Positions 1-64,000 of a stretch of DNA of 64,000 nt are shown here, piece by piece (within the stretch, counting starts at the first letter, position 1; every line of letters begins with the position of its first letter). The position numbers were made by a program, and so were the translations under genes. Source of the DNA: Natronoarchaeum philippinense (GTDB taxonomy: Archaea > Halobacteriota > Halobacteria > Halobacteriales > Natronoarchaeaceae); the NCBI RefSeq assembly GCF_900215575.1, contig NZ_OBEJ01000002.1, forward strand, positions 682,001-746,000, read 5' to 3'. The notes below the pieces were generated by a model. It was not told the DNA's origin. It worked only from the letters and a program-made list of their open reading frames with translations, and searched no databases.

Positions 1-736
1 CGGCGAGCGCGCGTACATCGACGAACTGGTCGACGGCATCCGGACGGTGGCCGACGAGTTCTACCCGCGGCCGGTGCGGGTGCGCACGCTCGACGCCCCG
101 ACCGACGAGTTCCGCGAGTTAGAGGGCGGCGAGGACGAACCCGACGAGCACAACCCGATGCTCGGCTACCGCGGCATCCGCCGAAGCCTCGATCGCCCCG
201 ACGTGTTTGGGTACGAGCTCGCCGCGTTCCGTCGCCTGTTCGAGATGGGCTACGACAACATCGAGATCATGTTCCCGCTGGTCAACGACGCCGAGGACGT
301 GCTGCGGGCCCGGCGGCTGATGGAAGACGCCGGCATCGACCCGGACAAGCGCTCGTGGGGCGTGATGATCGAGACGCCAGCCAGCGCGCTGGGCGTCGAG
401 TCAATGGCCGAAGCCGGTATCGACTTCGCCTCGTTCGGGACGAACGATCTCACCCAGTACACGCTGGCGGTGGATCGCAACAACGGCGCCGTCGCGGATC
501 GGTTCGACGAACTCCACCCGGCCGTGCTCGAACTGATCTCGACGACGATCGAGACCTGCCGCGAGCACGACATCGACACGAGCATCTGCGGACAGGCCGG
601 CTCGAAGCCCGACATGGTCGACGCGCTGGTCAACGAAGGAATCACCTCGATCAGCGCCAACGTCGACGCAGTCCGCGACGTTCAGCACGAGGTCAAGCGC
701 GTCGAGCAACGTTTGATGCTCGAATCGGTGCGCTGA
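1..736 (+). CDS. ppsA: Phosphoenolpyruvate synthase, C-terminal part (5' truncated by window edge)
   Basis: This is the C-terminal TIM-barrel (PEP-utilising enzyme) domain of PEP synthase, which converts pyruvate and ATP to PEP, AMP and phosphate for gluconeogenesis. The frame is open from base 2 and runs leftward out of the window, so the GTG at 47 is internal. About 244 residues are visible. Recognisable motifs are NPMLGYRGIR, the metal and substrate motif MIETPASA, the GTNDLTQ motif, and ICGQAGSKP with the catalytic cysteine near the C-terminus. Pyruvate phosphate dikinase shares this domain, but PEP synthase is the usual haloarchaeal enzyme. The gene ends 48 bp before the next start. Confidence 0.93.
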   Translation, partial: GERAYIDELVDGIRTVADEFYPRPVRVRTLDAPTDEFRELEGGEDEPDEHNPMLGYRGIRRSLDRPDVFGYELAAFRRLFEMGYDNIEIMFPLVNDAEDVLRARRLMEDAGIDPDKRSWGVMIETPASALGVESMAEAGIDFASFGTNDLTQYTLAVDRNNGAVADRFDELHPAVLELISTTIETCREHDIDTSICGQAGSKPDMVDALVNEGITSISANVDAVRDVQHEVKRVEQRLMLESVR

Positions 737-784
737 TCGGACGCCGCCATCACGCTTTTTACTGTGCCAGCCGGGTACACCCAT

Positions 785-1348
785 GTGACCGACCACGAAC
801 CTAACGAGTACGTCATCGAACAGGTGGAACGCGAAGGCGAGTCGCTGCTGGTCGGCGAGTTCCTGCAGTACATCGAGCGCTACGACGACGACGCCGAACG
901 CGGCGTCAGCGACGAGCTACTCGATGCCTACGTCGAGACGCTCAGAGAGGAGGACTTCTTCGTCCGCGGGCCGAGCAAGCCCCGCGAGCAGATCGACGAG
1001 CGCACGACCGACAGCGAGACGTGGGTCGAGCAGGACGCGTTCTACGAGGTCGGCGACGGTCACGTGAGCAACTTCCCGGAACACTGGCACGACCAACTCG
1101 GCGGCGAGGACGACCTTCGCGCGTTCGTCCGGGTAATGACCGAGGACATCGAGAGCGCCGAGGAGGGCACCGACAGAGGCGGGCAGGGAACGGGCGTCCC
1201 CGAACCGCTGCTACTCGACGCCGCCGCCATCATCGGCGCGTTCAGCCGAGAGGAGGCCACGGCCAAACTAGAGGCCGCACGCGATCGAGGCGAACTCGTC
1301 ATGGACGCCGACATGAACCGGCAAGGACGCGTCAAGCTCCCCGAGTAA
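785..1348 (+). CDS. Conserved haloarchaeal hypothetical protein (possibly DUF5806)
   Basis: This encodes a 187-residue acidic soluble protein with no membrane segment or signal peptide. I chose the GTG at 785 (VTDHEPNEYV) over the GTG at 764 because a T-rich promoter-like stretch (ctttttactg, about 754-763) lies at the right distance for a short-leader or leaderless transcript. The C-terminal part (DAAAIIGAFSREEATAKLEAARDRGE) looks like a small helical domain with a possible winged-helix character. I recall similar proteins annotated as DUF5806 in haloarchaea, but that assignment is from memory. No function can be given. Confidence 0.75.
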   Translation: MTDHEPNEYVIEQVEREGESLLVGEFLQYIERYDDDAERGVSDELLDAYVETLREEDFFVRGPSKPREQIDERTTDSETWVEQDAFYEVGDGHVSNFPEHWHDQLGGEDDLRAFVRVMTEDIESAEEGTDRGGQGTGVPEPLLLDAAAIIGAFSREEATAKLEAARDRGELVMDADMNRQGRVKLPE

Positions 1349-1441
1349 CGGCATCGTCCGATCGGATGCTGTACGCTTATTTGTGTTCGACTGAAAAACC
1401 GCGCCGATGACTGCACGGAGACGGGATCGAGGGGGACGGCG

Positions 1442-2269
1442 ATGAGCGAGGCGGCGACCGCGTTCGTTCCGGGTCACATCACGGGCTTTTTCACCGTCTG
1501 CGAGGACGACGACCCGACGAAGGCGGGATCACAGGGGGCCGGACTGGCGCTGTCCGACGGCGTCGACGTGACGGTGCGACCGACCGAGGAGCGGGCGGTG
1601 TATCTCAACGACACCAGCATCGGGGTCGAAGCGGTCGAGCGCGTCCTCGACGCGCTGTCGGTCGATGTGACTGTGACGGCCGAAACCGACCTCCCGCTGG
1701 GCTCTGGCTTTGGCGTCTCCGGGGCGCTCGCGCTGGGGACGGCGCTGGCCGCAAACGACGCGCTCGGACTGGCGCTTTCGGAAAACGAACTAGTCACGAT
1801 CGCACACGGCGCCGAAGTCCAGTCCGGGACGGGACTGGGCGACGTGGTCGCGCAGGCTCGCGGCGGCGTGCCGATCCGGCTGGAACCGGGCGGACCACAG
1901 CACAATCTGCTCGACGCCGTTCCAGCGCGCGCACGCGTGGAATACATCACGTTTGGCGAACTGGAGACCGAAGCGGTACTGGGCGGTGAGACCGACCCGA
2001 TCGACGAGGCCGGCGAGCGCGCTCTCTCGCGGCTCGTCGGCGAGCCGACGCTATCGAGTTTTATCTTCGCGTCGCGGCGATTCGCCCGCGAGGCTGAACT
2101 GTTGAGCGAACGAGTCGGTGAAGCGATCGAAGACGTCAGCGACGCCGGCGGACAGGCTTCGATGGCGATGCTCGGCGAGACGGTGTTCGCACTCGGGACG
2201 GGACTGTCTGACGCCGGCTACGATCCGGCGGTCTGTGCGACCCACCCGGCCGGCGCGATGTTGGAGTGA
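1442..2269 (+). CDS. Pantoate kinase (GHMP kinase family)
   Basis: The 275-residue protein belongs to the GHMP kinase superfamily. The ATP-binding motif PLGSGFGVSGA lies around residues 83-93, and the N-terminus AFVPGHITGFF is typical of archaeal pantoate kinase. This enzyme phosphorylates pantoate to 4-phosphopantoate, the first step of the archaeal coenzyme A route that replaces bacterial pantothenate kinase. The C-terminal half (SGTGLGDVVAQARGG, then LGETVFALG) also fits that family. The ATG at 1442 is used. A stretch with promoter character (gcttatttg, about 1374-1382) lies upstream. Mevalonate or homoserine kinases are less likely because the N-terminal motif is specific to the pantoate kinase group. 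Confidence 0.87.
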   Translation: MSEAATAFVPGHITGFFTVCEDDDPTKAGSQGAGLALSDGVDVTVRPTEERAVYLNDTSIGVEAVERVLDALSVDVTVTAETDLPLGSGFGVSGALALGTALAANDALGLALSENELVTIAHGAEVQSGTGLGDVVAQARGGVPIRLEPGGPQHNLLDAVPARARVEYITFGELETEAVLGGETDPIDEAGERALSRLVGEPTLSSFIFASRRFAREAELLSERVGEAIEDVSDAGGQASMAMLGETVFALGTGLSDAGYDPAVCATHPAGAMLE

Positions 2270-2495
2270 CGCATATGAATCCTATTTATCCGCTACATCA
2301 AATCAAGTAATATAAGGTCATCTCCAGTCAGACTATGATCGGCTCTGAGAGTAATAAGCAGCCATAGACGCCGAGAGTACGGCACTGCATCGGTGTTCTG
2401 TCGGACCGACAAACGAGTTTCTGTGCAATTGCCTAGTTATCACGGATAATAATTGCCGGAAGGTTTTTTGATTGGTCACTGAAAGGGTGTATCCA
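2270..2495. promoter_or_regulatory. AT-rich intergenic region with the pilus operon promoter
   Basis: This 226-bp stretch has no convincing gene and is much richer in A+T than its neighbours. It ends with an AT-rich element (gataataatt, about 2445-2454) and a T-run (gttttttga) before the ATG at 2496. The sequence gaaaggg, about 9 bases before the ATG, could act as a weak ribosome binding site. The promoter of the 9-kb pilus operon most likely lies here. Confidence 0.5.
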
Positions 2496-5400
2496 ATGGC
2501 TATTGATGACGCCGACCAGTCGGGTTCTGGACGATTCGACGGCGCCGATGAGTCGGCCTCTCCCGAGGACGAGGGGGAGTCGTCCGGGGGGTCGGCGCCC
2601 GCGAGCGTCGGGGGGTACACGTGGGCGGATTTTATGGAGGAGCACGGATACGGCCACGAGGTATCGACGCTGTATCCCGAACGCCCGGGCGGTGAACGGC
2701 TCGGACTCGAGGCCGGTCCCGACGACGAGAACGACGCCGAGCCGGACAAACCGTCCGGCGACGACTGGAACGACGTAGAGTTCGATCCGGTCCCGTATCT
2801 CGGATTCAATCCTGACGAGTTAGGCGGGGTGTTCGCGGCCCACGACGAGATCGCCGAGGATGTCGACCGAACGCTCTGGGAGTACATCGATCCCGTGCAG
2901 ACGCCGTGTGTCAAAGGCGTCTACGAGTGGGAGCATTTCAAACAGGAGTTCTACTACGACGGACGAGGGACCGGCGTCAAAGCACCCCAAGAGGACGGCG
3001 AGACGGTTCCCTTCGAGCCCGACGAGCATCTCGGCTTCGAGCCCGACGAGGTCGAGAACAAACTGTTCGAGGGCAACTCCAAGGCCGAAGAACTGGCCGA
3101 CCTCGTCGAGGAGCGGACGGTCAACGTTCGCGAAGAGATGGACGAAGACGAGTTCTTCTCGACGGTCGACGGCCACACGACGGTCGTCAATCGCTACGAC
3201 CTCGAGAAGGCCGTCCCGATGGAAAAAAAGACCCACTTCCGCGAGGAGGAACGCTACTGGGTCAACAAGCCCTACGCTTTCGTCGCGCTGTTCCACTCCG
3301 AGAAGGAAAACGAGAAAAAGTACTACGTCGTCGAGCCGTACCTCAACGAGATCGAGATCGATCTGCAGGACTTTCTTACGGGGAAGCTACGAACGGCGAT
3401 CAAGTACGCCGACGAGGAGATCGCAACGGCGGGCGACGAGCACGTCCGTAAGGATGTCATCGAGCGTGAGACCAAGAAACTCCTCCAGCGCTACGATCTC
3501 TTTACCGGCTCCAGCGGGGGCGGAACCGACGTGGTCGGCGAGATCAAGAAGCTGCTCGGACGGGAGGTCGACGACGGCGAAGAAGAGGACGGCTCACTCG
3601 GCGGCATCGAGGCTCGACCGGAGCCCGCGGTGTTGGAGGACGATCCCGAATCGCTCTCGGAATACCAAGTCGAAAAGCTTCTCTACCTGCTCAAGCGGGA
3701 CTTCATCGGTTACGAGCGAATCGACGGCATCAAACACGACATCAACGTCGAGGACATCTCGTGTGACGGGTACAACTCGCCCGTCTTCGTCTACCACAGC
3801 GACTACGAGCAGATCATCACGAACATCTACCACGACGAGGAAGAACTCGACGACTTCGTCGTCAAACTCGCCCAGCGATCGGGGAAAGGCATCAGCAAGC
3901 GCCGGCCGCAGGTCGACGCCACGCTACCGGACGGATCGCGTTCCCAGTTGACCCTCGGACGCGAGGTGTCCGACCACGGGACGAACTACACGATCCGTCA
4001 GTTCAAGGACGTCCCCTTCACTCCGATCGACCTAGTCAACTGGAAGACGTTCTCGCTCGACGAGATGGCGTTCCTCTGGCTCTGCATCGAGAACCACAAG
4101 AGCCTGATCTTCGCCGGCGGGACGGCATCCGGGAAGACGACCAGCCTGAACGCGGTGTCGCTGTTCATTCCGAGCAACACGAAAATCGTCTCCATCGAGG
4201 ACACCCGCGAGGTCGAGCTGCCCCAGCGTAACTGGATCGCAAGCGTCACCCGTCCCTCATTCTCTGACGACTCGCAGGGCGACGTCGACGAGTTCGATCT
4301 GCTGGAAGCCGCGCTCCGTCAGCGCCCCGACTACATCGTCATGGGCGAGATCCGCGGTGAGGAGGGTCGGACGCTGTTTCAGGTCATGTCGACCGGGCAC
4401 ACCACCTACACGACGTTCCACGCCGACTCCGTCGGCGAGGTGCTCAAGCGGTTCACGACTGCGCCGATCAACGTCTCGAAGACGATGTTCACGGCGCTGG
4501 ATCTCGTCTCGATCCAGACCCAGACGCGCGTACAGGGCCACAAGGTCCGCCGGAACAAGGTGCTGACCGAGGTCAACCACTACGACGCCGAGAACGACGA
4601 GATCAACGTTCAGGACGTGTATCAGTGGCAGGCCGAGACCGACGAGTTCCTGAAGATGGGCGAGTCGAACACCTTAGACGAGATCAAGTTCGACCGCGGG
4701 TGGGGTCAAGAACGGCTCGACCGAGAACTCGAAAAGCGCCGGGTGATTCTCGCGTATCTCATCAAGAACGGGCTCAACGAGTACGCGCAGGTCGCCGCGA
4801 CGATTCAGGCATTCATCAACGATCCCGAGACGATCCTGACGCTGATCGCCAACGGCGTCCTCGAAGAGAGCCTCGAAGACCTCCGGGAGATGGAGAGCGT
4901 CCTGATCGACGTGGATCCCGAGAAAGAGGAACTCGTCCCGCGTCCCGACCCCAACGAGGAAGGTCTCAACGAAGTGACCGACATCCTCGAACGTGCCGAG
5001 GAGTCGATCCTCCAAGAGTTCAAGGGCAAGACGCCGAGCGGGCTTGCAAGTGCGCTCGACGGCGTCGAGGCGGCCGCCGAACCGGAACTCGACGACGACG
5101 GCGGTAGCGAGGAGTTCGACTTCGGCGGCCCGATGCCGGAGGACGACGCGTTCGGTGTCGACGGCGACAGCATCTCCTTTGGCGACGAGGAAGAGGAGAT
5201 CGAGGAGCCGGACTGGTTCTCCGGGGAGAGCGGCTTCTTCTTCGGCGACGAAGAGGGCGATGCCGACGCGTCGGCCGACGATGTCGCTCCCGAGGCCCGA
5301 GATGCGATCGACAACCTCGATACGGACACCGGCGACGACCCGGCGCCGAAGCTGGACGAAGAGACGGCGGCTGCCGACGCCCAGAGCGCCGAGACGCCCG

Positions 5401-6686
5401 CTATCGAAGCCCCGGACGATACCGGAGCGGAAACGACCGATACAGCGGAAGCTGCAACCGACACGGAGCGCCCGGAAACAGCCGACACGCCTGCTGAACA
5501 GATGGCTTCCGAGGGGGCGCCCGAACAGACAACCGCCGAGGAACCGACCGAAAGCGCTGCGGTGGACGCACCGGTCACGCAGGACGGGCCAGCCGAGGAC
5601 GGAGACGCCGTCGGTGCAGACGCCGCAGCCACCGGAACGGATGCAGACGATACCGCGACGGCCACCGAAACAGAACGCACCGAGGCGACCACCGCCGACG
5701 CGGACACAGCGGCATCCTCCGAGGAGGCGGTCAGCCCGCCGGTACCGGACGACGATGCCAGCAGCGAGCAAGCACCAGCAGACGAACCGGCTGAGACGAG
5801 CGAAGCGGTCCCGGCGGCGGAGACAGACGAAGCCGAGCCGGCAATAGAGGTAGACGATACTGACTCCGCCGAGCCCGAATCACCCGACGCCTCGGATGCT
5901 ACTGTGTCCGAGTCCGCCGAAGCGGACGAAGCCGGAACGCAACCGGCAGACGAGCAGCCCACCGAAACGGCCGATACCGGCACGGCCGACACCGACGATA
6001 ACACCAGGTCGGTGTTCGGCGACCAGCCCGACGACGGCGGCGTCTTCAGCGACGATGCCGAGCCGGACGACGAAGGAGGCTCGCTGTTTGACGACGCCGA
6101 CGACGGGTTCGGCGGCCCGACGACTGACGACTTCGAGACCGATTCGGACGATCCCTTCGACGGTGCCGCGCCAGCGGATTCGGAAACTGCCGACGAGGGA
6201 GTTTCGGCTACAGAGCCGACGCCGGACGCCGATGCGACGGCCGATACCGAGATGGTTCAAGAGGAGACTCCGGAGGCCGACGCTCCGGATATCGATGTGC
6301 CCGACCCCGGCGGCACTGAGACGCCGTCGGGCGAGTCCGAATCGGTGCAGCCAGACGCCGATGCCGTGGCTGCCGAGCCAGCGTCCGACACCGACGAGGA
6401 GACCGATGAACCAGAGATCGACCCAGCGTCCGAGCAGCCCGAAATCGACGCCGAGCCAAGCCAGTCGGAGGCCGACGAGCGACAGTCGGAGGCCGACGCG
6501 TCCGCGGACGACGAGGACGGTGACGCCGACGACGCGACGGCGTCGGTCTTCGACGAAATCGACGGCGACGAGGACGGGACTGTCTTCTCCGACATCGATG
6601 AGGACGACGAGGGCGACGACGGCGCCGACAAAGAGATCGAGGGCTTCGAGTACGTCGACTTCGAGCCCGAGGACGGTGATGACTAG
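2496..6686 (+). CDS. pilB3: Type II/IV secretion system ATPase, PilB3-like, with long acidic tail
   Basis: This is the hexameric motor ATPase of an archaeal type IV pilus system, acting at the cytoplasmic face of the membrane. The 1396-residue protein has an acidic N-terminal part, a central region up to about residue 500, then the secretion ATPase core. The core shows Walker A GGTASGKTT near residue 541, an Asp box (IEDTREVELPQ) and Walker B YIVMGEIRGEE with the His box (STGHTTYTTFHAD). From about residue 850 to the end the protein is a low-complexity tail of Ala, Asp, Glu and Thr with repeated short blocks such as SVFGDQPDDGG, SLFDD, SVFDEIDGDEDG and TVFSDIDEDD. The ATG at 2496 is preferred over the TTG at 2472. 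The gene is followed by pilC3 after 2 bases. The tail is far longer than the core family requires. Confidence 0.9.
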   Translation: MAIDDADQSGSGRFDGADESASPEDEGESSGGSAPASVGGYTWADFMEEHGYGHEVSTLYPERPGGERLGLEAGPDDENDAEPDKPSGDDWNDVEFDPVPYLGFNPDELGGVFAAHDEIAEDVDRTLWEYIDPVQTPCVKGVYEWEHFKQEFYYDGRGTGVKAPQEDGETVPFEPDEHLGFEPDEVENKLFEGNSKAEELADLVEERTVNVREEMDEDEFFSTVDGHTTVVNRYDLEKAVPMEKKTHFREEERYWVNKPYAFVALFHSEKENEKKYYVVEPYLNEIEIDLQDFLTGKLRTAIKYADEEIATAGDEHVRKDVIERETKKLLQRYDLFTGSSGGGTDVVGEIKKLLGREVDDGEEEDGSLGGIEARPEPAVLEDDPESLSEYQVEKLLYLLKRDFIGYERIDGIKHDINVEDISCDGYNSPVFVYHSDYEQIITNIYHDEEELDDFVVKLAQRSGKGISKRRPQVDATLPDGSRSQLTLGREVSDHGTNYTIRQFKDVPFTPIDLVNWKTFSLDEMAFLWLCIENHKSLIFAGGTASGKTTSLNAVSLFIPSNTKIVSIEDTREVELPQRNWIASVTRPSFSDDSQGDVDEFDLLEAALRQRPDYIVMGEIRGEEGRTLFQVMSTGHTTYTTFHADSVGEVLKRFTTAPINVSKTMFTALDLVSIQTQTRVQGHKVRRNKVLTEVNHYDAENDEINVQDVYQWQAETDEFLKMGESNTLDEIKFDRGWGQERLDRELEKRRVILAYLIKNGLNEYAQVAATIQAFINDPETILTLIANGVLEESLEDLREMESVLIDVDPEKEELVPRPDPNEEGLNEVTDILERAEESILQEFKGKTPSGLASALDGVEAAAEPELDDDGGSEEFDFGGPMPEDDAFGVDGDSISFGDEEEEIEEPDWFSGESGFFFGDEEGDADASADDVAPEARDAIDNLDTDTGDDPAPKLDEETAAADAQSAETPAIEAPDDTGAETTDTAEAATDTERPETADTPAEQMASEGAPEQTTAEEPTESAAVDAPVTQDGPAEDGDAVGADAAATGTDADDTATATETERTEATTADADTAASSEEAVSPPVPDDDASSEQAPADEPAETSEAVPAAETDEAEPAIEVDDTDSAEPESPDASDATVSESAEADEAGTQPADEQPTETADTGTADTDDNTRSVFGDQPDDGGVFSDDAEPDDEGGSLFDDADDGFGGPTTDDFETDSDDPFDGAAPADSETADEGVSATEPTPDADATADTEMVQEETPEADAPDIDVPDPGGTETPSGESESVQPDADAVAAEPASDTDEETDEPEIDPASEQPEIDAEPSQSEADERQSEADASADDEDGDADDATASVFDEIDGDEDGTVFSDIDEDDEGDDGADKEIEGFEYVDFEPEDGDD

Positions 6687-6688
6687 CG

Positions 6689-8734
6689 ATGAGTCTGGAC
6701 ACGGCCGGTAACGGTCCGGGCGGAAGCGGGTTCAGCACCGGCGACGGTCTCGGCGACGCCTTTTACCCGCTGTACGACCGGCTGTTCAGCGAGGACAGCG
6801 AGTTCGTCAAAGACGTCGAGCGAAAGCTCGCGGAGTCGCGGATGCCGGTTACCGTCGAGATGTATCTCTCGCGGGCGCTGGCGATCGGCGTCATCAGCGG
6901 CGGCGTGCTGTGGGCGCTGGGCATGCTGATCGGGTACGCGCTCGCCTCGATCGGGATCTTCAGTAGCACCGAGCCGCTGCTTGGGATGCCGGTCCCCAAT
7001 CAGGCGGTGCTGGATCTGATCCAACTGGTCAAGATCCCCGCGCTGGTCATCGTGACCGGCCTCGTGTTCGGGGCGATCGGCTTCGGCATCGGCTTCGGAA
7101 CGCTCGTCGCGGTGCCGTACTCCCGATCGTCGGCGCGGAAACGGGAGATCAACATGCTGTTGCCCGACGCCGTTTCCTTTATGTACGCGCTGTCGATCGG
7201 GGGACTCAACCAGCTCGAAATTCTCGAAGCGATGGCGCGGGCCGAAGACACGTACGGCGAGGTGGCCCGCGAGTTCCAGAGCATCGTTCAGGAGACCGAA
7301 TACTTCGATACGGACTACCGCTCTGCGATCCGGAACCAGTCGATGAACACTCCGAGCGACGAGTTGAGCCAGTTCCTGACGGACATGCTGTCGATCGTCA
7401 ACAGCGGCGGTGACATGCAGGATTTCCTCGACGACAAGAAAGAAAAGCACATGCGAACCGCCAAACAGCAACAGGAGCTCACGCTGGAGACCTTGGAGCT
7501 GTTCGGCGAGATGTACATGACGCTGTCGCTGTTCCCGCTGCTTTTGATCATCATTCTGGTGATCATGCAGATGATGGGCCAGAGCCGGACGGAGATGCTG
7601 TACGGCACCGTCTACGGGATGATTCCGCTGACGGGGCTTGGCTTCTTGGTGCTGGTCTCGACCGTCAAAGAAGACGAGGTCGGCGACGGGTTCTTGAACC
7701 CGAAGGGGTCGAGCCAGTGGGTGCAGGTGGACAACAACAGCGGCCTGCTCGATCTGGGACTGGTCGAGGAGTACACCGGCGAGTTCAGCGTGTTCGACCG
7801 AATCAAGAACCGCGAGGGGACCCGCGAGACGCTCAACGTCTTGCGACGACCACACATCTTCTTCCGGGACAACCCGTTGATGACGTTGGCGCTGACCGTC
7901 CCGGCGGCGCTGGTGATCATCTCGACGGCACTCGTCGCCGGGTCAGCGCCGACATCGTTGGCGGGGATGAAAGAAAATCCGGTCTGGGGGACGTTCGTGT
8001 ACGTCTACCTGCCCTTGTACATCATTCTGATCCCGCTGACGGTGTTCTACGAGTGGAACGTCCACTACCGAAAGCGGGTGCTCTCGGACATCTCCGAGAA
8101 CCTCCGAAAGCTATCGAGCGCCAACGACACCGGGCTGACGCTGCTGGAGTCGTTCAACACCGTCGCCGAGACGTCCACGGGCAAGCTCGCGACGGAGTTC
8201 GAGATGATGTACGCGAAGGTCAACTACGGGATGAACCTCCGAGACGCGCTGGTCGAGTTCAACAACAAGTACCACGTCCCGCGGCTGTCCCGGACGGTCA
8301 AGCTGATCAGCAAGGCACAGGAGGCGTCCAGCCAGATCTCGGACGTGCTGACGACCGCCGCGCAGGCCAGCGAAAACCAAGACGACATCGCCCGCGAGCG
8401 CAAGTCCCGCACGCGGATGCAGATGGTCATCATCGTGATGACGTACCTGACGCTGCTGGCCGTGATGGCGATCCTCCAGACGCAGTTCCTCGACGTGATG
8501 GCCGGCCTGACCGACAGCGCGGGCGGGGGCGGCGGAGGCGGCGGACCCGCGGCGCTCGGGGCAAACGTCGACACGCAGCTGATGTCGATGCTGTTCTTCC
8601 ACGCGGTGACGATGCAGGCCATCCTCTCGGGGCTGATCAGCGGCTACATCCGGGACGCGGAACTGCTCAGCGGCGGCAAGTTCGTCGTCGTGCTCGTGAC
8701 CATCGCGCTCGCCGTCTGGGCATTCGTCGGATAA
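6689..8734 (+). CDS. pilC3: Type II secretion system F-family platform protein, PilC3-like
   Basis: The 681-residue integral membrane protein is the polytopic inner-membrane platform that works with the PilB ATPase to assemble pilins. It contains two T2SSF/GspF-type cytoplasmic domains, one near residues 150-260 and one near 470-590. They are separated by hydrophobic clusters near residues 55-90, 105-150, 270-330, 390-470 and 570-680. A short poly-Gly stretch near residue 611 lies in a loop between late membrane segments. It begins 2 bases after pilB3 and ends 1 base before the next gene, so it is part of the same transcript. Paired F domains of this kind are standard for archaeal PilC and ArlJ-like proteins. 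Confidence 0.9.
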   Translation: MSLDTAGNGPGGSGFSTGDGLGDAFYPLYDRLFSEDSEFVKDVERKLAESRMPVTVEMYLSRALAIGVISGGVLWALGMLIGYALASIGIFSSTEPLLGMPVPNQAVLDLIQLVKIPALVIVTGLVFGAIGFGIGFGTLVAVPYSRSSARKREINMLLPDAVSFMYALSIGGLNQLEILEAMARAEDTYGEVAREFQSIVQETEYFDTDYRSAIRNQSMNTPSDELSQFLTDMLSIVNSGGDMQDFLDDKKEKHMRTAKQQQELTLETLELFGEMYMTLSLFPLLLIIILVIMQMMGQSRTEMLYGTVYGMIPLTGLGFLVLVSTVKEDEVGDGFLNPKGSSQWVQVDNNSGLLDLGLVEEYTGEFSVFDRIKNREGTRETLNVLRRPHIFFRDNPLMTLALTVPAALVIISTALVAGSAPTSLAGMKENPVWGTFVYVYLPLYIILIPLTVFYEWNVHYRKRVLSDISENLRKLSSANDTGLTLLESFNTVAETSTGKLATEFEMMYAKVNYGMNLRDALVEFNNKYHVPRLSRTVKLISKAQEASSQISDVLTTAAQASENQDDIARERKSRTRMQMVIIVMTYLTLLAVMAILQTQFLDVMAGLTDSAGGGGGGGGPAALGANVDTQLMSMLFFHAVTMQAILSGLISGYIRDAELLSGGKFVVVLVTIALAVWAFVG

Positions 8735-8735
8735 C

Positions 8736-9239
8736 ATGATCGGACAGCACTTTCGGATGGACGAGCTGGGCGGCGACGAGCGGGGCCAGACCGTGCAGGA
8801 CTTCGCGGTCGGCATCAGCATCTTCCTGCTGGTCGTCGGCGCGGTGTTCCTGCTGTACCCCTCGCTGTTTACCCCCTACGAGCAGGCGATCGCCGACGAG
8901 AGTCCCGACAGTCAGGCGGATCGGATCGCCATGCTGGTCGCGGACAACGTCTCCGGCGACGAGGCGACCAACGAACTGACCGACGAGGAGATGTCGTACT
9001 GGCTCGACGCCGACGCCGACGCACTCCGGGAGGCCGTCGGCGTCTCCTCGTCGACGCACGTCAACATGACCGTGACGACGCTCGGGACCGACGAGGAGAC
9101 GCCGATCGAATACGACGGAGCGGCTGCGGCAGCCGGTCCGGACGCGGTCGGACAGGATGCCTCTGTCGCGGCGCGAATCGTGACGACAAACGACGACGAG
9201 TGCGAGCCGGCCTGCCGGCTCGTCGTGAGGGTGTGGTGA
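8736..9239 (+). CDS. Pilin-like small membrane protein (DUF7287-type) in pilus operon
   Basis: The 167-residue protein has a short charged N-terminus (DELGGDERGQTVQDFAVGIS) followed by one hydrophobic helix at about residues 24-42. The rest would lie outside the membrane. This resembles a class III signal peptide of type IV pilins, with R-G-Q just before the helix. I recall the family name DUF7287 for this position in haloarchaeal pilB3-pilC3 operons, but that is from memory. Two Cys residues near the C-terminus (CEPAC) could form a disulfide. It may be a minor pilin or an assembly factor. Confidence 0.72.
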   Translation: MIGQHFRMDELGGDERGQTVQDFAVGISIFLLVVGAVFLLYPSLFTPYEQAIADESPDSQADRIAMLVADNVSGDEATNELTDEEMSYWLDADADALREAVGVSSSTHVNMTVTTLGTDEETPIEYDGAAAAAGPDAVGQDASVAARIVTTNDDECEPACRLVVRVW

Positions 9240-9241
9240 CG

Positions 9242-9898
9242 ATGCGAGGCAGCGACGACCGCGGACAGGCCTACACGCTCGAAGGAATCATCGGCGCGAT
9301 GGTCCTGTTGACCGCCGTGTTGATGGCGCTGAACTCGGCCGTGTTGCTTCCCTCGACCTCGGGGACGATCGACAGAGGCGTTCAGTCCGACGTTGGCCAG
9401 CAGGCGACGGACGTGCTCAAGATTGCCGACGAGCAGGGAAGCCTCTCCGAGACGCTCCGGTGCTGGGACACGACGAACGCGAGCTTCTACGGTGCGAACG
9501 GCGCCGACGGAACCTACGGCTACAGCAATCCGATGGACAACTCGCTGGGGACGATGCTCAACAAGACGTTCTCGGAGCGGTTCAACAGCTACAGTCTTCG
9601 AGCGAGCTATCGAACGGCCAGCGGCGTCGACGGCCGGGGGCTCGACATCGTCGAGCAGGGCAACGCGCTTCGGAAGTCGATCACCGTCACCCACACCGTC
9701 ACGCTGTACGAGGATCAGAACCTGACGGCCTCGTGCAACGGCGGCGACGCCGACACCGGAGAAGGACTCCGGGAGGCGTACTACGGTGGCGACGGCACCC
9801 ACGACCGGGAGGACGGCGACTACCCGATCCCGCCCGCAGCGCCCGAATCGAGTAATATCTACAACGTCGTCGAGGTGCGGCTGACGATTATCTGGTGA
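9242..9898 (+). CDS. Pilin-like small membrane protein (DUF7288-type) in pilus operon
   Basis: The 218-residue protein starts at the ATG at 9242, 2 bases after the previous stop. The N-terminus DDRGQAYTLEGIIGAMVLLTA again has the charged-R-G-Q-then-helix form, with a Glu at +5-like spacing as in type IV pilins. The membrane helix covers about residues 13-36. The extracellular part carries several N-x-S/T sites and two Cys residues. The upstream GTG at 9200 would overlap the previous gene and is not used. The role is inferred from operon context only; it may be a minor pilin. Confidence 0.72.
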   Translation: MRGSDDRGQAYTLEGIIGAMVLLTAVLMALNSAVLLPSTSGTIDRGVQSDVGQQATDVLKIADEQGSLSETLRCWDTTNASFYGANGADGTYGYSNPMDNSLGTMLNKTFSERFNSYSLRASYRTASGVDGRGLDIVEQGNALRKSITVTHTVTLYEDQNLTASCNGGDADTGEGLREAYYGGDGTHDREDGDYPIPPAAPESSNIYNVVEVRLTIIW

Positions 9899-9901
9899 AC
9901 T

Positions 9902-10345
9902 ATGACAGGAACACGCTCCGATCGCGGCCAACTCGTCCTCGCGGGCGCGGTGTCGTTCGCGCTGATACTCATCGCTATCGCCATCGTGTTCTCGACGACG
10001 CTGTTTACCGCCAGCGTGGGGTCGAGCGGCACCGTCGAAGCGGTGTCGGACGGGCGCGGCGTCGAGCAGTCGGTCGAAAACACGACAGTTGAACTGCTCG
10101 AATGGGTCAACGACGACGTCGAAGCGAACAACGAGACCGCATTCAAAAATAACGTCTCGACGTACGGACAGCTGCTAGCGGAGAGCAACGCCGCGTCGGG
10201 GACGACGTTCGTCGGCATCGAGGTTACGAACACCTCGGCGTACGACGAATCAGACCCAGACGAGATTACGTGGGCGGAGGTCCGCATCGTCTACGAGACA
10301 CCGTCGGTCCAACGAGAGAGCACAATCAACGTGAGCGCACCATGA
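9902..10345 (+). CDS. Pilin-like small membrane protein (DUF7261-type) in pilus operon
   Basis: The 147-residue protein has the N-terminus TRSDRGQLVLAGAVSFALILI followed by a single transmembrane helix (about residues 10-33) and a mostly hydrophilic outer domain. The last four bases overlap the next start (ATGA), which suggests translational coupling. The R-G-Q motif before the helix is shared with the preceding proteins of this operon. It is probably a minor pilin or pseudopilin; no biochemical function is known to me. Confidence 0.7.
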   Translation: MTGTRSDRGQLVLAGAVSFALILIAIAIVFSTTLFTASVGSSGTVEAVSDGRGVEQSVENTTVELLEWVNDDVEANNETAFKNNVSTYGQLLAESNAASGTTFVGIEVTNTSAYDESDPDEITWAEVRIVYETPSVQRESTINVSAP

Positions 10346-10833
10346 GCGGGAAACGTTCGTTCAGCACCGACAGACGCGGCGTCTCGACGGCGCTGACCCA
10401 CGTGCTGACTATCGGCATCACGACGATCCTGATCTCGGGACTGTTCATCGGCACCACGACGCTGCTCGAAAGTCAGAAAGACCGAGCGGCCTATCAGGAG
10501 ATGGAGACCATCGGCGACCGGCTCGCGGCCGAGATCACCGCCGCCGATCAGGCGGCCGAGACGCCGTCGACGGGGCAGTCGACCGTCGTCGTCGACCATC
10601 CAAGCACCGTCGCCGGAAGCTCCTATCGCGTCCGACTCGCCAGCGATCCGGCCGTCTGTGATACGTGGGCACCAGACACCTGTCTGATACTCTCAGCGAG
10701 CCAAACGTCACAGGACGTAGAAGTCCCACTCCAGACATCGAACGCGATCTCCGAGACATCGGTTACCGGTGGGCGCGTTCGGATCACGTACAACCAGAGC
10801 GGGAGCCAACGGCTCACGCTGGAGGCAGCATGA
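10342..10833 (+). CDS. Pilin-like small membrane protein (DUF7266-type) in pilus operon
   Basis: The 163-residue protein starts at the ATG at 10342, overlapping the upstream stop by four bases. The N-terminus STDRRGVSTALTHVLTIGITT leads into one helix (residues about 18-41). The pattern R-R-G-V-S resembles archaeal pilin signal peptides (SRG-VS type). The C-terminal part is beta-rich with two Cys residues (VCDTWAPDTC). It overlaps the next gene by four bases (ATGA). The role is inferred from its position between pilC3 and the last pilin-like gene. Confidence 0.7.
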   Translation: MSGKRSFSTDRRGVSTALTHVLTIGITTILISGLFIGTTTLLESQKDRAAYQEMETIGDRLAAEITAADQAAETPSTGQSTVVVDHPSTVAGSSYRVRLASDPAVCDTWAPDTCLILSASQTSQDVEVPLQTSNAISETSVTGGRVRITYNQSGSQRLTLEAA

Positions 10834-11618
10834 TCGGACCGGACCGCGAACAGGAGACGGCCGCCGATCGAGCAGTCAGCGACGTACTGGCGTTCACGCT
10901 GGTGTTCTCGATCATCATCACCTCGGTCGGACTCGTCTACGTGTTCGGGATGGGCGCGCTCGGTGACGCACAGGTCAGCGAGCAGAACCGAAACGCCGAG
11001 CGAGCGTTCGAGACGATCACCGTCAGCTTCAACGATCTGCAGGACGGCCGCGGAGAAGAGCGACTGAGCCAACTCAATCCGCGGGGAGGACGGATCAGCG
11101 TCGAGGAGTCTCCCACAGTGACAATCAGCGCCGGCGGGAGTGCGATCGTCGACGCCGACGGCGATCCGATCGCTGATCGCGCCGTCGGCTCGCTCAACTA
11201 CGCTCACGAGGGAACGACGATCAGCTACGAACTCGGCGCGGCGTTCCGTGCGGACGAGGGCAACAGCGTGTTGATCCGGCCGCCCGAGTTCGTCTGTACG
11301 ACCTCCGGAAGTGGATCGGATCGGGCCGTCCTCTCGTATCCGAATCTGGCGTCGACACAGCCGTCGTCAGTGTCGACGTCCTCGACGCTGCGCATTCGGG
11401 CGACCAGTGCCCCCGCAGTCGTGACTCGCTCGACGGCGAGCGACTTGACGATCGAAATCGAGGATTCGACCCACGCGGACGCTTGGGCGAGATATTTCGA
11501 GGACAACGGCTGGACTGACGTCGACGGTCCGTCCGGTAGTACAGGCGATGTCGAAGCGACGTGCGATACCGACGTGACGTACGTTCGCGAGACGGGAGTA
11601 GAAGTAGATCTACTGTAG
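10830..11618 (+). CDS. Pilin-like membrane protein (DUF7289-type), last gene of pilus operon
   Basis: The 262-residue protein starts at the ATG at 10830, overlapping the upstream stop. The N-terminus DRAVSDVLAFTLVFSIIITS is very close to the DUF1628-like and archaeal pilin type (R-A-V-S-x-V-L-x-F), followed by one helix at about residues 18-42. The outer domain is 220 residues long with two Cys residues. It ends 6 bases before the convergent HEAT-repeat gene, so it closes the operon. It is probably a larger pseudopilin; the upstream ATG at 10665 is out of register with the overlap pattern and rejected. Confidence 0.72.
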   Translation: MIGPDREQETAADRAVSDVLAFTLVFSIIITSVGLVYVFGMGALGDAQVSEQNRNAERAFETITVSFNDLQDGRGEERLSQLNPRGGRISVEESPTVTISAGGSAIVDADGDPIADRAVGSLNYAHEGTTISYELGAAFRADEGNSVLIRPPEFVCTTSGSGSDRAVLSYPNLASTQPSSVSTSSTLRIRATSAPAVVTRSTASDLTIEIEDSTHADAWARYFEDNGWTDVDGPSGSTGDVEATCDTDVTYVRETGVEVDLL

Positions 11619-11624
11619 CCGACG

Positions 11625-12866
11625 CTAGATTGCTTTTTCGGCTTCTGTCTGGACGAGGTAGGCCCGGTCGTCGCTGTACTCGCCGACCTCGTCGAGCGCG
11701 TCTTCGGTGCCGATCTGGACGAGCGCCCACGCGGCGCTGGCGCGAACGGTGTCGGAGTCGTCGTCTTCGAGCACGTCCGCCAACGGAGCGACTGCGCGGG
11801 TGTCGCCGATCATCCCGAGCGCGCGGGCCGCGCGGCTGCGGATCGACTCGTTGTCGGAGTCGAGTTTGTCGGCGACATCTTGGGTCGTCTCGTCGCTGCC
11901 GATCTCGCCCAGCGCCTTGAGAACGACCTTCTGGAGGCCGGGGTTGCCGTCGCCCTCGATGTACTCGACGAGCATGTCGGTCGGCTCGTCGCTGCCGATC
12001 TTGCCGAGGATCTGGATGGCGTCCTGATCGCGCTTCTGGGCGCGCTCCATCATCGGCTCGACGGCCTCCTCGGGGCCCATCCGACGGAGGGATTCGAGGC
12101 AGTGTTCCTCCATGAAATCGGAATCGAGCATGTCGAGCGCGAGCAGGATCTTGTCGACCTCCCCGCGCTTCTCGAACACCTTCAGGGCGTGCCACTCGGG
12201 TGGGTAGTCCTTGCGGTGGTCGAGCACGTCGTAGAACCCGTGGTGGTCGAGCTTCTCTCGAACCGAGAGGTCGCTCCACGTTTCTGCGTCCTCGACATCG
12301 GCGACCAGCGCTTCGGCGTCGTCGAGCAGCGCGTCGATCGTCTCGGCGTCGTCGTCGGGATCGAGCGCGGCGTCCTCGATGCCCTCTATCGCCGATTCGA
12401 GGGCAGCAGTCAGATCTTCGGTCTCCTCGCCGGCACGCTCGACGGACTGATCGAGCTGCTCGCCGGCGGCATCGAGAAAGTCGTCGACCGCGGTCGCCAG
12501 CTCAGCGGCGCCGGTCTCGGTCCACTCGCTGCTCTCGATCTCGTCGATGGCCGATTCGATCTCGGCGACGACATCCTCGTCGTAGGGGCCGCGGGCTTCT
12601 TCGAGCTGGTCTGCGAGATCGTCCTTCTCGGACTCGATCTCCTCTTCGGGCGGCTCCTCGTCCTCGTCGTCGGGCTCGGGAAGGTCGGCCGCTTCGAGGT
12701 CTGTCTCCAGCGCCTCGATCTCGGTTTCGACCTCGTCGAGGTCGGCTTCCGTCTCGGCATCGTCGAGCTGGGACTCGATCGCTTCGAGGCGCTCGCGAAG
12801 CGACTCGACGGTGATCTCTTCGTCGGCGCCGCCGTCTTGGGCGTCGCCGCTCTCCTCGTCGCTCAT
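11625..12866 (-). CDS. HEAT-repeat (PBS lyase-like) protein
   Basis: The 413-residue protein has an acidic, probably coiled-coil N-terminal half (residues about 20-230, rich in Glu, Asp and Ala). Its C-terminal half is made of about five or six HEAT-type repeats, with phrases such as GRIG/GEIGSDETTQDVADKL and ALGMIGDTRAVAPLADVL. Such repeats form a curved solenoid for protein binding. The start is the ATG at 12866 (MSDEESGDAQ); longer upstream frames have the arginine-rich composition of a shadow. A TATA-like stretch (gtgtatatgag on the minus strand, about 12936-12946) lies upstream. The partner is unknown; it is convergent with the pilus operon. Confidence 0.83.
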   Translation of the reverse strand: MSDEESGDAQDGGADEEITVESLRERLEAIESQLDDAETEADLDEVETEIEALETDLEAADLPEPDDEDEEPPEEEIESEKDDLADQLEEARGPYDEDVVAEIESAIDEIESSEWTETGAAELATAVDDFLDAAGEQLDQSVERAGEETEDLTAALESAIEGIEDAALDPDDDAETIDALLDDAEALVADVEDAETWSDLSVREKLDHHGFYDVLDHRKDYPPEWHALKVFEKRGEVDKILLALDMLDSDFMEEHCLESLRRMGPEEAVEPMMERAQKRDQDAIQILGKIGSDEPTDMLVEYIEGDGNPGLQKVVLKALGEIGSDETTQDVADKLDSDNESIRSRAARALGMIGDTRAVAPLADVLEDDDSDTVRASAAWALVQIGTEDALDEVGEYSDDRAYLVQTEAEKAI

Positions 12867-12967
12867 GCGGACACCTCCGGGAGCGCGCCGTCGGCTCCCG
12901 TTCGGGACGTCACGCCGCGCGGACTCGTGACCGAACTCATATACACGAACCTGTGTGTGTACGCCCC

Positions 12968-13696
12968 CTAAGCGTTTCCTTTCGACCCCACCAGCGGCGG
13001 GTCGGGAAGGCCGTCGCGCCAGTAGAATCGCGGGCCCAGTGTGAGGTACGCAAGCGCCAGCAGTAACAGCGCGAACGGGAACGAGCGGTTCGCCCACATC
13101 GGCAGCAAGACCGCGAGCGAGTGGGTGACGCCCATGATGAACGCGTCGCGGGCCAGCAGATCGGGGTATTCGATGGGCGAAACCATCAGGTAACAAAAGG
13201 CCGCGGTCACGGCGATCAGCACGCTCGGATCGGTCATCCCCGAGAGAACGGCCGCACTGAGGATCGTCGCGGCCAGCGTGGTTGGGACGCCCTCGGTGTA
13301 CTCGTCGCGGGTGTCGTAGGCGGTGTACATCCCCAGTCGCAGCACGGCCATCGCGACGAACAGCGCGGGGACGCCGAGGAGCAGCGCTGCTCGTGGAGTT
13401 GCAGACGGGACGGCCACCGACCAGCCCTCCTGAACAGTAACGAACACCAGCACCGCCGGCGCCACCGCGAACGACGCGACATCGGCGAGCGAGTCGAGAT
13501 ACGGACCGGCGGCCGAGCTGCCGACGTGGCGCGCGACGACGCCGTCGAGTCCGTCGGCGACGGCCGCGAGCAACAGCAGTCGCGCACCCAGTTCGACATC
13601 CTCGGCGGTGATGACGACGGCGAGAAAGCCAAGCGCCGCGTTGGCGACGGTCACTGCGTCGGCGAGACTCACCCGGCCGACGAACCGTGGCTGCAT
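12968..13696 (-). CDS. pssA: Archaetidylserine synthase (CDP-alcohol phosphatidyltransferase)
   Basis: The 242-residue multi-pass membrane protein carries the CDP-alcohol phosphatidyltransferase signature DGLDGVVAR followed by G-x3-D-x3-D (GPYLDSLAD) near residues 48-72. It transfers serine to CDP-archaeol to make archaetidylserine, a polar membrane lipid. In haloarchaea this paralogue is linked to C-terminal anchoring of surface proteins by archaeosortase, and PGAP names it for the protein sorting system. About seven hydrophobic segments are visible. The start is the ATG at 13696. The gene lies upstream of, and on the same strand as, the HEAT-repeat gene, with 101 bp between them. Confidence 0.85.
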   Translation of the reverse strand: MQPRFVGRVSLADAVTVANAALGFLAVVITAEDVELGARLLLLAAVADGLDGVVARHVGSSAAGPYLDSLADVASFAVAPAVLVFVTVQEGWSVAVPSATPRAALLLGVPALFVAMAVLRLGMYTAYDTRDEYTEGVPTTLAATILSAAVLSGMTDPSVLIAVTAAFCYLMVSPIEYPDLLARDAFIMGVTHSLAVLLPMWANRSFPFALLLLALAYLTLGPRFYWRDGLPDPPLVGSKGNA

Positions 13697-13788
13697 GTGG
13701 TTCGGGAATGCCCAGGCGGGACTTACGTCTTTACATTCCTCGTGATCGAATCGCGGGGCATATAGTTCCGCGTTCCCGAGTTAGAGGC

Positions 13789-14214
13789 ATGGAGCGTCGC
13801 GCGTACCTAGCCGCAGTCGGGAGCGCAACCGCAGTGGGACTGTCAGGCTGTACCGTCCTCGGGTTCGGGACCGACGGCGGCGGCGACTACGACATCGGCA
13901 TGAGCGCGAACGCGTTCCGGCCGGACACCTACGAGGTGAGCGTCGGTGACACCGTCGTCTGGCGGAACACCAGTTCTCGCGGTCACTCGATCACGGCGTA
14001 CGAGGACAACATACCCGAGGACGCCGAGTACTTCGCATCGGGCGGTCACGAGAGCCAGTCGGCCGCCGAGGACGCTTGGACGAACAGCCGCGACGGCAAC
14101 ATCCAGCGAGGCGACACGTTCGAGCACACCTTCGAGGTGCCGGGTGAGTACGGCTATTACTGTATTCCTCACGTCCCGCAGGGAATGGACGGGACGATCG
14201 TCGTCACCGAGTAA
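13789..14214 (+). CDS. Halocyanin-like blue copper lipoprotein
   Basis: The 141-residue cupredoxin is a membrane-anchored electron carrier. The N-terminus has an RR pair and a lipobox (LSGC, Cys21), so it is probably a lipoprotein exported by the Tat pathway. The copper ligands are visible: His in SRGHSI, then Cys, His and Met in YYCIPHVPQGM near the C-terminus. The chosen ATG at 13789 follows a TATA-like element (ggcatatag, about 13757-13765). It is transcribed divergently from pssA. Its redox partner cannot be told from context. Confidence 0.88.
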   Translation: MERRAYLAAVGSATAVGLSGCTVLGFGTDGGGDYDIGMSANAFRPDTYEVSVGDTVVWRNTSSRGHSITAYEDNIPEDAEYFASGGHESQSAAEDAWTNSRDGNIQRGDTFEHTFEVPGEYGYYCIPHVPQGMDGTIVVTE

Positions 14215-14300
14215 CTCCGGACCGCAAATTTTCGCCCGGCAACTTCGGCGTCGCCACTGGCGAGGCGAGCGCTCGAAAAAGATCGGATCTGGGCTGTCGC

Positions 14301-14933
14301 TTAGACCTCGACGTCGTCGTCGACGTCGACGGAGGTCTCCTCTTCGGCGGCGACCTCCTCGGGTCGGGCTTCCAGCGTCGTCTTCTGGATCTCGACGCGG
14401 CGCAGCGGGTAGATCTCCTTGGCCTCGCCGTAGATCGCGCTGGAGAGGCGGCCGTCGACGATGCTGTCGATCAGCTGCTCGAAGGAGCGGTCCTCGGCGG
14501 ACTCCTCGACCAGATCGATCATCGTGCGGCGGATCGCCTTCTCCTGGCTGGCGTCTGCCTTCTTGGTCGTGAAGGCGACGGGCTGGACCTGGACGCGGTA
14601 GTCGTCGGTCGTCAGCACCGTGACGTAGGCCTCGACCTTCGAGGCGCCTCGGCGGACGAGGCTGCGGAGGTAGTCGCGGGTGAGTTCGTGCTTGATGAAC
14701 TCGGTGTAGGCCGCGTCGCTCCCGACGTCGTTGATCTTGAACGTCAGCTTGGTGTTGTTCTCGCTGGCCTCGCTACGGAGCTCGCCCAGCGTGGTCTCGA
14801 TCGTGCGACCGTAGACCTTGTCCGGTTCGTCAGCGGGGGTCTCGCCCAGCTCCTCGCGGTCGAACTGCTCGGGAGCGTGGATAGTGTACCACCGCTTTTC
14901 CTGTGCCTGCTTCGATACGGATCGTTCGCTCAT
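14301..14933 (-). CDS. rps3ae: 30S ribosomal protein S3Ae (eS1)
   Basis: The 210-residue protein matches archaeal S3Ae, with KRWYTIHAPEQF near the N-terminus and the central KLTFKINDVGSDAAYT. It has the usual length plus an acidic haloarchaeal C-terminal tail. The ATG at 14933 overlaps the stop of pcc1 by four bases, which fixes the start. It is the last gene of the S15 - RecJ-like - Pcc1 - S3Ae operon. Confidence 0.96.
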   Translation of the reverse strand: MSERSVSKQAQEKRWYTIHAPEQFDREELGETPADEPDKVYGRTIETTLGELRSEASENNTKLTFKINDVGSDAAYTEFIKHELTRDYLRSLVRRGASKVEAYVTVLTTDDYRVQVQPVAFTTKKADASQEKAIRRTMIDLVEESAEDRSFEQLIDSIVDGRLSSAIYGEAKEIYPLRRVEIQKTTLEARPEEVAAEEETSVDVDDDVEV

Positions 14934-15202
14934 GGTTGTGTGTTGGTGTGTCGGTTGGCGTGCTGTGCGACTCGTCGCGCCACGGCTACGTTGACCACGT
15001 AGTCGTCGACGCTGGTCCTGAGTCCGCCGGTCGTCTCGCGCTCGATCGTCGTGACGACGGCCCCGTCGGCGTCGGACGAAGAATCCGTTTCCTCGTCCGT
15101 CTGCTCGACGCGCGTGTCCATCTCGTCGGTGTTGTCCGGTCGGATGGCGCGTGCGATCACCGTCGGATCGTCGAGTTCGGTTCGGATCGTCGCCCGTCTC
15201 AT
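14930..15202 (-). CDS. pcc1: KEOPS complex subunit Pcc1
   Basis: This 90-residue protein resembles the small dimer-forming Pcc1 subunit of the KEOPS/EKC complex, which makes the t6A modification at position 37 of ANN-decoding tRNAs. The pattern of an N-terminal strand (RATIRTELDDPTVIARAIRPDN), an acidic insertion, and then a strand and helix ending in NVAVARRVAQ is typical. Its ATG overlaps the upstream gene and its stop overlaps S3Ae, so translation is coupled. The gene order S15 - RecJ-like - Pcc1 - S3Ae is the usual haloarchaeal arrangement as I remember it. Confidence 0.85.
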   Translation of the reverse strand: MRRATIRTELDDPTVIARAIRPDNTDEMDTRVEQTDEETDSSSDADGAVVTTIERETTGGLRTSVDDYVVNVAVARRVAQHANRHTNTQP

Positions 15203-16401
15203 AGTGACCCCCGGAACGCGGCGATAAACGCCTTTGTGTCGCCCTCGAACCGGGCGTAGCCTCGCGTCGCGTCGCCGGCTGCTTCGCCGCCGACCTCGTC
15301 GACGGCTGCGGCGAGCGCGGCGGCCACGTCCGAATCGCCGGTGGCCGCGACGGCGGCCTCGTCGTTCGAGACGGCCATCGCAACCGGTTCGGGCGACCGG
15401 AAGTCGCGCAGGAGGCGTGCGATCGTCCTGACGGGGGCGTTCTCCCGCGACGCGTCGTTCACGTCGGCGGCGTCCACGCGCGCGACGAACAGGCCGTCGT
15501 ACCGGCCGGTCGTCGCCTCGCGCACGCTTCGATGCGCGTTCGCGGCGCGAGCGCGCCAGGTGTCGAGCGCATCCGTGCGGGCGTCGTGGCCCAACGCGAG
15601 CGCGACGCCGGTGCCGGGCGCGTCGGCGGCGACGGCGTCGAGCACGTCGGCGTACCCCTCGACGGTCTCGAAGGGCGCGCTCTCGGGTGCCGCGTGGGGT
15701 CGGAGCGCGCGCTCGACCGCGTCGGCGGCGCGTTCGGGCGCCGCGTCGGTCTCTGTCGCGTCCAGCGCGAACAGCGACGCCACGCGTCGGCGGGCATCCT
15801 CGTCGAGTTCGGCGGGAAGCCCGAGTTCGGCGAGCGTCGCCTGCGCCGGTCCCGGATCGCCCGAGAACGACGCGTGGGCAAGCGTGGTATGGGCCAGCCC
15901 GTCCGCGAGATCGGCAGTCGGCGTCCCGACGCCGGGCCGTCGCTCGACGCCGGCGTCGCGCGCGGCATCGAGCACCGGTCCGGTCTCGCCCGCGCCGGGC
16001 GTCTCGCCCGCTGCGATCACGCCGGCAAGCGCGAGCACGGGATCGGGGTCGGCACCGAGTTCCCGCGCGGTCTCGAAGGCCGAGCGGCTCGCCGGACGGT
16101 CTGTACCGGGAAGCGAAAGCGCATCGGCACGCTCGACAGCGGTCGGCGCGAGGCCGATCGTCAGCGCCGTCGCGTCACCGTCGCCCGCTTCTATCCGGGC
16201 GTCGCTCTCGGAAGCGGTCTCGACGACGGCGACCTGAAACGGCCGCCCGATGTCGTCGAGCGCTCGCGCGAGGACGCCTGCGGCGGCCAGCGCGTCACCG
16301 TCGGCGCTCGCGAAGAGCCGAACGAACGGCGCGTCGCGGAGCGCGGCGGCGACGTCACTGACCGCGGGGGCGTCGAGGTCGGTACGACCGGCGGCGGACA
16401 T
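15199..16401 (-). CDS. RecJ-like DHH-superfamily protein with degenerate active site
   Basis: The 400-residue protein sits where haloarchaea encode a RecJ/GAN-like protein. The N-terminal motif ASADGDALAAAGVLARAL corresponds to the first DHH-family motif, where catalytic members have H-x-D-x-D-G. The C-terminus (GYARFEGDTKAFIAAFRGSL) resembles a DHHA1 domain. I cannot find a clear D-H-H triplet, so nuclease activity is doubtful and a Cdc45-like structural role in the replication complex is possible. It is very rich in Ala, Asp and Arg. It overlaps pcc1 by four bases and starts 6 bases after the S15 stop. Confidence 0.72.
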   Translation of the reverse strand: MSAAGRTDLDAPAVSDVAAALRDAPFVRLFASADGDALAAAGVLARALDDIGRPFQVAVVETASESDARIEAGDGDATALTIGLAPTAVERADALSLPGTDRPASRSAFETARELGADPDPVLALAGVIAAGETPGAGETGPVLDAARDAGVERRPGVGTPTADLADGLAHTTLAHASFSGDPGPAQATLAELGLPAELDEDARRRVASLFALDATETDAAPERAADAVERALRPHAAPESAPFETVEGYADVLDAVAADAPGTGVALALGHDARTDALDTWRARAANAHRSVREATTGRYDGLFVARVDAADVNDASRENAPVRTIARLLRDFRSPEPVAMAVSNDEAAVAATGDSDVAAALAAAVDEVGGEAAGDATRGYARFEGDTKAFIAAFRGSL

Positions 16402-16407
16402 TGGACT

Positions 16408-16869
16408 CTACAGGAGCTCCTTGGCTCGCTCGTAGGTGTACTTGAAGTCCTCGTCGAGGGCGTCGCCGCGGTAGTAATCGACCAGACGGCGGACCTTCGA
16501 CTCGGTGTTCTGCAGGGCGCGCTTGTTCTGGTGGTCCTGAGGGTTCTCGTCGACGTGCTCGTTCAGGCGCACCGCGCGAGCGAGCAGGTTGCGCAGGTCC
16601 TCCGGCAGGTCGTTGCCGGCGTCGTTGTCGTCGAGAATCTCGGTGACCTTCTTCCCGGTTGCCAGCTTGACGTCCGGGACGGGCGTGCCTTTGACACCCT
16701 CGTCACGGAGCTTCTGCCCGATCTGGCTCGGGTCGTGGCCCTGTTCTGCAAGTTCGACGACGCGCTCTTCGACGGCGTCGTCGTCGACGTCGCTCCACTC
16801 CGGCGGCTCGTCTGCCGTGGGGTTGTCCGATCCGGACGACCCGCGACGGCCAGTATGCATTCGTGCCAT
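16408..16869 (-). CDS. rps15: 30S ribosomal protein S15 (uS15)
   Basis: The 153-residue protein matches archaeal S15: MARMHTGRRGSSGSDNP at the N-terminus, the archaeal-specific extension (DPSQIGQKLRDEGVKG) and the RNA-binding core with NKRALQNTESKVRRLVDYY. It is the first gene of the operon that continues with the RecJ-like gene, pcc1 and rps3ae. The ATG at 16869 is standard for the family. Confidence 0.96.
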   Translation of the reverse strand: MARMHTGRRGSSGSDNPTADEPPEWSDVDDDAVEERVVELAEQGHDPSQIGQKLRDEGVKGTPVPDVKLATGKKVTEILDDNDAGNDLPEDLRNLLARAVRLNEHVDENPQDHQNKRALQNTESKVRRLVDYYRGDALDEDFKYTYERAKELL

Positions 16870-17174
16870 GGTTTGAGGATAGGAACCGCACAGACCGCAG
16901 ACGTAGTCCGGTCTCTATGGACCGGGCGCACTTCCGCAATCCCGAGCCGGGAGAAATCCCCGGCGAGTCAGATTTACGGCCGTGCTGTTCCCGACGGAGA
17001 CTTGCGCGGACGCCGACTAAAGGATTTCGTAACGCTCGGCGTGCGACGCCGTCGTCAGGGCATGAGACGCGTTCTCGACCATCACTCGCCGTCTCAGTGT
17101 GTCACTCGATGACGTCCCGTCGTCTATTTCGAGGGGTTTATACCGGAGCGGCAGGTATCGACTACTGCGTTCGA
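16870..17174. promoter_or_regulatory. Divergent promoter region for rps15 and tRNA-Ala
   Basis: I see no gene in this 305-bp stretch. The TATA-like element tttata at 17137-17142 is placed to start transcription about 10 bases before the tRNA gene. The rps15 promoter must lie near 16880-16910, but no sharp element stands out there. Confidence 0.5.
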
Positions 17175-17246
17175 GGGCTCGTAGATCAGCGGTAGATCAT
17201 CCCCCTGGCACGGGGAAGGCCTCGGGTTCAAATCCCGACGAGTCCA
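17175..17246 (+). tRNA. tRNA-Ala (anticodon GGC)
   Basis: The 72-nt sequence folds as a complete cloverleaf. The 7-bp acceptor stem GGGCTCG/CGAGTCC has the G3:U70 pair that is the alanine identity element. The D-stem is GATC/GATC. The 5-bp anticodon stem TCCCC/GGGGA closes the loop CTGGCAC with anticodon GGC. A 5-nt variable loop and the T-arm TCGGG-TTCAAAT-CCCGA follow. The discriminator base is A and CCA is not encoded. No intron is present. Confidence 0.96.
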
Positions 17247-17331
17247 CTTCCTTCGCTCACTACGTTCGCTCAGTCGTGGACTCGTCGACCCTCGCGAATC
17301 CTTCGGATTCGCTCAGTCCCGACGAGTCCAC
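17233..17331 (+). repeat. Duplicated tRNA-Ala 3' end with an inverted copy between
   Basis: The last 14 bases of the tRNA gene plus one following base (17233-17247) recur exactly at 17317-17331 as a 15-bp direct repeat, 84 bp downstream. A 12-bp inverted copy (gtggactcgtcg) lies between them at 17276-17287, and can pair with either direct copy. Such partial copies of a tRNA 3' end are typical of attachment sites left by tRNA-targeting integrases. No integrase gene lies in the 84-bp interval, so this would be a remnant. A processing or termination hairpin is the alternative. Confidence 0.75.
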
Positions 17332-17419
17332 ATCGGATTTTTGACGGCCGATTCGGTTAGTGCCGCAGATCGGCTGCTGGCGCACGCCCGACCAACGACG
17401 CAATCCCGTGTCGGCGTCC

Positions 17420-18841
17420 TCAACGGTTCGGACCGACATCCTTGCCGAGCACCTTCGCCGCCGTCAGAATCGGGTCCCACGTGGTGTTGAACGGGGGCGC
17501 GTAGGCGAGATCGTAGTCAGAGAGGTCGTCGACGGTCGCACCTTCGGTTACCGCGGCGACGAGAGCGTGACTCCGATGGACGGCGCCCTCGCCGTACTCG
17601 GAGACGAGGCTGCCGCCGAGGACGCGCCCGGAGTCGCGGTCGGCGGTCAGCGTCACGGTGACGGTCCCGCCGTCGGGGTAGTAGCCCGCCCGGGACTTGG
17701 CGTCGATCGTCTTCGAGACTGGGTCGAAGCCCGCGTCTCGGGCTTCAGATTCGTCGAGGAGCCCAGTGCGTGCCGCCTCGACCTCGAACGCCTTGACCGC
17801 GGCCGTTCCCGCGACGCCGCCGCCCTCCGTCGGCGTCCCGGCGACCGTCTGGCCGATCGCTCTGCCGTGTCGGTTGGCGGTCAGCGCAAGCGGCACGTAG
17901 GTCGGATCGTCGGTGACGACGTGGCCGGCCTCGGCGCAGTCGCCGGCCGCGTAGATGTCATCCACGTTCGTCTCGCGGTACGCGTCGGCGGCGATGGCGC
18001 CCGTTTCGCCGAGTTCGACACCGGCGTCCTCGGCGAGGTCCGTCCGCGGCCGGACGCCAGTCCCGACCAGCACCATGTCGACGGGAACCCGCTCGTCGGT
18101 CGTCGCAATGGCTTCGACGCGATCGCCGCCGTCGAGCGATTCGACCTCGGCGCCGAGGTGAACCGAGACGGTCTGGTCGGCCAGGTGATCGAGCACGCGC
18201 TCGCTGGTCGCGTCGCTGAACTGCTTGAGGACGCGGTCGCCGCGCTGGAACAGATGCACTTCGAAGTCGTTGGCAGCCAGCGCTTCGGCCATCTCGACGC
18301 CGATGTAGCCGCCGCCGACGATCCCCACCGGGCCGTTGCAGGTTTCGAGAAACTGACAGGCCGGCCCGCGATCGGGCTGTTGGAGTTCTTCCTCGGTCCG
18401 CGCCCGGCTGACGTACTCCCGGAGCTCCTTGCCGTCGGACATCGAGCCGAGCGTGAACACGCCCTCGCGGTCGAGCCCGTCGATGGGTGGTGTGACGGCT
18501 GCCGCGCCGGTTGCGATGAGCAGGTGATCGTACTCGACGACGACCTCGCCGTCGTCGTTGCGAGCGGTGACGGTCCGGTCGTCGGGGTCGATATCGACGA
18601 CGTCGTGGCCCGTCCGCAGGTCGATGTCGCGCTCCTCGCGGAACTCCTCGGGCGTGACCGAGACGAGCGAGTCGAGCGAGTCGATCTCGCCTTTGACGTA
18701 GTAGGGCAGGCCGCAGGCGCCGTAGGACACCCACTGCCCGCGCTCGAAGACGACGACCTCGAGGGAGGGATCGTCCCGCTTTGCTTTGCTCGCGGCCGAC
18801 ATCCCGGCGGCGTCACCGCCGACGACGACGAAGGTGGACAT
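17420..18841 (-). CDS. FAD-dependent pyridine nucleotide-disulfide oxidoreductase (NADH oxidase / CoA-disulfide reductase type)
   Basis: The 473-residue flavoprotein begins with the FAD-binding VVVGGDAAGMSAA motif and carries SYGACGLPY with the single redox-active Cys43, as in NADH oxidases and coenzyme A-disulfide reductases. The NAD-binding motif GIVGGGYIGVEMAEAL lies near residue 174, and the second FAD motif (VDDIYAAGDCAE) near residue 293. The C-terminal dimerisation domain follows. Substrate cannot be set between O2, CoA disulfide and polysulfide; haloarchaea use gamma-glutamylcysteine as thiol, which leaves this open. The gene is monocistronic and divergent from surE with a 128-bp gap. 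Confidence 0.86.
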   Translation of the reverse strand: MSTFVVVGGDAAGMSAASKAKRDDPSLEVVVFERGQWVSYGACGLPYYVKGEIDSLDSLVSVTPEEFREERDIDLRTGHDVVDIDPDDRTVTARNDDGEVVVEYDHLLIATGAAAVTPPIDGLDREGVFTLGSMSDGKELREYVSRARTEEELQQPDRGPACQFLETCNGPVGIVGGGYIGVEMAEALAANDFEVHLFQRGDRVLKQFSDATSERVLDHLADQTVSVHLGAEVESLDGGDRVEAIATTDERVPVDMVLVGTGVRPRTDLAEDAGVELGETGAIAADAYRETNVDDIYAAGDCAEAGHVVTDDPTYVPLALTANRHGRAIGQTVAGTPTEGGGVAGTAAVKAFEVEAARTGLLDESEARDAGFDPVSKTIDAKSRAGYYPDGGTVTVTLTADRDSGRVLGGSLVSEYGEGAVHRSHALVAAVTEGATVDDLSDYDLAYAPPFNTTWDPILTAAKVLGKDVGPNR

Positions 18842-18969
18842 GGTCAGAACTGGTCGGCAGCGCTGATAAAACCGTCCCGGGAGTGTGCGGAGGTTGCAGC
18901 CGTGATCGTGGCGTCCGTGACTCGCCCGCGACCGGTGTGTTTTTCGCCGGGGCGTCCGACCGTCCGGGC

Positions 18970-19764
18970 ATGGACGACTCCGAGGCGCCGGAAATCCTCC
19001 TGACCAACGACGACGGGATCGGGAGCGCCGGAATCGGCGCGCTCCACGACGCCTTAGACGAAATCGGGAACGTGACTGTCGTCGCGCCCGCGGACGACCA
19101 GAGTGCTGTCGGCCGGGCCATGTCGACGGAAGTCGGGATCGAGGAACACGAACGCGGCTACGCCATCGCGGGGACGCCGTCAGATTGCGTGGTCGCCGGG
19201 CTGGAAGCCATCGGCCCGTATCCCGACCTCGTCGTGTCGGGCTGCAACCGCGGCGCGAACCTCGGCGAGTACGTGCTCGGGCGCTCGGGGACGGTCAGCG
19301 CCGCAGTCGAGGCGGCCTTCTTCGGCATCCCGTCGATCGCCGTCTCGCTGTACGTGCCGACCGGCGATATGGAGTTTCACGAGATCGAAACCGACCGCGA
19401 GGACTACGCCGAGGCGGTCCGAGCGACGGAGTACCTCGTCGAGCACGCCACCGACGCCGGCGTCTTCGAGCAGGCCGATTACCTCAACGTGAACGCGCCG
19501 CTGCCCGGCGACGAGCCGGCGCCGATGACAGTCACGCGACCCTCCCACGTCTACGACATGGACGCGACCCACAACGGCGACACGATCACCCTCCACGACC
19601 GCATCTGGGACCGGATGGCCGAGGGAGATATCGAGGATCCGGAGGGGACCGACCGCCGCGCGGTCGTCGACGGGCGCGTGAGCGTCTCGCCGCTGACCGC
19701 GCCACACACCACCGAGCACCACGAAGCGCTCGATGAGATCGTCGAGTCGTACCCCGATCGCTGA
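18970..19764 (+). CDS. surE: 5'/3'-nucleotidase SurE
   Basis: The 264-residue protein matches SurE, a metal-dependent phosphatase acting on nucleoside monophosphates. The metal-binding motif ILLTNDDGIGSAGI is at the N-terminus, followed by VVAPADDQSAVGRA and VVSGCNRGANLGEYVLGRSGTVSAA, both family signatures. The ATG at 18970 gives the family N-terminus; the longer frame upstream is the arginine-rich shadow of the flanking gene. It is convergent with the gas vesicle cluster, ending 27 bp from the gvpM stop. Confidence 0.94.
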   Translation: MDDSEAPEILLTNDDGIGSAGIGALHDALDEIGNVTVVAPADDQSAVGRAMSTEVGIEEHERGYAIAGTPSDCVVAGLEAIGPYPDLVVSGCNRGANLGEYVLGRSGTVSAAVEAAFFGIPSIAVSLYVPTGDMEFHEIETDREDYAEAVRATEYLVEHATDAGVFEQADYLNVNAPLPGDEPAPMTVTRPSHVYDMDATHNGDTITLHDRIWDRMAEGDIEDPEGTDRRAVVDGRVSVSPLTAPHTTEHHEALDEIVESYPDR

Positions 19765-19791
19765 ACGGACGCAAACACCGCCGAGTGTCGG

Positions 19792-20295
19792 CTACTCTCT
19801 ATCAGCGTCCGGCGCGTCGTTTTCTTCAGAGCCGCCGCCCACAGCGTCGCCCACGTCGAACTCGTCGATCCCACCGCCATCGTCGTCGAGACCGTCGAAC
19901 ACCTCAGCCCCCTCGGGTCGCCGCGAGACGCCGGGGCTGTCCGATCGGTCGGGACGGGCCGATCCGTCCGGCCGGTCGGACCGGTTCGGACGCCGTCCCG
20001 GCGGGGGCGCGTCGGGATCGCCGCCGGTTCCCGATTCCGGCCGCGGGACGAACTTCCCGCGGCGACTCGCCGCGCGCTGGTCGCCGACCGCCTGCGCTCG
20101 CGTCGCGGCGTCCCACTCCTCGAAGAAGCCGTGATCGCGCATCGTCGCCATCCCGGCGATCGCCGCCCGGAGGTTGATGCCGATCAGCGGAATGTCGGCG
20201 ACGGTGACGATCACGTCGGCCTGCAGCATCGCGCCGTCCCGGAGGAGCACGTCGAGCAGGTCGACCACCGCGTCGTCGTCGCGGCTCGGTTCCAC
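19792..20295 (-). CDS. gvpM: Gas vesicle protein GvpM (GvpA/J/M family)
   Basis: The 167-residue protein has the GvpA-like core VVDLLDVLLRDGAMLQADVIVTVADIPLIGINLRAAIAGM at residues 10-49, in the variant typical of GvpM (LLRDGAMLQADV, FEEWDAA). GvpM is a minor protein required early in gas vesicle assembly and tends to aggregate unless bound by GvpF, H or L. The C-terminal 90 residues form an Arg/Pro/Asp/Gly-rich tail longer than in the textbook halobacterial GvpM. The start is the GTG at 20295. It is the last gene of the leftward gvpF-M operon. Confidence 0.92.
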   Translation of the reverse strand: MEPSRDDDAVVDLLDVLLRDGAMLQADVIVTVADIPLIGINLRAAIAGMATMRDHGFFEEWDAATRAQAVGDQRAASRRGKFVPRPESGTGGDPDAPPPGRRPNRSDRPDGSARPDRSDSPGVSRRPEGAEVFDGLDDDGGGIDEFDVGDAVGGGSEENDAPDADRE

Positions 20296-20301
20296 GCAGG
20301 G

Positions 20302-21180
20302 TCACCTCGTCCCCTCGTCGTGCGGATCTTCGGCGTCGTCGGGAGATTCGGCGGCGAACTCCGGGGCGAACGTGTAGGGCGGCCACGGACCGGTGAACTC
20401 GATCTCGACACCGGGGTTGGCGGCGACCTCGTCGAGCGCTGCGCCCAGCGCGTCGACCTCGGCGTCGCGGGCAAGCGCGGCGACGCGCTGGGCCGGCTGC
20501 TCGGCGGCGTCGACGCCGTCGAGCGTCGCGCGGCGGCGACCGAGCACCTCCGCTCGCTCGACGTGGGGGGCGATTCGACGCCGAAGCGCTTCGAGCAGTT
20601 CCTGTCGGTGTTCGCGGAGCCGTTTGCGCAGTTGCTGGTCGTACTGTTTCTCCAGCAAGAACGATGTGCCGGCGTCGGCCTGCTCGGTTCGAGCGCGCAG
20701 CGACCGGAGCTCCTCGTCTTCGGCAGCAAGCTCGTCGCCGAGCCGTTCTTCGTCGAGGTTCAGCGAGATGCGGTACTCCCAGCGGTTCGAGAGTTCGTCG
20801 AGATGCACGCGAGCGTCGGCTCGGACCTCGTCGAGCCACTGGCGGACCGTCCCGTCGTCGCCGGGCAGAATCGTGTGAAAGCGAAACGGGATCGGCGTGC
20901 CGAAGGCCTCGCCAGCCTCGTCGACGACACGCTGGTGGGCGAGCAGCCATCGCCTGACCTGCCGGGGATTGTCCGAATCGTACGTCGATTCGCAAGTGTG
21001 GACGACCGCGCCGACGCCGCCAGTTCTCACCAGTTCGGTGGTCGCACCGTCGAGGCCGTCGGCGGCGACGGCATCGTCGTCGGCGCCCTCGCCGACCGCC
21101 ACGAGGCAGTAGAGGTACCGTCCCTCGTCGAACTCGGCGCCAGAATCTTCGCTCGGCTCTTCGTCGGTCGGATCGTGCAT
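20302..21180 (-). CDS. gvpL: Gas vesicle protein GvpL (GvpF/L family)
   Basis: The 292-residue protein belongs to the GvpF/L family. It has the N-terminal strand YLYCLVAVGEG, VRRWLLAHQRVVDEAGEAFGTPIPFRFHTIL in the first domain, a central coiled coil (about residues 150-230) and the C-terminal phrase EFTGPWPPYTFAPEF, which closes the GvpF/L fold. GvpL is essential and binds several other minor Gvp proteins during nucleation. It begins 6 bases after the gvpK stop and ends 6 bases before the gvpM GTG. Confidence 0.94.
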   Translation of the reverse strand: MHDPTDEEPSEDSGAEFDEGRYLYCLVAVGEGADDDAVAADGLDGATTELVRTGGVGAVVHTCESTYDSDNPRQVRRWLLAHQRVVDEAGEAFGTPIPFRFHTILPGDDGTVRQWLDEVRADARVHLDELSNRWEYRISLNLDEERLGDELAAEDEELRSLRARTEQADAGTSFLLEKQYDQQLRKRLREHRQELLEALRRRIAPHVERAEVLGRRRATLDGVDAAEQPAQRVAALARDAEVDALGAALDEVAANPGVEIEFTGPWPPYTFAPEFAAESPDDAEDPHDEGTR

Positions 21181-21186
21181 CGGTGA

Positions 21187-21534
21187 TTACTCGCTCTGGT
21201 CGGGTGACATCGGTTGGTAGTCGGCAGTGTCATCCAACGGTCCCTGCTCGACGTCGAGCCCGCGGATGGCATCGCCGACGATGCCGTCGAGGTCGCCGCG
21301 GAGGCTGTCGACCTCCTCCTCGATTCCCTCCTCGCGTTTGATCCCTTCGACCTCGGCTTCGAGTTGGGCGAGTTGCTCGCCGAGGCGCTCGATCTCCTCG
21401 TCGGCGAGCCGGCCGCTTTCCATCCGGCGGACGGCCTCGCGCTCCATCGCCTCGATCAGGAGTTCGACGACGGTGAGCAGCAGGGCCATCAGCCCGGAGC
21501 GAGCCTGATCGCCGTCGACTGAGATCTCCGTCAC
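21187..21534 (-). CDS. gvpK: Gas vesicle protein GvpK
   Basis: The 115-residue protein has the GvpK pattern: GLMALLLTVVELLIEAMEREAVRRMESGRL, then EIERLGEQLAQLEAEVEGIKREEGIEEEV. GvpK is one of the eight proteins essential for vesicle formation in haloarchaea. The start is a GTG at 21534, 24 bases after the gvpJ stop. Confidence 0.94.
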   Translation of the reverse strand: MTEISVDGDQARSGLMALLLTVVELLIEAMEREAVRRMESGRLADEEIERLGEQLAQLEAEVEGIKREEGIEEEVDSLRGDLDGIVGDAIRGLDVEQGPLDDTADYQPMSPDQSE

Positions 21535-21558
21535 CGCGCGCCCTCCGCGCTCGCGCGG

Positions 21559-22020
21559 TCACTCCTCGTTCGCATGTTCGTCCTCCTCGCTGTCCGAGGT
21601 TGTCTCGGTTTCGGCGTCCCGTTCGTCCGCGTCTGGAGCTTCGACTTCGGCGTCCTCCGTGACGCTCGCCGTCGGGACAGGGCCGACGTTGACATCGGCC
21701 GGACCGTCGTCGAACACCAGTTCCGAAAGCCGGGTTTGGTCCTCGTCGACGCCGTCGTCGGTCGTTACGGCGGGGACGCCGGTCTGTGCCTCGACGCGCC
21801 GGCGGTCGGTGCCGCTGGGAAACTCCAAGCCGTACTTCGCGGCCGTCTCGAACGACGCGAGCGCGGCCCGGATCTTGACGCCGATGAGTTCGGTGTCGCC
21901 GACGGTCACCGCGATGTCGGCGTTGATCACGACGCCCTTGTCCAGCAGCATCTCGACGACATCGGCCAGATCGCTCTTCCCCCGCGTCGGCTGGGGGCCC
22001 GTGGTCCCGCGTCGGCTCAC
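21559..22020 (-). CDS. gvpJ: Gas vesicle protein GvpJ (GvpA/J/M family)
   Basis: The 153-residue protein carries the GvpA-like core LADVVEMLLDKGVVINADIAVTVGDTELIGVKIRAALASF and the GvpJ-specific continuation AAKYGLEFPSGTDRRRVEAQTGV. It is an essential minor structural or nucleating protein. The C-terminal 80 residues are acidic and longer than in Halobacterium GvpJ as I recall it. The GTG start at 22020 overlaps the stop of a 21-codon ORF (GTGA), and GGAGG lies about 10 bases upstream inside that ORF. Confidence 0.93.
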   Translation of the reverse strand: MSRRGTTGPQPTRGKSDLADVVEMLLDKGVVINADIAVTVGDTELIGVKIRAALASFETAAKYGLEFPSGTDRRRVEAQTGVPAVTTDDGVDEDQTRLSELVFDDGPADVNVGPVPTASVTEDAEVEAPDADERDAETETTSDSEEDEHANEE

Positions 22021-22082
22021 AGCGGATCGCCCTCCGCTGCGGTCGGTACAGTTTCCGGTGCTGGGTCTGCCTGTCGTGTCAT
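22017..22082 (-). CDS. Possible 21-residue mini-ORF bridging gvpI and gvpJ
   Basis: A short frame starts at the ATG at 22082, 5 bases after the gvpI stop, behind a strong Shine-Dalgarno (CGGAGG at 22091-22096, minus strand). It reads MTRQADPAPETVPTAAEGDPL and stops with TGA overlapping the GTG of gvpJ. Its 3' part contains the GGAGG that serves gvpJ. It may be a relay ORF for translational coupling rather than a functional peptide. Confidence 0.4.
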   Translation of the reverse strand: MTRQADPAPETVPTAAEGDPL

Positions 22083-22087
22083 TCGTT

Positions 22088-22888
22088 TTACCTCCGTCTG
22101 TCGAACCGGTTGCCGTAGATGCGCGTCCTGCTCGGCGCGGTCGAGTACGGAGATCGCTTCGGGACCGTCGAGTGCTTGGTGGCGCTGCCGCCGACCTCCG
22201 GCCGGTCGGTCGGCATCGTCGAGTTCGCCGTCGGGTTCCGCGAGTTCGTGTCCTGCCTGTCGCGTTGGCGGCGCATCTGCTCGCGGTTCGTCTCGTACAG
22301 CTCTCGAAGCGCGTCGTGGGCTTCTAGCACCCCCTCGCGGAACTCGTCGACGGCGTCCATCGCTTTCTCTTGGATCGCGACTTGGTAGGCCTCGTCGGGG
22401 AGCTCCCCGAGGGCCCCCATCTCGCCGCCGAGGCTGCCGTCGTCGGCTCCGGCGATCGACCCGTCTTCGTCGCCAGTCGTATCGCCGCCGTCGTCAGTGC
22501 TGTCGAGCACATCGTCGGTGGCGTCTGTCACGGCTTTCGACTTCGAGACGAGATCGGTGAGGTCCGCGGCCGATGCCAACTCGCGGAAGTCGATCGCCTT
22601 CAACAGGGCGGCGTAGTCGACGGCTTCGCTGGCGTCTCGCCGCCTGATCGCTTCGGGCACGTCGCCGGCTTCGAGGGCCGCCAGCAAGTCGTCGGCGTCG
22701 ACGGCGTCGGGGAGCTCCGACACGTCGATCGTCCCCACGAGATCGGCGGCTTCGTCGGCGGCGTCGTGGAGCGCGCGCAGTCGCCCGAGCACGCGACCCG
22801 GATCGTCGTCATCGGCGAGGCGGTCGAGCGACGCTTCGGCGCGGTCCACCAGCGCCGAGAGTCGGTCGGCGCGAGTCCGTTCTGTCAT
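22088..22888 (-). CDS. gvpI: Gas vesicle protein GvpI-like with long N-terminal extension
   Basis: The 266-residue protein sits between gvpH and gvpJ, the position of gvpI. The basic Ser/Thr/Arg-rich C-terminus (about residues 205-266, with KHSTVPKRSPYSTAPSRTRIYG) resembles the end of halobacterial GvpI as I remember it. GvpI is an accessory protein that influences vesicle length. The N-terminal 200 residues are acidic and helical (repeated Asp-Asp, Ala, Leu), which is unusual because the known GvpI is small (about 140 residues) and basic throughout. It overlaps gvpH by four bases. The identification rests on position and C-terminal composition. Confidence 0.62.
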   Translation of the reverse strand: MTERTRADRLSALVDRAEASLDRLADDDDPGRVLGRLRALHDAADEAADLVGTIDVSELPDAVDADDLLAALEAGDVPEAIRRRDASEAVDYAALLKAIDFRELASAADLTDLVSKSKAVTDATDDVLDSTDDGGDTTGDEDGSIAGADDGSLGGEMGALGELPDEAYQVAIQEKAMDAVDEFREGVLEAHDALRELYETNREQMRRQRDRQDTNSRNPTANSTMPTDRPEVGGSATKHSTVPKRSPYSTAPSRTRIYGNRFDRRR

Positions 22889-23523
22889 CGGCTGATCACC
22901 TCGTCGGGGTCTCCCGCGACGACGCTGTCGTCGATCCGAACTTCGAGGACGTAATTGTTGAGCGTCGCCTGCACGGCGGAGGCGTCCCAGCGTTCGATCG
23001 GGACGCGGGCGAGCGTCTCGCGCGGGGTCCTGACCACGAGCGTCCGACGATCGTCGGTGACACCGACCGTGATGTCGGATGCGTCGACGCCCGGGAGATT
23101 CGCAGTCACCACGACGGTCTCGCCGTCGTGGCGAACCGTCGTTAGGTGCTCGCCCGTAGCGTCGGCGACACGGCGGCGGTGCCGGTCGCGCGCACGCCCG
23201 GTGCGGGCGTCGCCGAGCGCCCCCACAGAGGCATCGATATCCACCGCGAATCGGGAGGGCCTATCGCGCGAGGTGCTCGCCGGCCGTCGGCCGCGACCGC
23301 GGTCGGAACGGACCTCGCGGCCGGATCGGCCGGCGCGCTCACTCGCCTCGTCGAGAAACTCCAGCAGCGTCCCGACGTAGCCGCCGATGTCGAGGTCGAA
23401 CGGCCGGGTTGGTCCTTGACCCTCGCGGTCGCCGCCGCGCTGGTGATCGGACGTGTCGGACGCCTCGCGATCCGGTCGGTCGTCGGTGCGCCGGTCCTCC
23501 TCGTCGTTGCTGTCGTGTGGCAT
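22885..23523 (-). CDS. gvpH: Gas vesicle protein GvpH (Hsp20-like)
   Basis: The 212-residue protein has a hydrophilic, Arg/Asp-rich N-terminal half and a C-terminal alpha-crystallin-like part (TTVRHDGETVVVTANLPGVDASDITVGV, then LVVRTPRETLARVPI and NNYVLEVRI). GvpH is a chaperone-like accessory protein that keeps GvpM soluble. The phrase PFDLDIGGYVGTLLEFLDE is in the N-terminal half. The ATG at 23523 overlaps the gvpG stop by one base (TGATG). Confidence 0.9.
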   Translation of the reverse strand: MPHDSNDEEDRRTDDRPDREASDTSDHQRGGDREGQGPTRPFDLDIGGYVGTLLEFLDEASERAGRSGREVRSDRGRGRRPASTSRDRPSRFAVDIDASVGALGDARTGRARDRHRRRVADATGEHLTTVRHDGETVVVTANLPGVDASDITVGVTDDRRTLVVRTPRETLARVPIERWDASAVQATLNNYVLEVRIDDSVVAGDPDEVISR

Positions 23524-23783
23524 CAGCGTTTTACCTCGATCTTGCCGCTTGTCAGTTCGTCACGAACCTGTTCGGCCAGTTCGAGTTCGTCCTCCAGCTC
23601 CGCCTTGCGGCGTCGGTACTCCGATTCGGGGCGCTCGCCGATCTCGTAGAGCAGTTGGTTCTCCTTGAGCTCGTCCTGAATGCGGTCGATGTCGTACAGT
23701 TCCTCCAGCGCCATCGTCTGGAGGATGTCGAGCAGCGAGACGAACGGCCGGACGAGCAGGTCGTCGATCACGAGCATGGTCAC
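23523..23783 (-). CDS. gvpG: Gas vesicle protein GvpG
   Basis: The small helical protein has the family pattern MLVIDDLLVRPFVSLLDIL, MALEELYD, then KENQLLYEIGERPESEYRRRKAELEDELE. GvpG is an essential minor protein. The GTG at 23783 overlaps the gvpF stop (GTGA) and gives 86 residues; the ATG at 23777 gives 84 and fits the usual MxxIDDLLV start, so either is possible. Confidence 0.93.
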   Translation of the reverse strand: MTMLVIDDLLVRPFVSLLDILQTMALEELYDIDRIQDELKENQLLYEIGERPESEYRRRKAELEDELELAEQVRDELTSGKIEVKR

Positions 23784-24397
23784 TGCTGGGCGCCGATGCG
23801 GATGTCGACGAAATTGTAGGGTGCAAACGGGCCGGTGTACTGCACGACGGCGTCGTCGAGATCCCGTTCGAGTTCGCCGACGGCCTCATCGAAGGCGTCC
23901 CGGTCGGCGCGCTCGACGAGGTAGGCGTCGTTGACCAGCAGCCGATCGCTGAACAGGTCGTTTTCGACCACGTCGACGGCGGTCGGTTCGAGGCGATCCC
24001 GCGTGTCCGATCGCGCGCTCGCGCGATCGATGGTCGAGCCATTGGCAACCACTTTGACGCCGAGCTCGACCGTTCCCTCGACCTCATCGAGGGCGGTCTG
24101 AAAGGCCCGCCTGCCGCCACTGAGAACGTTCCGGAGCGTTCGCTCGTCGTTGAATGCCATGCCGAAACTCATCGGCACGACGGTTCGCTCGTCGAGGACG
24201 GCGCTCAGCACGCGATCGTGGGCCGTCATCGACTCGGTCGTCCGGTCTGGATCGGTCGTGTCGGCGTCGGAGACGACCGCGGACAGCCCGCCCGCTGTGA
24301 CGGTGTACGCGCGCTCGGCGCCGCCGACTCCCTCCACGTCCAGTTCGAAGTCGGCTGCCGGAACGATGCCGTAGACGTACAGATGATCGCCTGTCAT
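23780..24397 (-). CDS. gvpF: Gas vesicle protein GvpF (GvpF/L family)
   Basis: The 205-residue protein starts LYVYGIVPAADF and ends with QYTGPFAPYNFVDIRIG, both GvpF/L signatures. The central part includes RVLSAVLDERTVVPMSFGMAF. GvpF binds GvpA and is thought to keep it from aggregating before assembly. It is the first gene of the leftward gvpFGHIJKLM operon. The ATG at 24397 is used; the frame extends upstream, but that part is not GvpF-like and contains the promoter region. Confidence 0.93.
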   Translation of the reverse strand: MTGDHLYVYGIVPAADFELDVEGVGGAERAYTVTAGGLSAVVSDADTTDPDRTTESMTAHDRVLSAVLDERTVVPMSFGMAFNDERTLRNVLSGGRRAFQTALDEVEGTVELGVKVVANGSTIDRASARSDTRDRLEPTAVDVVENDLFSDRLLVNDAYLVERADRDAFDEAVGELERDLDDAVVQYTGPFAPYNFVDIRIGAQQ

Positions 24398-24575
24398 GAA
24401 CTCCCCCGAGTCTGCGGCCGGGTCGATGCCTGCCGCGGCACTCCTCACGTCGGAGTGCGATGCCGGAGACAATAAACCGGGGCGTATATCGGCCGTATTA
24501 TCTAAAATGCTCGTGTAATCGTATCCTGAACAACCCTCTTTAGGGAACCTGTGGAAGCCACGCCCGGAGAGAGAG
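24398..24575. promoter_or_regulatory. Divergent gvpF / gvpA promoter region with a 7-bp stem hairpin
   Basis: This region separates the two gas vesicle transcripts. On the minus strand, TTTATTG (24472-24478) is a good TATA candidate for gvpF. A perfect inverted repeat gcactcc/ggagtgc (24438-24444 and 24452-24458, 7-base loop) lies between it and the gvpF start, within the likely mRNA leader. Before gvpA there is an AT-rich block (attatctaaaat, 24495-24506) and a purine run ggagagagag just before the ATG at 24576, which may act as a ribosome binding site. Confidence 0.6.
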
Positions 24576-24848
24576 ATGGTACGCAAAGAGCCACAGGGAT
24601 CGAGTCTGGTGGAGGTTCTCGATCGGATACTCGACAAGGGCGTCGTCATCGACGTATGGGCCCGAATTTCGGTCGTGGGGATCGAGCTGTTGACCGTCGA
24701 GGCTAGGGTCGTCGTCGCCTCGGTCGATACGTTCCTCCACTACGCCGAAGAGATCGCGAAGATCGAGCAGGCGGCCGAGCAGGAAGAACTGGAGGAAGTG
24801 GAAGTCGACGCACCACAGCACGCTCCGGAACAATCGACAGAAGACTGA
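24576..24848 (+). CDS. gvpA: Major gas vesicle structural protein GvpA
   Basis: The 90-residue protein is nearly the textbook Gvp[58 protein letters not shown]. It forms the ribbed, gas-permeable wall of the vesicle. The C-terminal acidic tail ([18 protein letters not shown]) is longer than in Halobacterium as I recall it (76 residues). There is one copy of gvpA here. It is transcribed divergently from gvpF and followed by gvpO after 35 bp. Confidence 0.97.
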
Positions 24849-24883
24849 CCGCAGCCTGAGAGCGGACGACAACCACGAACGAC

Positions 24884-25384
24884 ATGGCAGAATCAGATAC
24901 GGCAGTCGATGACGGGCAGTGTCGCGCCCTCACAGAGAGCGGCCAGCGGTGCTCGCGGCCCGCGGACGACGACGGGTTCTGCTACCAGCACGACGGCTCC
25001 GATCCGACGGTCGACGACGAACGCGGCGACGACACGACCATGAGTTCCAACACGGACGACGCCGACGACGGGAACGAATCGGACGAGACACAGTCCGGGG
25101 ACGCCGACGCTGATCTCCGGGACGCCCGCGAGACGGCAAAGCAGGTCGCGGACGAGTTCATCGACGATCCGTTCGACGGCATCATCGAGATCACGCGCGA
25201 CGATGCCGACGGCGACTGGCGGGTGGTCCTCGAAGTGATCGAGCGCCGATCGATCCCCGACACGCAGGACATCCTCGGCCGCTACGAGGTGTCGGTCGGT
25301 CCCAGCGGCGATCTCGGCGGCTATCGGCTCACGGGGCGCTATCGCCGAGGAAACGTCTCCGACGAGCAGTCGCCGGAGCCGTGA
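24884..25384 (+). CDS. gvpO: Gas vesicle protein GvpO with N-terminal Cys3His motif
   Basis: The C-terminal part (about residues 70-166) matches halophile GvpO: DPFDGIIEITRDDADGDWRVVLEVIERRSIPDTQDILGRYEV, then GYRLTGRYRRG. GvpO is essential for vesicle formation and affects gvp transcript levels in Halobacterium. The N-terminus carries Cys13, Cys23, Cys33 and His36 in CxA-LTESGQRC and GFCYQH, a probable zinc-binding motif not present in the GvpO I remember. A 35-residue acidic linker joins the parts. It is co-transcribed with gvpA. Confidence 0.88.
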   Translation: MAESDTAVDDGQCRALTESGQRCSRPADDDGFCYQHDGSDPTVDDERGDDTTMSSNTDDADDGNESDETQSGDADADLRDARETAKQVADEFIDDPFDGIIEITRDDADGDWRVVLEVIERRSIPDTQDILGRYEVSVGPSGDLGGYRLTGRYRRGNVSDEQSPEP

Positions 25385-25469
25385 GTTCCGGCGCTTTGCT
25401 CGTTCGTTTAACGCAATAAAATCGGTGTATTTTTGTCATACATAACGGAGCGTTTACACGACAACGGAG

Positions 25470-26018
25470 ATGCTCCCGAAGCCACAGCGGCCTGCGGACT
25501 CGCGCGGCCAGACCGGCGTCGAGACGCTCGTAGTGTTCATAGCGACGGTGATCGTGGCCGCGATCGCGGCGGCGCTGCTTTTGAACACGGTGCTGGCGCT
25601 CCAGTCGCAGGCCATCGCCACCAGCGAGGAGAGCATCGAGCAGGTCACGGAACGCGTACAGGTCGTCACGGCGTTCGGCGAGGTCGACGACGGCCGAATT
25701 GAAACCGTCACTTTGCGCGTGCGCACGGCGCCCGGCGCGGAGTCGATCGATCTGTCCGCAGCGTCCGTCCAGACAGTCGGTGACGGCGTCGATCCGAACT
25801 GGTCTGTCGGCGTCGTCGGCTCCGATCGGTCGGTGCTGACCGACGGCAGCGAACTCGGCTACGTTCACGTCTACGGTGAGTCCGGCCTCCCGGCCGACAG
25901 GGGACTGACGCCGGGAGAGCGCGTCACAGTTCGAATCACCACGGGCGCGGGCGCGACGACCGTATACGTCGTGAACGTTCCCGACACGCTGGCCGGACAG
26001 AGCGTCGTCGAGGTGTAA
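25470..26018 (+). CDS. Archaellin (archaeal flagellin)
   Basis: The 182-residue protein has a class III signal peptide: a short hydrophilic leader ending in SRG (residue 13), then QTGVETLVVFIATVIVAAIAAALLLNT, which is the archaellin N-terminal helix. The C-terminus (TTVYVVNVPDTLAGQSVVEV) is also archaellin-like. It should be cut by the prepilin/archaellin peptidase and assembled into an archaellum filament. No other arl (fla) genes are nearby; the gene stands alone after gvpO. AT-rich promoter sequence (acgcaataaaatcggtgtattttt) precedes it. A specialised minor archaellin is possible. Confidence 0.85.
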   Translation: MLPKPQRPADSRGQTGVETLVVFIATVIVAAIAAALLLNTVLALQSQAIATSEESIEQVTERVQVVTAFGEVDDGRIETVTLRVRTAPGAESIDLSAASVQTVGDGVDPNWSVGVVGSDRSVLTDGSELGYVHVYGESGLPADRGLTPGERVTVRITTGAGATTVYVVNVPDTLAGQSVVEV

Positions 26019-26114
26019 GTGGCCGCCGCTCAGCGGCACGAAATCGTCGGTGCGACCGGTCGTGCGACCGAAACTGTTTTATTTGCGCCCGAAGGGCTGT
26101 GACAGACGAACACG

Positions 26115-26390
26115 ATGGACGCCCGACTACGCACGCTGGCGACGCTCTATCAGGCGTCGCCGGCCCGAACGACGTTGTTCACCTTCCTTCCGGTTATACT
26201 GGCTATCACGCTGGTCGTCGGCGCCATCGCGTCATCGGCGTCGCTGACGGTTGCGCTGCCGGCGGCTGGCGGGTTGGTCGCCTACGCTGCGATGACGACG
26301 CGCTATCACGCCGCGGCGCTCCGGCGACACCGTCTCACAGTGCTGTCGATCGCAGCTGAAGCCGACGATCGAGGCGGTCCGCAGGAGTAG
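26115..26390 (+). CDS. Small membrane protein, function unknown
   Basis: The 91-residue protein has two hydrophobic segments (about residues 20-42 and 44-62), with basic residues around RYHAAALRRHRL on what would be the cytoplasmic side. A good TATA-like element (ctgttttatttg, about 26074-26085) precedes it, which supports a real gene. I do not recognise a family. Confidence 0.6.
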   Translation: MDARLRTLATLYQASPARTTLFTFLPVILAITLVVGAIASSASLTVALPAAGGLVAYAAMTTRYHAAALRRHRLTVLSIAAEADDRGGPQE

Positions 26391-26466
26391 CGCGCTGGTC
26401 TGGGTAGCGGGGATCTGAGTGCTTTTCGGCGGCGCTTTTTTGTCAGTGCGGGCGAGATAGTCGGCT

Positions 26467-26697
26467 ATGACGACGGTCGACATCGAATACTGCGTTCCCT
26501 GTGGTCACCTCGATCGCGCACAGGACCTCCAGCGAGCGATTCTACAGGCGCTGGGTCGAGAGATCGAGGCCGTCACACTACGAACCGGGACCGGCGGCGT
26601 GTTCCGCGTCGACGTCGACGGGGAGACGATTTTCGACATCGCCGAGGACGAGTTCGACATCGATCGGATCGTCCGTGATGTCCGGCAACGCTCCTGA
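26467..26697 (+). CDS. Rdx family protein (SelT/SelW/SelH-like, CxxC)
   Basis: The 76-residue protein has the thioredoxin-like pattern of the Rdx family: strand VDIEYCVPCGHLDRAQDLQRAIL with C9-V-P-C12, then a second half with GGVFRVDVDGETIFD. The family is redox active, but its substrate is unknown. A T-rich promoter (gcgcttttttgtca, about 26432-26445) lies just upstream. Confidence 0.85.
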   Translation: MTTVDIEYCVPCGHLDRAQDLQRAILQALGREIEAVTLRTGTGGVFRVDVDGETIFDIAEDEFDIDRIVRDVRQRS

Positions 26698-26926
26698 CGA
26701 GTCGTACAGGTGATAGTTCCGGCGCCACAGACGCGTGGTAGCAACTGACGGCCAACGGGGCCACGACGAACTCGATTTTGAAGAACAGTAACGTTCTTTC
26801 CTTTGGATTTTGCCGGTGTTCGAAGACCTTCACAATAGTTCCTTGCCAATGGATAGCAAAGGCTTTAGTTCGGGTCAGACAAAACTTTCAGACACTGCTG
26901 GCCTGCTACGGGCCGGGACCACAAAT

Positions 26927-28822
26927 ATGACTGACGACGAACTTATCTGGCGAATCGCGGGCGGTTCCGGGGACGGAATCGACTCGACGAGCCAGAACTT
27001 CGCCAAGGCCCTGATGCGAACGGGGCTGAACGTATTCACGCATCGTCACTATCCGTCACGAATCCGCGGCGGCCACACGTACGTGGAGATCCGCGCCGCC
27101 GACCACGACGTTCAGTCGCGCGGTGACGGATACAACTTCCTCCTCGCTCTCGGCGACTCGTTCGCCCGGAACCCGAAGGAGAACGCCTACTACGGTGACG
27201 AGGAGACAAAGCCGCTTTCGGAGAACCTCGACGATCTCCGTGAAGGCGGCATTATCGTCTACGACTCGGGGCTGCTCGACGCCGAGGACGTGCCGGAACT
27301 CGAAGAACGCGCCGAGGAGAATGACTGGCACGTGTTCGACATCGACCTCCGGTCGATCGCCAAAGAACACGGCCGCGAGGTCATGCGCAACACGGCCGGT
27401 GTCGGTGTCACCGCCGCGCTGCTGGGCATGGAACTCGAACCGTTCGAGAACCTGATGGAGGAGGCGATGGGCGGCGACATCCTCGAACAGAACATCGAGG
27501 TGCTTCACGACGCCCACGAGCAGGTTCAGGAAGACTACGAGTTCAGCCACGACCTGCAGGTGCCGGAAGGCTCGAACGACGAGGAACAGGTCCTCGTTTC
27601 GGGCTCGAACGGCGTCGCCTACGGTGCGCTGGACGCCGGCTGTCGCTTCATCGCCGGCTACCCGATGACGCCGTGGACCGACGTGTTCACGATCATGTCC
27701 CAGAACCTGCCCGAATTCGGCGGGATCTCCGAGCAGGTCGAGGACGAGATCGCCGCGGCGGCGCTGGCAGTCGGTGCCAGCCACGCGGGCGTCAAGTCGA
27801 TGTCCGGTTCCTCCGGCGGTGGCTTCGCGCTGATGAGCGAGCCGCTCGGCCTCGCCGAGATGACCGAGACGCCGCTCGTGCTGATCGAGGCGATGCGGGC
27901 CGGTCCCTCGACGGGGATGCCCACCAAGCCCGAGCAGTCCGACCTCGAGCACATCCTCTACACGAGTCAGGGTGACTCGAACCGCGTCGTGTTCGCGCCC
28001 GGCAGCCCCGCCGAGGCCTACGAGCAGACGCGGATGGCGTTCAAGATCGCCTACGACTACCAGATCCCGGCGATCGTCATCATCGACCAGAAGCTCTCGG
28101 GCGAGAACCGCAGCGTCCCCAAGAGCTTCTTCGACCGCCAGCCCGACCCGGACCCGGGCAGTGTGCTCACCGAAGACGAGATCGCCGAGGCGGCCCACGA
28201 CGAGTCGGGCAAGTTCCAGCGCTTCCTCCACGACACCGAGGACGGCGTCAGCCCGCGCTCGCTGCCCGGCCAGAAGGGCGGTCGCTATCTCGCAACCGGT
28301 AACGAGCACAACCTCGCCGGCCACATCAGTGAGGACCCCGAGAACCGCGTCGCCCAGATGGACCGTCGCATGCAGAAGCTCGAATCCATCCGCTCGGAAC
28401 TCGACGACGACCACGAGTCCCAGCAGTCCTACACCGGCCCCGAAGACGCCGAGTACGGACTCATCACGTGGGGCACCCAGCAGGGTGCCGTCGAGGAAGC
28501 CGTCGCGCGACTCAACGAACAGGGCCACTCGGTCAAGTCGATCGGCGTCAGCGACCTGATGCCGTACCCCGCCGAGGAGATGACCGAGTTCCTCGAGAGC
28601 GTCGACGAGGCGATCGTCGTCGAGATGAACGCCACCGCACAGTTCCGCGGGCTGACCCAGAAGGAACTCGGCCGGTTCGGCGAGAAGCTATCGAGCCTGC
28701 TCAAGTACAACGGGAACCCCTTCGAGCCCTGGGAGATCGTCGAGGGCTTCGAGGCACAGATCGACGGCGAGGGCCAGACGCCGGGCACCAACACCCGCAT
28801 CGAGCCCGCCGCCGGAGACTAA
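26927..28822 (+). CDS. porA: Pyruvate (2-oxoacid):ferredoxin oxidoreductase alpha subunit (gamma-alpha fusion)
   Basis: The 631-residue protein fuses the gamma domain (residues about 1-190, starting with WRIAGGSGDGIDSTSQNFAKAL) with the alpha domain (from about residue 215, SNGVAYGALDAGCRFIAGYPMTPWTD). With PorB it decarboxylates a 2-oxoacid to acyl-CoA and reduces ferredoxin. The N-terminal motif HRHYPSRIRGGHTYVEIRA and the length point to the pyruvate enzyme rather than the 2-oxoglutarate enzyme KorA, which I recall as about 590 residues. The start is the ATG at 26927. porB follows after 17 bases behind a perfect GAGGTGATC ribosome binding site. Confidence 0.85.
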   Translation: MTDDELIWRIAGGSGDGIDSTSQNFAKALMRTGLNVFTHRHYPSRIRGGHTYVEIRAADHDVQSRGDGYNFLLALGDSFARNPKENAYYGDEETKPLSENLDDLREGGIIVYDSGLLDAEDVPELEERAEENDWHVFDIDLRSIAKEHGREVMRNTAGVGVTAALLGMELEPFENLMEEAMGGDILEQNIEVLHDAHEQVQEDYEFSHDLQVPEGSNDEEQVLVSGSNGVAYGALDAGCRFIAGYPMTPWTDVFTIMSQNLPEFGGISEQVEDEIAAAALAVGASHAGVKSMSGSSGGGFALMSEPLGLAEMTETPLVLIEAMRAGPSTGMPTKPEQSDLEHILYTSQGDSNRVVFAPGSPAEAYEQTRMAFKIAYDYQIPAIVIIDQKLSGENRSVPKSFFDRQPDPDPGSVLTEDEIAEAAHDESGKFQRFLHDTEDGVSPRSLPGQKGGRYLATGNEHNLAGHISEDPENRVAQMDRRMQKLESIRSELDDDHESQQSYTGPEDAEYGLITWGTQQGAVEEAVARLNEQGHSVKSIGVSDLMPYPAEEMTEFLESVDEAIVVEMNATAQFRGLTQKELGRFGEKLSSLLKYNGNPFEPWEIVEGFEAQIDGEGQTPGTNTRIEPAAGD

Positions 28823-28839
28823 CCACGAGGTGATCACGC

Positions 28840-29781
28840 ATGAGCGCATTCAACGCAATCGGTGAAGAACGAGAGATCGACCGCGACGAGTACACGCCCG
28901 GCATCGAGCCCCAGCCGACGTGGTGTCCTGGCTGTGGCGACTTCGGCGTCCTCAAGGCGCTGAAACAGGCCCTGCCGGAAGTCGGCCGCTCGCCCGAGGA
29001 GACGCTGGTCTGTACGGGCATCGGCTGTTCCGGCAAGCTCAACAGCTATCTGGACAGCTACGGGTTCCACACGATCCACGGCCGGTCGCTGCCGGTCGCC
29101 CGCGCCGCCAACCTCGCCAACCCCGGCCTCGAAGTCATCGCCGCGGGTGGCGACGGTGACGGCTACGGCATCGGTGGGAACCACTTCATCCACACGGCTC
29201 GTGAGAACCACGACATGACCTACATCGTGTTCAACAACGAGATCTTCGGGCTGACCAAGGGTCAGACCTCCCCGACCAGCCCCAAGGGTCACAAGTCCAA
29301 GACCCAGCCCCACGGCTCGGCCAAGTCGCCGATCCGTCCCCTGAGCCTGTCGCTGACCGCCGGCTCGTCCTACGTCGCACGGACAGCTGCGGTCAACCCG
29401 AACCAGGCAAAGGAGATCCTCATCGAGGCGATGGAGCACGACGGGTTCGCCCACGTCGACTTCCTGACCCAGTGTCCCACCTGGAACAAGGACGCAAAGC
29501 AGTACGTCCCCTACATCGACATCCAGGATTCGGACGACTACAGTCACGACATCCACGACCGCGGCGAGGCCGCCGACATGGCCCAGCAGGCCGAGGAAGC
29601 TCTCTACGAGGGCGAAGTGCTGACCGGTCGGTTCTACGTCGACGACGACCGACCCTCCTACACCCAGGAGAAGCAGGAGATCGGCGAGATGCCCGAGGAA
29701 CCGCTCGCTGAGCGGTACTTCGACGACGACTACGAGTGGGAGACCGAGCGGTCCTACGACCTGCTCGACCGGCACGCCTAA
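28840..29781 (+). CDS. porB: Pyruvate (2-oxoacid):ferredoxin oxidoreductase beta subunit
   Basis: The 313-residue protein holds the thiamine diphosphate site (GGDGDGYGIGGNHFIHTAREN and FNNEIFGLTKGQTSPTSP) and the N-terminal CPGCGDFGVL motif. It is the catalytic subunit that pairs with PorA. Its length fits halobacterial PorB. The gene pair is followed by an LrpA1-type regulator, an arrangement I also remember from Halobacterium salinarum. Confidence 0.9.
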   Translation: MSAFNAIGEEREIDRDEYTPGIEPQPTWCPGCGDFGVLKALKQALPEVGRSPEETLVCTGIGCSGKLNSYLDSYGFHTIHGRSLPVARAANLANPGLEVIAAGGDGDGYGIGGNHFIHTARENHDMTYIVFNNEIFGLTKGQTSPTSPKGHKSKTQPHGSAKSPIRPLSLSLTAGSSYVARTAAVNPNQAKEILIEAMEHDGFAHVDFLTQCPTWNKDAKQYVPYIDIQDSDDYSHDIHDRGEAADMAQQAEEALYEGEVLTGRFYVDDDRPSYTQEKQEIGEMPEEPLAERYFDDDYEWETERSYDLLDRHA

Positions 29782-29871
29782 CTCGGCCACCTCTTTCCGT
29801 TCTGAACGTTTCGCGTCAAAGAGGTTAACCGATTCAAAAGATATTTTCCGTTCGGCGCAAATTATACAGGC

Positions 29872-30300
29872 ATGAGCACCGAGTCTACGGAGGACCGAAT
29901 CCTCTCCGTTCTCGAAGAGGACGCCAAAGCGTCCTACGCCGACATTGCGAGCCGCGCCGACGTGTCCAAACCGACAGTTCGTAAGTACATCGAGAAGCTC
30001 GAAGACGAGGGCGTCATCGTCGGCTACTCGGCCGATATCGACCCCAAGAAGCTATCGAGTCAGTCGATTGCGATGGTCGGCGTCGACGTCGAGAGCGAGC
30101 GCTACGTCGAGGCGACGCGGGCGCTCAAGAACTTAGAGGAGATCGAAGAGCTGTACACGTCCAGCGGCGACCACATGCTGATGGCGGAGGTCCGTGCCGG
30201 CGACGGCGACGAACTGGCCGACGTTATCAGCGACCGCATCATGGAGATCGACGGCGTCACCGCGGCCCATCCCTCGTTCCTGCAGGAGCGCCTGAAGTAA
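29872..30300 (+). CDS. lrpA1: Lrp/AsnC family transcriptional regulator (LrpA1-like)
   Basis: The 142-residue protein has an N-terminal winged helix-turn-helix (DRILSVLEEDAKASYADIASRADVSKPTVRKYIEKL) and a C-terminal RAM ligand-binding domain (about residues 60-140). Lrp-type regulators respond to amino acids. In Halobacterium, LrpA1 controls an aspartate transaminase gene as I recall. A TATA-like AT stretch (aaaagatatttt, about 29837-29848) precedes the ATG. Its position after porAB suggests a link to 2-oxoacid and amino acid metabolism. Confidence 0.85.
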   Translation: MSTESTEDRILSVLEEDAKASYADIASRADVSKPTVRKYIEKLEDEGVIVGYSADIDPKKLSSQSIAMVGVDVESERYVEATRALKNLEEIEELYTSSGDHMLMAEVRAGDGDELADVISDRIMEIDGVTAAHPSFLQERLK

Positions 30301-30357
30301 CCCCCGCTCGCCTGTCGGCATCCGGACCGTTTTGGTCGTCCCGCCCGTACTTCGTGT

Positions 30358-30843
30358 ATGGCAGTATTTCAGCGCGAGACGGTCGTCCACGCGCCGCTGT
30401 CGGACGTCTGGGAGTTTCATTCGACGGTCGACGGGCTGGTCGCGCTCACGCCGGACTGGATGGGCTTGCGCGTCGAGTCGGTCGTCGGTCCCGACGGCGA
30501 CTCAGATCCGGACGAACTCGATACTGGAGCGGAGATTTCGATGTCGATGCAGCCCTTCGGTGTGGGGCCGCGCCAGCGCTGGACTTCCCGGATCGTCGAA
30601 CGCGAGACGGGCGACGGCGTCGCGCGCTTTCGTGACGAGATGGACGGCGGCCCCTTCGCACATTGGGACCACACGCACTCGTTTTTCGCCCGCGATGAGG
30701 ACCGAACCGTCGTCCGCGACCGCGTCGAGTACGAACTCCCGCTCGGCGCCGTCGGTCGGGCGGCGGGCCCCTTCGCAGTCGTCGGCTTTGAGCCGATGTT
30801 CCGGTATCGACACCGGCGGACCAAGGAGCTGCTCGAAGACTGA
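30358..30843 (+). CDS. SRPBCC superfamily protein
   Basis: The 161-residue protein fits the START/SRPBCC lipid-binding fold, beginning VFQRETVVHAPLSDVWEFHSTVDGLVALTPDWMGLRV and ending in a long C-terminal helix (FRYRHRRTKELLED). Such haloarchaeal proteins are of unknown ligand. It lies 40 bp before the DMT transporter gene, on the same strand. Confidence 0.82.
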   Translation: MAVFQRETVVHAPLSDVWEFHSTVDGLVALTPDWMGLRVESVVGPDGDSDPDELDTGAEISMSMQPFGVGPRQRWTSRIVERETGDGVARFRDEMDGGPFAHWDHTHSFFARDEDRTVVRDRVEYELPLGAVGRAAGPFAVVGFEPMFRYRHRRTKELLED

Positions 30844-30882
30844 GCCGAAACCGCAAAGCGAGCGCCGCGACGCCGTTGTGAC

Positions 30883-31857
30883 GTGAGCGACGACCTCAGC
30901 GCGTGGGTCGATGAGCATGTCCCCCCGATGGCGGCTCTGGGCGTCGCCGTCGCGGCGGTCAGCACCGCCGCGATTCTGGTGCGCTGGAGCCGGGCGCCGT
31001 CAAGCGTCGCGGCCTTCTATCGCGTGCTCTTTACCCTCGCGTTGATCGCGCCGTTCGCGCTCGGAGACCACAGCGGCGAGTTCCGTCAGCTCTCGCGTCG
31101 GGACGCCGGCGCCGCGGTCGTCGCGGGCGTCGCACTGGCGCTGCACTTCGCGTCGTGGTTCGAGAGCCTATCGTGGACCAGCGTGGCGGCGTCGACGACG
31201 CTCGTCCAGACCCAGCCTGTCTTCGTCGCGGTCGGGGCGGCGCTGGTGCTCGGTGAGTACGTCGATCGACGGGTCGTCCTCGGAATCGGCGTCGCGCTCT
31301 GTGGGGCGGTCGTGATGTCGCTCGCCGATCCCGAGGCGTCGGTGGCGGTCGCCGGGGAGGCCCGAATCGGCAACGCGCTGGCGGTCGTCGGCGCCGCGGC
31401 GGGGGCGGCCTACTTTCTCGCCGGGCGATCGATCCGCCAGCGCGTCACGGTGTTTCCGTACGTCACCGTGGTGTACGCAGCCTGCGCGGCGACGCTGCTC
31501 GTCGTGGTGCTCGCACGAGGACAACCGTTGTTCGCGTACCCGCCCCGAGAGTGGCTGCTCTTTCTCGGCCTCGCGGTCGGACCCGGACTCTTCGGGCACA
31601 CGGTCGTGAACTGGGCGCTCGAACACGTTCGGTCGACGGTCGCCAGCGTGGCGCTGCTGGGCGAGCCGGTCGGCGCGACGCTGCTGGCGCTCCTCTTGCT
31701 CTCGGAAGTGCCGACGACAGTCACGCTCGCCGGCGGAGGAGTGGTGATCGCTGGAATCTACCTGACGAGCACGGCGCGACGGCGGCCGGACGCCGGCGGG
31801 GCCGCGGCGTCCAGCGACGGCGAGTCGGGTGCGCGACCGGACGACAGAAGCAGCTAG
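30883..31857 (+). CDS. DMT superfamily transporter (EamA family)
   Basis: The 324-residue membrane protein has about ten hydrophobic helices in two EamA repeats, with the typical phrases ILVRWSRAPSSVAAFYRVLFT in the first and GLFGHTVVNWALEHVRSTVASVALLGEPVGATLLALLLL in the second. It exports or imports small metabolites; the substrate is unknown. The start is a GTG at 30883. Its stop overlaps the stop of the convergent queC gene (ctag). Confidence 0.88.
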   Translation: MSDDLSAWVDEHVPPMAALGVAVAAVSTAAILVRWSRAPSSVAAFYRVLFTLALIAPFALGDHSGEFRQLSRRDAGAAVVAGVALALHFASWFESLSWTSVAASTTLVQTQPVFVAVGAALVLGEYVDRRVVLGIGVALCGAVVMSLADPEASVAVAGEARIGNALAVVGAAAGAAYFLAGRSIRQRVTVFPYVTVVYAACAATLLVVVLARGQPLFAYPPREWLLFLGLAVGPGLFGHTVVNWALEHVRSTVASVALLGEPVGATLLALLLLSEVPTTVTLAGGGVVIAGIYLTSTARRRPDAGGAAASSDGESGARPDDRSS

Positions 31858-32585
31858 TCGGCGTACTCGGGGCGGCGCTCGTACTCGATCGGATCGCGGA
31901 CGCCGACGCGCTGGAACGCCTCCAGCCGGTACGCGCAGGCGTCGCAGGTACCACAGGCCGGCGCTTCCTCGCGGTAGCAGCTCCACGTGAGCTCGTAGGG
32001 GACGCCGAGGTCGCGCCCGAGGTCGGCGATATCGGTCTTCGAGAGTTCGGCAAAAGGCGCCGCGATCTCGATCTCGGTGTCGGGCTTCGTGCCGGCGTCG
32101 ACGACGCCTTGGAACGCCTCGAAGAATGCGGGGCGACAGTCCGGATAGCCCGAGAAGTCCTCGCTGTGGGCGCCGATGAAGATGGCCTCACAGTCGTTGG
32201 TTTCGGCGTAGGAGACGGCCATCGCAAGCAGGTTCGCGTTCCGGAAGGGGACGTACGTGTCGGGAATCTCCTCGTCGTCGGTGTCGGCGGCGTCCTCCAC
32301 GTCGATCTCGTCGTCGGTCAGGCTCGACCCGCCGATGCGCGCGAGGTGGCTCGTTTCGACGCGCAGGAACTCTTCTGCGTCGAGTTCCTCCGCGAGCGCG
32401 CGGGCGCACTCGTACTCTTTGCCCTCGGTGCGCTGGCCGTAGGAGGTGTGGAGCAGGTACAGGTCGTAGCCCCGCTCGCGGGCCTCGTAGGCCGCGGTCG
32501 CGCTGTCCATCCCGCCGGAAGCCAGCACGACGGCGCCGGGGGACTGTTCGTCGGTCGGTTCGTCGAAAGTGGTGGTGTCGGTCAT
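31854..32585 (-). CDS. queC: 7-cyano-7-deazaguanine synthase QueC
   Basis: The 243-residue protein has the PP-loop ATP motif VVLASGGMDSATA and the C-terminal zinc site SCYREEAPACGTCDAC. It turns 7-carboxy-7-deazaguanine into preQ0, the precursor of archaeosine in archaeal tRNA. It is the last gene of the queD-queE-queC set, starting 3 bases after the queE stop. Confidence 0.94.
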   Translation of the reverse strand: MTDTTTFDEPTDEQSPGAVVLASGGMDSATAAYEARERGYDLYLLHTSYGQRTEGKEYECARALAEELDAEEFLRVETSHLARIGGSSLTDDEIDVEDAADTDDEEIPDTYVPFRNANLLAMAVSYAETNDCEAIFIGAHSEDFSGYPDCRPAFFEAFQGVVDAGTKPDTEIEIAAPFAELSKTDIADLGRDLGVPYELTWSCYREEAPACGTCDACAYRLEAFQRVGVRDPIEYERRPEYAD

Positions 32586-32588
32586 GGG

Positions 32589-33410
32589 TCAGGTTTCGGG
32601 GGCGTCGTTCCAGAGGTCGACGTGCAGTCGGGGCGTGTACCGGAACCCGTGTTCGAGCGCGAGGTCGGCGACGCGCTCGCGGGTTTCGGCGAGTCGCTCC
32701 CGGGTCGCACCTTCGGGCATCAGCAGAACCCGGTCGTCCGGGATCGGCGCGTCGGCGGCGTCGCGCAGTCGGTCGAGCAGGTCGAGGATCTCGGGGAGGT
32801 CGCCGTCGTCGGCGACGACGAACTTCAGTTGCGTCTCGTAGTCTGCGACCAGCGCCGTCAGGGCGTCGAGGTCGATTCGGCGGTCGTCGTGGCGCTCGGC
32901 CCACTCGCCGTCGCCCGCGGGGTCGCGCTCGGCGGTCGGCGTGCTGTTCGAGAGCTTCGGGCTGACGCTGGCGAGGTCGATCGGGGCGTCCCGGTGGATC
33001 GTCCCGTTGGTCTCGACGGTGACGTGATAGCCGGCGGCGTCGAGCCGTTCGATCAGGTCGACGGCGGCGTCGTGGATCAGCGGCTCACCACCGGTCAGGA
33101 CGACGTGGTTTGCCTCGTCATAGCCCTCGACCGCGTCGACGATCTCGTCGATCGACTGCCAAGCGTGGGTCGGCTCCCACGAGGTGTGATAGGAGTCACA
33201 GAACCAGCACCGAAGGTTACAGCCCGATGTACGGACGAACACCGACGGCGTCCCCGCGAGTCGGCCCTCGCCCTGCAGCGAGTAGAACAGCTCGTTGATC
33301 GGGAGGCCGTCCTCGGGCGGCGACTCGGTGTCCGTGCTGTCGCCGTCAGTGATGTTGCCGTCGGGGGCGTCGCCGTCTCGATCGACCGCGGCGTCGGAAC
33401 TAACGGGCAC
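32589..33410 (-). CDS. queE: 7-carboxy-7-deazaguanine synthase QueE (radical SAM)
   Basis: The 273-residue protein has the radical SAM cluster motif CNLRCWFC preceded by FYSLQGEGRLAGTPSVFVRTSG, the QueE signature. It makes 7-carboxy-7-deazaguanine from 6-carboxytetrahydropterin. I place the start at the GTG at 33410, 2 bases after the queD stop; the longer frame upstream is the shadow of queD. The N-terminal 40 residues are acidic and variable. Confidence 0.92.
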   Translation of the reverse strand: MPVSSDAAVDRDGDAPDGNITDGDSTDTESPPEDGLPINELFYSLQGEGRLAGTPSVFVRTSGCNLRCWFCDSYHTSWEPTHAWQSIDEIVDAVEGYDEANHVVLTGGEPLIHDAAVDLIERLDAAGYHVTVETNGTIHRDAPIDLASVSPKLSNSTPTAERDPAGDGEWAERHDDRRIDLDALTALVADYETQLKFVVADDGDLPEILDLLDRLRDAADAPIPDDRVLLMPEGATRERLAETRERVADLALEHGFRYTPRLHVDLWNDAPET

Positions 33411-33412
33411 GG

Positions 33413-33886
33413 TTAGAGGTAGCTCCCGCCGCAGAGTTCGGCCGTCTCGCTGACCTGCACCGCAACGTCGCTTACGGTGTCGGGCAGGGCGTCGTCGAGG
33501 CGCTCTTCGAGCACGGCGGCCATCACCTCGGCGGTCGGTGGCCGTTCGAATTTCACGACGGCGTCGGCGTCGCCCGAGGCGTCGAAGGCGTCGACCAGCG
33601 GATCGCCTTCTTCGACGAGAAACATGTGATCCCACTCGGAGATTACTGAGGTAATATCGCCTTTGTCGACGACCCACCCCTCCTCGGTGAGCGATCCCGT
33701 CACGCGAACGGTGATCTCGTAGTTGTGGCCGTGCGGGCGGCTACACTTCCCGTCGTGGTGCATGAGGCGGTGTCCGGCGCTAATTCGGATCGGCCGATCA
33801 CGTCCGACGTACAGCACCCGGTCGTCGGTATCGGACGCAGCGGCGTCCGTGCGCCCGTCGTACTCGACGACTCCTGTCTCGTTCAT
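33413..33886 (-). CDS. queD: 6-carboxytetrahydropterin synthase QueD
   Basis: The 157-residue protein belongs to the 6-pyruvoyl-tetrahydropterin synthase family. It has the zinc-binding and catalytic motif SAGHRLMHHDGKCSRPHGHNYEI and the later ERPPTAEVMA. It acts before QueE in the archaeosine pathway. The ATG at 33886 suits a leaderless transcript: TTAAGGTATT (33906-33915, minus strand) lies about 25 bases upstream. Confidence 0.92.
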   Translation of the reverse strand: MNETGVVEYDGRTDAAASDTDDRVLYVGRDRPIRISAGHRLMHHDGKCSRPHGHNYEITVRVTGSLTEEGWVVDKGDITSVISEWDHMFLVEEGDPLVDAFDASGDADAVVKFERPPTAEVMAAVLEERLDDALPDTVSDVAVQVSETAELCGGSYL

Positions 33887-33915
33887 ATCACAGTGATACA
33901 GAGAGAATACCTTAA
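33886..33915 (-). promoter_or_regulatory. queD promoter with 13-bp palindrome
   Basis: The palindrome tatcac-a-gtgata (33886-33898) sits between the TATA-like element (33906-33915) and the queD start codon. A protein bound there would block transcription start, so it looks like an operator for the queDEC operon. The regulator is unknown; the winged-helix gene just upstream is a candidate. Confidence 0.5.
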
Positions 33916-33938
33916 CTCGTTCGGCTCCGCCGTCCCGG

Positions 33939-34304
33939 TCACTCGTCGCGTTGATCCTGCAGGCGGATCTTGGCCTCCGATCGTTCCTCGCGGTCGATCG
34001 TCGGCTCACCGCCAGTGAAATCCAGCGTCAACCGGTCGAGCGTGCGTCGGTAGACGTTCGTTCTGCGTCCCTCCTCGGAGAGTTGTCGGCCCTCACAGCG
34101 GAGCAGTCCAGCCTCAGTGAGATCCTCGATCCGCCGGTAGCAGGTGGCGATCGGAATCTCGAGGGCGTCGCTCAGCGACTGGGCGGAGGTCGGCGTTTGA
34201 GTCGACGCCAGAATCTCGGCGCTGTACTTGCCCCCCAGTGCCCCGAGGAGTGCCTCGGGCGTATCGGGTGTCTCGATCTGTTGTTCGGCGTCTTCCTCAG
34301 TCAT
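33939..34304 (-). CDS. Winged helix-turn-helix transcriptional regulator
   Basis: The 121-residue protein has an ArsR-like winged helix: GALGGKYSAEILASTQTPTSAQSLSDALEIPIATCYRRIEDLTEAGLL, then a basic wing (RRTNVYRRTLDRL). The start is the ATG at 34304. It is divergent from cheW (137-bp gap) and lies upstream of queD on the same strand with a 52-bp gap. Possible targets are the che or que operons; I cannot decide from sequence. Confidence 0.8.
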   Translation of the reverse strand: MTEEDAEQQIETPDTPEALLGALGGKYSAEILASTQTPTSAQSLSDALEIPIATCYRRIEDLTEAGLLRCEGRQLSEEGRRTNVYRRTLDRLTLDFTGGEPTIDREERSEAKIRLQDQRDE

Positions 34305-34441
34305 GTTCCTGATACGTATCCAGCTATCAATGTTGAATCTTACGGCAACAAACTGAACCCGTCGACGCGGGACGGTGGGACCCGTTGCGATTCCGGCAGT
34401 GGTCAACGTTTTTGGTGCTCCGGTGTGGTTGATACGAAAAG

Positions 34442-35002
34442 ATGGCGACGGAACTACCGGACAAACTACTGGAGCTCGACGACGGCGGCGACGCCGACGG
34501 GCGAGATCCGGACCCACAGGAGGGCGAGGAAGAGACCGAAGAGCGCGAACGGTTCGTCGTCTTTCGCATCGGAGCAACACGCTACGCGGTCGGGGTCGAG
34601 GCGGTCAAAAGCGTCGTCGATGCGGGCGAGTTCACGCGCGTCCCGCGATCCTCCGATGCCATCGAGGGCGTGATCGATCTTCGGGGGGACATCACGGCGA
34701 TCATCGACCCGCGCGTCTATCTTCCCGACGCCGGAGCGGGAGACAGCGCGGCAGACCAACGAGTGCTCGTGTTCGATCGCCCGTCGGACCGGCAGGGCGC
34801 CGGAATCCGGGTCGATCAGGTGACCGGTGTGGAGTCGATTCCGGTGAGCAGCATATTCCGCCGGCCGGCACCAGACGAAGGCGTCGACGCGTCGGCGCTT
34901 GCCCACGAACTGATTCGGGCGGTCATCAGTCGGGAGGACGAGGAGGATCGTATCTCCCTGCTCGATGTCGAAGGGCTGGTCGCCGTCGCCGGCGACACCT
35001 GA
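34442..35002 (+). CDS. cheW: Chemotaxis scaffold protein CheW
   Basis: The 186-residue protein has a 35-residue acidic N-terminus followed by the CheW domain (ERFVVFRIGATRYAVGVEAVKSVVDAGEFTRVP, then GVIDLRGDITAIIDPR and GIRVDQVTGVESI). CheW couples transducers to CheA. A promoter-like stretch (aacgtttttgg, 34406-34416) precedes it. It is separated from cheY by 259 bp but shares the strand and context of the che cluster. Confidence 0.93.
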   Translation: MATELPDKLLELDDGGDADGRDPDPQEGEEETEERERFVVFRIGATRYAVGVEAVKSVVDAGEFTRVPRSSDAIEGVIDLRGDITAIIDPRVYLPDAGAGDSAADQRVLVFDRPSDRQGAGIRVDQVTGVESIPVSSIFRRPAPDEGVDASALAHELIRAVISREDEEDRISLLDVEGLVAVAGDT

Positions 35003-35261
35003 GGAGAGGGATTCTGCTGCGTGGCAGTACCCGCCAGAACGCCGTCTGTAGCGTCGGTACCCTGCGGTTGGAGTCACCAGAAGTTCACGTTTTCTCGTCG
35101 CACTGTCGCGCTGTCGGAGTGTGAACGATCCGTTCACAGCGGCGCCGATTCTGGCGCCGACGCCGTCGAAACGATGCGTTTCCCTCAGTTATCGAATGTG
35201 ATAATATAGAGACAGCATTTATATTTCCCTTACGCCAAGCGGAGGTTGGTGTATCAACTGA
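35003..35261. promoter_or_regulatory. Intergenic region with cheY operon promoter
   Basis: I see no gene in this 259-bp stretch. A clear TATA candidate (atttatattt, 35216-35225) lies about 37 bases before the cheY ATG, and GGAGGT at 35240-35245 falls in the likely leader. The operon cheY-B-A-C-C-D-R should start here. Confidence 0.55.
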
Positions 35262-35624
35262 ATGTCGACAGGGGTGCTCATCGTGGACGACTCTCATTTT
35301 ATGCGGAATCTCCTACGGCAGATTCTGGAAGAAGACTACGACATCGTAGGGGAGGCGTCCAACGGGGCGGAAGCGGTCAAGTTGTACAAAGAGCAGCAAC
35401 CGGACATCGTAATGATGGACATCGTGATGCCGAAATGTAACGGCATCAAAGCGACTGCTGCGATCAAGAAACTCGACCCGGACTCGCGGGTCATCATGTG
35501 TACCAGCGTCGGCCAGCGCGAGAAGATGAAACTCGCGGTCAAGGCCGGCGCCGACGGATACGTGACAAAGCCGTTCGAGGAGCCGAGCGTCCGCAAGGCG
35601 CTCAAGGACGTCGTCCCGGCATGA
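35262..35624 (+). CDS. cheY: Chemotaxis response regulator CheY
   Basis: The 120-residue single receiver domain has the acidic pair Asp9/Asp10, the phospho-acceptor Asp53 in IVMMDIVMP, Thr81 and Lys103 (TKPF). Phosphorylated archaeal CheY acts on the archaellum motor through CheF proteins and ArlCDE; no cheF is in this window. The stop overlaps cheB (ATGA). Confidence 0.96.
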   Translation: MSTGVLIVDDSHFMRNLLRQILEEDYDIVGEASNGAEAVKLYKEQQPDIVMMDIVMPKCNGIKATAAIKKLDPDSRVIMCTSVGQREKMKLAVKAGADGYVTKPFEEPSVRKALKDVVPA

Positions 35625-36793
35625 CGAGCGTACTCGTTGTCGATGACTCGCAGTTCATGCGGACGGTCATCGGCAACATCCTGGCCGAAAACGGGTACGA
35701 CGTGCATCGCGCGAGCGACGGCCAGCGGGCGGTAGCGGCCGTCCAAAAGCACGATCCAGACATCGTCACGATGGACGTCCAGATGCCCGAGATGGACGGT
35801 ATCGAAGCCGTCAGCCGGATCATGTCGACGAATCCGACGCGGATCATCATGCTGAGCGCGCACACCCAAGAGGGCGCCGAGGAGACGCTCGAAGCGCTCT
35901 CCCGCGGTGCCGTCGATTTCCTCGCCAAGCCGAGCGGGGAGGTCTCGACCGACATCGCCGGGCTGAAAGATCGCCTGCTCGATGTCGTCGAGACGGTCGC
36001 GCGCGCAGACGTGTCGTCGCTGGCGCCCTCGCGGGCCGCCGCGGCGGCACACACGGCAACCGCCGGAAGCGCCGGATCGACCGCCAACAGCCGGTCCGGA
36101 CCAGCGGTCAGCGAGCCACGGACCGACGCCGGAGCGAACGCTGCGTCCCGATCGGATGCCCCGACCGGGGAAAGCGATGCTCCGGCTGGATCGTTCCGCG
36201 AGCACCCCACGGTCGTCGTCGGCGCCTCGACGGGCGGCCCGAAGATCGTCGAAGGGATTCTCTACGAACTGCCTCGTGACCTCGACGCGCGCGTACTCGT
36301 CGTGCAGCACATGCCCGCCGAGTTCACCGACAGGCTGGCGGCACGACTGGACGAGTTGTGTGAGTACGACGTTCGCGAAGCCGAAGACGGCGACCGCGTC
36401 TCCGGTGGCGAGGTGCTGATCGCACGCGGCGACCGCCACATGGAGGTTGCCCACGCGACGGGCGACCGGTTACGTGTGCGGCTGACCGAGGACGAGCGCG
36501 TCCACGGCGTCCGCCCGGCGATCGACGTGACGATGGAATCGGCCGCAGAGCGCGTCGACCCGCCGCTGGTCGGCGTCGCGCTGACCGGCATGGGCAGAGA
36601 CGGCGCCGCCGGTATCAGCGCCATCAAGGCCGCCGGCGGGACGACGATCGCACAGGACGAGGCGACCAGTCCCGTCTTCGGCATCCCGCGGCAGGCGATC
36701 GCCACGGGCGATGTCGATCACGTGCTGCCGGCCGACGAGATTCCCGGCGGCATCGCAACCGCACTCTCGACGGAGGTGGAAACGCATGGATGA
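35621..36793 (+). CDS. cheB: Chemotaxis protein-glutamate methylesterase CheB
   Basis: The 390-residue protein has an N-terminal receiver (phospho-Asp52 in TMDVQMPEMDG) and a C-terminal methylesterase with the catalytic Ser in VVGASTGGP, His in VVQHMP and Asp in GMGRDGA. It removes methyl groups from transducers for adaptation and can also deamidate Gln. The ATG at 35621 overlaps the cheY stop by four bases. The linker (about residues 130-190) is Ala-rich. Confidence 0.95.
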   Translation: MTSVLVVDDSQFMRTVIGNILAENGYDVHRASDGQRAVAAVQKHDPDIVTMDVQMPEMDGIEAVSRIMSTNPTRIIMLSAHTQEGAEETLEALSRGAVDFLAKPSGEVSTDIAGLKDRLLDVVETVARADVSSLAPSRAAAAAHTATAGSAGSTANSRSGPAVSEPRTDAGANAASRSDAPTGESDAPAGSFREHPTVVVGASTGGPKIVEGILYELPRDLDARVLVVQHMPAEFTDRLAARLDELCEYDVREAEDGDRVSGGEVLIARGDRHMEVAHATGDRLRVRLTEDERVHGVRPAIDVTMESAAERVDPPLVGVALTGMGRDGAAGISAIKAAGGTTIAQDEATSPVFGIPRQAIATGDVDHVLPADEIPGGIATALSTEVETHG

Positions 36794-39700
36794 GTACGTC
36801 AGGGAGTTCGTGCAGGAAAGCGAGGAGAATATCACGGAGCTGAACAACGCGTTGCTCGAGTTGGAGCGCGATCCGGACGACGACGAGGCGATGGAGCGGA
36901 TTTTCCGTACCGCACACACGCTGAAAGGCAACTGCGGTGCGATGGGCTTTACCGACGCGAGCGATCTCGCTCACGCCCTCGAAGACCTGCTCGACGCCGT
37001 TCGATCGGGCGACCTCGAGGTGTCGCCGGAGTTGATGGATCGCATCTTCGAGGGCGTCGACCAGCTGGAGGCGATGATCGACGAGGTTCCCCAGCACGGC
37101 GAACCACAGACCGATCCGACCGAGACGATCGAGACGCTCCGAGAACAGCTTGCGGCGACAGAAGGACTGACCGAGCCCAGCGAGCGTGAGATCGACGACC
37201 TGATCGAGGATGCCGCGACGCCGGAAAACGGCTCGCACAACCTCTTTCACGTTCGGCTCGACGTTTCCGAGGAGCTAGAATCCCAAGGAATGCTCGTCGT
37301 CGAAGCGCTCGAAGACGCCTTCGACCTGCTGGGGACCGCCCCCGACGCCGAGGAGATCGAGGCCGGCGACTACGGCGGCAGCTTCGACGCGGTGTTTGCC
37401 AGCGCCGTCGGCGAGGACTCGATCTCGGCAGCGCTCGATCCCGTCGATGCCGTCGAGGGGGCACTGATCGTCGAGGTCACGGACCGCGTCGACACTGGCG
37501 CCGACGTGCCCGAGGCGACGACCGACGAGACTGCCACGAACGAGCCCGACGACGAGGTCGACCCCAACGAGATGGAGGTCGACGACCTGCTCGACGAGTT
37601 CAGCGAGTACGACGATCTGGACGAGATGGTCGAGGAGGTCGACGATGTCGAAGGGTTTGACGACCTCGGCGACGCCGGGACGTTCGACGATGTCGACGTC
37701 GGTGACGTAGACGTCGACGCACCCTCGCCCGAGGCCGTCGACGACGCGTCCTCGGAAGCCGACGACGCCGCGTCTTCGGCAGCCGACGACGATGAGACGG
37801 ACGACGCGGGCGACGGCGACGCATCGGACACGTTCCAAGAGCTCAAACAGGAGGTCGATCCGGTCGGCTTCGACGAGCTGCAAGACGAGCTCGCAGAGCT
37901 GGAGTTCGAGGAACTCGACGACGACGAGGTCGGCTTCGACGAGCTGCTGGACGAGGACGAACTCGGCGGCGACGATCCCTTCGCCAGCGGCGAGGTCGCG
38001 GACGACCCGTTCGGCGCCGGCGACGGCGCGGACGAACCATCGGTCGACGAGTTGATCGGCGACGACGAACTGGCGGAGCCAGCCAACGACGGCGCGGCGA
38101 TCGCAGACGACCCGTTCGACGCGGTCGACGAGTCCGAAGCAGCCGACGCCAGTACGGCCGACGACGCCGAGGCAGATCTCGGCAGCGCACTCGACGACGC
38201 GCTGGACGAGCCGGCGGACGCCGAGCAGTCAGCAGATGCCGAGCAATCGGCGAGCGATGACGGCGACGGCGAGTTCGACGACCTCTCGTTCGGTGACTCG
38301 GGAGCGGGCACCGAGGACGATTCCGACGCCGGCCCCGATCTCGAACTCGACGATTCCTTCGATGACGGCGTCGGCGACGAAGCTGACGAAGACGCCGACA
38401 CCGATCTCGGCGCAGACGCCGACGGCGAAGCTGACGAAGACATCGACGCCGGCGACGGTACCGGCAGTAGCGTCGAAATCAGCGAAGCCGGGCAGTTCGG
38501 CGACATCGGCGTCGACGAATCCGACGACGCCGACGAGGACGACGAGTTCGGGACGGCCGACGAGCTCGATCTCTCGATGGGACTCGACGACGAGACGGAC
38601 GACGACGTGTCCGTCGAGACGACGAGCTTCGGCGCCGACGCTGGGTCGGCTACCGAGGAATCAGACGTGCTCGACGTCGGAGCCGGGGACGACGCCAGTT
38701 CGGCCGACGCCGACGCGGCGCAGTCCGATGGCGAAGCAGCCTCCGACGGCTCGGTCTCGGCCGGCGCGACGCCCCAGTCGGCAGACGGTGACGCCGAGAC
38801 AGCCGACCCAGCGTCGACTGTCGAGAGCGATTCGGCGGAGGACGACGGCGCTGCCTCTGCGACTGGCGACAGCACCGCCGAGGCAGCAGCGAGCCAGTCG
38901 GCGGCGCCCGAGTCGGCAGCAGCGCCGGCCGACGCCGACGAGCAGACCGTCGAGCCCGCCCCGTCGGCGGCCGCGGGAACCGGCGTCAGCACCGACGAGA
39001 TTCAGTCGATCCGGGTCGACGTCGATCAGGTCGACGATCTGATGAACCTCGTCGAGGAGCTGGTGACGACTCGCGCACGCCTCCGCCGATCCGTCGAGGA
39101 CGACGACCCGCGGAGCGTGATCGAGGGCGAAGTCGACGAACTCGAAACGATCACCTCGGAGCTCCAAGACACCGTCATGGACGTGCGGCTCGTCCCACTG
39201 CAGACGGTCGCCAACAAGCTCCCCCGGTTGGTCCGGGACATCTCCCGCGAGCAGGACAAGCAGGTTTCGTTGGAAATGGAGGGCGAGGACGTGGAACTCG
39301 ACCGCTCGATCCTCAACGAGATCGGCGACCCGCTGATGCATCTGGTCCGGAACGCGGTCGACCACGGTATCGAGCCACCCGAAGAGCGTGAAGCCGCCGG
39401 CAAAGATCCCGAAGGGACGATCGAGCTTCGGGCGCGGCGCGAACGCGACGAGGTCGTCATCGAAATCGACGACGACGGACGCGGGCTCGATGTCGATGCG
39501 ATCCGCGACGAGGCCGTCGAGGAAGGCATCGCGGAGTACGAGGAACTGCTGGAGATGGACGACGAGGACGTGTACGACCTCGTGTTCCACTCGGGCTTTT
39601 CGACCAGCGAGGAGGTCACCGACGTCAGCGGTCGCGGCGTCGGGATGGACGTCGTCGCAAACACAGTCGAGGAACTCGATGGGTCCGTCTCGGTCGACAG

Positions 39701-40133
39701 CGGCGACGGCGAGGGGACGACGGTCAGCCTCCGAGTGCCGATCTCGGTGGCGATTGCCGATGTCCTGTTCGTCGAATCCGGCGGCGAGGAGTACGGCATC
39801 CCGATCAAGGTCGTCGAGGAGATCGGCCCCTCGGGGTCGGTCTCGACCGAGGACGGCCGCGAAGTCGTCTCGCGTGGCGAAGAGAGCTACCCGCTCATTC
39901 GACTCGCAGACGCCTTAGAGACGCCCCAGCCGGGGCAAAACGGCAACGGAATGACGGTGAAAGTACGCGACGATGTCCGGCCGGTCGCGCTGCACTGCGA
40001 CCGAATCCGGGGTCAGCAGGAGGTCGTGGTCAAACCGTTCGAGGGGTTCCTCGGGGACATCCCGGGGCTCAGCGGGGCGACCGTACTGGGCGAAGGTGAC
40101 GTGGTGAACATCTTGGACGTGGAAACACTATGA
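36786..40133 (+). CDS. cheA: Chemotaxis histidine kinase CheA with long acidic linker
   Basis: The 1115-residue protein has an HPt domain with the phospho-His44 (RTAHTLKG), a P2-like domain near residues 150-265, and a very acidic Asp/Glu/Ala/Ser linker of about 470 residues. The rest is the P3 dimerisation helices near 735-800, the ATPase (N box HLVRNAVDHG near 852, G1 DDDGRGLD near 896, G2 GRGVGMDVV near 950) and a CheW-like P5 domain from about 983. The ATG at 36786 overlaps cheB by 8 bases. Haloarchaeal CheA is usually near 650-700 residues as I recall, so the linker accounts for the excess. Confidence 0.94.
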   Translation: MDEYVREFVQESEENITELNNALLELERDPDDDEAMERIFRTAHTLKGNCGAMGFTDASDLAHALEDLLDAVRSGDLEVSPELMDRIFEGVDQLEAMIDEVPQHGEPQTDPTETIETLREQLAATEGLTEPSEREIDDLIEDAATPENGSHNLFHVRLDVSEELESQGMLVVEALEDAFDLLGTAPDAEEIEAGDYGGSFDAVFASAVGEDSISAALDPVDAVEGALIVEVTDRVDTGADVPEATTDETATNEPDDEVDPNEMEVDDLLDEFSEYDDLDEMVEEVDDVEGFDDLGDAGTFDDVDVGDVDVDAPSPEAVDDASSEADDAASSAADDDETDDAGDGDASDTFQELKQEVDPVGFDELQDELAELEFEELDDDEVGFDELLDEDELGGDDPFASGEVADDPFGAGDGADEPSVDELIGDDELAEPANDGAAIADDPFDAVDESEAADASTADDAEADLGSALDDALDEPADAEQSADAEQSASDDGDGEFDDLSFGDSGAGTEDDSDAGPDLELDDSFDDGVGDEADEDADTDLGADADGEADEDIDAGDGTGSSVEISEAGQFGDIGVDESDDADEDDEFGTADELDLSMGLDDETDDDVSVETTSFGADAGSATEESDVLDVGAGDDASSADADAAQSDGEAASDGSVSAGATPQSADGDAETADPASTVESDSAEDDGAASATGDSTAEAAASQSAAPESAAAPADADEQTVEPAPSAAAGTGVSTDEIQSIRVDVDQVDDLMNLVEELVTTRARLRRSVEDDDPRSVIEGEVDELETITSELQDTVMDVRLVPLQTVANKLPRLVRDISREQDKQVSLEMEGEDVELDRSILNEIGDPLMHLVRNAVDHGIEPPEEREAAGKDPEGTIELRARRERDEVVIEIDDDGRGLDVDAIRDEAVEEGIAEYEELLEMDDEDVYDLVFHSGFSTSEEVTDVSGRGVGMDVVANTVEELDGSVSVDSGDGEGTTVSLRVPISVAIADVLFVESGGEEYGIPIKVVEEIGPSGSVSTEDGREVVSRGEESYPLIRLADALETPQPGQNGNGMTVKVRDDVRPVALHCDRIRGQQEVVVKPFEGFLGDIPGLSGATVLGEGDVVNILDVETL

Positions 40134-40143
40134 AAGTGATACT

Positions 40144-40749
40144 ATGAGTCTGATGGTCGACATTCGGAAGTTGAGCTTCATCAACGAGATGGCGAAAGTC
40201 GGGACGAACGGCGTCGCCGACAACATGAGCAAGCTGACCGGCGAGGACGCCAAGATGGAGGTGACCAAGACGAACTTCATCGACGTCGAGGACCTCACCG
40301 CTCAGCTCGACGACGGCAAACGCGTCGGCGTCCGCGTCCGACTGATGGAGCCACCTCACGGCCACATCCTGATCCTGTTCCCCGAGCAAAGCGCCAAGAA
40401 GATCACGGCGCTGATGCTCAACGACATGGTCGACGACATGTCGTCGGTGTCCGGCGAGATGGCCAGAAGCGCCGTCGAGGAGCTGGGCAACATGATGGCC
40501 AGCGGCTTCATCGACGGCTGGGCCGACGTGCTCGGCACGACGATCGACATCGCCACGCCACAGCTCGTGTACGCGCCGGCAGCCGAGATCGTGGGCCGAA
40601 CGGCCAGTCTCGGCGAGGAGGATCTGGCGCTGTTTTTCGACTCCAGCCTGAACGTCCCGAGCTACGAGATCGAAGCCGAGATCTACGCGTTCCCGGATCT
40701 TCAGGAGTTCGTCGAGATGGTAAACAGCATCGAGACGTCCTACGCATAG
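40144..40749 (+). CDS. cheC: CheC phosphatase (single-domain)
   Basis: The 201-residue protein has two CheC/CheX-type active-site motifs. The second is clear (ARSAVEELGNMMASGFIDGWADVL, with E-x2-N). The first region (FINEMAKVGTNGVADNMSKLTG) keeps E-x2-K rather than E-x2-N. It should dephosphorylate CheY-P and interact with CheD. It is 10 bases after cheA. Confidence 0.9.
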   Translation: MSLMVDIRKLSFINEMAKVGTNGVADNMSKLTGEDAKMEVTKTNFIDVEDLTAQLDDGKRVGVRVRLMEPPHGHILILFPEQSAKKITALMLNDMVDDMSSVSGEMARSAVEELGNMMASGFIDGWADVLGTTIDIATPQLVYAPAAEIVGRTASLGEEDLALFFDSSLNVPSYEIEAEIYAFPDLQEFVEMVNSIETSYA

Positions 40750-40750
40750 T

Positions 40751-42019
40751 ATGAAACTAGACGTCAATGCACTCGGAACGTTCTACCAGATGGCCCAAGA
40801 GGGCGCGGGGCTCGCGGCCGGCCGACTCACGCGGCTGACCGGCGTCGACACCCGCGTCGGCGTGACGAAGCTCAACTTCATGCGCGGCTCGGATATCCGC
40901 GCCGAGCTGGCCGACGACGTGCAGAAAGTCGGTGTCCGAGTCCAGCTCTCGGGCGGACTGGACGGCCACGCCGTGATCGTGTTCGACCGCGCGAGCGCGG
41001 TCCATCTCGTCGAGACGCTCCAGCCGACGATCGACGACCAGCCGGCGCTGCCGGAGGGTCCAGACGAACCGTTCGACGAGATGAACAAGAGCGCGATCAC
41101 CGAGGTCGGCCAGATCATGAACAGCGGCTTCATCGACGGCTGGGCCGACGTTCTCAGCACAGCGATCGACGTTGCGACGCCGGAGTTCGTCGAGGGCGAC
41201 ACGGCCGAGCCGTTTCTGGCCGACATCGATACGACGCCGGGCGCCGACGATCTGGCCTTGCTGTTCCAGAGCCAGATCGAAGCGATCGACACCGAGATCC
41301 AGTTCCGGTACTACCTGTTTCCGGAACACGAGGCGATGGCCGACGTGCTCGAACGACAGGGTGCGGATGGCGACGCCGGCATCGAGTACGACAAGCTCGC
41401 CGGCTTCGACCGGCTCGCCCAGCGGGGTGCCGACGAGGTTGCCAACAACGTCACGATGCTGACCGGCATCGACACGAGCGTCGAGATTCGCCGGCTCAAC
41501 TTCGTCCCGCTGGAGGCCATGCCCGAGGAGATCGACGACGAGAGCCTCGTCGGCGTCGCCTTCGAGTTCGACGGGACGCCGAGTGGCTATCTGCTCTTCC
41601 TGTTCGACGAGGCCTCTGCCCGCGAGATCGTCCGTGCGATGGTCCCCAACGAGCCGGACGACGAGTTCGGCGAGATGGGCCAGAGCGCGATCAAAGAGCT
41701 GGGCAACATCATGGCCAGTGGATTTTTAGACGGGTGGGCCAACGTGCTCGACACGACGATCGATCACTCCCCGCCCGAGTACATCCGCGACATGGGGGCG
41801 GCGGTGATCGACCCCGTCGTCATCCAACTCGGCGAAAACCAAGAGTTCGCGTTCGTGTTCGACACGGTCGTGCAGGCGGCCGAGCGGGAGTTCGACTGTA
41901 ACATCTACGCGATCCCCGACGAGTCCGATCTCGAACGCGCGATCAACGACCTGCCGATGGACCGAATCGAAAAGGCGCCGACCAAGGCAGCGATCGACGA
42001 AATAGAGACAGACCCATGA
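40751..42019 (+). CDS. cheC: CheC-like protein with two CheC domains
   Basis: The 422-residue protein contains two CheC-type units in tandem. The first (residues about 1-195) has TEVGQIMNSGFIDGWADVL, and the second (about 210-410) has KELGNIMASGFLDGWANVL. Together with the preceding gene this makes three CheC units. The middle region holds an extra degenerate motif (GFDRLAQRGADEVANNVTMLTG). A role in CheY-P dephosphorylation or CheD regulation is inferred. It overlaps cheD by four bases. Confidence 0.88.
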   Translation: MKLDVNALGTFYQMAQEGAGLAAGRLTRLTGVDTRVGVTKLNFMRGSDIRAELADDVQKVGVRVQLSGGLDGHAVIVFDRASAVHLVETLQPTIDDQPALPEGPDEPFDEMNKSAITEVGQIMNSGFIDGWADVLSTAIDVATPEFVEGDTAEPFLADIDTTPGADDLALLFQSQIEAIDTEIQFRYYLFPEHEAMADVLERQGADGDAGIEYDKLAGFDRLAQRGADEVANNVTMLTGIDTSVEIRRLNFVPLEAMPEEIDDESLVGVAFEFDGTPSGYLLFLFDEASAREIVRAMVPNEPDDEFGEMGQSAIKELGNIMASGFLDGWANVLDTTIDHSPPEYIRDMGAAVIDPVVIQLGENQEFAFVFDTVVQAAEREFDCNIYAIPDESDLERAINDLPMDRIEKAPTKAAIDEIETDP

Positions 42020-42537
42020 AAACCTACGGGAGCGAGCCGGGAGCGCCAGATCCGGATCCGATCCGCGTCGGCATCTCCGAGTTCGTCGTCAGCGACAGCG
42101 GTCAGACGCTCAAGTCCTACGGGTTGGGCTCGTGTCTCGCGGTTGCGCTGTACGACGATAGCTCCGGCGTCGGCGGGCTCGCCCACATCATGCTACCGGA
42201 CGGCGACACCAACGACGCCAGCGACGACAAGCCCGGAAAGTTCGCAGATACGGCGGTTCGGGCGATGCTCCGCCAGATGGTCGAGAAGGGCGCGAGCTAC
42301 ACCGATGTCGAGGCAAAGATCGCTGGCGGCAGCGACATGTTCGACTTCGAGAGCTTCGGCGACGGCGTCGGAAATCGGAACATCGCGGCCGCACGCGAGG
42401 AGCTCGACAAGCTCGGCGTCCCGCTCGTCGCCGAGGAAGTCGGCGGCCAGCGCGGTCGTACTGTAGTGTTCGAGACCGATACCGGCGTCTTCTCGATCAA
42501 GACCGCAGACGGCGATCAGGACGACAGGGAACTGTGA
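42016..42537 (+). CDS. cheD: Chemoreceptor glutamine deamidase CheD
   Basis: The 173-residue protein has the catalytic Cys40 in YGLGSCLAVALYD and His57 in GGLAHIMLPDG, the CheD pair. It deamidates Gln residues in transducers and binds CheC. The start ATG overlaps the upstream CheC stop; its stop overlaps the cheR GTG (GTGA). Confidence 0.94.
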   Translation: MKTYGSEPGAPDPDPIRVGISEFVVSDSGQTLKSYGLGSCLAVALYDDSSGVGGLAHIMLPDGDTNDASDDKPGKFADTAVRAMLRQMVEKGASYTDVEAKIAGGSDMFDFESFGDGVGNRNIAAAREELDKLGVPLVAEEVGGQRGRTVVFETDTGVFSIKTADGDQDDREL

Positions 42538-43337
42538 GCGACGAGGCGTCGTTCGACCGACTGACCGCCTACATCGAGGAGAACCTCGGGTTTGCGACCA
42601 GCCACTACAACGACAGTTACCTGCAGCGACGATTCTCCTCGCGGATGCGCCGTACCGGGTCCGACGACTACGCAGAGTATCTCGAACACCTCCGGGACGA
42701 CCCCGACGAGGAGCGCGAACTGCTGGATACGCTCTCGATCAACGTCACCGGCTTCTTCCGGAATCCGGATGTCTGGGAGGGGATACGGTCGGTGCTGCGC
42801 CGACTGTCGGAGGACTGCGACCGCATCCACGCGTGGAGCGCCGCCTGCGCCGACGGACGCGAGCCCTACTCGCTCGCGATGCTCGGACTGGACGACCCGC
42901 GGACGGCAGGCGACAAGCTCTCCGTTCTTGCGACCGACATCAATCAAGCGGCGTTGGACGACGCCGCTGCGGGTGTCTACGAGAACACGCGGACGATCGA
43001 TGTCGGCGAGCAGTTGACGTTCCTCTCGAACTACCACCGCTACGTCGATCAGACTGACGACCGCTTCGAGTTACGCGACCCGGTCAAGGAGATGGTCGCG
43101 TTCGAGCGCCACGACCTGATCAACGACGAGCCAAAATCCGGCTTCGATCTGGTGGTCTGCCGGAATCTCTTCATCTACATCGACAACGAGTACAAGGAGT
43201 CGATGCTGCAGACGATCGCCGAGTCGCTTCGGCCGGGCGGGTATCTCGTCATCGGGAAGGCAGAGACGATCCCGCCGGGCGTCAAATCCGAGTTCACGAT
43301 CCTCGACGGCCGGCTCCGGATCTATCGGCGGCAGTGA
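42534..43337 (+). CDS. cheR: Chemotaxis protein methyltransferase CheR
   Basis: The 267-residue protein has the CheR N-terminal helical domain and the SAM-binding domain (AWSAACADGREPYSLAM, LATDINQAALDDA, FDLVVCRNLFIYID). It methylates transducer glutamates for adaptation. It starts at a GTG overlapping the cheD stop and is the last gene of the rightward che operon. Confidence 0.95.
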   Translation: MSDEASFDRLTAYIEENLGFATSHYNDSYLQRRFSSRMRRTGSDDYAEYLEHLRDDPDEERELLDTLSINVTGFFRNPDVWEGIRSVLRRLSEDCDRIHAWSAACADGREPYSLAMLGLDDPRTAGDKLSVLATDINQAALDDAAAGVYENTRTIDVGEQLTFLSNYHRYVDQTDDRFELRDPVKEMVAFERHDLINDEPKSGFDLVVCRNLFIYIDNEYKESMLQTIAESLRPGGYLVIGKAETIPPGVKSEFTILDGRLRIYRRQ

Positions 43338-43375
43338 GTCGAGGGGTTGCCCTCAGCGTGAGGGCCGCGGCCGCA

Positions 43376-45985
43376 TTACTTGTCGTCTGAACCCGATCCT
43401 GTCGAGCCGAAGGTGAACGCGTCGTCCGCGCGCTCCTCAGAGCGTTCCGAGTCAGCGTCCGTCGACTCGTCGGCGTCCACGGGTTCCGACCCGCCGGAGG
43501 CGCGGTCGTCCTGCTGATCCGGGCGCTCGATCGGATCGGGCGTCGCTCCGTCGTCGGAACTCTCCTGGGGCGATCCGGTCGTCAGCGCATCGAGTTCCTC
43601 GCTTGTCGCCCAGCCGTCGGCGTGATCGCCAGCCGCAGAATCGGCGTCGGTGTCGAAGCGATCGAGCGCCGCCGAGAGCTGTGTTGCCTGCTGGGAGAGC
43701 GACGCAGCGGAGTCAGAGACTTCCGTCATCGCGGTGGTCTGTTCCTCGGCAGCGGCGGCAACGGTCTCGGCTTCGGCGGTGGTCTCCTCGCTGATCGTCG
43801 CGGCCTCGTCGACCATGGCGACGACCTCCTGCGTCGAGGCGGCTTGCTGTTGGGTGGCCGCGCTGATCTCTTGGACGCCGTCGTTGGTCGACTGCGCGTA
43901 CCCGGCGATCTCTTCGAGCGCGTCGGCGGCTTCGCGCACCGAGTCGGTGTGTTCGGTGATCTCTCTAGAGGTCGTCCGGACTTCTTCGGCCGTGTCGTCG
44001 GTTTGGGCCTTGATCTGTTCGAGTCGGCCTTCGATATCCTCTGCGGCTTCCTTGGTGTCTGCGGCCAGTTCCTTAACCTCCTCGGCGACGACGGCAAAGC
44101 CATCGCCGGACTCGCCGCTGCCCGAGCGGGAGGCCTCGATGTTGGCGTTGAGCGCGAGCATGTTGGTCTGCTCGGCGACCTCGGTGATGAACTCCAGCAG
44201 GTCGTCGATCTGGGCGACTTCCTCTTGGAGTTGCTCGATCTCGGCGACGGCTTCCTCGCTCTCGGCTTCGATCGCGTTCATCCCCTCGATCGCCTGCTGG
44301 GCTGCTTCACGGCCAGATCGTCCGGTTTCGGCGGTCTGAGCAGCGATGTCGGCGACCTCGTTCGAGGAGGCGGCGATCTGCTCGGTCGTCGTCGAGAGGT
44401 CGTTCATCTCGGCGGAAACGGCCTGTAGCGAGTTGTTCTGGCGCTCGGCGCCGTCGGAAATCTCTTGGATCGACTCAGTTACTTGCGCGCTGGCAGAACG
44501 AACTTCCTCGCTGGAGGCGGTCACCTGCTCGCTGGCGCTGGCGACCTCGCCCGCGAACGCCTTCAGCCGGTCGGTCGTCGCTTCGAGTTCGCCCAGCATC
44601 TCGTTGAACGTCCGGCCGATCTGGGCCATCGACTCGTTGTCGCTCTCGGGGTCCATGCGCGCGGTGAGGTCGCCGCCCGCAGCGGATTCCATGACTTGCT
44701 GGTACTCCTCGGCCTTGGTTTCGAGATGGTCGTTCATCCGCTCGGTCTCGGCACGAGCCTGTTCTGCCTCCTTCCGCGCGCTCTGGGCGTCTTGGATCTG
44801 CGTTCGGAGCGCATCGCGCATGTTGGCGAAGCCGTCGTAGAGGCGCCCGATGCTGTCGATGCGGTTGGTCTCGAACTCGACATCGAGATTGCCCGATTCC
44901 ATCGCTTCGGTCTTGGTCGTCAGACGGTCGATCGCGACGGCGGTGTTCCGACCGAGCACCGCCCCGACCAGCCCGATCAACAGCACGACCACGCCAGTGA
45001 TCCAGACGCCGTACGTCGAGACGGCGTCGACGAACCCGTAGGCCTCGCTGACCGGCTCGTGGACGAGAACGACCCAGCCTGTCCCCTCGACCTGTGCTGA
45101 GCCGACCACGTACGATTCGTCGGGGAAACTGTATATGTCGCTGGCCAGCACCCCTTGCGGACTCTCGTCGATCTGCTGTGCCTGCGGGTTCGCCGGGGCG
45201 GTCGCCCGCGCAGCAGCGATGGGGTCGCCGTTGCCGTCGTAGGCGTCGAGGAACAGCTGATTTTCGGCGCCGAAGTAGATGTCGTCGAGAATCACGCGGT
45301 CGTTGGAACCGACGACGATCGTCGTCGTGGTGTCGCCCGCGGTCTGGAAGTTCGCCGAGTACGACGAGAGATCGACCGTGTAGATGATCGCGTGTTCGGG
45401 ATCGTCGGCCACCTGTCGGACGTAGGAGACGGCGGGTGTTCCAGTTGCGTCGTCGTCACCGATCTTGTAGGGGCTGGTCACGTAGGGTTCGTCAGCCGAT
45501 AGATCCCCACGGATCACCTGTCTGTCCGCTTCGGGGATGCTGAGCGACGCGAGCGTCGAGCCGTTCTCGCCGGCCGCAGTCGATCCGGCGGTGCTGGCCG
45601 ATATTTGGCCCGTCTCGACGTTGACGTAGTAGATCTCGTGTGCATAGCCGGTCCCGTCGGCGCGGCTGTTGAGTTGGTCTTGCCGGTTATCCAGATACTG
45701 GGCGATGCGCTCGGCATCGCCGGATGTCACGATATCGGAGTCGGCCATCGTTCCGACGATCAGCCGTTGCTTGTCGTCCCACGATTCGACTGCGCTCGCC
45801 TCTTGGGCGGCCATCGTCGCGTAATCCTCGTTCGCGTCCGCCGCGACGCCGGATTCGATTGCTTGGGTCGCCGTGATTCCGATGCCACCGACCAACAGAC
45901 CGAGCGCGAGCAGCGCGATGCCGAACTTAGCCGCGTAGCTCCGCCTGATAACACGCGGTACAATATGACGTACCTTCCCTAGCAT
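43376..45985 (-). CDS. Methyl-accepting chemotaxis transducer (Htr, membrane-bound)
   Basis: The 869-residue protein has a first membrane helix at residues about 20-42, a large extracellular Cache-type sensor (43-325), a second helix (about 327-348), one or two HAMP units to about 470, and a long helical signalling domain. The signalling core includes TNMLALNANIEASRSGSGESGDGFAVVAEEVKELA, the CheA/CheW-binding hairpin. An acidic tail ends the protein. The ligand is unknown. It is convergent with cheR (38-bp gap). A TATA-like ACTTTATATTAA lies about 25 bases upstream of the ATG, so the transcript may be leaderless. Confidence 0.93.
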   Translation of the reverse strand: MLGKVRHIVPRVIRRSYAAKFGIALLALGLLVGGIGITATQAIESGVAADANEDYATMAAQEASAVESWDDKQRLIVGTMADSDIVTSGDAERIAQYLDNRQDQLNSRADGTGYAHEIYYVNVETGQISASTAGSTAAGENGSTLASLSIPEADRQVIRGDLSADEPYVTSPYKIGDDDATGTPAVSYVRQVADDPEHAIIYTVDLSSYSANFQTAGDTTTTIVVGSNDRVILDDIYFGAENQLFLDAYDGNGDPIAAARATAPANPQAQQIDESPQGVLASDIYSFPDESYVVGSAQVEGTGWVVLVHEPVSEAYGFVDAVSTYGVWITGVVVLLIGLVGAVLGRNTAVAIDRLTTKTEAMESGNLDVEFETNRIDSIGRLYDGFANMRDALRTQIQDAQSARKEAEQARAETERMNDHLETKAEEYQQVMESAAGGDLTARMDPESDNESMAQIGRTFNEMLGELEATTDRLKAFAGEVASASEQVTASSEEVRSASAQVTESIQEISDGAERQNNSLQAVSAEMNDLSTTTEQIAASSNEVADIAAQTAETGRSGREAAQQAIEGMNAIEAESEEAVAEIEQLQEEVAQIDDLLEFITEVAEQTNMLALNANIEASRSGSGESGDGFAVVAEEVKELAADTKEAAEDIEGRLEQIKAQTDDTAEEVRTTSREITEHTDSVREAADALEEIAGYAQSTNDGVQEISAATQQQAASTQEVVAMVDEAATISEETTAEAETVAAAAEEQTTAMTEVSDSAASLSQQATQLSAALDRFDTDADSAAGDHADGWATSEELDALTTGSPQESSDDGATPDPIERPDQQDDRASGGSEPVDADESTDADSERSEERADDAFTFGSTGSGSDDK

Positions 45986-46166
45986 ATCAGTTGAGACAGA
46001 AGATTAATATAAAGTAACTTGGTATTCCGAATAATCGAAGATTTATTATAGAGTTTTGATACTTGATGAATGAGTTCCTCCAGCATTTTGAGCGCCGGTT
46101 CGAGCCGCGGCGCGACCGCCCGAGTTGGCAATTGTTAAGCGCTGGTGAGGGAAACACCCCTCTACG
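45986..46166. promoter_or_regulatory. AT-rich divergent promoter region for the transducer gene and purK
   Basis: This 181-bp stretch holds no gene. The half next to the transducer is very AT-rich (ttaatataaagt, 46005-46016) and contains its promoter. An AT-rich block (gatttattatagagtttt, about 46038-46055) is a further candidate element. Confidence 0.5.
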
Positions 46167-47336
46167 ATGGCGACGCCACTCTCTACGCCCGGCCCGACAC
46201 TCGGAGTCGTCGGCGGCGGACAGCTCGGACGGATGCTTGCGGAGGCTGCCGGCCCGCTCGGGATCGAACTCGTCGTGCTCGATCCCACGCCGGAGTGTCC
46301 GGCCTCTCCGGTCTGTCGGGATCAGATTGTCGGGGAGTTCGACGACGACGAAGCGGTCCGCGAACTCGCCGAACGGTCGGACTTCCTGACCTTCGAGATC
46401 GAGCTAGCCGATCCCGAACTGCTCGAACGCGTCCAAGAGGAGACCGGCGTTCCGGTTCATCCCTCGCCGGACACGCTCCGGATGATCCAAGACAAGCTCG
46501 TCCAGAAGGACGCGCTGACCGACGCCGGCATTCCGGTTCCCGAGTACCGAGCGGTCGACGACGCCGACGAGCTGCGCGACGCCCTCGACGAGCTGGGTTC
46601 CCCGGCGATGGTGAAAGCCCGAGAGGGCGGCTACGACGGCCGCGGGAACGCCCCGATCGAATCGCCCGAGGACGCCGAAGCCGTGCTCGACGAGATCGGC
46701 GGCGCGGCGATGGTCGAGGCGTTCGTGGAGTACGAGCGCGAACTGTCGGTCATCGGCGTCAAGGGCGCCGACGGCGTCGCGACGTTCCCCGCCGGCGAGA
46801 ACGTCCACCGCGAGGAGATCCTCCGGGAAACGGTCGTGCCCGCGCGTGCCGACGAGGACGTGCGCCGACGCGCACAGGAGGTCGCCACCGACGTTCTCGA
46901 ACTGATGGACGGCCGGGGCGTCTACGGCATCGAGCTGTTTCAGGGACCCGACGACGAGATTCTGGTCAACGAGATCGCGCCGCGGCCCCACAACTCTGGC
47001 CACTGGACGATCGAAGGTGCAGTCACATCGCAGTTCGAACAGCACGTGCGCGCGGTGACCGGCCGTCCGCTCGGCGCGACCGACCGCCGGTCGCCGACCG
47101 TGATGACGAACCTACTGGGCGATGTCGAGGAGACCCAACCCGCCGCGCTCCGCGGCGTCGAGGAGATTCTGGGGACCTCGCGCGCCGCGCTCCACTGGTA
47201 CGGCAAGCGCGACGCTCGCCCGCTGCGGAAGATGGGCCACGTCACGCTGACCGGCGCGGACGACGCCGACGTGGAGGACCTGCTCGCACGGGTTCGCGGG
47301 CTCCGCGATTCTGCCACGTTCGTCGGACAGGACTGA
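46167..47336 (+). CDS. purK: 5-(carboxyamino)imidazole ribonucleotide synthase PurK
   Basis: The 389-residue ATP-grasp enzyme converts AIR, ATP and bicarbonate to N5-CAIR in purine synthesis. The N-terminal motif LGVVGGGQLGRMLAEAA, the ATP-grasp phrase MVKAREGGYDGRGN and the C-terminal NEIAPRPHNSGHWTIEGA are diagnostic. purE follows on the same strand after 99 bp. Confidence 0.95.
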   Translation: MATPLSTPGPTLGVVGGGQLGRMLAEAAGPLGIELVVLDPTPECPASPVCRDQIVGEFDDDEAVRELAERSDFLTFEIELADPELLERVQEETGVPVHPSPDTLRMIQDKLVQKDALTDAGIPVPEYRAVDDADELRDALDELGSPAMVKAREGGYDGRGNAPIESPEDAEAVLDEIGGAAMVEAFVEYERELSVIGVKGADGVATFPAGENVHREEILRETVVPARADEDVRRRAQEVATDVLELMDGRGVYGIELFQGPDDEILVNEIAPRPHNSGHWTIEGAVTSQFEQHVRAVTGRPLGATDRRSPTVMTNLLGDVEETQPAALRGVEEILGTSRAALHWYGKRDARPLRKMGHVTLTGADDADVEDLLARVRGLRDSATFVGQD

Positions 47337-47435
47337 CGCCGACGAGCACTCGTCGGACCGGGCACTCTTCGGGTCGGGCAGTGGCGTCAATCCGAACCCA
47401 AAACGTACATTGATCGGTTGGCCGTCGTTCCGAGC

Positions 47436-48083
47436 ATGACGGGATCTGCAGAAGTGGATTCGCTGATCGAGGAGCTACACGCACAGGCCGAACAGGACCG
47501 CGACCCCGAGGCCACGCCCGACGTGGGCATCATCATGGGGAGCGACTCGGATCTCGATGTGATGGCCGGCAGTGAGGACGGCCGCGCCGGCGCCTACGAC
47601 GCGTTCGTCGAAGAGTTGGGCTTCGAGGAACAGACCGACTACGACGATCCGCCGGAGAGCCGCTTTACGTTCGAGACGTTCGTCGTCTCTGCCCACCGGA
47701 CGCCCGAACTGATGTACGCCTACGGCGAGACCGCCGCCGACCGCGGCATCGACGTGCTCATCGCAGGCGCGGGCGGGAAGTCCGCCGACTTACCGAACAT
47801 GACGGCCTCGATCGCGTACCCGCTGCCGGTGATCGGCGTCCCCGTCCAAGAGAAGTCAGTCGATTCTGTGATCGGGATGCCCACCGGCGCGCCGCTGGTC
47901 GCCGTCGACGCCGGGAAGTCCTTTAACGCCGCACTGTCGGCAGCGCAGATCCTCGCTCGCGAGCACGACGAGCTCCGCGATCGCCTCGTAGAGTACCACG
48001 AGAACCTGCAGGACGATGTCGGCGTCGTTTCGCGAGACCTCCACGAACTCGGGACGCCCGAGTTTCGGGAGCGCCGGGAGTAA
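47436..48083 (+). CDS. purE: N5-carboxyaminoimidazole ribonucleotide mutase PurE
   Basis: The 215-residue protein has GIIMGSDSDLDVM, SAHRTPELMYAYGE and AGAGGKSADLPNMTAS, the PurE active-site motifs. It converts N5-CAIR to CAIR, the step after PurK. Compared with bacterial PurE, it has an insertion of roughly 20 residues between the first and second motif (GSEDGRAGAYDAFVEELGFEE), which I think is common in haloarchaea. The ATG at 47436 is used; the upstream TTG at 47418 would add six residues. Confidence 0.93.
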   Translation: MTGSAEVDSLIEELHAQAEQDRDPEATPDVGIIMGSDSDLDVMAGSEDGRAGAYDAFVEELGFEEQTDYDDPPESRFTFETFVVSAHRTPELMYAYGETAADRGIDVLIAGAGGKSADLPNMTASIAYPLPVIGVPVQEKSVDSVIGMPTGAPLVAVDAGKSFNAALSAAQILAREHDELRDRLVEYHENLQDDVGVVSRDLHELGTPEFRERRE

Positions 48084-48206
48084 CGCGCGACGACACCTAC
48101 GGGTGCGCTGCGAGTCGGCTCTGGTGACGTGTTTGCGGGCCGAAACGCAAGAATCAACCCTTATATGGGTGCGTTCCCAACCTCCGAACGTCACGGAGAA
48201 TATCGC

Positions 48207-48614
48207 ATGTCATGGATAGCAGTCGGCGCGTTGGCGCTGGTAGCCGTTCTGGTACCGCTCGGGATGATAGCGGTATCGTGGCTGCTGCGGCCGACCGTGC
48301 CGGAAGACAGTAAACGCGCCACCTACGAGAGCGGCGAGATCCCGACAGGGGGGACGCAGATCCGTTTTAACATCCAGTACTACATGGTCGCGCTCCTGTT
48401 TCTCGTATTCGACGTCGAGACCGTGTTCGTCTTCCCCTGGACGATCGTCTACCAGTCGGTGATCGAGGACTTCGGACTCGTCCGTGCCCTCGTCCCGATG
48501 CTGGTGTTCATCGGTACGCTCGTCGTCGGTCTCGTCTGGGCCTGGCGCAACGGCGCAGTCAAATGGGCCCGCAGCGTGCGGGTCGCAGACCCCTCAGGAA
48601 ACGTTGAACAATGA
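48207..48614 (+). CDS. nuoA: NADH-quinone oxidoreductase-like subunit A
   Basis: The 135-residue protein has three membrane helices and the NuoA motif ATYESGEIPTGGTQIRFNIQYYMVALLFLVFDVE. It is part of the membrane arm of the complex I-like proton pump. A TATA-like element (cttatatggg, about 48159-48168) lies upstream. It overlaps nuoB by four bases. Confidence 0.94.
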   Translation: MSWIAVGALALVAVLVPLGMIAVSWLLRPTVPEDSKRATYESGEIPTGGTQIRFNIQYYMVALLFLVFDVETVFVFPWTIVYQSVIEDFGLVRALVPMLVFIGTLVVGLVWAWRNGAVKWARSVRVADPSGNVEQ

Positions 48615-49318
48615 GTAGCGACACACCACGGGAAGCAATCACCGGGAGTACAGACCCGCTAACAGAGACGCGCGAAGCGCGTATGGGGTCGGGCACCGAC
48701 GACCGCTTCAACTCGAAGCTCCGCGAGGCGTTCGGCGCATCGCCCTTCATCCTCACCAAGTTCGACTCCTTTATGAACTGGGTGCGGGGCTCCTCGATGT
48801 TCATGCTCCAGTTCGGGATCGCGTGCTGCAGCATCGAGATGATGCACACGTACGCGGTCAAGCACGACCTCGACCGTTTCGGCTCCGGCGTCCCCCGCGC
48901 CTCGCCGCGGCAGGCGGACGTGATGATCGTCCCCGGGACGATCGTCTCGAAGTTCGCCCCGCGGATGAAGCGCGTCTACGACCAGATGCCCGAACCCAAG
49001 TTCGTCGTCGGAATGGGCTCGTGTACGATCTCCGGCGGCCCGTTCCAAGAAGGGTACAACGTCATCAAGGGCGCGGAGGAAGTCATTCCGGTCGACATCC
49101 AGATTCCCGGCTGCCCGCCCCGACCCGAGGCGCTGGTCTACGGCGTCGTCAAGCTCCAAGAGCGCGTCGCCAACGGCGAGTCCTCGCCGGTCGTCGTCAA
49201 GCCCTACGAGCTCGAACAGTTCGGCGACCTCGAACGCGACGAGATCGTCGACCAACTGGCCGATCAGATCGACGAAGAGGATCTCGTGATGCGGTACAAC
49301 TGGGCTGATTCGCCATGA
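48611..49318 (+). CDS. nuoB: NADH-quinone oxidoreductase-like subunit B
   Basis: The 235-residue protein holds the N2 iron-sulfur cluster ligands (GIACCSIEM, VGMGSCTISGG and IPGCPPRPE). It has a 50-residue acidic N-terminal extension and a C-terminal extension relative to bacterial NuoB. It is the terminal electron donor to quinone in the complex. The stop overlaps the ATG of a short ORF that spans the gap to nuoCD. Confidence 0.95.
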   Translation: MSSDTPREAITGSTDPLTETREARMGSGTDDRFNSKLREAFGASPFILTKFDSFMNWVRGSSMFMLQFGIACCSIEMMHTYAVKHDLDRFGSGVPRASPRQADVMIVPGTIVSKFAPRMKRVYDQMPEPKFVVGMGSCTISGGPFQEGYNVIKGAEEVIPVDIQIPGCPPRPEALVYGVVKLQERVANGESSPVVVKPYELEQFGDLERDEIVDQLADQIDEEDLVMRYNWADSP

Positions 49319-49401
49319 CTACGCTAAGACGTTCCTGCTCGCTACGCTGCGCGGGCTGCGACTCATCTACTCACACTCGACACCGGAGGTGGCTCGCGTG
49401 A
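49315..49401 (+). CDS. Possible 28-residue mini-ORF bridging nuoB and nuoCD
   Basis: The ATG at 49315 overlaps the nuoB stop (ATGA), and the TGA at 49399-49401 overlaps the nuoCD GTG (GTGA). The frame contains the nuoCD ribosome binding site GGAGGTGG (49385-49392). The product would be basic with four Cys residues. It may serve coupled translation rather than encode a functional peptide. Confidence 0.38.
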   Translation: MTTLRRSCSLRCAGCDSSTHTRHRRWLA

Positions 49402-51077
49402 GCCGCTCCGAGCTCCCCGACACGCCCGAGGTCGGCGTCGACGAGGGCGAAGTCGACTACGACGCGCTCGAATCGCTGCTCGGCGAGTACGTCCTCGAAC
49501 GCGAGGATCACATCAACGCCGGCGGGTTCGTCATTCGCCCCGACGACGTGCAGGATGTCCTCTCGACGCTGCGCGAGGAGGCCGGCTTCGACCATCTCTC
49601 GACGGTCACCGCCCAGCAGTACGAGGATCGCTACGAGTCGATCTACCACCTCAAGAAGTACGACGATCCGACCCAAGAGGTCAACGTCATCGTGCCGACG
49701 ACGACCGAAAACCCCGTCAGTCAAAGTGGGGCGCCGGTGTTCCGCACCGCCGACTGGCACGAGCGTGAAGCCTACGACCTCGTCGGGATCGAGTACGAGG
49801 ACCACCCCGACCTGCGTCGCATTCTGCTGCCCGAGACGTGGACGGGCCATCCCCTCGGCGGCGACTACGACCAGACCAAACCGCAGATCGTCTCGCTGAC
49901 CGAACACGCCAATCCGCTGCAGGAAGACCACCGGGTCGAAGGCGAGGGGACGGACACGATGTTCCTCAACATCGGCCCCCACCACCCCGCGACCCACGGT
50001 GTGCTCCACCTCGAAACCGTGCTCGACGGCGAGCAGGTACTCGATGTCGATCCGGATATCGGCTATCTGCACCGCTGCGAGGAGCAGATGTGCCAGCAGG
50101 GCACCTACCGCCACCAGATCATGCCCTACCCCGACCGGTGGGACTACATCTCGGCTGGCCTGCTCAACGAGTGGGCGTACGCACGCACGGCCGAGGACCT
50201 CGCTGACCTCGACGTGCCCGAGTACGCACAGATCATCCGGACGATGAGCGCCGAGCTGTGCCGGATCGCCTCGCACCTGCTCGCGCTGGCGACGTTCGCG
50301 CTGGACATCAACGGCGACTTCACCGCGACGTTCATGTACGCGATCCGCGAGCGCGAGAAGGCCCAGAACATCCTCGAAGACCTCACCGGTCAGCGCCTGA
50401 TGTTCAACTACTTCCGGCTCGGCGGCGTCGCGTGGGACCTGCCCGAACCCCGCGAGGAGTTCTTCGACAAGATCCGCGATTACCTCAACGAGCTGCCCGA
50501 GGCCTCCGAGGAGTTCCACAACCTGCTGACGAACAACGAGATTCTGCAGGCCCGGACGGTCAACACGGGCATTCTCGAGCCCGAGGCCGCAAAGCAGTAC
50601 GGCGCGACCGGACCGGTCGCCCGCGGCTCCGGCGTCGACTACGACCTCCGGCGGGACGACCCCTACGGCTACTACGACGAGCTCGACTGGGACGTTATCG
50701 TCGAGGACGGCTGCGACAACTTCTCGCGCCTGCTCGTCCGCATGCGCGAAGTCGAGGAGTCGGCCAAGATCATCGACCAGTGTGTCGACCTGCTCGAAGA
50801 CTGGCCCGAGGACGACCGCGAGATCCAGAGCAACGTCCCGCGGACGATCAAGCCCGACCCCGACACCGAAATCTACCGCGCTGTCGAAGGTGCGAAGGGC
50901 GAACTCGGCATCTACATCCGCGCCGACGGCACCGACAAGCCCGGCCGGTTCAAGATCCGCAGCCCGTGCTTCTCGAACCTGCAGACGCTGCCGGAGATGG
51001 CCGAAGGCGAGTACATCGCCGACCTGATCGCCTCGCTCGGTAGCCTCGACATCGTGCTCGGAGAGGTGGATCGATGA
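49398..51077 (+). CDS. nuoCD: NADH-quinone oxidoreductase-like subunit C/D fusion
   Basis: The 559-residue protein fuses NuoC (residues about 1-175, with EREAYDLVGIEYEDHPDLRRILLPETW) and NuoD (from about 178, NIGPHHPATHGVLHLETVLDGE). NuoD shapes the quinone site. I prefer the GTG at 49398 because GGAGG lies 8 bases upstream; the GTG at 49389 is inside the ribosome binding site. The C-terminus ends in the family phrase IASLGSLDIVLGEVDR. Confidence 0.95.
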   Translation: MSRSELPDTPEVGVDEGEVDYDALESLLGEYVLEREDHINAGGFVIRPDDVQDVLSTLREEAGFDHLSTVTAQQYEDRYESIYHLKKYDDPTQEVNVIVPTTTENPVSQSGAPVFRTADWHEREAYDLVGIEYEDHPDLRRILLPETWTGHPLGGDYDQTKPQIVSLTEHANPLQEDHRVEGEGTDTMFLNIGPHHPATHGVLHLETVLDGEQVLDVDPDIGYLHRCEEQMCQQGTYRHQIMPYPDRWDYISAGLLNEWAYARTAEDLADLDVPEYAQIIRTMSAELCRIASHLLALATFALDINGDFTATFMYAIREREKAQNILEDLTGQRLMFNYFRLGGVAWDLPEPREEFFDKIRDYLNELPEASEEFHNLLTNNEILQARTVNTGILEPEAAKQYGATGPVARGSGVDYDLRRDDPYGYYDELDWDVIVEDGCDNFSRLLVRMREVEESAKIIDQCVDLLEDWPEDDREIQSNVPRTIKPDPDTEIYRAVEGAKGELGIYIRADGTDKPGRFKIRSPCFSNLQTLPEMAEGEYIADLIASLGSLDIVLGEVDR

Positions 51078-52150
51078 CGGCACCGCTCCAGACGTTGATG
51101 CCCGAGCAACTCGCCGAGTGGCTCGGACTCGACGCTTACGGTGGGGCTGGCCTGTTCGTCGCCGCCCTCATCGCGTCGGCGCTGGTCGCCTCGCTGATGC
51201 TGACCAACGCCGCACTGGCCGGCCCGTGGGCCAAGCGAAAGATCACGGCCGCCTTTACTGACCGGATCGCTGTGAACCGTCACGGTCCGTTCGGTCTGCT
51301 CATCATCATCGCCGACGCGGTTCGGCTGATGTCCAAAGAGCTCATCATCCCCGAGGGCGCCGACCGCCCAGCCTACGACATCGGTCCGATGGTCGTCGCT
51401 TTCTCGGCGCTACTCGGCTTTGCGGTGATCCCGATGGGATCGATCGCGGGCATCAACTTCCAGATCGCCGATCCCGAGATCGGCCTCGTGTTCGCGTTCG
51501 CGATCGCGTCGATCGCCAGTCTCGGTCTGGTGATGTGTGGCTACGCCTCGAACAACAAGTACTCGATGCTGGGCGGTCTGCGCGCGGTCGCACAGAACAT
51601 CGCCTACGAGATTCCGCTGATCGTCACTGCGGCGTCGGTGGTGCTGTTCTCGGAGTCGCTCCAGATGACCGAGATCGTCGCCGCCCAGACGGAGACGCTC
51701 GTCACCATCGCGGGCATCTCGATCCCGTCGTGGTACGCCTTCGTCAACCCGTTCGCGTTCGTACTGTTCCTGACCGCGAACCTCGCTGAAGTCGGTCGGA
51801 ACCCCTTCGACACGCCGGAGGCGCCGACCGAGATCGTCGCCGGGTATCAGACGGAGTACTCCTCGATCTACTTCGTGCTGATCTACCTCGGCGAGTTCCT
51901 CCACATCTTCCTCGGCGGCGCCATTCTGGCGACCGTCTTCCTCGGCGGCCCTGCCGGGCCGGTCCTGCCGGGGCTGGTGTGGATGATCATCAAGATGTGG
52001 GCTGTGTTCCTGTTCACCCAGTGGGCGCGGTCGGCGATCCCTCGGGTGCGCATCGACCAGCTTATCGAGATTGGTTGGAAAGGACTGCTGGTTCTGTCCT
52101 TTGCTAACCTGGTGCTCACGGCCGTAATCGTGGGGGTGCTGATTGCATGA
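51074..52150 (+). CDS. nuoH: NADH-quinone oxidoreductase-like subunit H
   Basis: The 358-residue membrane protein has about eight helices and the NuoH motifs DRIAVNRHGPFGLLIIIADAVRL and NPFDTPEAPTEIVAGYQTEYS. It lines the quinone channel of the complex. It overlaps nuoCD and nuoI by four bases each. Confidence 0.96.
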   Translation: MTAPLQTLMPEQLAEWLGLDAYGGAGLFVAALIASALVASLMLTNAALAGPWAKRKITAAFTDRIAVNRHGPFGLLIIIADAVRLMSKELIIPEGADRPAYDIGPMVVAFSALLGFAVIPMGSIAGINFQIADPEIGLVFAFAIASIASLGLVMCGYASNNKYSMLGGLRAVAQNIAYEIPLIVTAASVVLFSESLQMTEIVAAQTETLVTIAGISIPSWYAFVNPFAFVLFLTANLAEVGRNPFDTPEAPTEIVAGYQTEYSSIYFVLIYLGEFLHIFLGGAILATVFLGGPAGPVLPGLVWMIIKMWAVFLFTQWARSAIPRVRIDQLIEIGWKGLLVLSFANLVLTAVIVGVLIA

Positions 52151-52608
52151 TCGGACTGCTCAAATCCATGGCGACGACGATGAAGCACGCGCTCGACGGT
52201 AACACGTTCACCGTCGAGTATCCCGAAGAAGCGCCCGAAGTGTCGCCGCGGTTCCGCGGCGTCCACAAGTTCAGCCAAGAGCGCTGTATCTGGTGTCGGC
52301 AGTGCGAGAACGTCTGCCCGAACGACACGATCCAGATCGTCACCGACGACAAGCGCAACGGCGAGCAGTACAACCTCCACATCGGCCAGTGTATCTACTG
52401 TCGACTGTGCGAGGAAGTCTGTCCGGTCGACGCCATTCTGTTGACCCAGAACTTCGAGTTCACGGGCGACACGAAAGACGACCTCGTCTACAACAAAGAG
52501 CAGCTCAAGTCGGTGCCGTGGTACAAGGACATCGACCCGCTGAACTCGCGTGAACCCGACCGCGACGCGTGGATCGGTGAAGGCGAAGGCGAAGTCGACT
52601 ACCAGTAA
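52147..52608 (+). CDS. nuoI: NADH-quinone oxidoreductase-like subunit I (2 x [4Fe-4S])
   Basis: The 153-residue protein has two ferredoxin-type motifs, CIWCRQCENVCP and CIYCRLCEEVCP, binding two [4Fe-4S] clusters. It feeds electrons to NuoB. The last 70 bases before its final two codons and stop are copied exactly 221 bp downstream. The next nuo gene is more than 1.1 kb away because a reverse-strand vapBC pair has been inserted. Confidence 0.95.
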   Translation: MIGLLKSMATTMKHALDGNTFTVEYPEEAPEVSPRFRGVHKFSQERCIWCRQCENVCPNDTIQIVTDDKRNGEQYNLHIGQCIYCRLCEEVCPVDAILLTQNFEFTGDTKDDLVYNKEQLKSVPWYKDIDPLNSREPDRDAWIGEGEGEVDYQ

Positions 52609-52829
52609 TCGTACGACGAGCGCCACCGGCGCGAGTCGTTTCTCCGGACGCGACCGAGCGAAGCGAGTGGAGCGTCCGGCTTTTTGGCCCAGATTTTTCG
52701 AGGAGAGGTGTGCGAGCGCAGCGAGCACACCCGACGATGAAAAAGGTGGCATCCGACCCGCTGAACTCGCGTGAACCCGACCGCGACGCGTGGATCGGTG
52801 AAGGCGAAGGCGAAGTCGACTACAAGTAG
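52533..52829 (+). repeat. Perfect 70-bp direct repeat of the nuoI 3' end
   Basis: Copy 1 (52533-52602) lies in nuoI; copy 2 (52754-52823) lies beyond the stop. The 70 bases are identical, after which the copies differ at two positions over six bases (cagtaa against aagtag), so both end in a stop codon in the nuoI frame. Copy 2 belongs to a 30-codon frame starting at an ATG at 52737 (MKKVASDPLN...), an orphan NuoI tail. The repeats flank a 151-bp spacer and border the vapBC insertion. Confidence 0.92.
52644..52685 (+). terminator. Terminator-like hairpin after nuoI
   Basis: The inverted repeat ccggacgc (52644-52651) and gcgtccgg (52672-52679) forms an 8-bp stem, with further pairing possible inside, followed by ctttttgg (T-run 52681-52685). 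A second small hairpin gtgtgc/gcacac lies at 52708-52730. These could end transcription and would separate nuoI from nuoJ. Haloarchaeal intergenic hairpins with gagcgaagcgag cores are common, so function is uncertain. Confidence 0.5.
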
Positions 52830-52853
52830 CGCAGTTTCACTTTTCGGGCCGGT

Positions 52854-53285
52854 CTACTGTTCGTACGGATTTGCTGCTGCGGTCAAGCGAGTGATGTCGT
52901 CGAACCGATCGAAGTCATCGTCGAAGCTGTAGAGAAACTCCGTTTCAGTCCGTCGCATGTGAGCGACGAGGATCGCATCAGTGATCTCGACATCGCTCTG
53001 CCGGCGAAACACAGTCTGCCCGCGGGCTAGGTCCTCGCGTGCGAGATGGCGGATTCGGAATCCGCTGCTTTCCTCAAGGAACGTCAATGTCTCTACAGCA
53101 CGATCGGACCCGGCACGCTTCGAGATGGGGTTCAGAATCTCCGGAAGGGTGTAGTTTGTTACGATGCCTCTCGGGAGGCGTCCCGCGTCCATCGCTTCGA
53201 CGATCGCTGCGGCTTTGTCGTGGTACTGATCCCGCGCACTCCTGAACGCGAAAAGGACGTTGGAGTCGACGATGGCGTCGGCCAT
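52854..53285 (-). CDS. vapC: PIN-domain toxin, VapC-type
   Basis: The 143-residue protein is a PIN-domain ribonuclease. The conserved acidic residues are Asp7 (AIVDSNVLF), Glu49 (TLPEIL), Asp103 (EITDAILVA) and Asp122-124 (FDDDFDRF). VapC toxins usually cleave tRNA or rRNA. It is paired with the AbrB-type gene upstream, sharing one base. It lies on the opposite strand inside the nuo operon. Confidence 0.88.
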   Translation of the reverse strand: MADAIVDSNVLFAFRSARDQYHDKAAAIVEAMDAGRLPRGIVTNYTLPEILNPISKRAGSDRAVETLTFLEESSGFRIRHLAREDLARGQTVFRRQSDVEITDAILVAHMRRTETEFLYSFDDDFDRFDDITRLTAAANPYEQ

Positions 53286-53524
53286 CAGGACCAGTCGTAG
53301 CCGTCAGTTGCCTCTACGGCGTCCGTTTCACCCATGTCGACGGGATCGAGATCGGATGCCACTCCGTGGCGTTCACGGACGATTTCGGCAACGAGACCAT
53401 CGTCGTCCTCGGCGTGCCATCGAAGCCGATCACCCGGTTCGAGATCGAGATGCTCGCGGACGGCTTTCGGGATCGTCACAGCAAAGCTCTCGTTGACCGT
53501 GGTTTCGTTCTCGTCCGTCGCCAT
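53285..53524 (-). CDS. vapB: AbrB/SpoVT-type antitoxin, VapB-like
   Basis: The 79-residue protein has the AbrB-type swapped-hairpin sequence TTVNESFAVTIPKAVREHLDLEPGDRLRWHAEDDDGLVAEIV at the N-terminus and an acidic C-terminal part that would bind the toxin. The start is the ATG at 53524; an upstream ATG near 53551 would add nine residues and run into the operator. It precedes vapC with a one-base overlap. Confidence 0.86.
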   Translation of the reverse strand: MATDENETTVNESFAVTIPKAVREHLDLEPGDRLRWHAEDDDGLVAEIVRERHGVASDLDPVDMGETDAVEATDGYDWS

Positions 53525-53551
53525 GGGTGGCGATAGTTGGTCCGTGCGCAT

Positions 53552-53573
53552 AACAATTATGCCGACAATTGTT
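53552..53573 (-). promoter_or_regulatory. Inverted repeat upstream of vapB, likely operator
   Basis: AACAATT (53552-53558) and AATTGTT (53567-53573) form a perfect 7-bp inverted repeat with 8 bases between, 27 bases upstream of the vapB ATG. AbrB-type antitoxins usually repress their own promoter at such sites. The remaining gap to nuoJ1 (53574-53766) shows no gene. Confidence 0.6.
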
Positions 53574-53766
53574 TGATTCGGTGGGCGATAGCTTCGCGCG
53601 CGAGCGGCGCCGGACGCCATCGCTATCGTTCGGCCGGCCTGACACGGCAATATCGACCAGCGTTTCCAGACTGAGCCGGGAGAGTCGACCGGAACAGCGG
53701 CATTGAGCGGTCGATCTCCGAACAGTCTCGAAATCTTCAAAGGGCATCCGCGACGAGAGGGTACTA

Positions 53767-54042
53767 ATGGCACTTGATTACATCGCGTTCGCGCTGTTCG
53801 CACTCCTGACGGTCGGGAGCAGCGCCGGGGCGGTGCTGATGCGGGACGTGTGGCACGCCGCACTCCTGCTCGGCGTCGCGCTGACCAGCGTGGCGGGGTT
53901 CTACGTGATGCTGCAAGCCGAGTTCCTTGCAGTCATCCAGATCCTCGTTTACATCGGCGGCGTGTTGATCCTGATCACGTTCGGCGTGATGCTGACACGT
54001 GGACGCGAACCGGACGAGGAGGTGACACGGCATGGTAGCTGA
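53767..54042 (+). CDS. nuoJ: NADH-quinone oxidoreductase-like subunit J, N-terminal part (NuoJ1)
   Basis: The 91-residue protein has three helices matching the first part of NuoJ (ALLTVGSSAGAVLMRDVWHAALLLGVALTSVAGFYVMLQAEFLAVIQILVYIGGVLILITFGVML). In haloarchaea NuoJ is split in two genes; this is the first half. Its 3' end holds the perfect Shine-Dalgarno GGAGGTGA (54018-54025), which serves a mini-ORF. Confidence 0.93.
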   Translation: MALDYIAFALFALLTVGSSAGAVLMRDVWHAALLLGVALTSVAGFYVMLQAEFLAVIQILVYIGGVLILITFGVMLTRGREPDEEVTRHGS

Positions 54043-54079
54043 CGTGGCGACCGGCCGTTCGCGGAGGTGGTGTCGGTGA
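54032..54079 (+). CDS. Possible 15-residue mini-ORF bridging nuoJ1 and nuoJ2
   Basis: The ATG at 54032 lies 6 bases after a perfect GGAGGTGA and overlaps the end of nuoJ1. The frame (MVADVATGRSRRWCR) stops with TGA at 54077-54079, overlapping the nuoJ2 GTG (GTGA). It contains GGAGGTGG (54063-54070), the nuoJ2 ribosome binding site. It may relay ribosomes to nuoJ2. Confidence 0.42.
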   Translation: MVADVATGRSRRWCR

Positions 54080-54411
54080 GCAAGCCCGAGTTCCGCGTCG
54101 GCTCGCACCTGTTGCCGGGCCTCGTCGCAGTGGCGCTGTTCGCCGTAATGGCGACGGTGTTCCTCGGCGCTGGGTTCGCCGCGCCGGCCGGCTTCGGCGA
54201 CGCCTCGGTGATGGAGGCGATCGGGTTCGCGCTACTGGATATCGACGCCGCAGACGGCGTTCCCGTTGATGGATTCCTCGTCGCGTTCATCCTGATCGCC
54301 GTGGTGCTCGACGCCGCGCTCGACGGCGCGATCATGCTCGCACGAACCGAGGACGACGAGGGAACGGCCCCGCTAGAGACCGACGGCGGCGAGCGAGGTG
54401 AGGACCGATGA
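54076..54411 (+). CDS. nuoJ: NADH-quinone oxidoreductase-like subunit J, C-terminal part (NuoJ2)
   Basis: The 111-residue protein has two membrane helices (GLVAVALFAVMATVFLGAGFA and GFLVAFILIAVVLDAALDGAIML) and corresponds to the second half of NuoJ. I prefer the GTG at 54076, which lies about 8 bases after GGAGG (54063-54067), over the GTGs at 54067 and 54070. It overlaps nuoK by four bases. Confidence 0.85.
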   Translation: MSKPEFRVGSHLLPGLVAVALFAVMATVFLGAGFAAPAGFGDASVMEAIGFALLDIDAADGVPVDGFLVAFILIAVVLDAALDGAIMLARTEDDEGTAPLETDGGERGEDR

Positions 54412-54713
54412 CGGTCCCGATGAACTACTACTTGGTGCTGTCGGCCGCGGTGTTTTGCATCGGGCTGTTCGGCGTCCTCACGCGACGGAACGCGATTATG
54501 TTCCTGATCTCCGTCGAGTTGATGCTCAACGCCGCGAACATCAATCTGATCGCGTTCTCGTACTTCCACGGGAACCTCACCGGACAGGTGTTCGCCCTGT
54601 TTACGATCGCACTGGCTGCAGCGGAGGTCGCCATCGGTATCGGGATCATCCTGGTGCTGGTGCGGAACTTCCGCAACGTGGACGTTCGGAAAGCAACGAC
54701 AATGAGGTGGTAA
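54408..54713 (+). CDS. nuoK: NADH-quinone oxidoreductase-like subunit K
   Basis: The 101-residue protein has the NuoK pattern of three helices with FLISVELMLNAANINLIAFS and AAEVAIGIGIILVLVRN, including the conserved membrane glutamates. It forms part of the proton path. It overlaps nuoJ2 and ends 3 bases before nuoL. Confidence 0.95.
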   Translation: MTVPMNYYLVLSAAVFCIGLFGVLTRRNAIMFLISVELMLNAANINLIAFSYFHGNLTGQVFALFTIALAAAEVAIGIGIILVLVRNFRNVDVRKATTMRW

Positions 54714-54716
54714 TAG

Positions 54717-56768
54717 ATGGCGTTCGAATACGTTCCGGCGATCGCCGCACTCCCGTTCGTATCGTTCCTGCTCGCGCTGGTCGCGGGCAAGTATATGCCC
54801 AAAGGCGGCGCGTTCGGTGGTATCGCCGCCACGGCCGGGTCGCTCGTGCTGTCTGTGCTGACGTTCGTCCAGGTCCGGGGTAACGGATCTCATCAGGAGA
54901 CGCTGTACACGTGGGTCAGTCCCGACGCCGCCGGCGCACCGGAGCTGACCTTCGGCATTCTGGTCGATCCGCTGTCCTCGCTGATGCTGGTCATCGTCTC
55001 GCTGGTCGCGCTGCTGGTCCACGTGTTCAGCTTGGGCTACATGAACGACGAGGGCGAGACGGGCCTGCCACGGTACTACGCCGGGCTGGGTCTCTTTACG
55101 TTCAGCATGCTCTCGTTCGTGTTCGCCGACAACCTGCTGATGGCGTTCATGTTCTTCGAGCTGGTGGGCCTGTGCTCGTTCCTGCTGATCGGGTTCCACT
55201 TCCGCACGGAGAGCGCGCCGTCGGCCGCGAAGAAGGCGTTCTTGGTCACCCGCTTCGGTGACTACTTCTTCCTGATCGGCGTCGTCGGCATCCTAGCGAC
55301 GTTCGGCACGACACAGTTCGCGGGCGCCGAGTCGTTCCCCGCGATCGCCGAGCAGGTGCTTTCCCCTGAAGGGAGTGCCGAGATCACAACGTACCTCGGC
55401 TTCGACCCGCAGACGTGGTTCACGATTCTGGGCCTGCTGGTGCTGGGCGGCGTCGTCGGTAAGTCCGCGCAGTTCCCGCTTCACACGTGGCTCCCCGACG
55501 CGATGGAGGGCCCGACGCCCGTCTCCGCGCTGATCCACGCCGCGACGATGGTCGCGGCCGGCGTGTACCTCGTCGCGCGGATGTACGGCTTCTACGCGCT
55601 CAGCCCGACCGCGCTGGCGATCATCGCCTTCGTCGGCGGCTTCACCGCACTGTTCGCGGCGACGATGGGCGTCGTCAAGAACGAGCTCAAGCAGGTGCTG
55701 GCGTACTCGACGATCTCGCAGTACGGGTATATGATGCTCGCGCTGGGGTCGGGTGGCTACGTCGCCGCGGTCTTCCACCTGATGACCCACGCGTTCTTCA
55801 AGGCGCTGCTGTTCCTCGGCGCCGGGTCGGTGATCATCGCCATGCACCACAACGAGGACATGTGGGACATGGGCGGTCTCAAGGACAAGATGCCCGTGAC
55901 CTACGCGACCTTCCTCGCGGGCTCGCTCGCGCTCGCGGGCATCTTCCCGTTCTCGGGCTTCTGGTCGAAAGACGAAGTGCTCTACGAGGCGCTGGCTCAC
56001 GGTCTGGGTGGCTCGACGCTGCTCTTTGCCGCCTGGGCGATGGGCCTGCTCGCCGTCTTCTTCACCGGCTTCTACACCTTCCGTATGGTGTTTCTCACCT
56101 TCCACGGCGAACCGCGCTCGGACACGGCGCGTGACCCCCACGGCGTTCGCTGGAACGTCAAGGGGCCACTGACCGTGCTCGGGACGCTGGCGGTCGTCGC
56201 CGGCTTCGTCAACATGGTGCCGGTCCAGAAGGTACTCGGCATCAAGGGCATCGACTACCTGCACGGGTGGCTCGACAGTCAGTCCGGCGAGTTCGCCGCG
56301 CTGTCGGCCCACCACTACGGAAACCTGCTCCACGACTTCGCGCACTACTCGGCCGGGACGATCCTCGGCGGCGTGGTGCCGACCGTGCTGATCTCGGCGG
56401 GGCTCTCGCTGGGGCTCGCACTGGCCGGCGTCGGTCTGGCGTACTTCCTGTACAACGTCGCCAGCCCCGAACCCCACACCGAGAACCTCGGGTCGGTCCG
56501 GGAGGTGCTCTTTAGCAACTACTACTTGGACGAGTTCCAAGTGTGGCTCGCCGAGGGCGTCACGATGCAGACCGCCCGAGCCGCGGACACGTTCGACCAA
56601 GGCGTCGTCGACGGCGTCGTCAACGGCGCCAGCAGCGTCAGCCTGTTCAGCGGCGATCGGATCCGTCGCATCCAAACCGGTATCGTCACGAACTACGCGG
56701 CGCTGCTCGCGTTGAGCCTCGTCGTGCTTATCGTCGCCTTCGGCCTCGCCGGAGGGTGGTTGCTATGA
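54717..56768 (+). CDS. nuoL: NADH-quinone oxidoreductase-like subunit L
   Basis: The 683-residue antiporter-like subunit has the NuoL motifs FFELVGLCSFLLIGFHF, FPLHTWLPDAMEGPTPVSALIHAATMVAAGVYL and TISQYGYMMLALG. About 16 helices are visible, plus the long C-terminal lateral helix region. It is one of three Mrp-type proton-pumping subunits here. It overlaps nuoM by four bases. Confidence 0.96.
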   Translation: MAFEYVPAIAALPFVSFLLALVAGKYMPKGGAFGGIAATAGSLVLSVLTFVQVRGNGSHQETLYTWVSPDAAGAPELTFGILVDPLSSLMLVIVSLVALLVHVFSLGYMNDEGETGLPRYYAGLGLFTFSMLSFVFADNLLMAFMFFELVGLCSFLLIGFHFRTESAPSAAKKAFLVTRFGDYFFLIGVVGILATFGTTQFAGAESFPAIAEQVLSPEGSAEITTYLGFDPQTWFTILGLLVLGGVVGKSAQFPLHTWLPDAMEGPTPVSALIHAATMVAAGVYLVARMYGFYALSPTALAIIAFVGGFTALFAATMGVVKNELKQVLAYSTISQYGYMMLALGSGGYVAAVFHLMTHAFFKALLFLGAGSVIIAMHHNEDMWDMGGLKDKMPVTYATFLAGSLALAGIFPFSGFWSKDEVLYEALAHGLGGSTLLFAAWAMGLLAVFFTGFYTFRMVFLTFHGEPRSDTARDPHGVRWNVKGPLTVLGTLAVVAGFVNMVPVQKVLGIKGIDYLHGWLDSQSGEFAALSAHHYGNLLHDFAHYSAGTILGGVVPTVLISAGLSLGLALAGVGLAYFLYNVASPEPHTENLGSVREVLFSNYYLDEFQVWLAEGVTMQTARAADTFDQGVVDGVVNGASSVSLFSGDRIRRIQTGIVTNYAALLALSLVVLIVAFGLAGGWLL

Positions 56769-58306
56769 TGATCGAAGCGCTTATCGCAGTTTGTCTGGTC
56801 GGCGCGGCCGCGGTGTTCCTAGCACCCGACAGGTACGCCGGCCGCCTGGCCTTCGGCGTCAGCCTGCTCCCGGTCGTCGGGAGCCTGTTCATGTACAGCC
56901 AGTTCGACGCCAGCGGGAACGCCCTGCTCGCGTCGTCCGAAAACGTCGCGTTCTACACGCGAACGACGTGGATCGAGGTCGGGAACTTGTTCCGCCTCGA
57001 TTGGCACGTCGGCCTCGACGGCATCAGCATGCCGCTGCTCGCGCTCACGACGATCCTGACGACGCTTGCGATCGTCAGCGCGTGGACGCCGATCGACGAG
57101 CGCCAGTCCCAGTTCTACGGGCTGGTGCTGTTCATGGAGGCGGCCCTGATCGGCGTGTTCTCCGCGCTTGACTTCTTCGTCTGGTTCGTCTTCTGGGAGG
57201 CCGTTCTGATCCCGATGTACTTCCTCATCGGCGTCTGGGGCGGTCCGCGCCGGAAGTACGCCGCGATCAAGTTCTTCGTCTACACGAACATCGCGTCGCT
57301 CGTGATGTTCATCGGCTACGTCGCGCTCGTGATCGGGCTCGGCATCGACACGTTCGACATGGCTGACGTGGCGACGGCGTTGGTGGTCAACGACGCCGCC
57401 CCGAGCGCGTTCCCGGGCATCTCCGCGGGCGCGCTCAAAACGGCCGTGTTCTTTGCGATGTTCGCCGGGTTCGCGGTGAAGGTGCCCGTCGTTCCGGTCC
57501 ACACGTGGCTGCCGGACGCCCACGTCGAGGCGCCGACCCCGGTGTCGGTGCTGCTGGCGGGCGTCCTCCTGAAGATGGGGACCTACGCCCTGCTCCGGTT
57601 CAACTTCACGATGCTGGCGGACGTGGCCACCGAGTTCGCGTGGCTGCTCGCCGGCCTCGCCGTGATCTCGGTGATCTACGGCGCGATGCTGGCGCTGGCC
57701 CAGCAGGACCTCAAGCGAATCGTCGCGTACTCCTCGGTCTCCTCGATGGGGTACGTGATCCTCGGACTCGTCGCCTACACCGTCTACGGCGTCGGCGGCG
57801 CGACGTTCCAGATGGTCAGCCACGGCCTGATTTCCGGGCTGATGTTCATGGCGGTCGGCGTCATCTACAACACGACCCACACCCGGATGGTGACGGACAT
57901 GTCCGGACTGGCCGATCGGATGCCCATCACGACGGGCATCTTCCTCGCGGGCGCCTTCGGCTATATGGGCCTGCCGCTGATGAGCGGGTTCGCAGCCGAG
58001 TTCTACGTGTTCGCGGGCGCCTTCGGCGCCACCGAGTCGATCGGCACGTACGCGCCGGTCTTCACCGGGCTGGCGATGTTCGGCATCGTCATCGTTGCAG
58101 GCTACCTGCTGTTTGCGATGCAGCGGACGCTGTTCGGGCCGTTCAGTCTGGAGACCGACTACGAGGTGACGCGCGCACCGGCACACGACGTGTTGCCGCT
58201 GTTCACGCTGCTCGGACTCGTGATCCTGCTGGGCGTTGCACCCGAGTTGGCCTTCGAGATGATTCGTGACGCCGTCGGAGCGATTCCGGCGGTGGGAGGT
58301 GCATAA
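56765..58306 (+). CDS. nuoM: NADH-quinone oxidoreductase-like subunit M
   Basis: The 513-residue membrane protein has NuoM motifs WHVGLDGISMPLLALT, FFVWFVFWEAVLIPMYFLIGVWGG, PVHTWLPDAHVEAPTPVSVLLAGVLLKMGTYALLRF and YSSVSSMGYVILG. The ATG at 56765 overlaps the nuoL stop. It is a proton-pumping subunit. Confidence 0.96.
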   Translation: MMIEALIAVCLVGAAAVFLAPDRYAGRLAFGVSLLPVVGSLFMYSQFDASGNALLASSENVAFYTRTTWIEVGNLFRLDWHVGLDGISMPLLALTTILTTLAIVSAWTPIDERQSQFYGLVLFMEAALIGVFSALDFFVWFVFWEAVLIPMYFLIGVWGGPRRKYAAIKFFVYTNIASLVMFIGYVALVIGLGIDTFDMADVATALVVNDAAPSAFPGISAGALKTAVFFAMFAGFAVKVPVVPVHTWLPDAHVEAPTPVSVLLAGVLLKMGTYALLRFNFTMLADVATEFAWLLAGLAVISVIYGAMLALAQQDLKRIVAYSSVSSMGYVILGLVAYTVYGVGGATFQMVSHGLISGLMFMAVGVIYNTTHTRMVTDMSGLADRMPITTGIFLAGAFGYMGLPLMSGFAAEFYVFAGAFGATESIGTYAPVFTGLAMFGIVIVAGYLLFAMQRTLFGPFSLETDYEVTRAPAHDVLPLFTLLGLVILLGVAPELAFEMIRDAVGAIPAVGGA

Positions 58307-58308
58307 CA

Positions 58309-59841
58309 ATGGCTGAAATAGCAATCTCAGACCTCGACACGTACAGGGTGCTCGCACCGGTGTTGCTGCTGGTCGGGACGGCGATCCTGACGTTCCTGAT
58401 CGACAGCATCGACCCCGATTCGACGAGCTACCGGCTGGTCGCCGGCACGTCGATCGCGGGCACGCTGGCGGCGCTCGGCATGACGATCTGGTATATCGGC
58501 ATCGGCGTCGGCGTCGGCGGCGATCCGGAACAAGCGGGCGTTCAGGGGCTGTTCGAGCTGTTCGGCGGCGCCCTGATCGTCGACCAGATGGCGCTGTTCT
58601 TCGTCGCCGTCGTCACCAGCGTCACCGCGCTGGTGTTGATCGCCAGCTACGACTATCTCGACGGCCAGCCCCACGCGGGCGAGTTCTACTCGCTTGTGCT
58701 GCTGGCCGCGACCGGGATGGCGACGATGGCGATGGCCGACAGTTTCGTCACCGCATTCATCGCGCTCGAGCTGGCGAGCCTGCCGTCGTTCGCACTGGTC
58801 GCGTTCCTCAAACACGATCGCGGGAGCGTCGAAGCCGGTCTGAAATACTTCCTGATCGGCGCGCTGTCCTCGGCGATCTTCCTGTACGGCATCAGTCTGG
58901 TGTACGTCTCCACCGGCCACCTCGCGTTCGGCGAGGTCGCAACGCAGGTCGCAGAGGGCGGGTTCGACCAAGGCATCCTCGCGCTCGGCGTGTTGATGAT
59001 CGTGGGCGGGCTGGCCTACAAGACTGCTTCCGTCCCCTTCCACTTCTGGGCGCCCGAGGCCTACGAGGGCGCGCCCGCACCGATCAGCGCCTTCCTCTCT
59101 TCGGCGTCGAAGGCCGCCGGCTTCGTGCTGGCGTTCCGCGTGTTCGCCGAAGCGTTCCCGATCGCGTCGGTCGCCAACGGGATCGAGTGGATGCTCGTCT
59201 TTCAGGTGCTGGCCGTCGTTACGATGGTGCTTGGCAACTTCGCCGCAGCAGTTCAGGAGAACGTCAAGCGGATGCTGGCGTACTCCTCGGTCGGCCACGC
59301 CGGCTACGCCCTGATCGGGCTGGCAGCCCTGACCAGCGGCGGCGCGTACAACGAGTTCGTTCTCGGAAGTGCCATGCTGCACCTGCTGGTCTACGGCTTC
59401 ATGAACACCGGCGCGTTCCTGTTTATCGCGCTGGCCGAACACTGGGAGGTCGGTCGCACCTTCGAGGACTTCAACGGACTGGCCACGAAGGCGCCGGTCG
59501 CCTCGCTGGCGATGACCGTGTTCCTGTTTAACCTCGCAGGGCTGCCGATCGGCGCCGGCTTCATCAGCAAGTACTTCCTGTTCGGATCGGCGGTCACGAA
59601 CGGGATCTGGTGGCTCGCCGCGGTCGGCGCCATCACGAGCGCGCTGTCGCTGTACTACTACTCGCGGCTGGCCAAGGCGATGTGGATCGAGGATCCCGCC
59701 GACGATCTGGAGATCACCAGTCAGCCGGTCGGGCTCTACACCGCCGTCATCGCGGCGGCGGTCGTGACGGTCGTGCTGCTGGTGGCGTTCAACCCCGTCG
59801 TCTCGACGGCGGTCGACGCCGCCGCCGCGCTGCTGGCCTGA
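58309..59841 (+). CDS. nuoN: NADH-quinone oxidoreductase-like subunit N
   Basis: The 510-residue membrane protein has the NuoN motifs FIALELASLPSFALVAFLKHDRGSVEAGLKYFLIGALSSAIFLYG, VPFHFWAPEAYEGAPAPISAFLSSASKAAGF and YSSVGHAGYALIG. It is the last gene of the nuo operon. No nuoE, nuoF or nuoG is present, as in other haloarchaea, so the electron donor is not delivered through an NADH dehydrogenase module. Confidence 0.96.
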   Translation: MAEIAISDLDTYRVLAPVLLLVGTAILTFLIDSIDPDSTSYRLVAGTSIAGTLAALGMTIWYIGIGVGVGGDPEQAGVQGLFELFGGALIVDQMALFFVAVVTSVTALVLIASYDYLDGQPHAGEFYSLVLLAATGMATMAMADSFVTAFIALELASLPSFALVAFLKHDRGSVEAGLKYFLIGALSSAIFLYGISLVYVSTGHLAFGEVATQVAEGGFDQGILALGVLMIVGGLAYKTASVPFHFWAPEAYEGAPAPISAFLSSASKAAGFVLAFRVFAEAFPIASVANGIEWMLVFQVLAVVTMVLGNFAAAVQENVKRMLAYSSVGHAGYALIGLAALTSGGAYNEFVLGSAMLHLLVYGFMNTGAFLFIALAEHWEVGRTFEDFNGLATKAPVASLAMTVFLFNLAGLPIGAGFISKYFLFGSAVTNGIWWLAAVGAITSALSLYYYSRLAKAMWIEDPADDLEITSQPVGLYTAVIAAAVVTVVLLVAFNPVVSTAVDAAAALLA

Positions 59842-59959
59842 CGCCGCGGACGGTCGCCTGACCGTTGGCCGCAACCGATTTCGTCGACGCGATTCTTCTG
59901 ATGCGGCCGCTCGTTCTCGGAGACGGTAGGTTTTAACCACAGGCCCGGATACGGAGGAT

Positions 59960-61495
59960 ATGGTCACTCGGCTCGTTCTAGGGAGTGGCGCCGTCTGTCA
60001 GGCGCTCGTCGAGCGAGTCGTCGAGAGCGGCGGCCGCCTCCGTGTGATCACCGACGACACGGAGCGCATCGACACGCTTCGGGGGGACGGGCGACGGGTC
60101 ACTGATGCCGACCCGACCGATCCGGAGACGCTCGAATCGGCCCATCCTGACGCCGAAGTGGTGTTCGTCGGTAGCGACGATCCCGCGCGAAACGCGACGA
60201 TCGCACGCGTCGCGCGGACTGTGTATCCCGGCGCGTTGATCGTCGCCTACACCGGCTATCGGCCCAGCGACGCCCAGCGACGCCGGATCGACCGGCACGC
60301 GGACCAGCTGATCGATCCCGGAACCGCGACCGCTGACAGAGTGCTCGAACTCGTCTCGGGCGATACGGGCAAGCGGGCGCGCGAACTACGACGAACGTTG
60401 CAGTCGATCGAGGGTCCGATCGCGGTCGTCGCCCACGACAACCCCGACCCCGACGCCATCGCCAGCGCGCTGGCGCTGACCCAACTGGCCGGCGCCGTCG
60501 GCGCGGACGCCGAAGCGTGTTACTACGGCGACATTTCACATCAGGAGAACCGAGCGCTCGTCAACCTGCTCGATCTCGACCTGCGGCGACTCGACCCCGA
60601 CGACCCCGAACATCTCTCGGAGTTCGAGGGGTTCGCACTGGTCGACCACAGCCGACCGGGGGTCAACGATCAACTGCCGGAGACGCTGTCGGTCGACGTT
60701 GTGATCGACCACCACCCGCCTCGCGGTCCGGTCGACGCCGACTTCGTCGATCTGCGCCACAGCGTCGGCGCGACGAGCACGCTCTTGACTGAGTATTTCA
60801 CCGAGTTCGGGCTCGAAATCGACGAGACGGTCGCTACGGCGCTGCTGTACGGCATCCGGATCGACACGTGGGATTTCACCCGCGAAGTCTCCCAGTCCGA
60901 CTTCGAGGCAGCCGGCACGCTCGTCCCCCACGCCGACATCGCGCTGCTCGAACGCGTCGAGTCGCCGAACGTCTCGGGAGACACGCTCGAAACGGTCGCC
61001 AGCGCGATTCGCAACCGCGACCAGCGCGGCTCGATCCTGACGAGCTTCGTCGGCGAGTTGGCCGACCGCGATGCCCTCGCCCAAGCCGCCGACAAACTGC
61101 TCGATATGGACGGCGTGACGACGACTGTCGCGTTCGGGCTCTTGGACGGCGTCGTCTACGTGTCGGCGCGGGCCCAAGGGTCGTCACTGGATCTCGGCGA
61201 GACGCTCCGTCTAGCGTACAATCAGATCGGGAGCGCGGGCGGACACACGGACATGGCGGGCGCCCAGATCCCCGTCGGGATGCTATCGACGGCCGACGAG
61301 GACGGCGATGCGGCCCGGGACGCGATCGAGGCTGTGATCAGGGATCGCTTCTACGACGCCCTGCGCGAGCGGCCGTTCGAGCTTCCACAGGAGCACGTCT
61401 CGGCGATTGCCGAGTTCGACTTCCCGCTTCGTTTGGCGGACGACAGTGGCGGACTGGCCCCCGACAGCGGCGGCGAGTACGTCGACGAGGAGTAA
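59960..61495 (+). CDS. DHH phosphoesterase with N-terminal TrkA-N/RCK-like domain
   Basis: The 511-residue protein combines a Rossmann-type TrkA-N domain (RLVLGSGAVCQALVERVVE, residues about 1-120) with a DHH domain (VAHDNPDPDAIASALALTQL, DHSRPG and VIDHHPP) and a C-terminal DHHA1 domain (SAGGHTDMAGAQIP). It probably hydrolyses small phosphodiesters such as oligoribonucleotides or cyclic dinucleotides. The RCK part suggests control by a bound nucleotide. It starts at the ATG at 59960 and lies 45 bp before the CBS-ParB gene. Confidence 0.88.
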   Translation: MVTRLVLGSGAVCQALVERVVESGGRLRVITDDTERIDTLRGDGRRVTDADPTDPETLESAHPDAEVVFVGSDDPARNATIARVARTVYPGALIVAYTGYRPSDAQRRRIDRHADQLIDPGTATADRVLELVSGDTGKRARELRRTLQSIEGPIAVVAHDNPDPDAIASALALTQLAGAVGADAEACYYGDISHQENRALVNLLDLDLRRLDPDDPEHLSEFEGFALVDHSRPGVNDQLPETLSVDVVIDHHPPRGPVDADFVDLRHSVGATSTLLTEYFTEFGLEIDETVATALLYGIRIDTWDFTREVSQSDFEAAGTLVPHADIALLERVESPNVSGDTLETVASAIRNRDQRGSILTSFVGELADRDALAQAADKLLDMDGVTTTVAFGLLDGVVYVSARAQGSSLDLGETLRLAYNQIGSAGGHTDMAGAQIPVGMLSTADEDGDAARDAIEAVIRDRFYDALRERPFELPQEHVSAIAEFDFPLRLADDSGGLAPDSGGEYVDEE

Positions 61496-61540
61496 CGGGC
61501 CGAGACAGGTTTTTCGTTGCTGGAGCCGATCTGTGCTCAC

Positions 61541-62338
61541 ATGGGGGTAGCCGACACGACCGGCAAGGCGCGGGTCAGCGAGTACATGACCCAAGACGTC
61601 GTCACAGTTGCACCGGACGATACGGTCGCAGACGTGGCGACCCAGATCGCCGAGAGCGACGAGCACAGCGGCTTTCCGGTCTGTGAGCGACGCCGAGTAG
61701 AGGGCTTCGTCAGCGCGCGCGACCTGTTGCTCGCTGACGACGACGACCCGCTGTTTAAGGTGATGACGACGGACCTGATCGTCGCCCACCCGGAAATGAA
61801 GGTCAACGAGGCCGCGCGCGTCATACTGCGCTCGGGCATCCAGAAGCTCCCGGTCGTCGACGACGCGGGCAATCTCGTCGGGATCATCAGCAACGCCGAC
61901 GTGATCCGGAGCCAGATCGAGCGCGCGACGCCGGAGAAGGTCGGCAAACTGATGCGGACCTTAGAGAACATCCACGGCGTCGAGTTGCGCCAAGAGCGTC
62001 GAACGGTCGCACTCGACGCGCTGACGCCGACGCAGGGGAAAGTGTACGCCGACGAACTCGAAGGCCGACGCTACGAGCTCGAACACGGCCTCGCGGAGCC
62101 GCTGGTCGTCATCGACAACGGCGGCGAGTTGCTGCTGGCCGACGGCCACCATCGGGTGCTGGCCGCCGATCGGGTCGGCGTCGACGAGATGGACGCCTAC
62201 GTCATCGTGATCGACCCGGCGCTCGAACTAGGGATGCAGCGAACGGCGGACCGCGAGGGGCTGGAATCGCTCGACGACGTCGAGGTCGTCGACTACGCGC
62301 GACATCCGCTGGTCGAGACTACCGAACGGCTGCAGTAA
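61541..62338 (+). CDS. CBS-domain protein with ParB-like nuclease domain
   Basis: The 265-residue protein has two CBS domains (about residues 10-65 and 75-130), which bind adenine nucleotides. A C-terminal ParB/Srx-like domain (about 150-260) has PTQGKVYADELEGRRYELEHGLAEPLVVIDNGGELLLADGHHRVLAA. The DGHHR motif is the characteristic ParB-like loop. The CBS-ParB architecture occurs in archaea but its role is unknown to me. Its proximity to the RCK-DHH gene may mean a shared nucleotide-sensing theme. Confidence 0.85.
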   Translation: MGVADTTGKARVSEYMTQDVVTVAPDDTVADVATQIAESDEHSGFPVCERRRVEGFVSARDLLLADDDDPLFKVMTTDLIVAHPEMKVNEAARVILRSGIQKLPVVDDAGNLVGIISNADVIRSQIERATPEKVGKLMRTLENIHGVELRQERRTVALDALTPTQGKVYADELEGRRYELEHGLAEPLVVIDNGGELLLADGHHRVLAADRVGVDEMDAYVIVIDPALELGMQRTADREGLESLDDVEVVDYARHPLVETTERLQ

Positions 62339-62368
62339 AAAACGGAATCGGTCGTTAGCGAGCCGAAC

Positions 62369-63625
62369 TCAGGGCCAGTTGCCCGACTGCTCGTAGGAGT
62401 CGACGACGCGCTGGATCGCCACGACGTAGGCGGCCACGCGCATGCTCGGCAGGTCGTGCTCCTCGTAGGCGTCGACGAGCGTGTCGAACTGCTCGACGAT
62501 GATGTCTTCGAGGCGCTCGTTGACGGTGTCCTCGTCCCAGTAGAAGCGCTGGCGGTTCTGGACCCACTCGAAGTAGCTCACGGTGACGCCGCCGGCGTTG
62601 GCGAGGATGTCCGGCACGGTCAGCACGTCCTTGTCCTCGAGCACGGTGTCGCCTTCGGGCGTGATCGGGCCGTTGGCGGCCTCGGAGATCACGTCGGCCT
62701 GGATGTCGTGGGCGAGGTCCTCGTCGATGGCGTTTTCGAGCGCGGCGGGGACCAGCAGGTCCACGTCGAGCGTCAGCAGTTCGTCGTTGCTGACTTCCTC
62801 CTCGGCCTCGCTGTAGCCGACGACGCTGCCGGTTTCGCGCTTGTGCTGCTTGGCGTCGACGGGGTCGAAGCCGTCGGCGTTGTAGATGCCGCCGCTGGAG
62901 TCCGACACTGCGACCACGTCGGCGCCCATCTCGTCGATGAGCTTCGCGGTGATCCAGCCGGCGTTCCCGTAACCCTGCACGGCGACGGTGGCGCCCTCGA
63001 CGTCCTTGTCGAGGTAGTCGAAGGCCTCGCGGGCGGCGATGACCGTCGAGCGGCCGGTCGCCTCGACGCGGCCCTCACTGCCGCCGCTGGAGATGTCCTT
63101 GCCCGTGATGACGCCGGGCTCGGTCGTGTTTTCGAGGGTCTCGTAGGTGTCCTTGATCCAGTTCATCTCCCGCTGGCCCGTGTTCACGTCGGGCGCGGGA
63201 ACGTCCTTGTCCTCGCCGATCAGGGGCGTGATCTCCTCGGCGAACGCGCGGGTGATGCGTTCGAGTTCGCTCTCGGAGTACTGGTCGGGGTCGATGATGA
63301 TGCCGCCCTTGCCGCCGCCCAGCGGGATGCCGACGGTCGCCGTCTTGTAGGCCATCCAGCCCGACAGCGCGCGTACCTCGTCGCGGGATACCTGCGGGTG
63401 GTAGCGGATGCCGCCCTTGTAGGGGCCGCGGTCGCCGTTGAACTGCGATCGGAACGCCTTGAAGACCTCGATCGAGCCGTCGTCCATCTCGACCGAAAGG
63501 TTCGTCTCGAGCACGCGCTCGGGGTGCTTGAGGCGCTCGATGACGTCGTCGCCGACGTCGAGGTACTCGGCGGCCTCGTCGATCTGCTCTTGCAGACTCT
63601 CGAACGGGTTCGCTTCTTCTGCCAT
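62369..63625 (-). CDS. gdhB: Glu/Leu/Phe/Val dehydrogenase (glutamate dehydrogenase)
   Basis: The 418-residue enzyme has the catalytic-site phrases [20 protein letters not shown] and [11 protein letters not shown] (active-site Lys), [14 protein letters not shown], and the nucleotide-binding motif [11 protein letters not shown]. It interconverts glutamate and 2-oxoglutarate plus ammonium with NAD(P)H. The ATG at 63625 is used. The paralogue letter (gdhB) is from memory of haloarchaeal naming and not certain. An AT-rich promoter lies upstream. Confidence 0.9.
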
Positions 63626-63825
63626 ACGTCCGCATGGTAGGAGATGCGGGTTAAGACTAGCGGTATACAATGCTCCTTGATAGTATATATATACCCAAAG
63701 AGGGTATTATGATATATGTATATTCAAAGATCTAAGTCTCGGTTAAACACTATCGAGGAGCAACCGTGAGCAACTCGGCAATCGAGCGGTTCCGATATCG
63801 GTGCTGAACGGCCAGCGGCGTGGCG
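63626..63825. promoter_or_regulatory. AT-rich promoter region upstream of glutamate dehydrogenase with palindrome
   Basis: This 200-bp region has no gene. It is rich in tata elements (tagtatatatata at 63681-63693 and gatatatgtatatt near 63711-63724). The inverted repeat ATACCC-AAAGA-GGGTAT (63691-63707) overlaps this AT-rich block about 70 bases upstream of the gdh start. It may be an operator. Confidence 0.5.
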
Positions 63826-64000
63826 TTACTGACCGGTATCCGATTCGTCGTCGGGAACGCGCGAGAGAATGCGTTCTGCCTGCCGAATCAAGGGAGCGTC
63901 GATCATCTCGCCGTCGACCTCGTACACCACGGTGTTGGACGCTGGACGCGCGTCCAGAACGCGGCGGGCCCACTCAATCTGCTCGGCGTCGGGCGTCATC
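63826..64000 (-). CDS. HpcH/HpaI aldolase/citrate lyase family protein, C-terminal fragment (5' end outside window)
   Basis: The last 58 residues of a protein enter the window from the right edge, reading leftward to a TAA at 63826-63828. The end (TPDAEQIEWARRVLDA, then YEVDGEMIDAPLIRQAERIL) is typical of the CitE/malyl-CoA lyase family C-terminus. In haloarchaea such enzymes cleave or form malyl-CoA-type thioesters. The internal ATG at 63999 is not the true start. Confidence 0.72.
   Translation of the reverse strand, partial: MTPDAEQIEWARRVLDARPASNTVVYEVDGEMIDAPLIRQAERILSRVPDDESDTGQ

Follow-up and report, generated by a model that had tools for sequence, protein, structure and literature searches.

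The window, that is, the whole stretch of 64,000 nucleotides analysed here, carries a compact gas-vesicle cluster in which, by position, the minus strand encodes M L K J I H G F and the plus strand then encodes A and O. Its minus-strand part comprises gvpM (19792..20295, recognised by cluster search), gvpL (20302..21180) and gvpJ (21559..22020), both matched by NCBIfam models, gvpK (21187..21534) and gvpH (22885..23523), both matched by Pfam, gvpG (23523..23783; Pfam and NCBIfam), a gvpF ORF with an uncertain start codon (23780..24649; Pfam), and gvpI (22088..22888), which has no Pfam family and was assigned by its similarity to Halobacterium salinarum GvpI. On the plus strand, gvpA (24576..24848; cluster reading and profile matches) lies directly 5′ of gvpO (24884..25384), and the interval between them is too short for gvpC or gvpN. 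A profile search of the whole genome returned no match over the cut-off for GvpC, GvpN or GvpD, the best GvpD match scoring 17.7 bits against a cut-off of 24 bits, and no convincing GvpE homologue (best match 18.2 bits), which bears out the statement of the first-pass annotation that GvpD and GvpE are missing here. A scan for sigma-70 promoters, a bacterial type of search unsuited to archaea, came back empty.

The gvpO ORF encodes a halophile-type protein of 166 aa, as judged from its translation and from Pfam and NCBIfam matches. Pfam places the core domain (PF05800; 25079..25357, plus strand) at residues 66–158, with an E-value of 9.2e-24 and 83.7 bits (cut-off 25). Ahead of it, residues 12–45 (24917..25018, plus strand) match both DUF5763 (PF19067; E 5e-15, 55.1 bits against a gathering cut-off of 26.3) and GvpO_arch_Nterm (NF045806; E 1.8e-21, 75.4 bits against a curated cut-off of 52), an agreement with family models that is far beyond chance. 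The module holds the Cys3His motif C13-x9-C23-x9-C33-x2-H36 (24920..24991, plus strand), which is conserved in relatives and sits ahead of the core as the first-pass annotation had claimed, with residue numbering that is exact in the translation. With a score over the NF045806 cut-off, a fusion to the GvpO core and a gene inside a gas-vesicle cluster, the head of this protein is, judged by these matches, of an already catalogued kind (DUF5763; NF045806, ‘GvpO, halophile-type’) and not peculiar to this genome. In PHROGs, the full-length protein had no matches and the module piece gave three weak matches to uncharacterised families. Module and core are joined by an acidic, probably disordered linker (residues 46–65, 25019..25078, plus strand; AF2 pLDDT below 50 at residues 44–72), which contains a start-like internal Met53 (25040..25042, plus strand) of a kind also seen in the linkers of relatives.

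To survey the module more widely, we used a draw of 391 genomes of the class, with profile searches per genome, and the gene neighbourhoods of 140 loci of the draw (two of them, L149 and L150, without GvpO), the window and 16 named loci; for about 29 further GvpO genomes of the draw, module status comes from the NF045806 HMM alone. PF05800 is present in 161 of the 391 genomes, and NF045806 exceeds its cut-off in 120 of them. The motif is widespread: direct reading of 163 GvpO ORFs found the strict form C-x9-C-x9/10-C-x2-H in 98, and the HMM detects the module in 118 of the 161 GvpO genomes. Two genomes (G213 and G340) exceed the NF045806 cut-off although they have no GvpO; their carriers (L149 9830-10594, L150 9262-10020) show a weak Gly-zipper-like or C19orf12-like match, and the model may misname these proteins as GvpO. 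Ligand loss was seen once, in the GvpO of L173 (9124-10080), where the first Cys is replaced by Arg; no gvpN was detected in this cluster. Haladaptatus-type clusters (L041–L045, L123, L125) hold two GvpO copies; the module is present on the copy behind gvpA and absent from the other, divergent copy. Some GvpO-domain proteins stand alone, the nearest 10 kb or so being free of further gvp genes (L091, L093, L101, L103, L050).

Within the module, conservation extends well past the putative ligands. Among 97 equally spaced GvpO proteins, module columns A3, T5 and Q23 are each identical in 97/97 and R10 in 96/97, and across 79 distinct modules the residues C, A, T, C, C, Q and H never vary; the search pattern itself demanded the four ligands and A or F at column 3, so that these columns were fixed by the way the set was selected. 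Module identity exceeded core identity in 678 of 680 divergent pairs of the 97 proteins, and the module was still the more alike in 634 of the 680 once the five pattern-fixed columns had been removed. Module and core distances correlate at 0.76, a value reached in none of 999 permutations. At the level of sequence, selection on the Cys3His head as a putative metal-site module is thus well supported, and head and core appear to have been retained as a unit.

DUF5763 matches all 79 distinct modules in Pfam, and zinc-finger families recur among the weaker matches: zf-primase in 43, the WRKY19 zinc finger in 42 (best 8.1e-5), the SAP30 zinc finger in 39 (E up to 1, best 9.6e-4), zf-C3Hc3H in 10 and WRC in 1, alongside TSP_1 and DUF6396 with one module each. 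The window's own module has no SAP30 zinc-finger match at E up to 1, and a sequence search of the PDB found nothing significant, the nearest entries being SAP30L/SAP30 (2n1u, E 0.043; 2kdp, E 0.37). The AF2 model of full-length GvpO is mediocre (mean pLDDT 64, pTM 0.42) and shows no metal; its module reaches a pLDDT of about 75 (70–78 over residues 11–40), the module modelled by itself reaches 55, and a fold search with the full-length model gave no matches at E up to 0.001. Because of this mediocre model and the lack of a significant fold match, zinc binding is something we infer, and the module very probably binds one zinc ion through three Cys and one His. Predicted haloarchaeal zinc motifs are reported not to bind zinc in every case (PMC11241148).

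The module is not confined to GvpO. An archaellum FlaD/E protein (PF04659) of this genome carries a DUF5763-like Cys3His motif at its C-terminal end (G000:C1:866083-866232; L002 1528-2091, L006), and the same fusion occurs in one genome of the same genus and two of the same family (G242, G033 and G141; L217, L218 and L219), as seen in Pfam scans for this genome, G242 and G033 and by sequence reading for G141. In this genome and in G033 the FlaD/E copy scores below the DUF5763 cut-off, and in G242 it scores at the cut-off; a plasmid search with the fusion gave no match. Elsewhere in the genome, a small protein (G000:C2:669424-669525; L004, L007) combines an N-terminal zinc ribbon with a DUF5763-like C-terminal motif. 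Another protein, of 446 aa (L220 490-1827), pairs a P-loop-like segment with a DUF5763-like motif close to the C-terminal end; our guess is that it comes from a virus or plasmid.

The distribution of the module follows the absence of the vesicle coat protein GvpC. None of the 16 GvpC-bearing clusters has a GvpO module, and of the 129 GvpC-less haloarchaeal clusters 125 have a GvpO head, which is C3H in 97, decayed C3H in 1, helical in 22 and helix-hairpin-helix (HhH) in 5; the headless four are L098, L105 and L113, from one genus, and L107. This table leaves aside four methanogen clusters and L047 (which shares its contig with L146), counts the five solitary GvpO loci apart, and includes L151 and L156 as GvpC-bearing by hand, from the ORF between gvpA and gvpN. 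Both the helical module, which has no useful Pfam identity, and the HhH (HHH_5 in 5 of the 33 members of set A3) stand in the C3H position, and neither occurs in the C3H set. Over their cut-off, PF05465 GvpC repeats are found in 18 of the 391 genomes, namely 14 with GvpC clusters and G128, G157, G235 and G296 with single matches, none of them among the genomes in which NF045806 exceeds its cut-off. In C3H clusters, the ORF following gvpA is in 52 cases gvpN, at a distance of at most 12 bases, and otherwise gvpO within 500 bases, except in L043, L045 and L123, each with two gvpA copies; this proximity excludes a hidden gvpC behind gvpA. The detected GvpC proteins end in small modules of their own, a ROS/MucR-like C2H2 finger in 13 of 14 and HhH in the 14th (L120). 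GvpC-like repeat proteins missed by PF05465 (L151 7475-8731, L156 11158-12213) share a C-terminal segment with no useful Pfam match. A literature search did not find this exchange between GvpC tail and GvpO front, nor any paper using the term DUF5763.

Because the GvpO proteins of GvpC-bearing clusters form one clade (1 change) in our GvpO tree, the contrast between module and GvpC could reflect one historical event instead of repeated replacement, which is its main weakness. Well-supported branches of this tree, a quick one built from few alignment columns, require at least 2 changes in the C3H state, 1 in the helical and 1 in the HhH state. A single genome (G005) holds both states: L155 has the module and no GvpC, and L156 the reverse.

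GvpC absence is a better correlate of the module than the absence of GvpD and GvpE, to which the first-pass annotation had linked it. GvpD and GvpE are present in just 8 of the surveyed clusters, all of them with GvpC and none with the GvpO module. The link fails because eight GvpC-bearing clusters in which neither was detected likewise lack the module (L089, L108, L110, L116, L117, L120, L151 and L156; six assigned by search, L151 and L156 from the ORF that lies between gvpA and gvpN; the L108 contig is truncated and the L156 cluster is partial). A stand-in for GvpD/GvpE can thus be discarded, as presence of the module follows the absence of GvpC and not that of GvpD/GvpE. Nor did we find support for the premise that GvpO affects gvp expression, its function being given as unknown in passages of two reviews (PMC9501494; PMC4390858). 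What stands of the earlier proposal is a plausible metal-site module that would bind protein or nucleic acid, given its invariant ligands and weak zinc-finger kinship.

Our main reading, to which we assign a probability of roughly 0.45, is that GvpO carries a zinc-stabilised docking head replacing the GvpC tail. Residues 12–45 would form a small zinc-stabilised module held on an acidic flexible tether ahead of the GvpO core, this module would dock GvpO to a partner in the vesicle-building complex, and the GvpO head would do in cis what the GvpC tail does. We read the GvpO front in this way because the zinc-finger-bearing C-terminal fragment of Halobacterium GvpC is reported, in the relevant passages of one study, to bind GvpO, GvpN, GvpF, H, I, L and itself in split-GFP and pulldown experiments (PMC9372576). 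Against the docking head stand the GvpO and GvpC modules themselves, which by their sequences are not homologous, the four GvpC-less clusters (three of one genus) without a recognisable module, the module-free second GvpO copies in Haladaptatus-type clusters, and the weak structure model. In addition, small modules are frequent in haloarchaeal proteins, so the base rate for small heads is not negligible.

That the module instead binds DNA or RNA, making GvpO regulatory or mRNA-linked, strikes us as rather doubtful. Its weak relatives are mostly fingers of DNA-binding type, typical nucleic-acid binders occupy the same place in other GvpO proteins (HhH) and the tails of GvpC (ROS/MucR-like fingers), and arginines R10 and R13 (96/97 and 92/97 in the module columns) flank the second Cys; however, the module is acidic, with a mean net charge of -4.0 over 32 aa (range -7 to -1; mean -1.0 over the stretch C1 to H24), its presence does not follow the loss of GvpD/GvpE, and it also sits on the archaellum FlaD/E protein, which has no nucleic-acid context. 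A zinc site that serves only to stabilise the protein or act as a buffer (keeping the fold stable at high salt, sensing zinc or redox state), with no dedicated partner, would account for invariant ligands and for the tethering of the module by an acidic low-complexity linker, but the non-ligand positions T5, R10, Q23, D28 and T30 are nearly as strict as the ligands and so suggest a binding surface; we give such a role slender prospects. It is highly improbable that the module is just carried along by clusters in decay, with GvpC-less clusters silent and the fusion devoid of present function: one review describes the species it names with clusters devoid of gvpC and gvpDE as vesicle-negative throughout in the laboratory, for unknown reasons (PMC4390858), and L173 lacks both Cys1 and a detected gvpN, yet the module is strongly conserved across families and gene order in the clusters is largely constant. 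This conservation argues that such GvpC-less clusters are used.

The docking head could be part of a broader scheme, which we consider unlikely as a whole. Each haloarchaeal cluster would have one exchangeable small head (zinc finger, HhH or helical) on an acidic tether, placed on the GvpC tail where GvpC exists and otherwise on the GvpO front; the growing vesicle would need the head rather than its carrier, for tethering the assembly complex to nucleic acid, the ribosome or a polar scaffold, and the C3H head is also present on FlaD/E. An internal Met would then give GvpO with and without its head. Such a Met occurs in 60 of 96 GvpO linkers, many of them from one family and hence not 60 independent cases. 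The next residue is T, A or S in 55 of the 60, against a background of about 22%. No Shine-Dalgarno enrichment was found 5′ of it (13/60 versus 29% of control codons). By its sequence context, the linker Met looks like a past or present start codon, and a second translation start at this position is possible. Halobacterium cannot form gas vesicles without GvpO, and the exchange pattern opens a concrete test of the roles of the GvpC tail and of GvpO; it also bears on how clusters without GvpC build vesicles.

PF19067 is a broader family without known function, whose weaker copies in this genome are those on FlaD/E and on the zinc-ribbon protein. The SAP30/SAP30L zinc finger (2n1u, 2kdp) resembles the module locally, around its second Cys, but the final CxxH of the module falls outside the matched stretch. 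Halobacterium salinarum GvpO has the same PF05800 core but no N-terminal module and no Cys at all, and its cluster includes GvpC, GvpD and GvpE. The first-pass annotation had held that absence of the motif from near relatives with working vesicles would speak against its proposed role; vesicle-making H. salinarum indeed lacks the motif, but species without gvpC and gvpDE are the ones reported as vesicle-negative in the review passage cited above (PMC4390858). The halobacterial GvpC C-terminal C2H2 finger is likewise a small terminal finger, encoded in the same operon and lying beyond an acidic stretch. It differs in starting with C-x2-C, ending with H-x3-H and being ROS/MucR-like rather than DUF5763; the window module, with C-x9-C-x9-C-x2-H, fails the ROS/MucR pattern C-x2-C...H-x3-H, and homology between the two is ruled out by their different spacing and different families.
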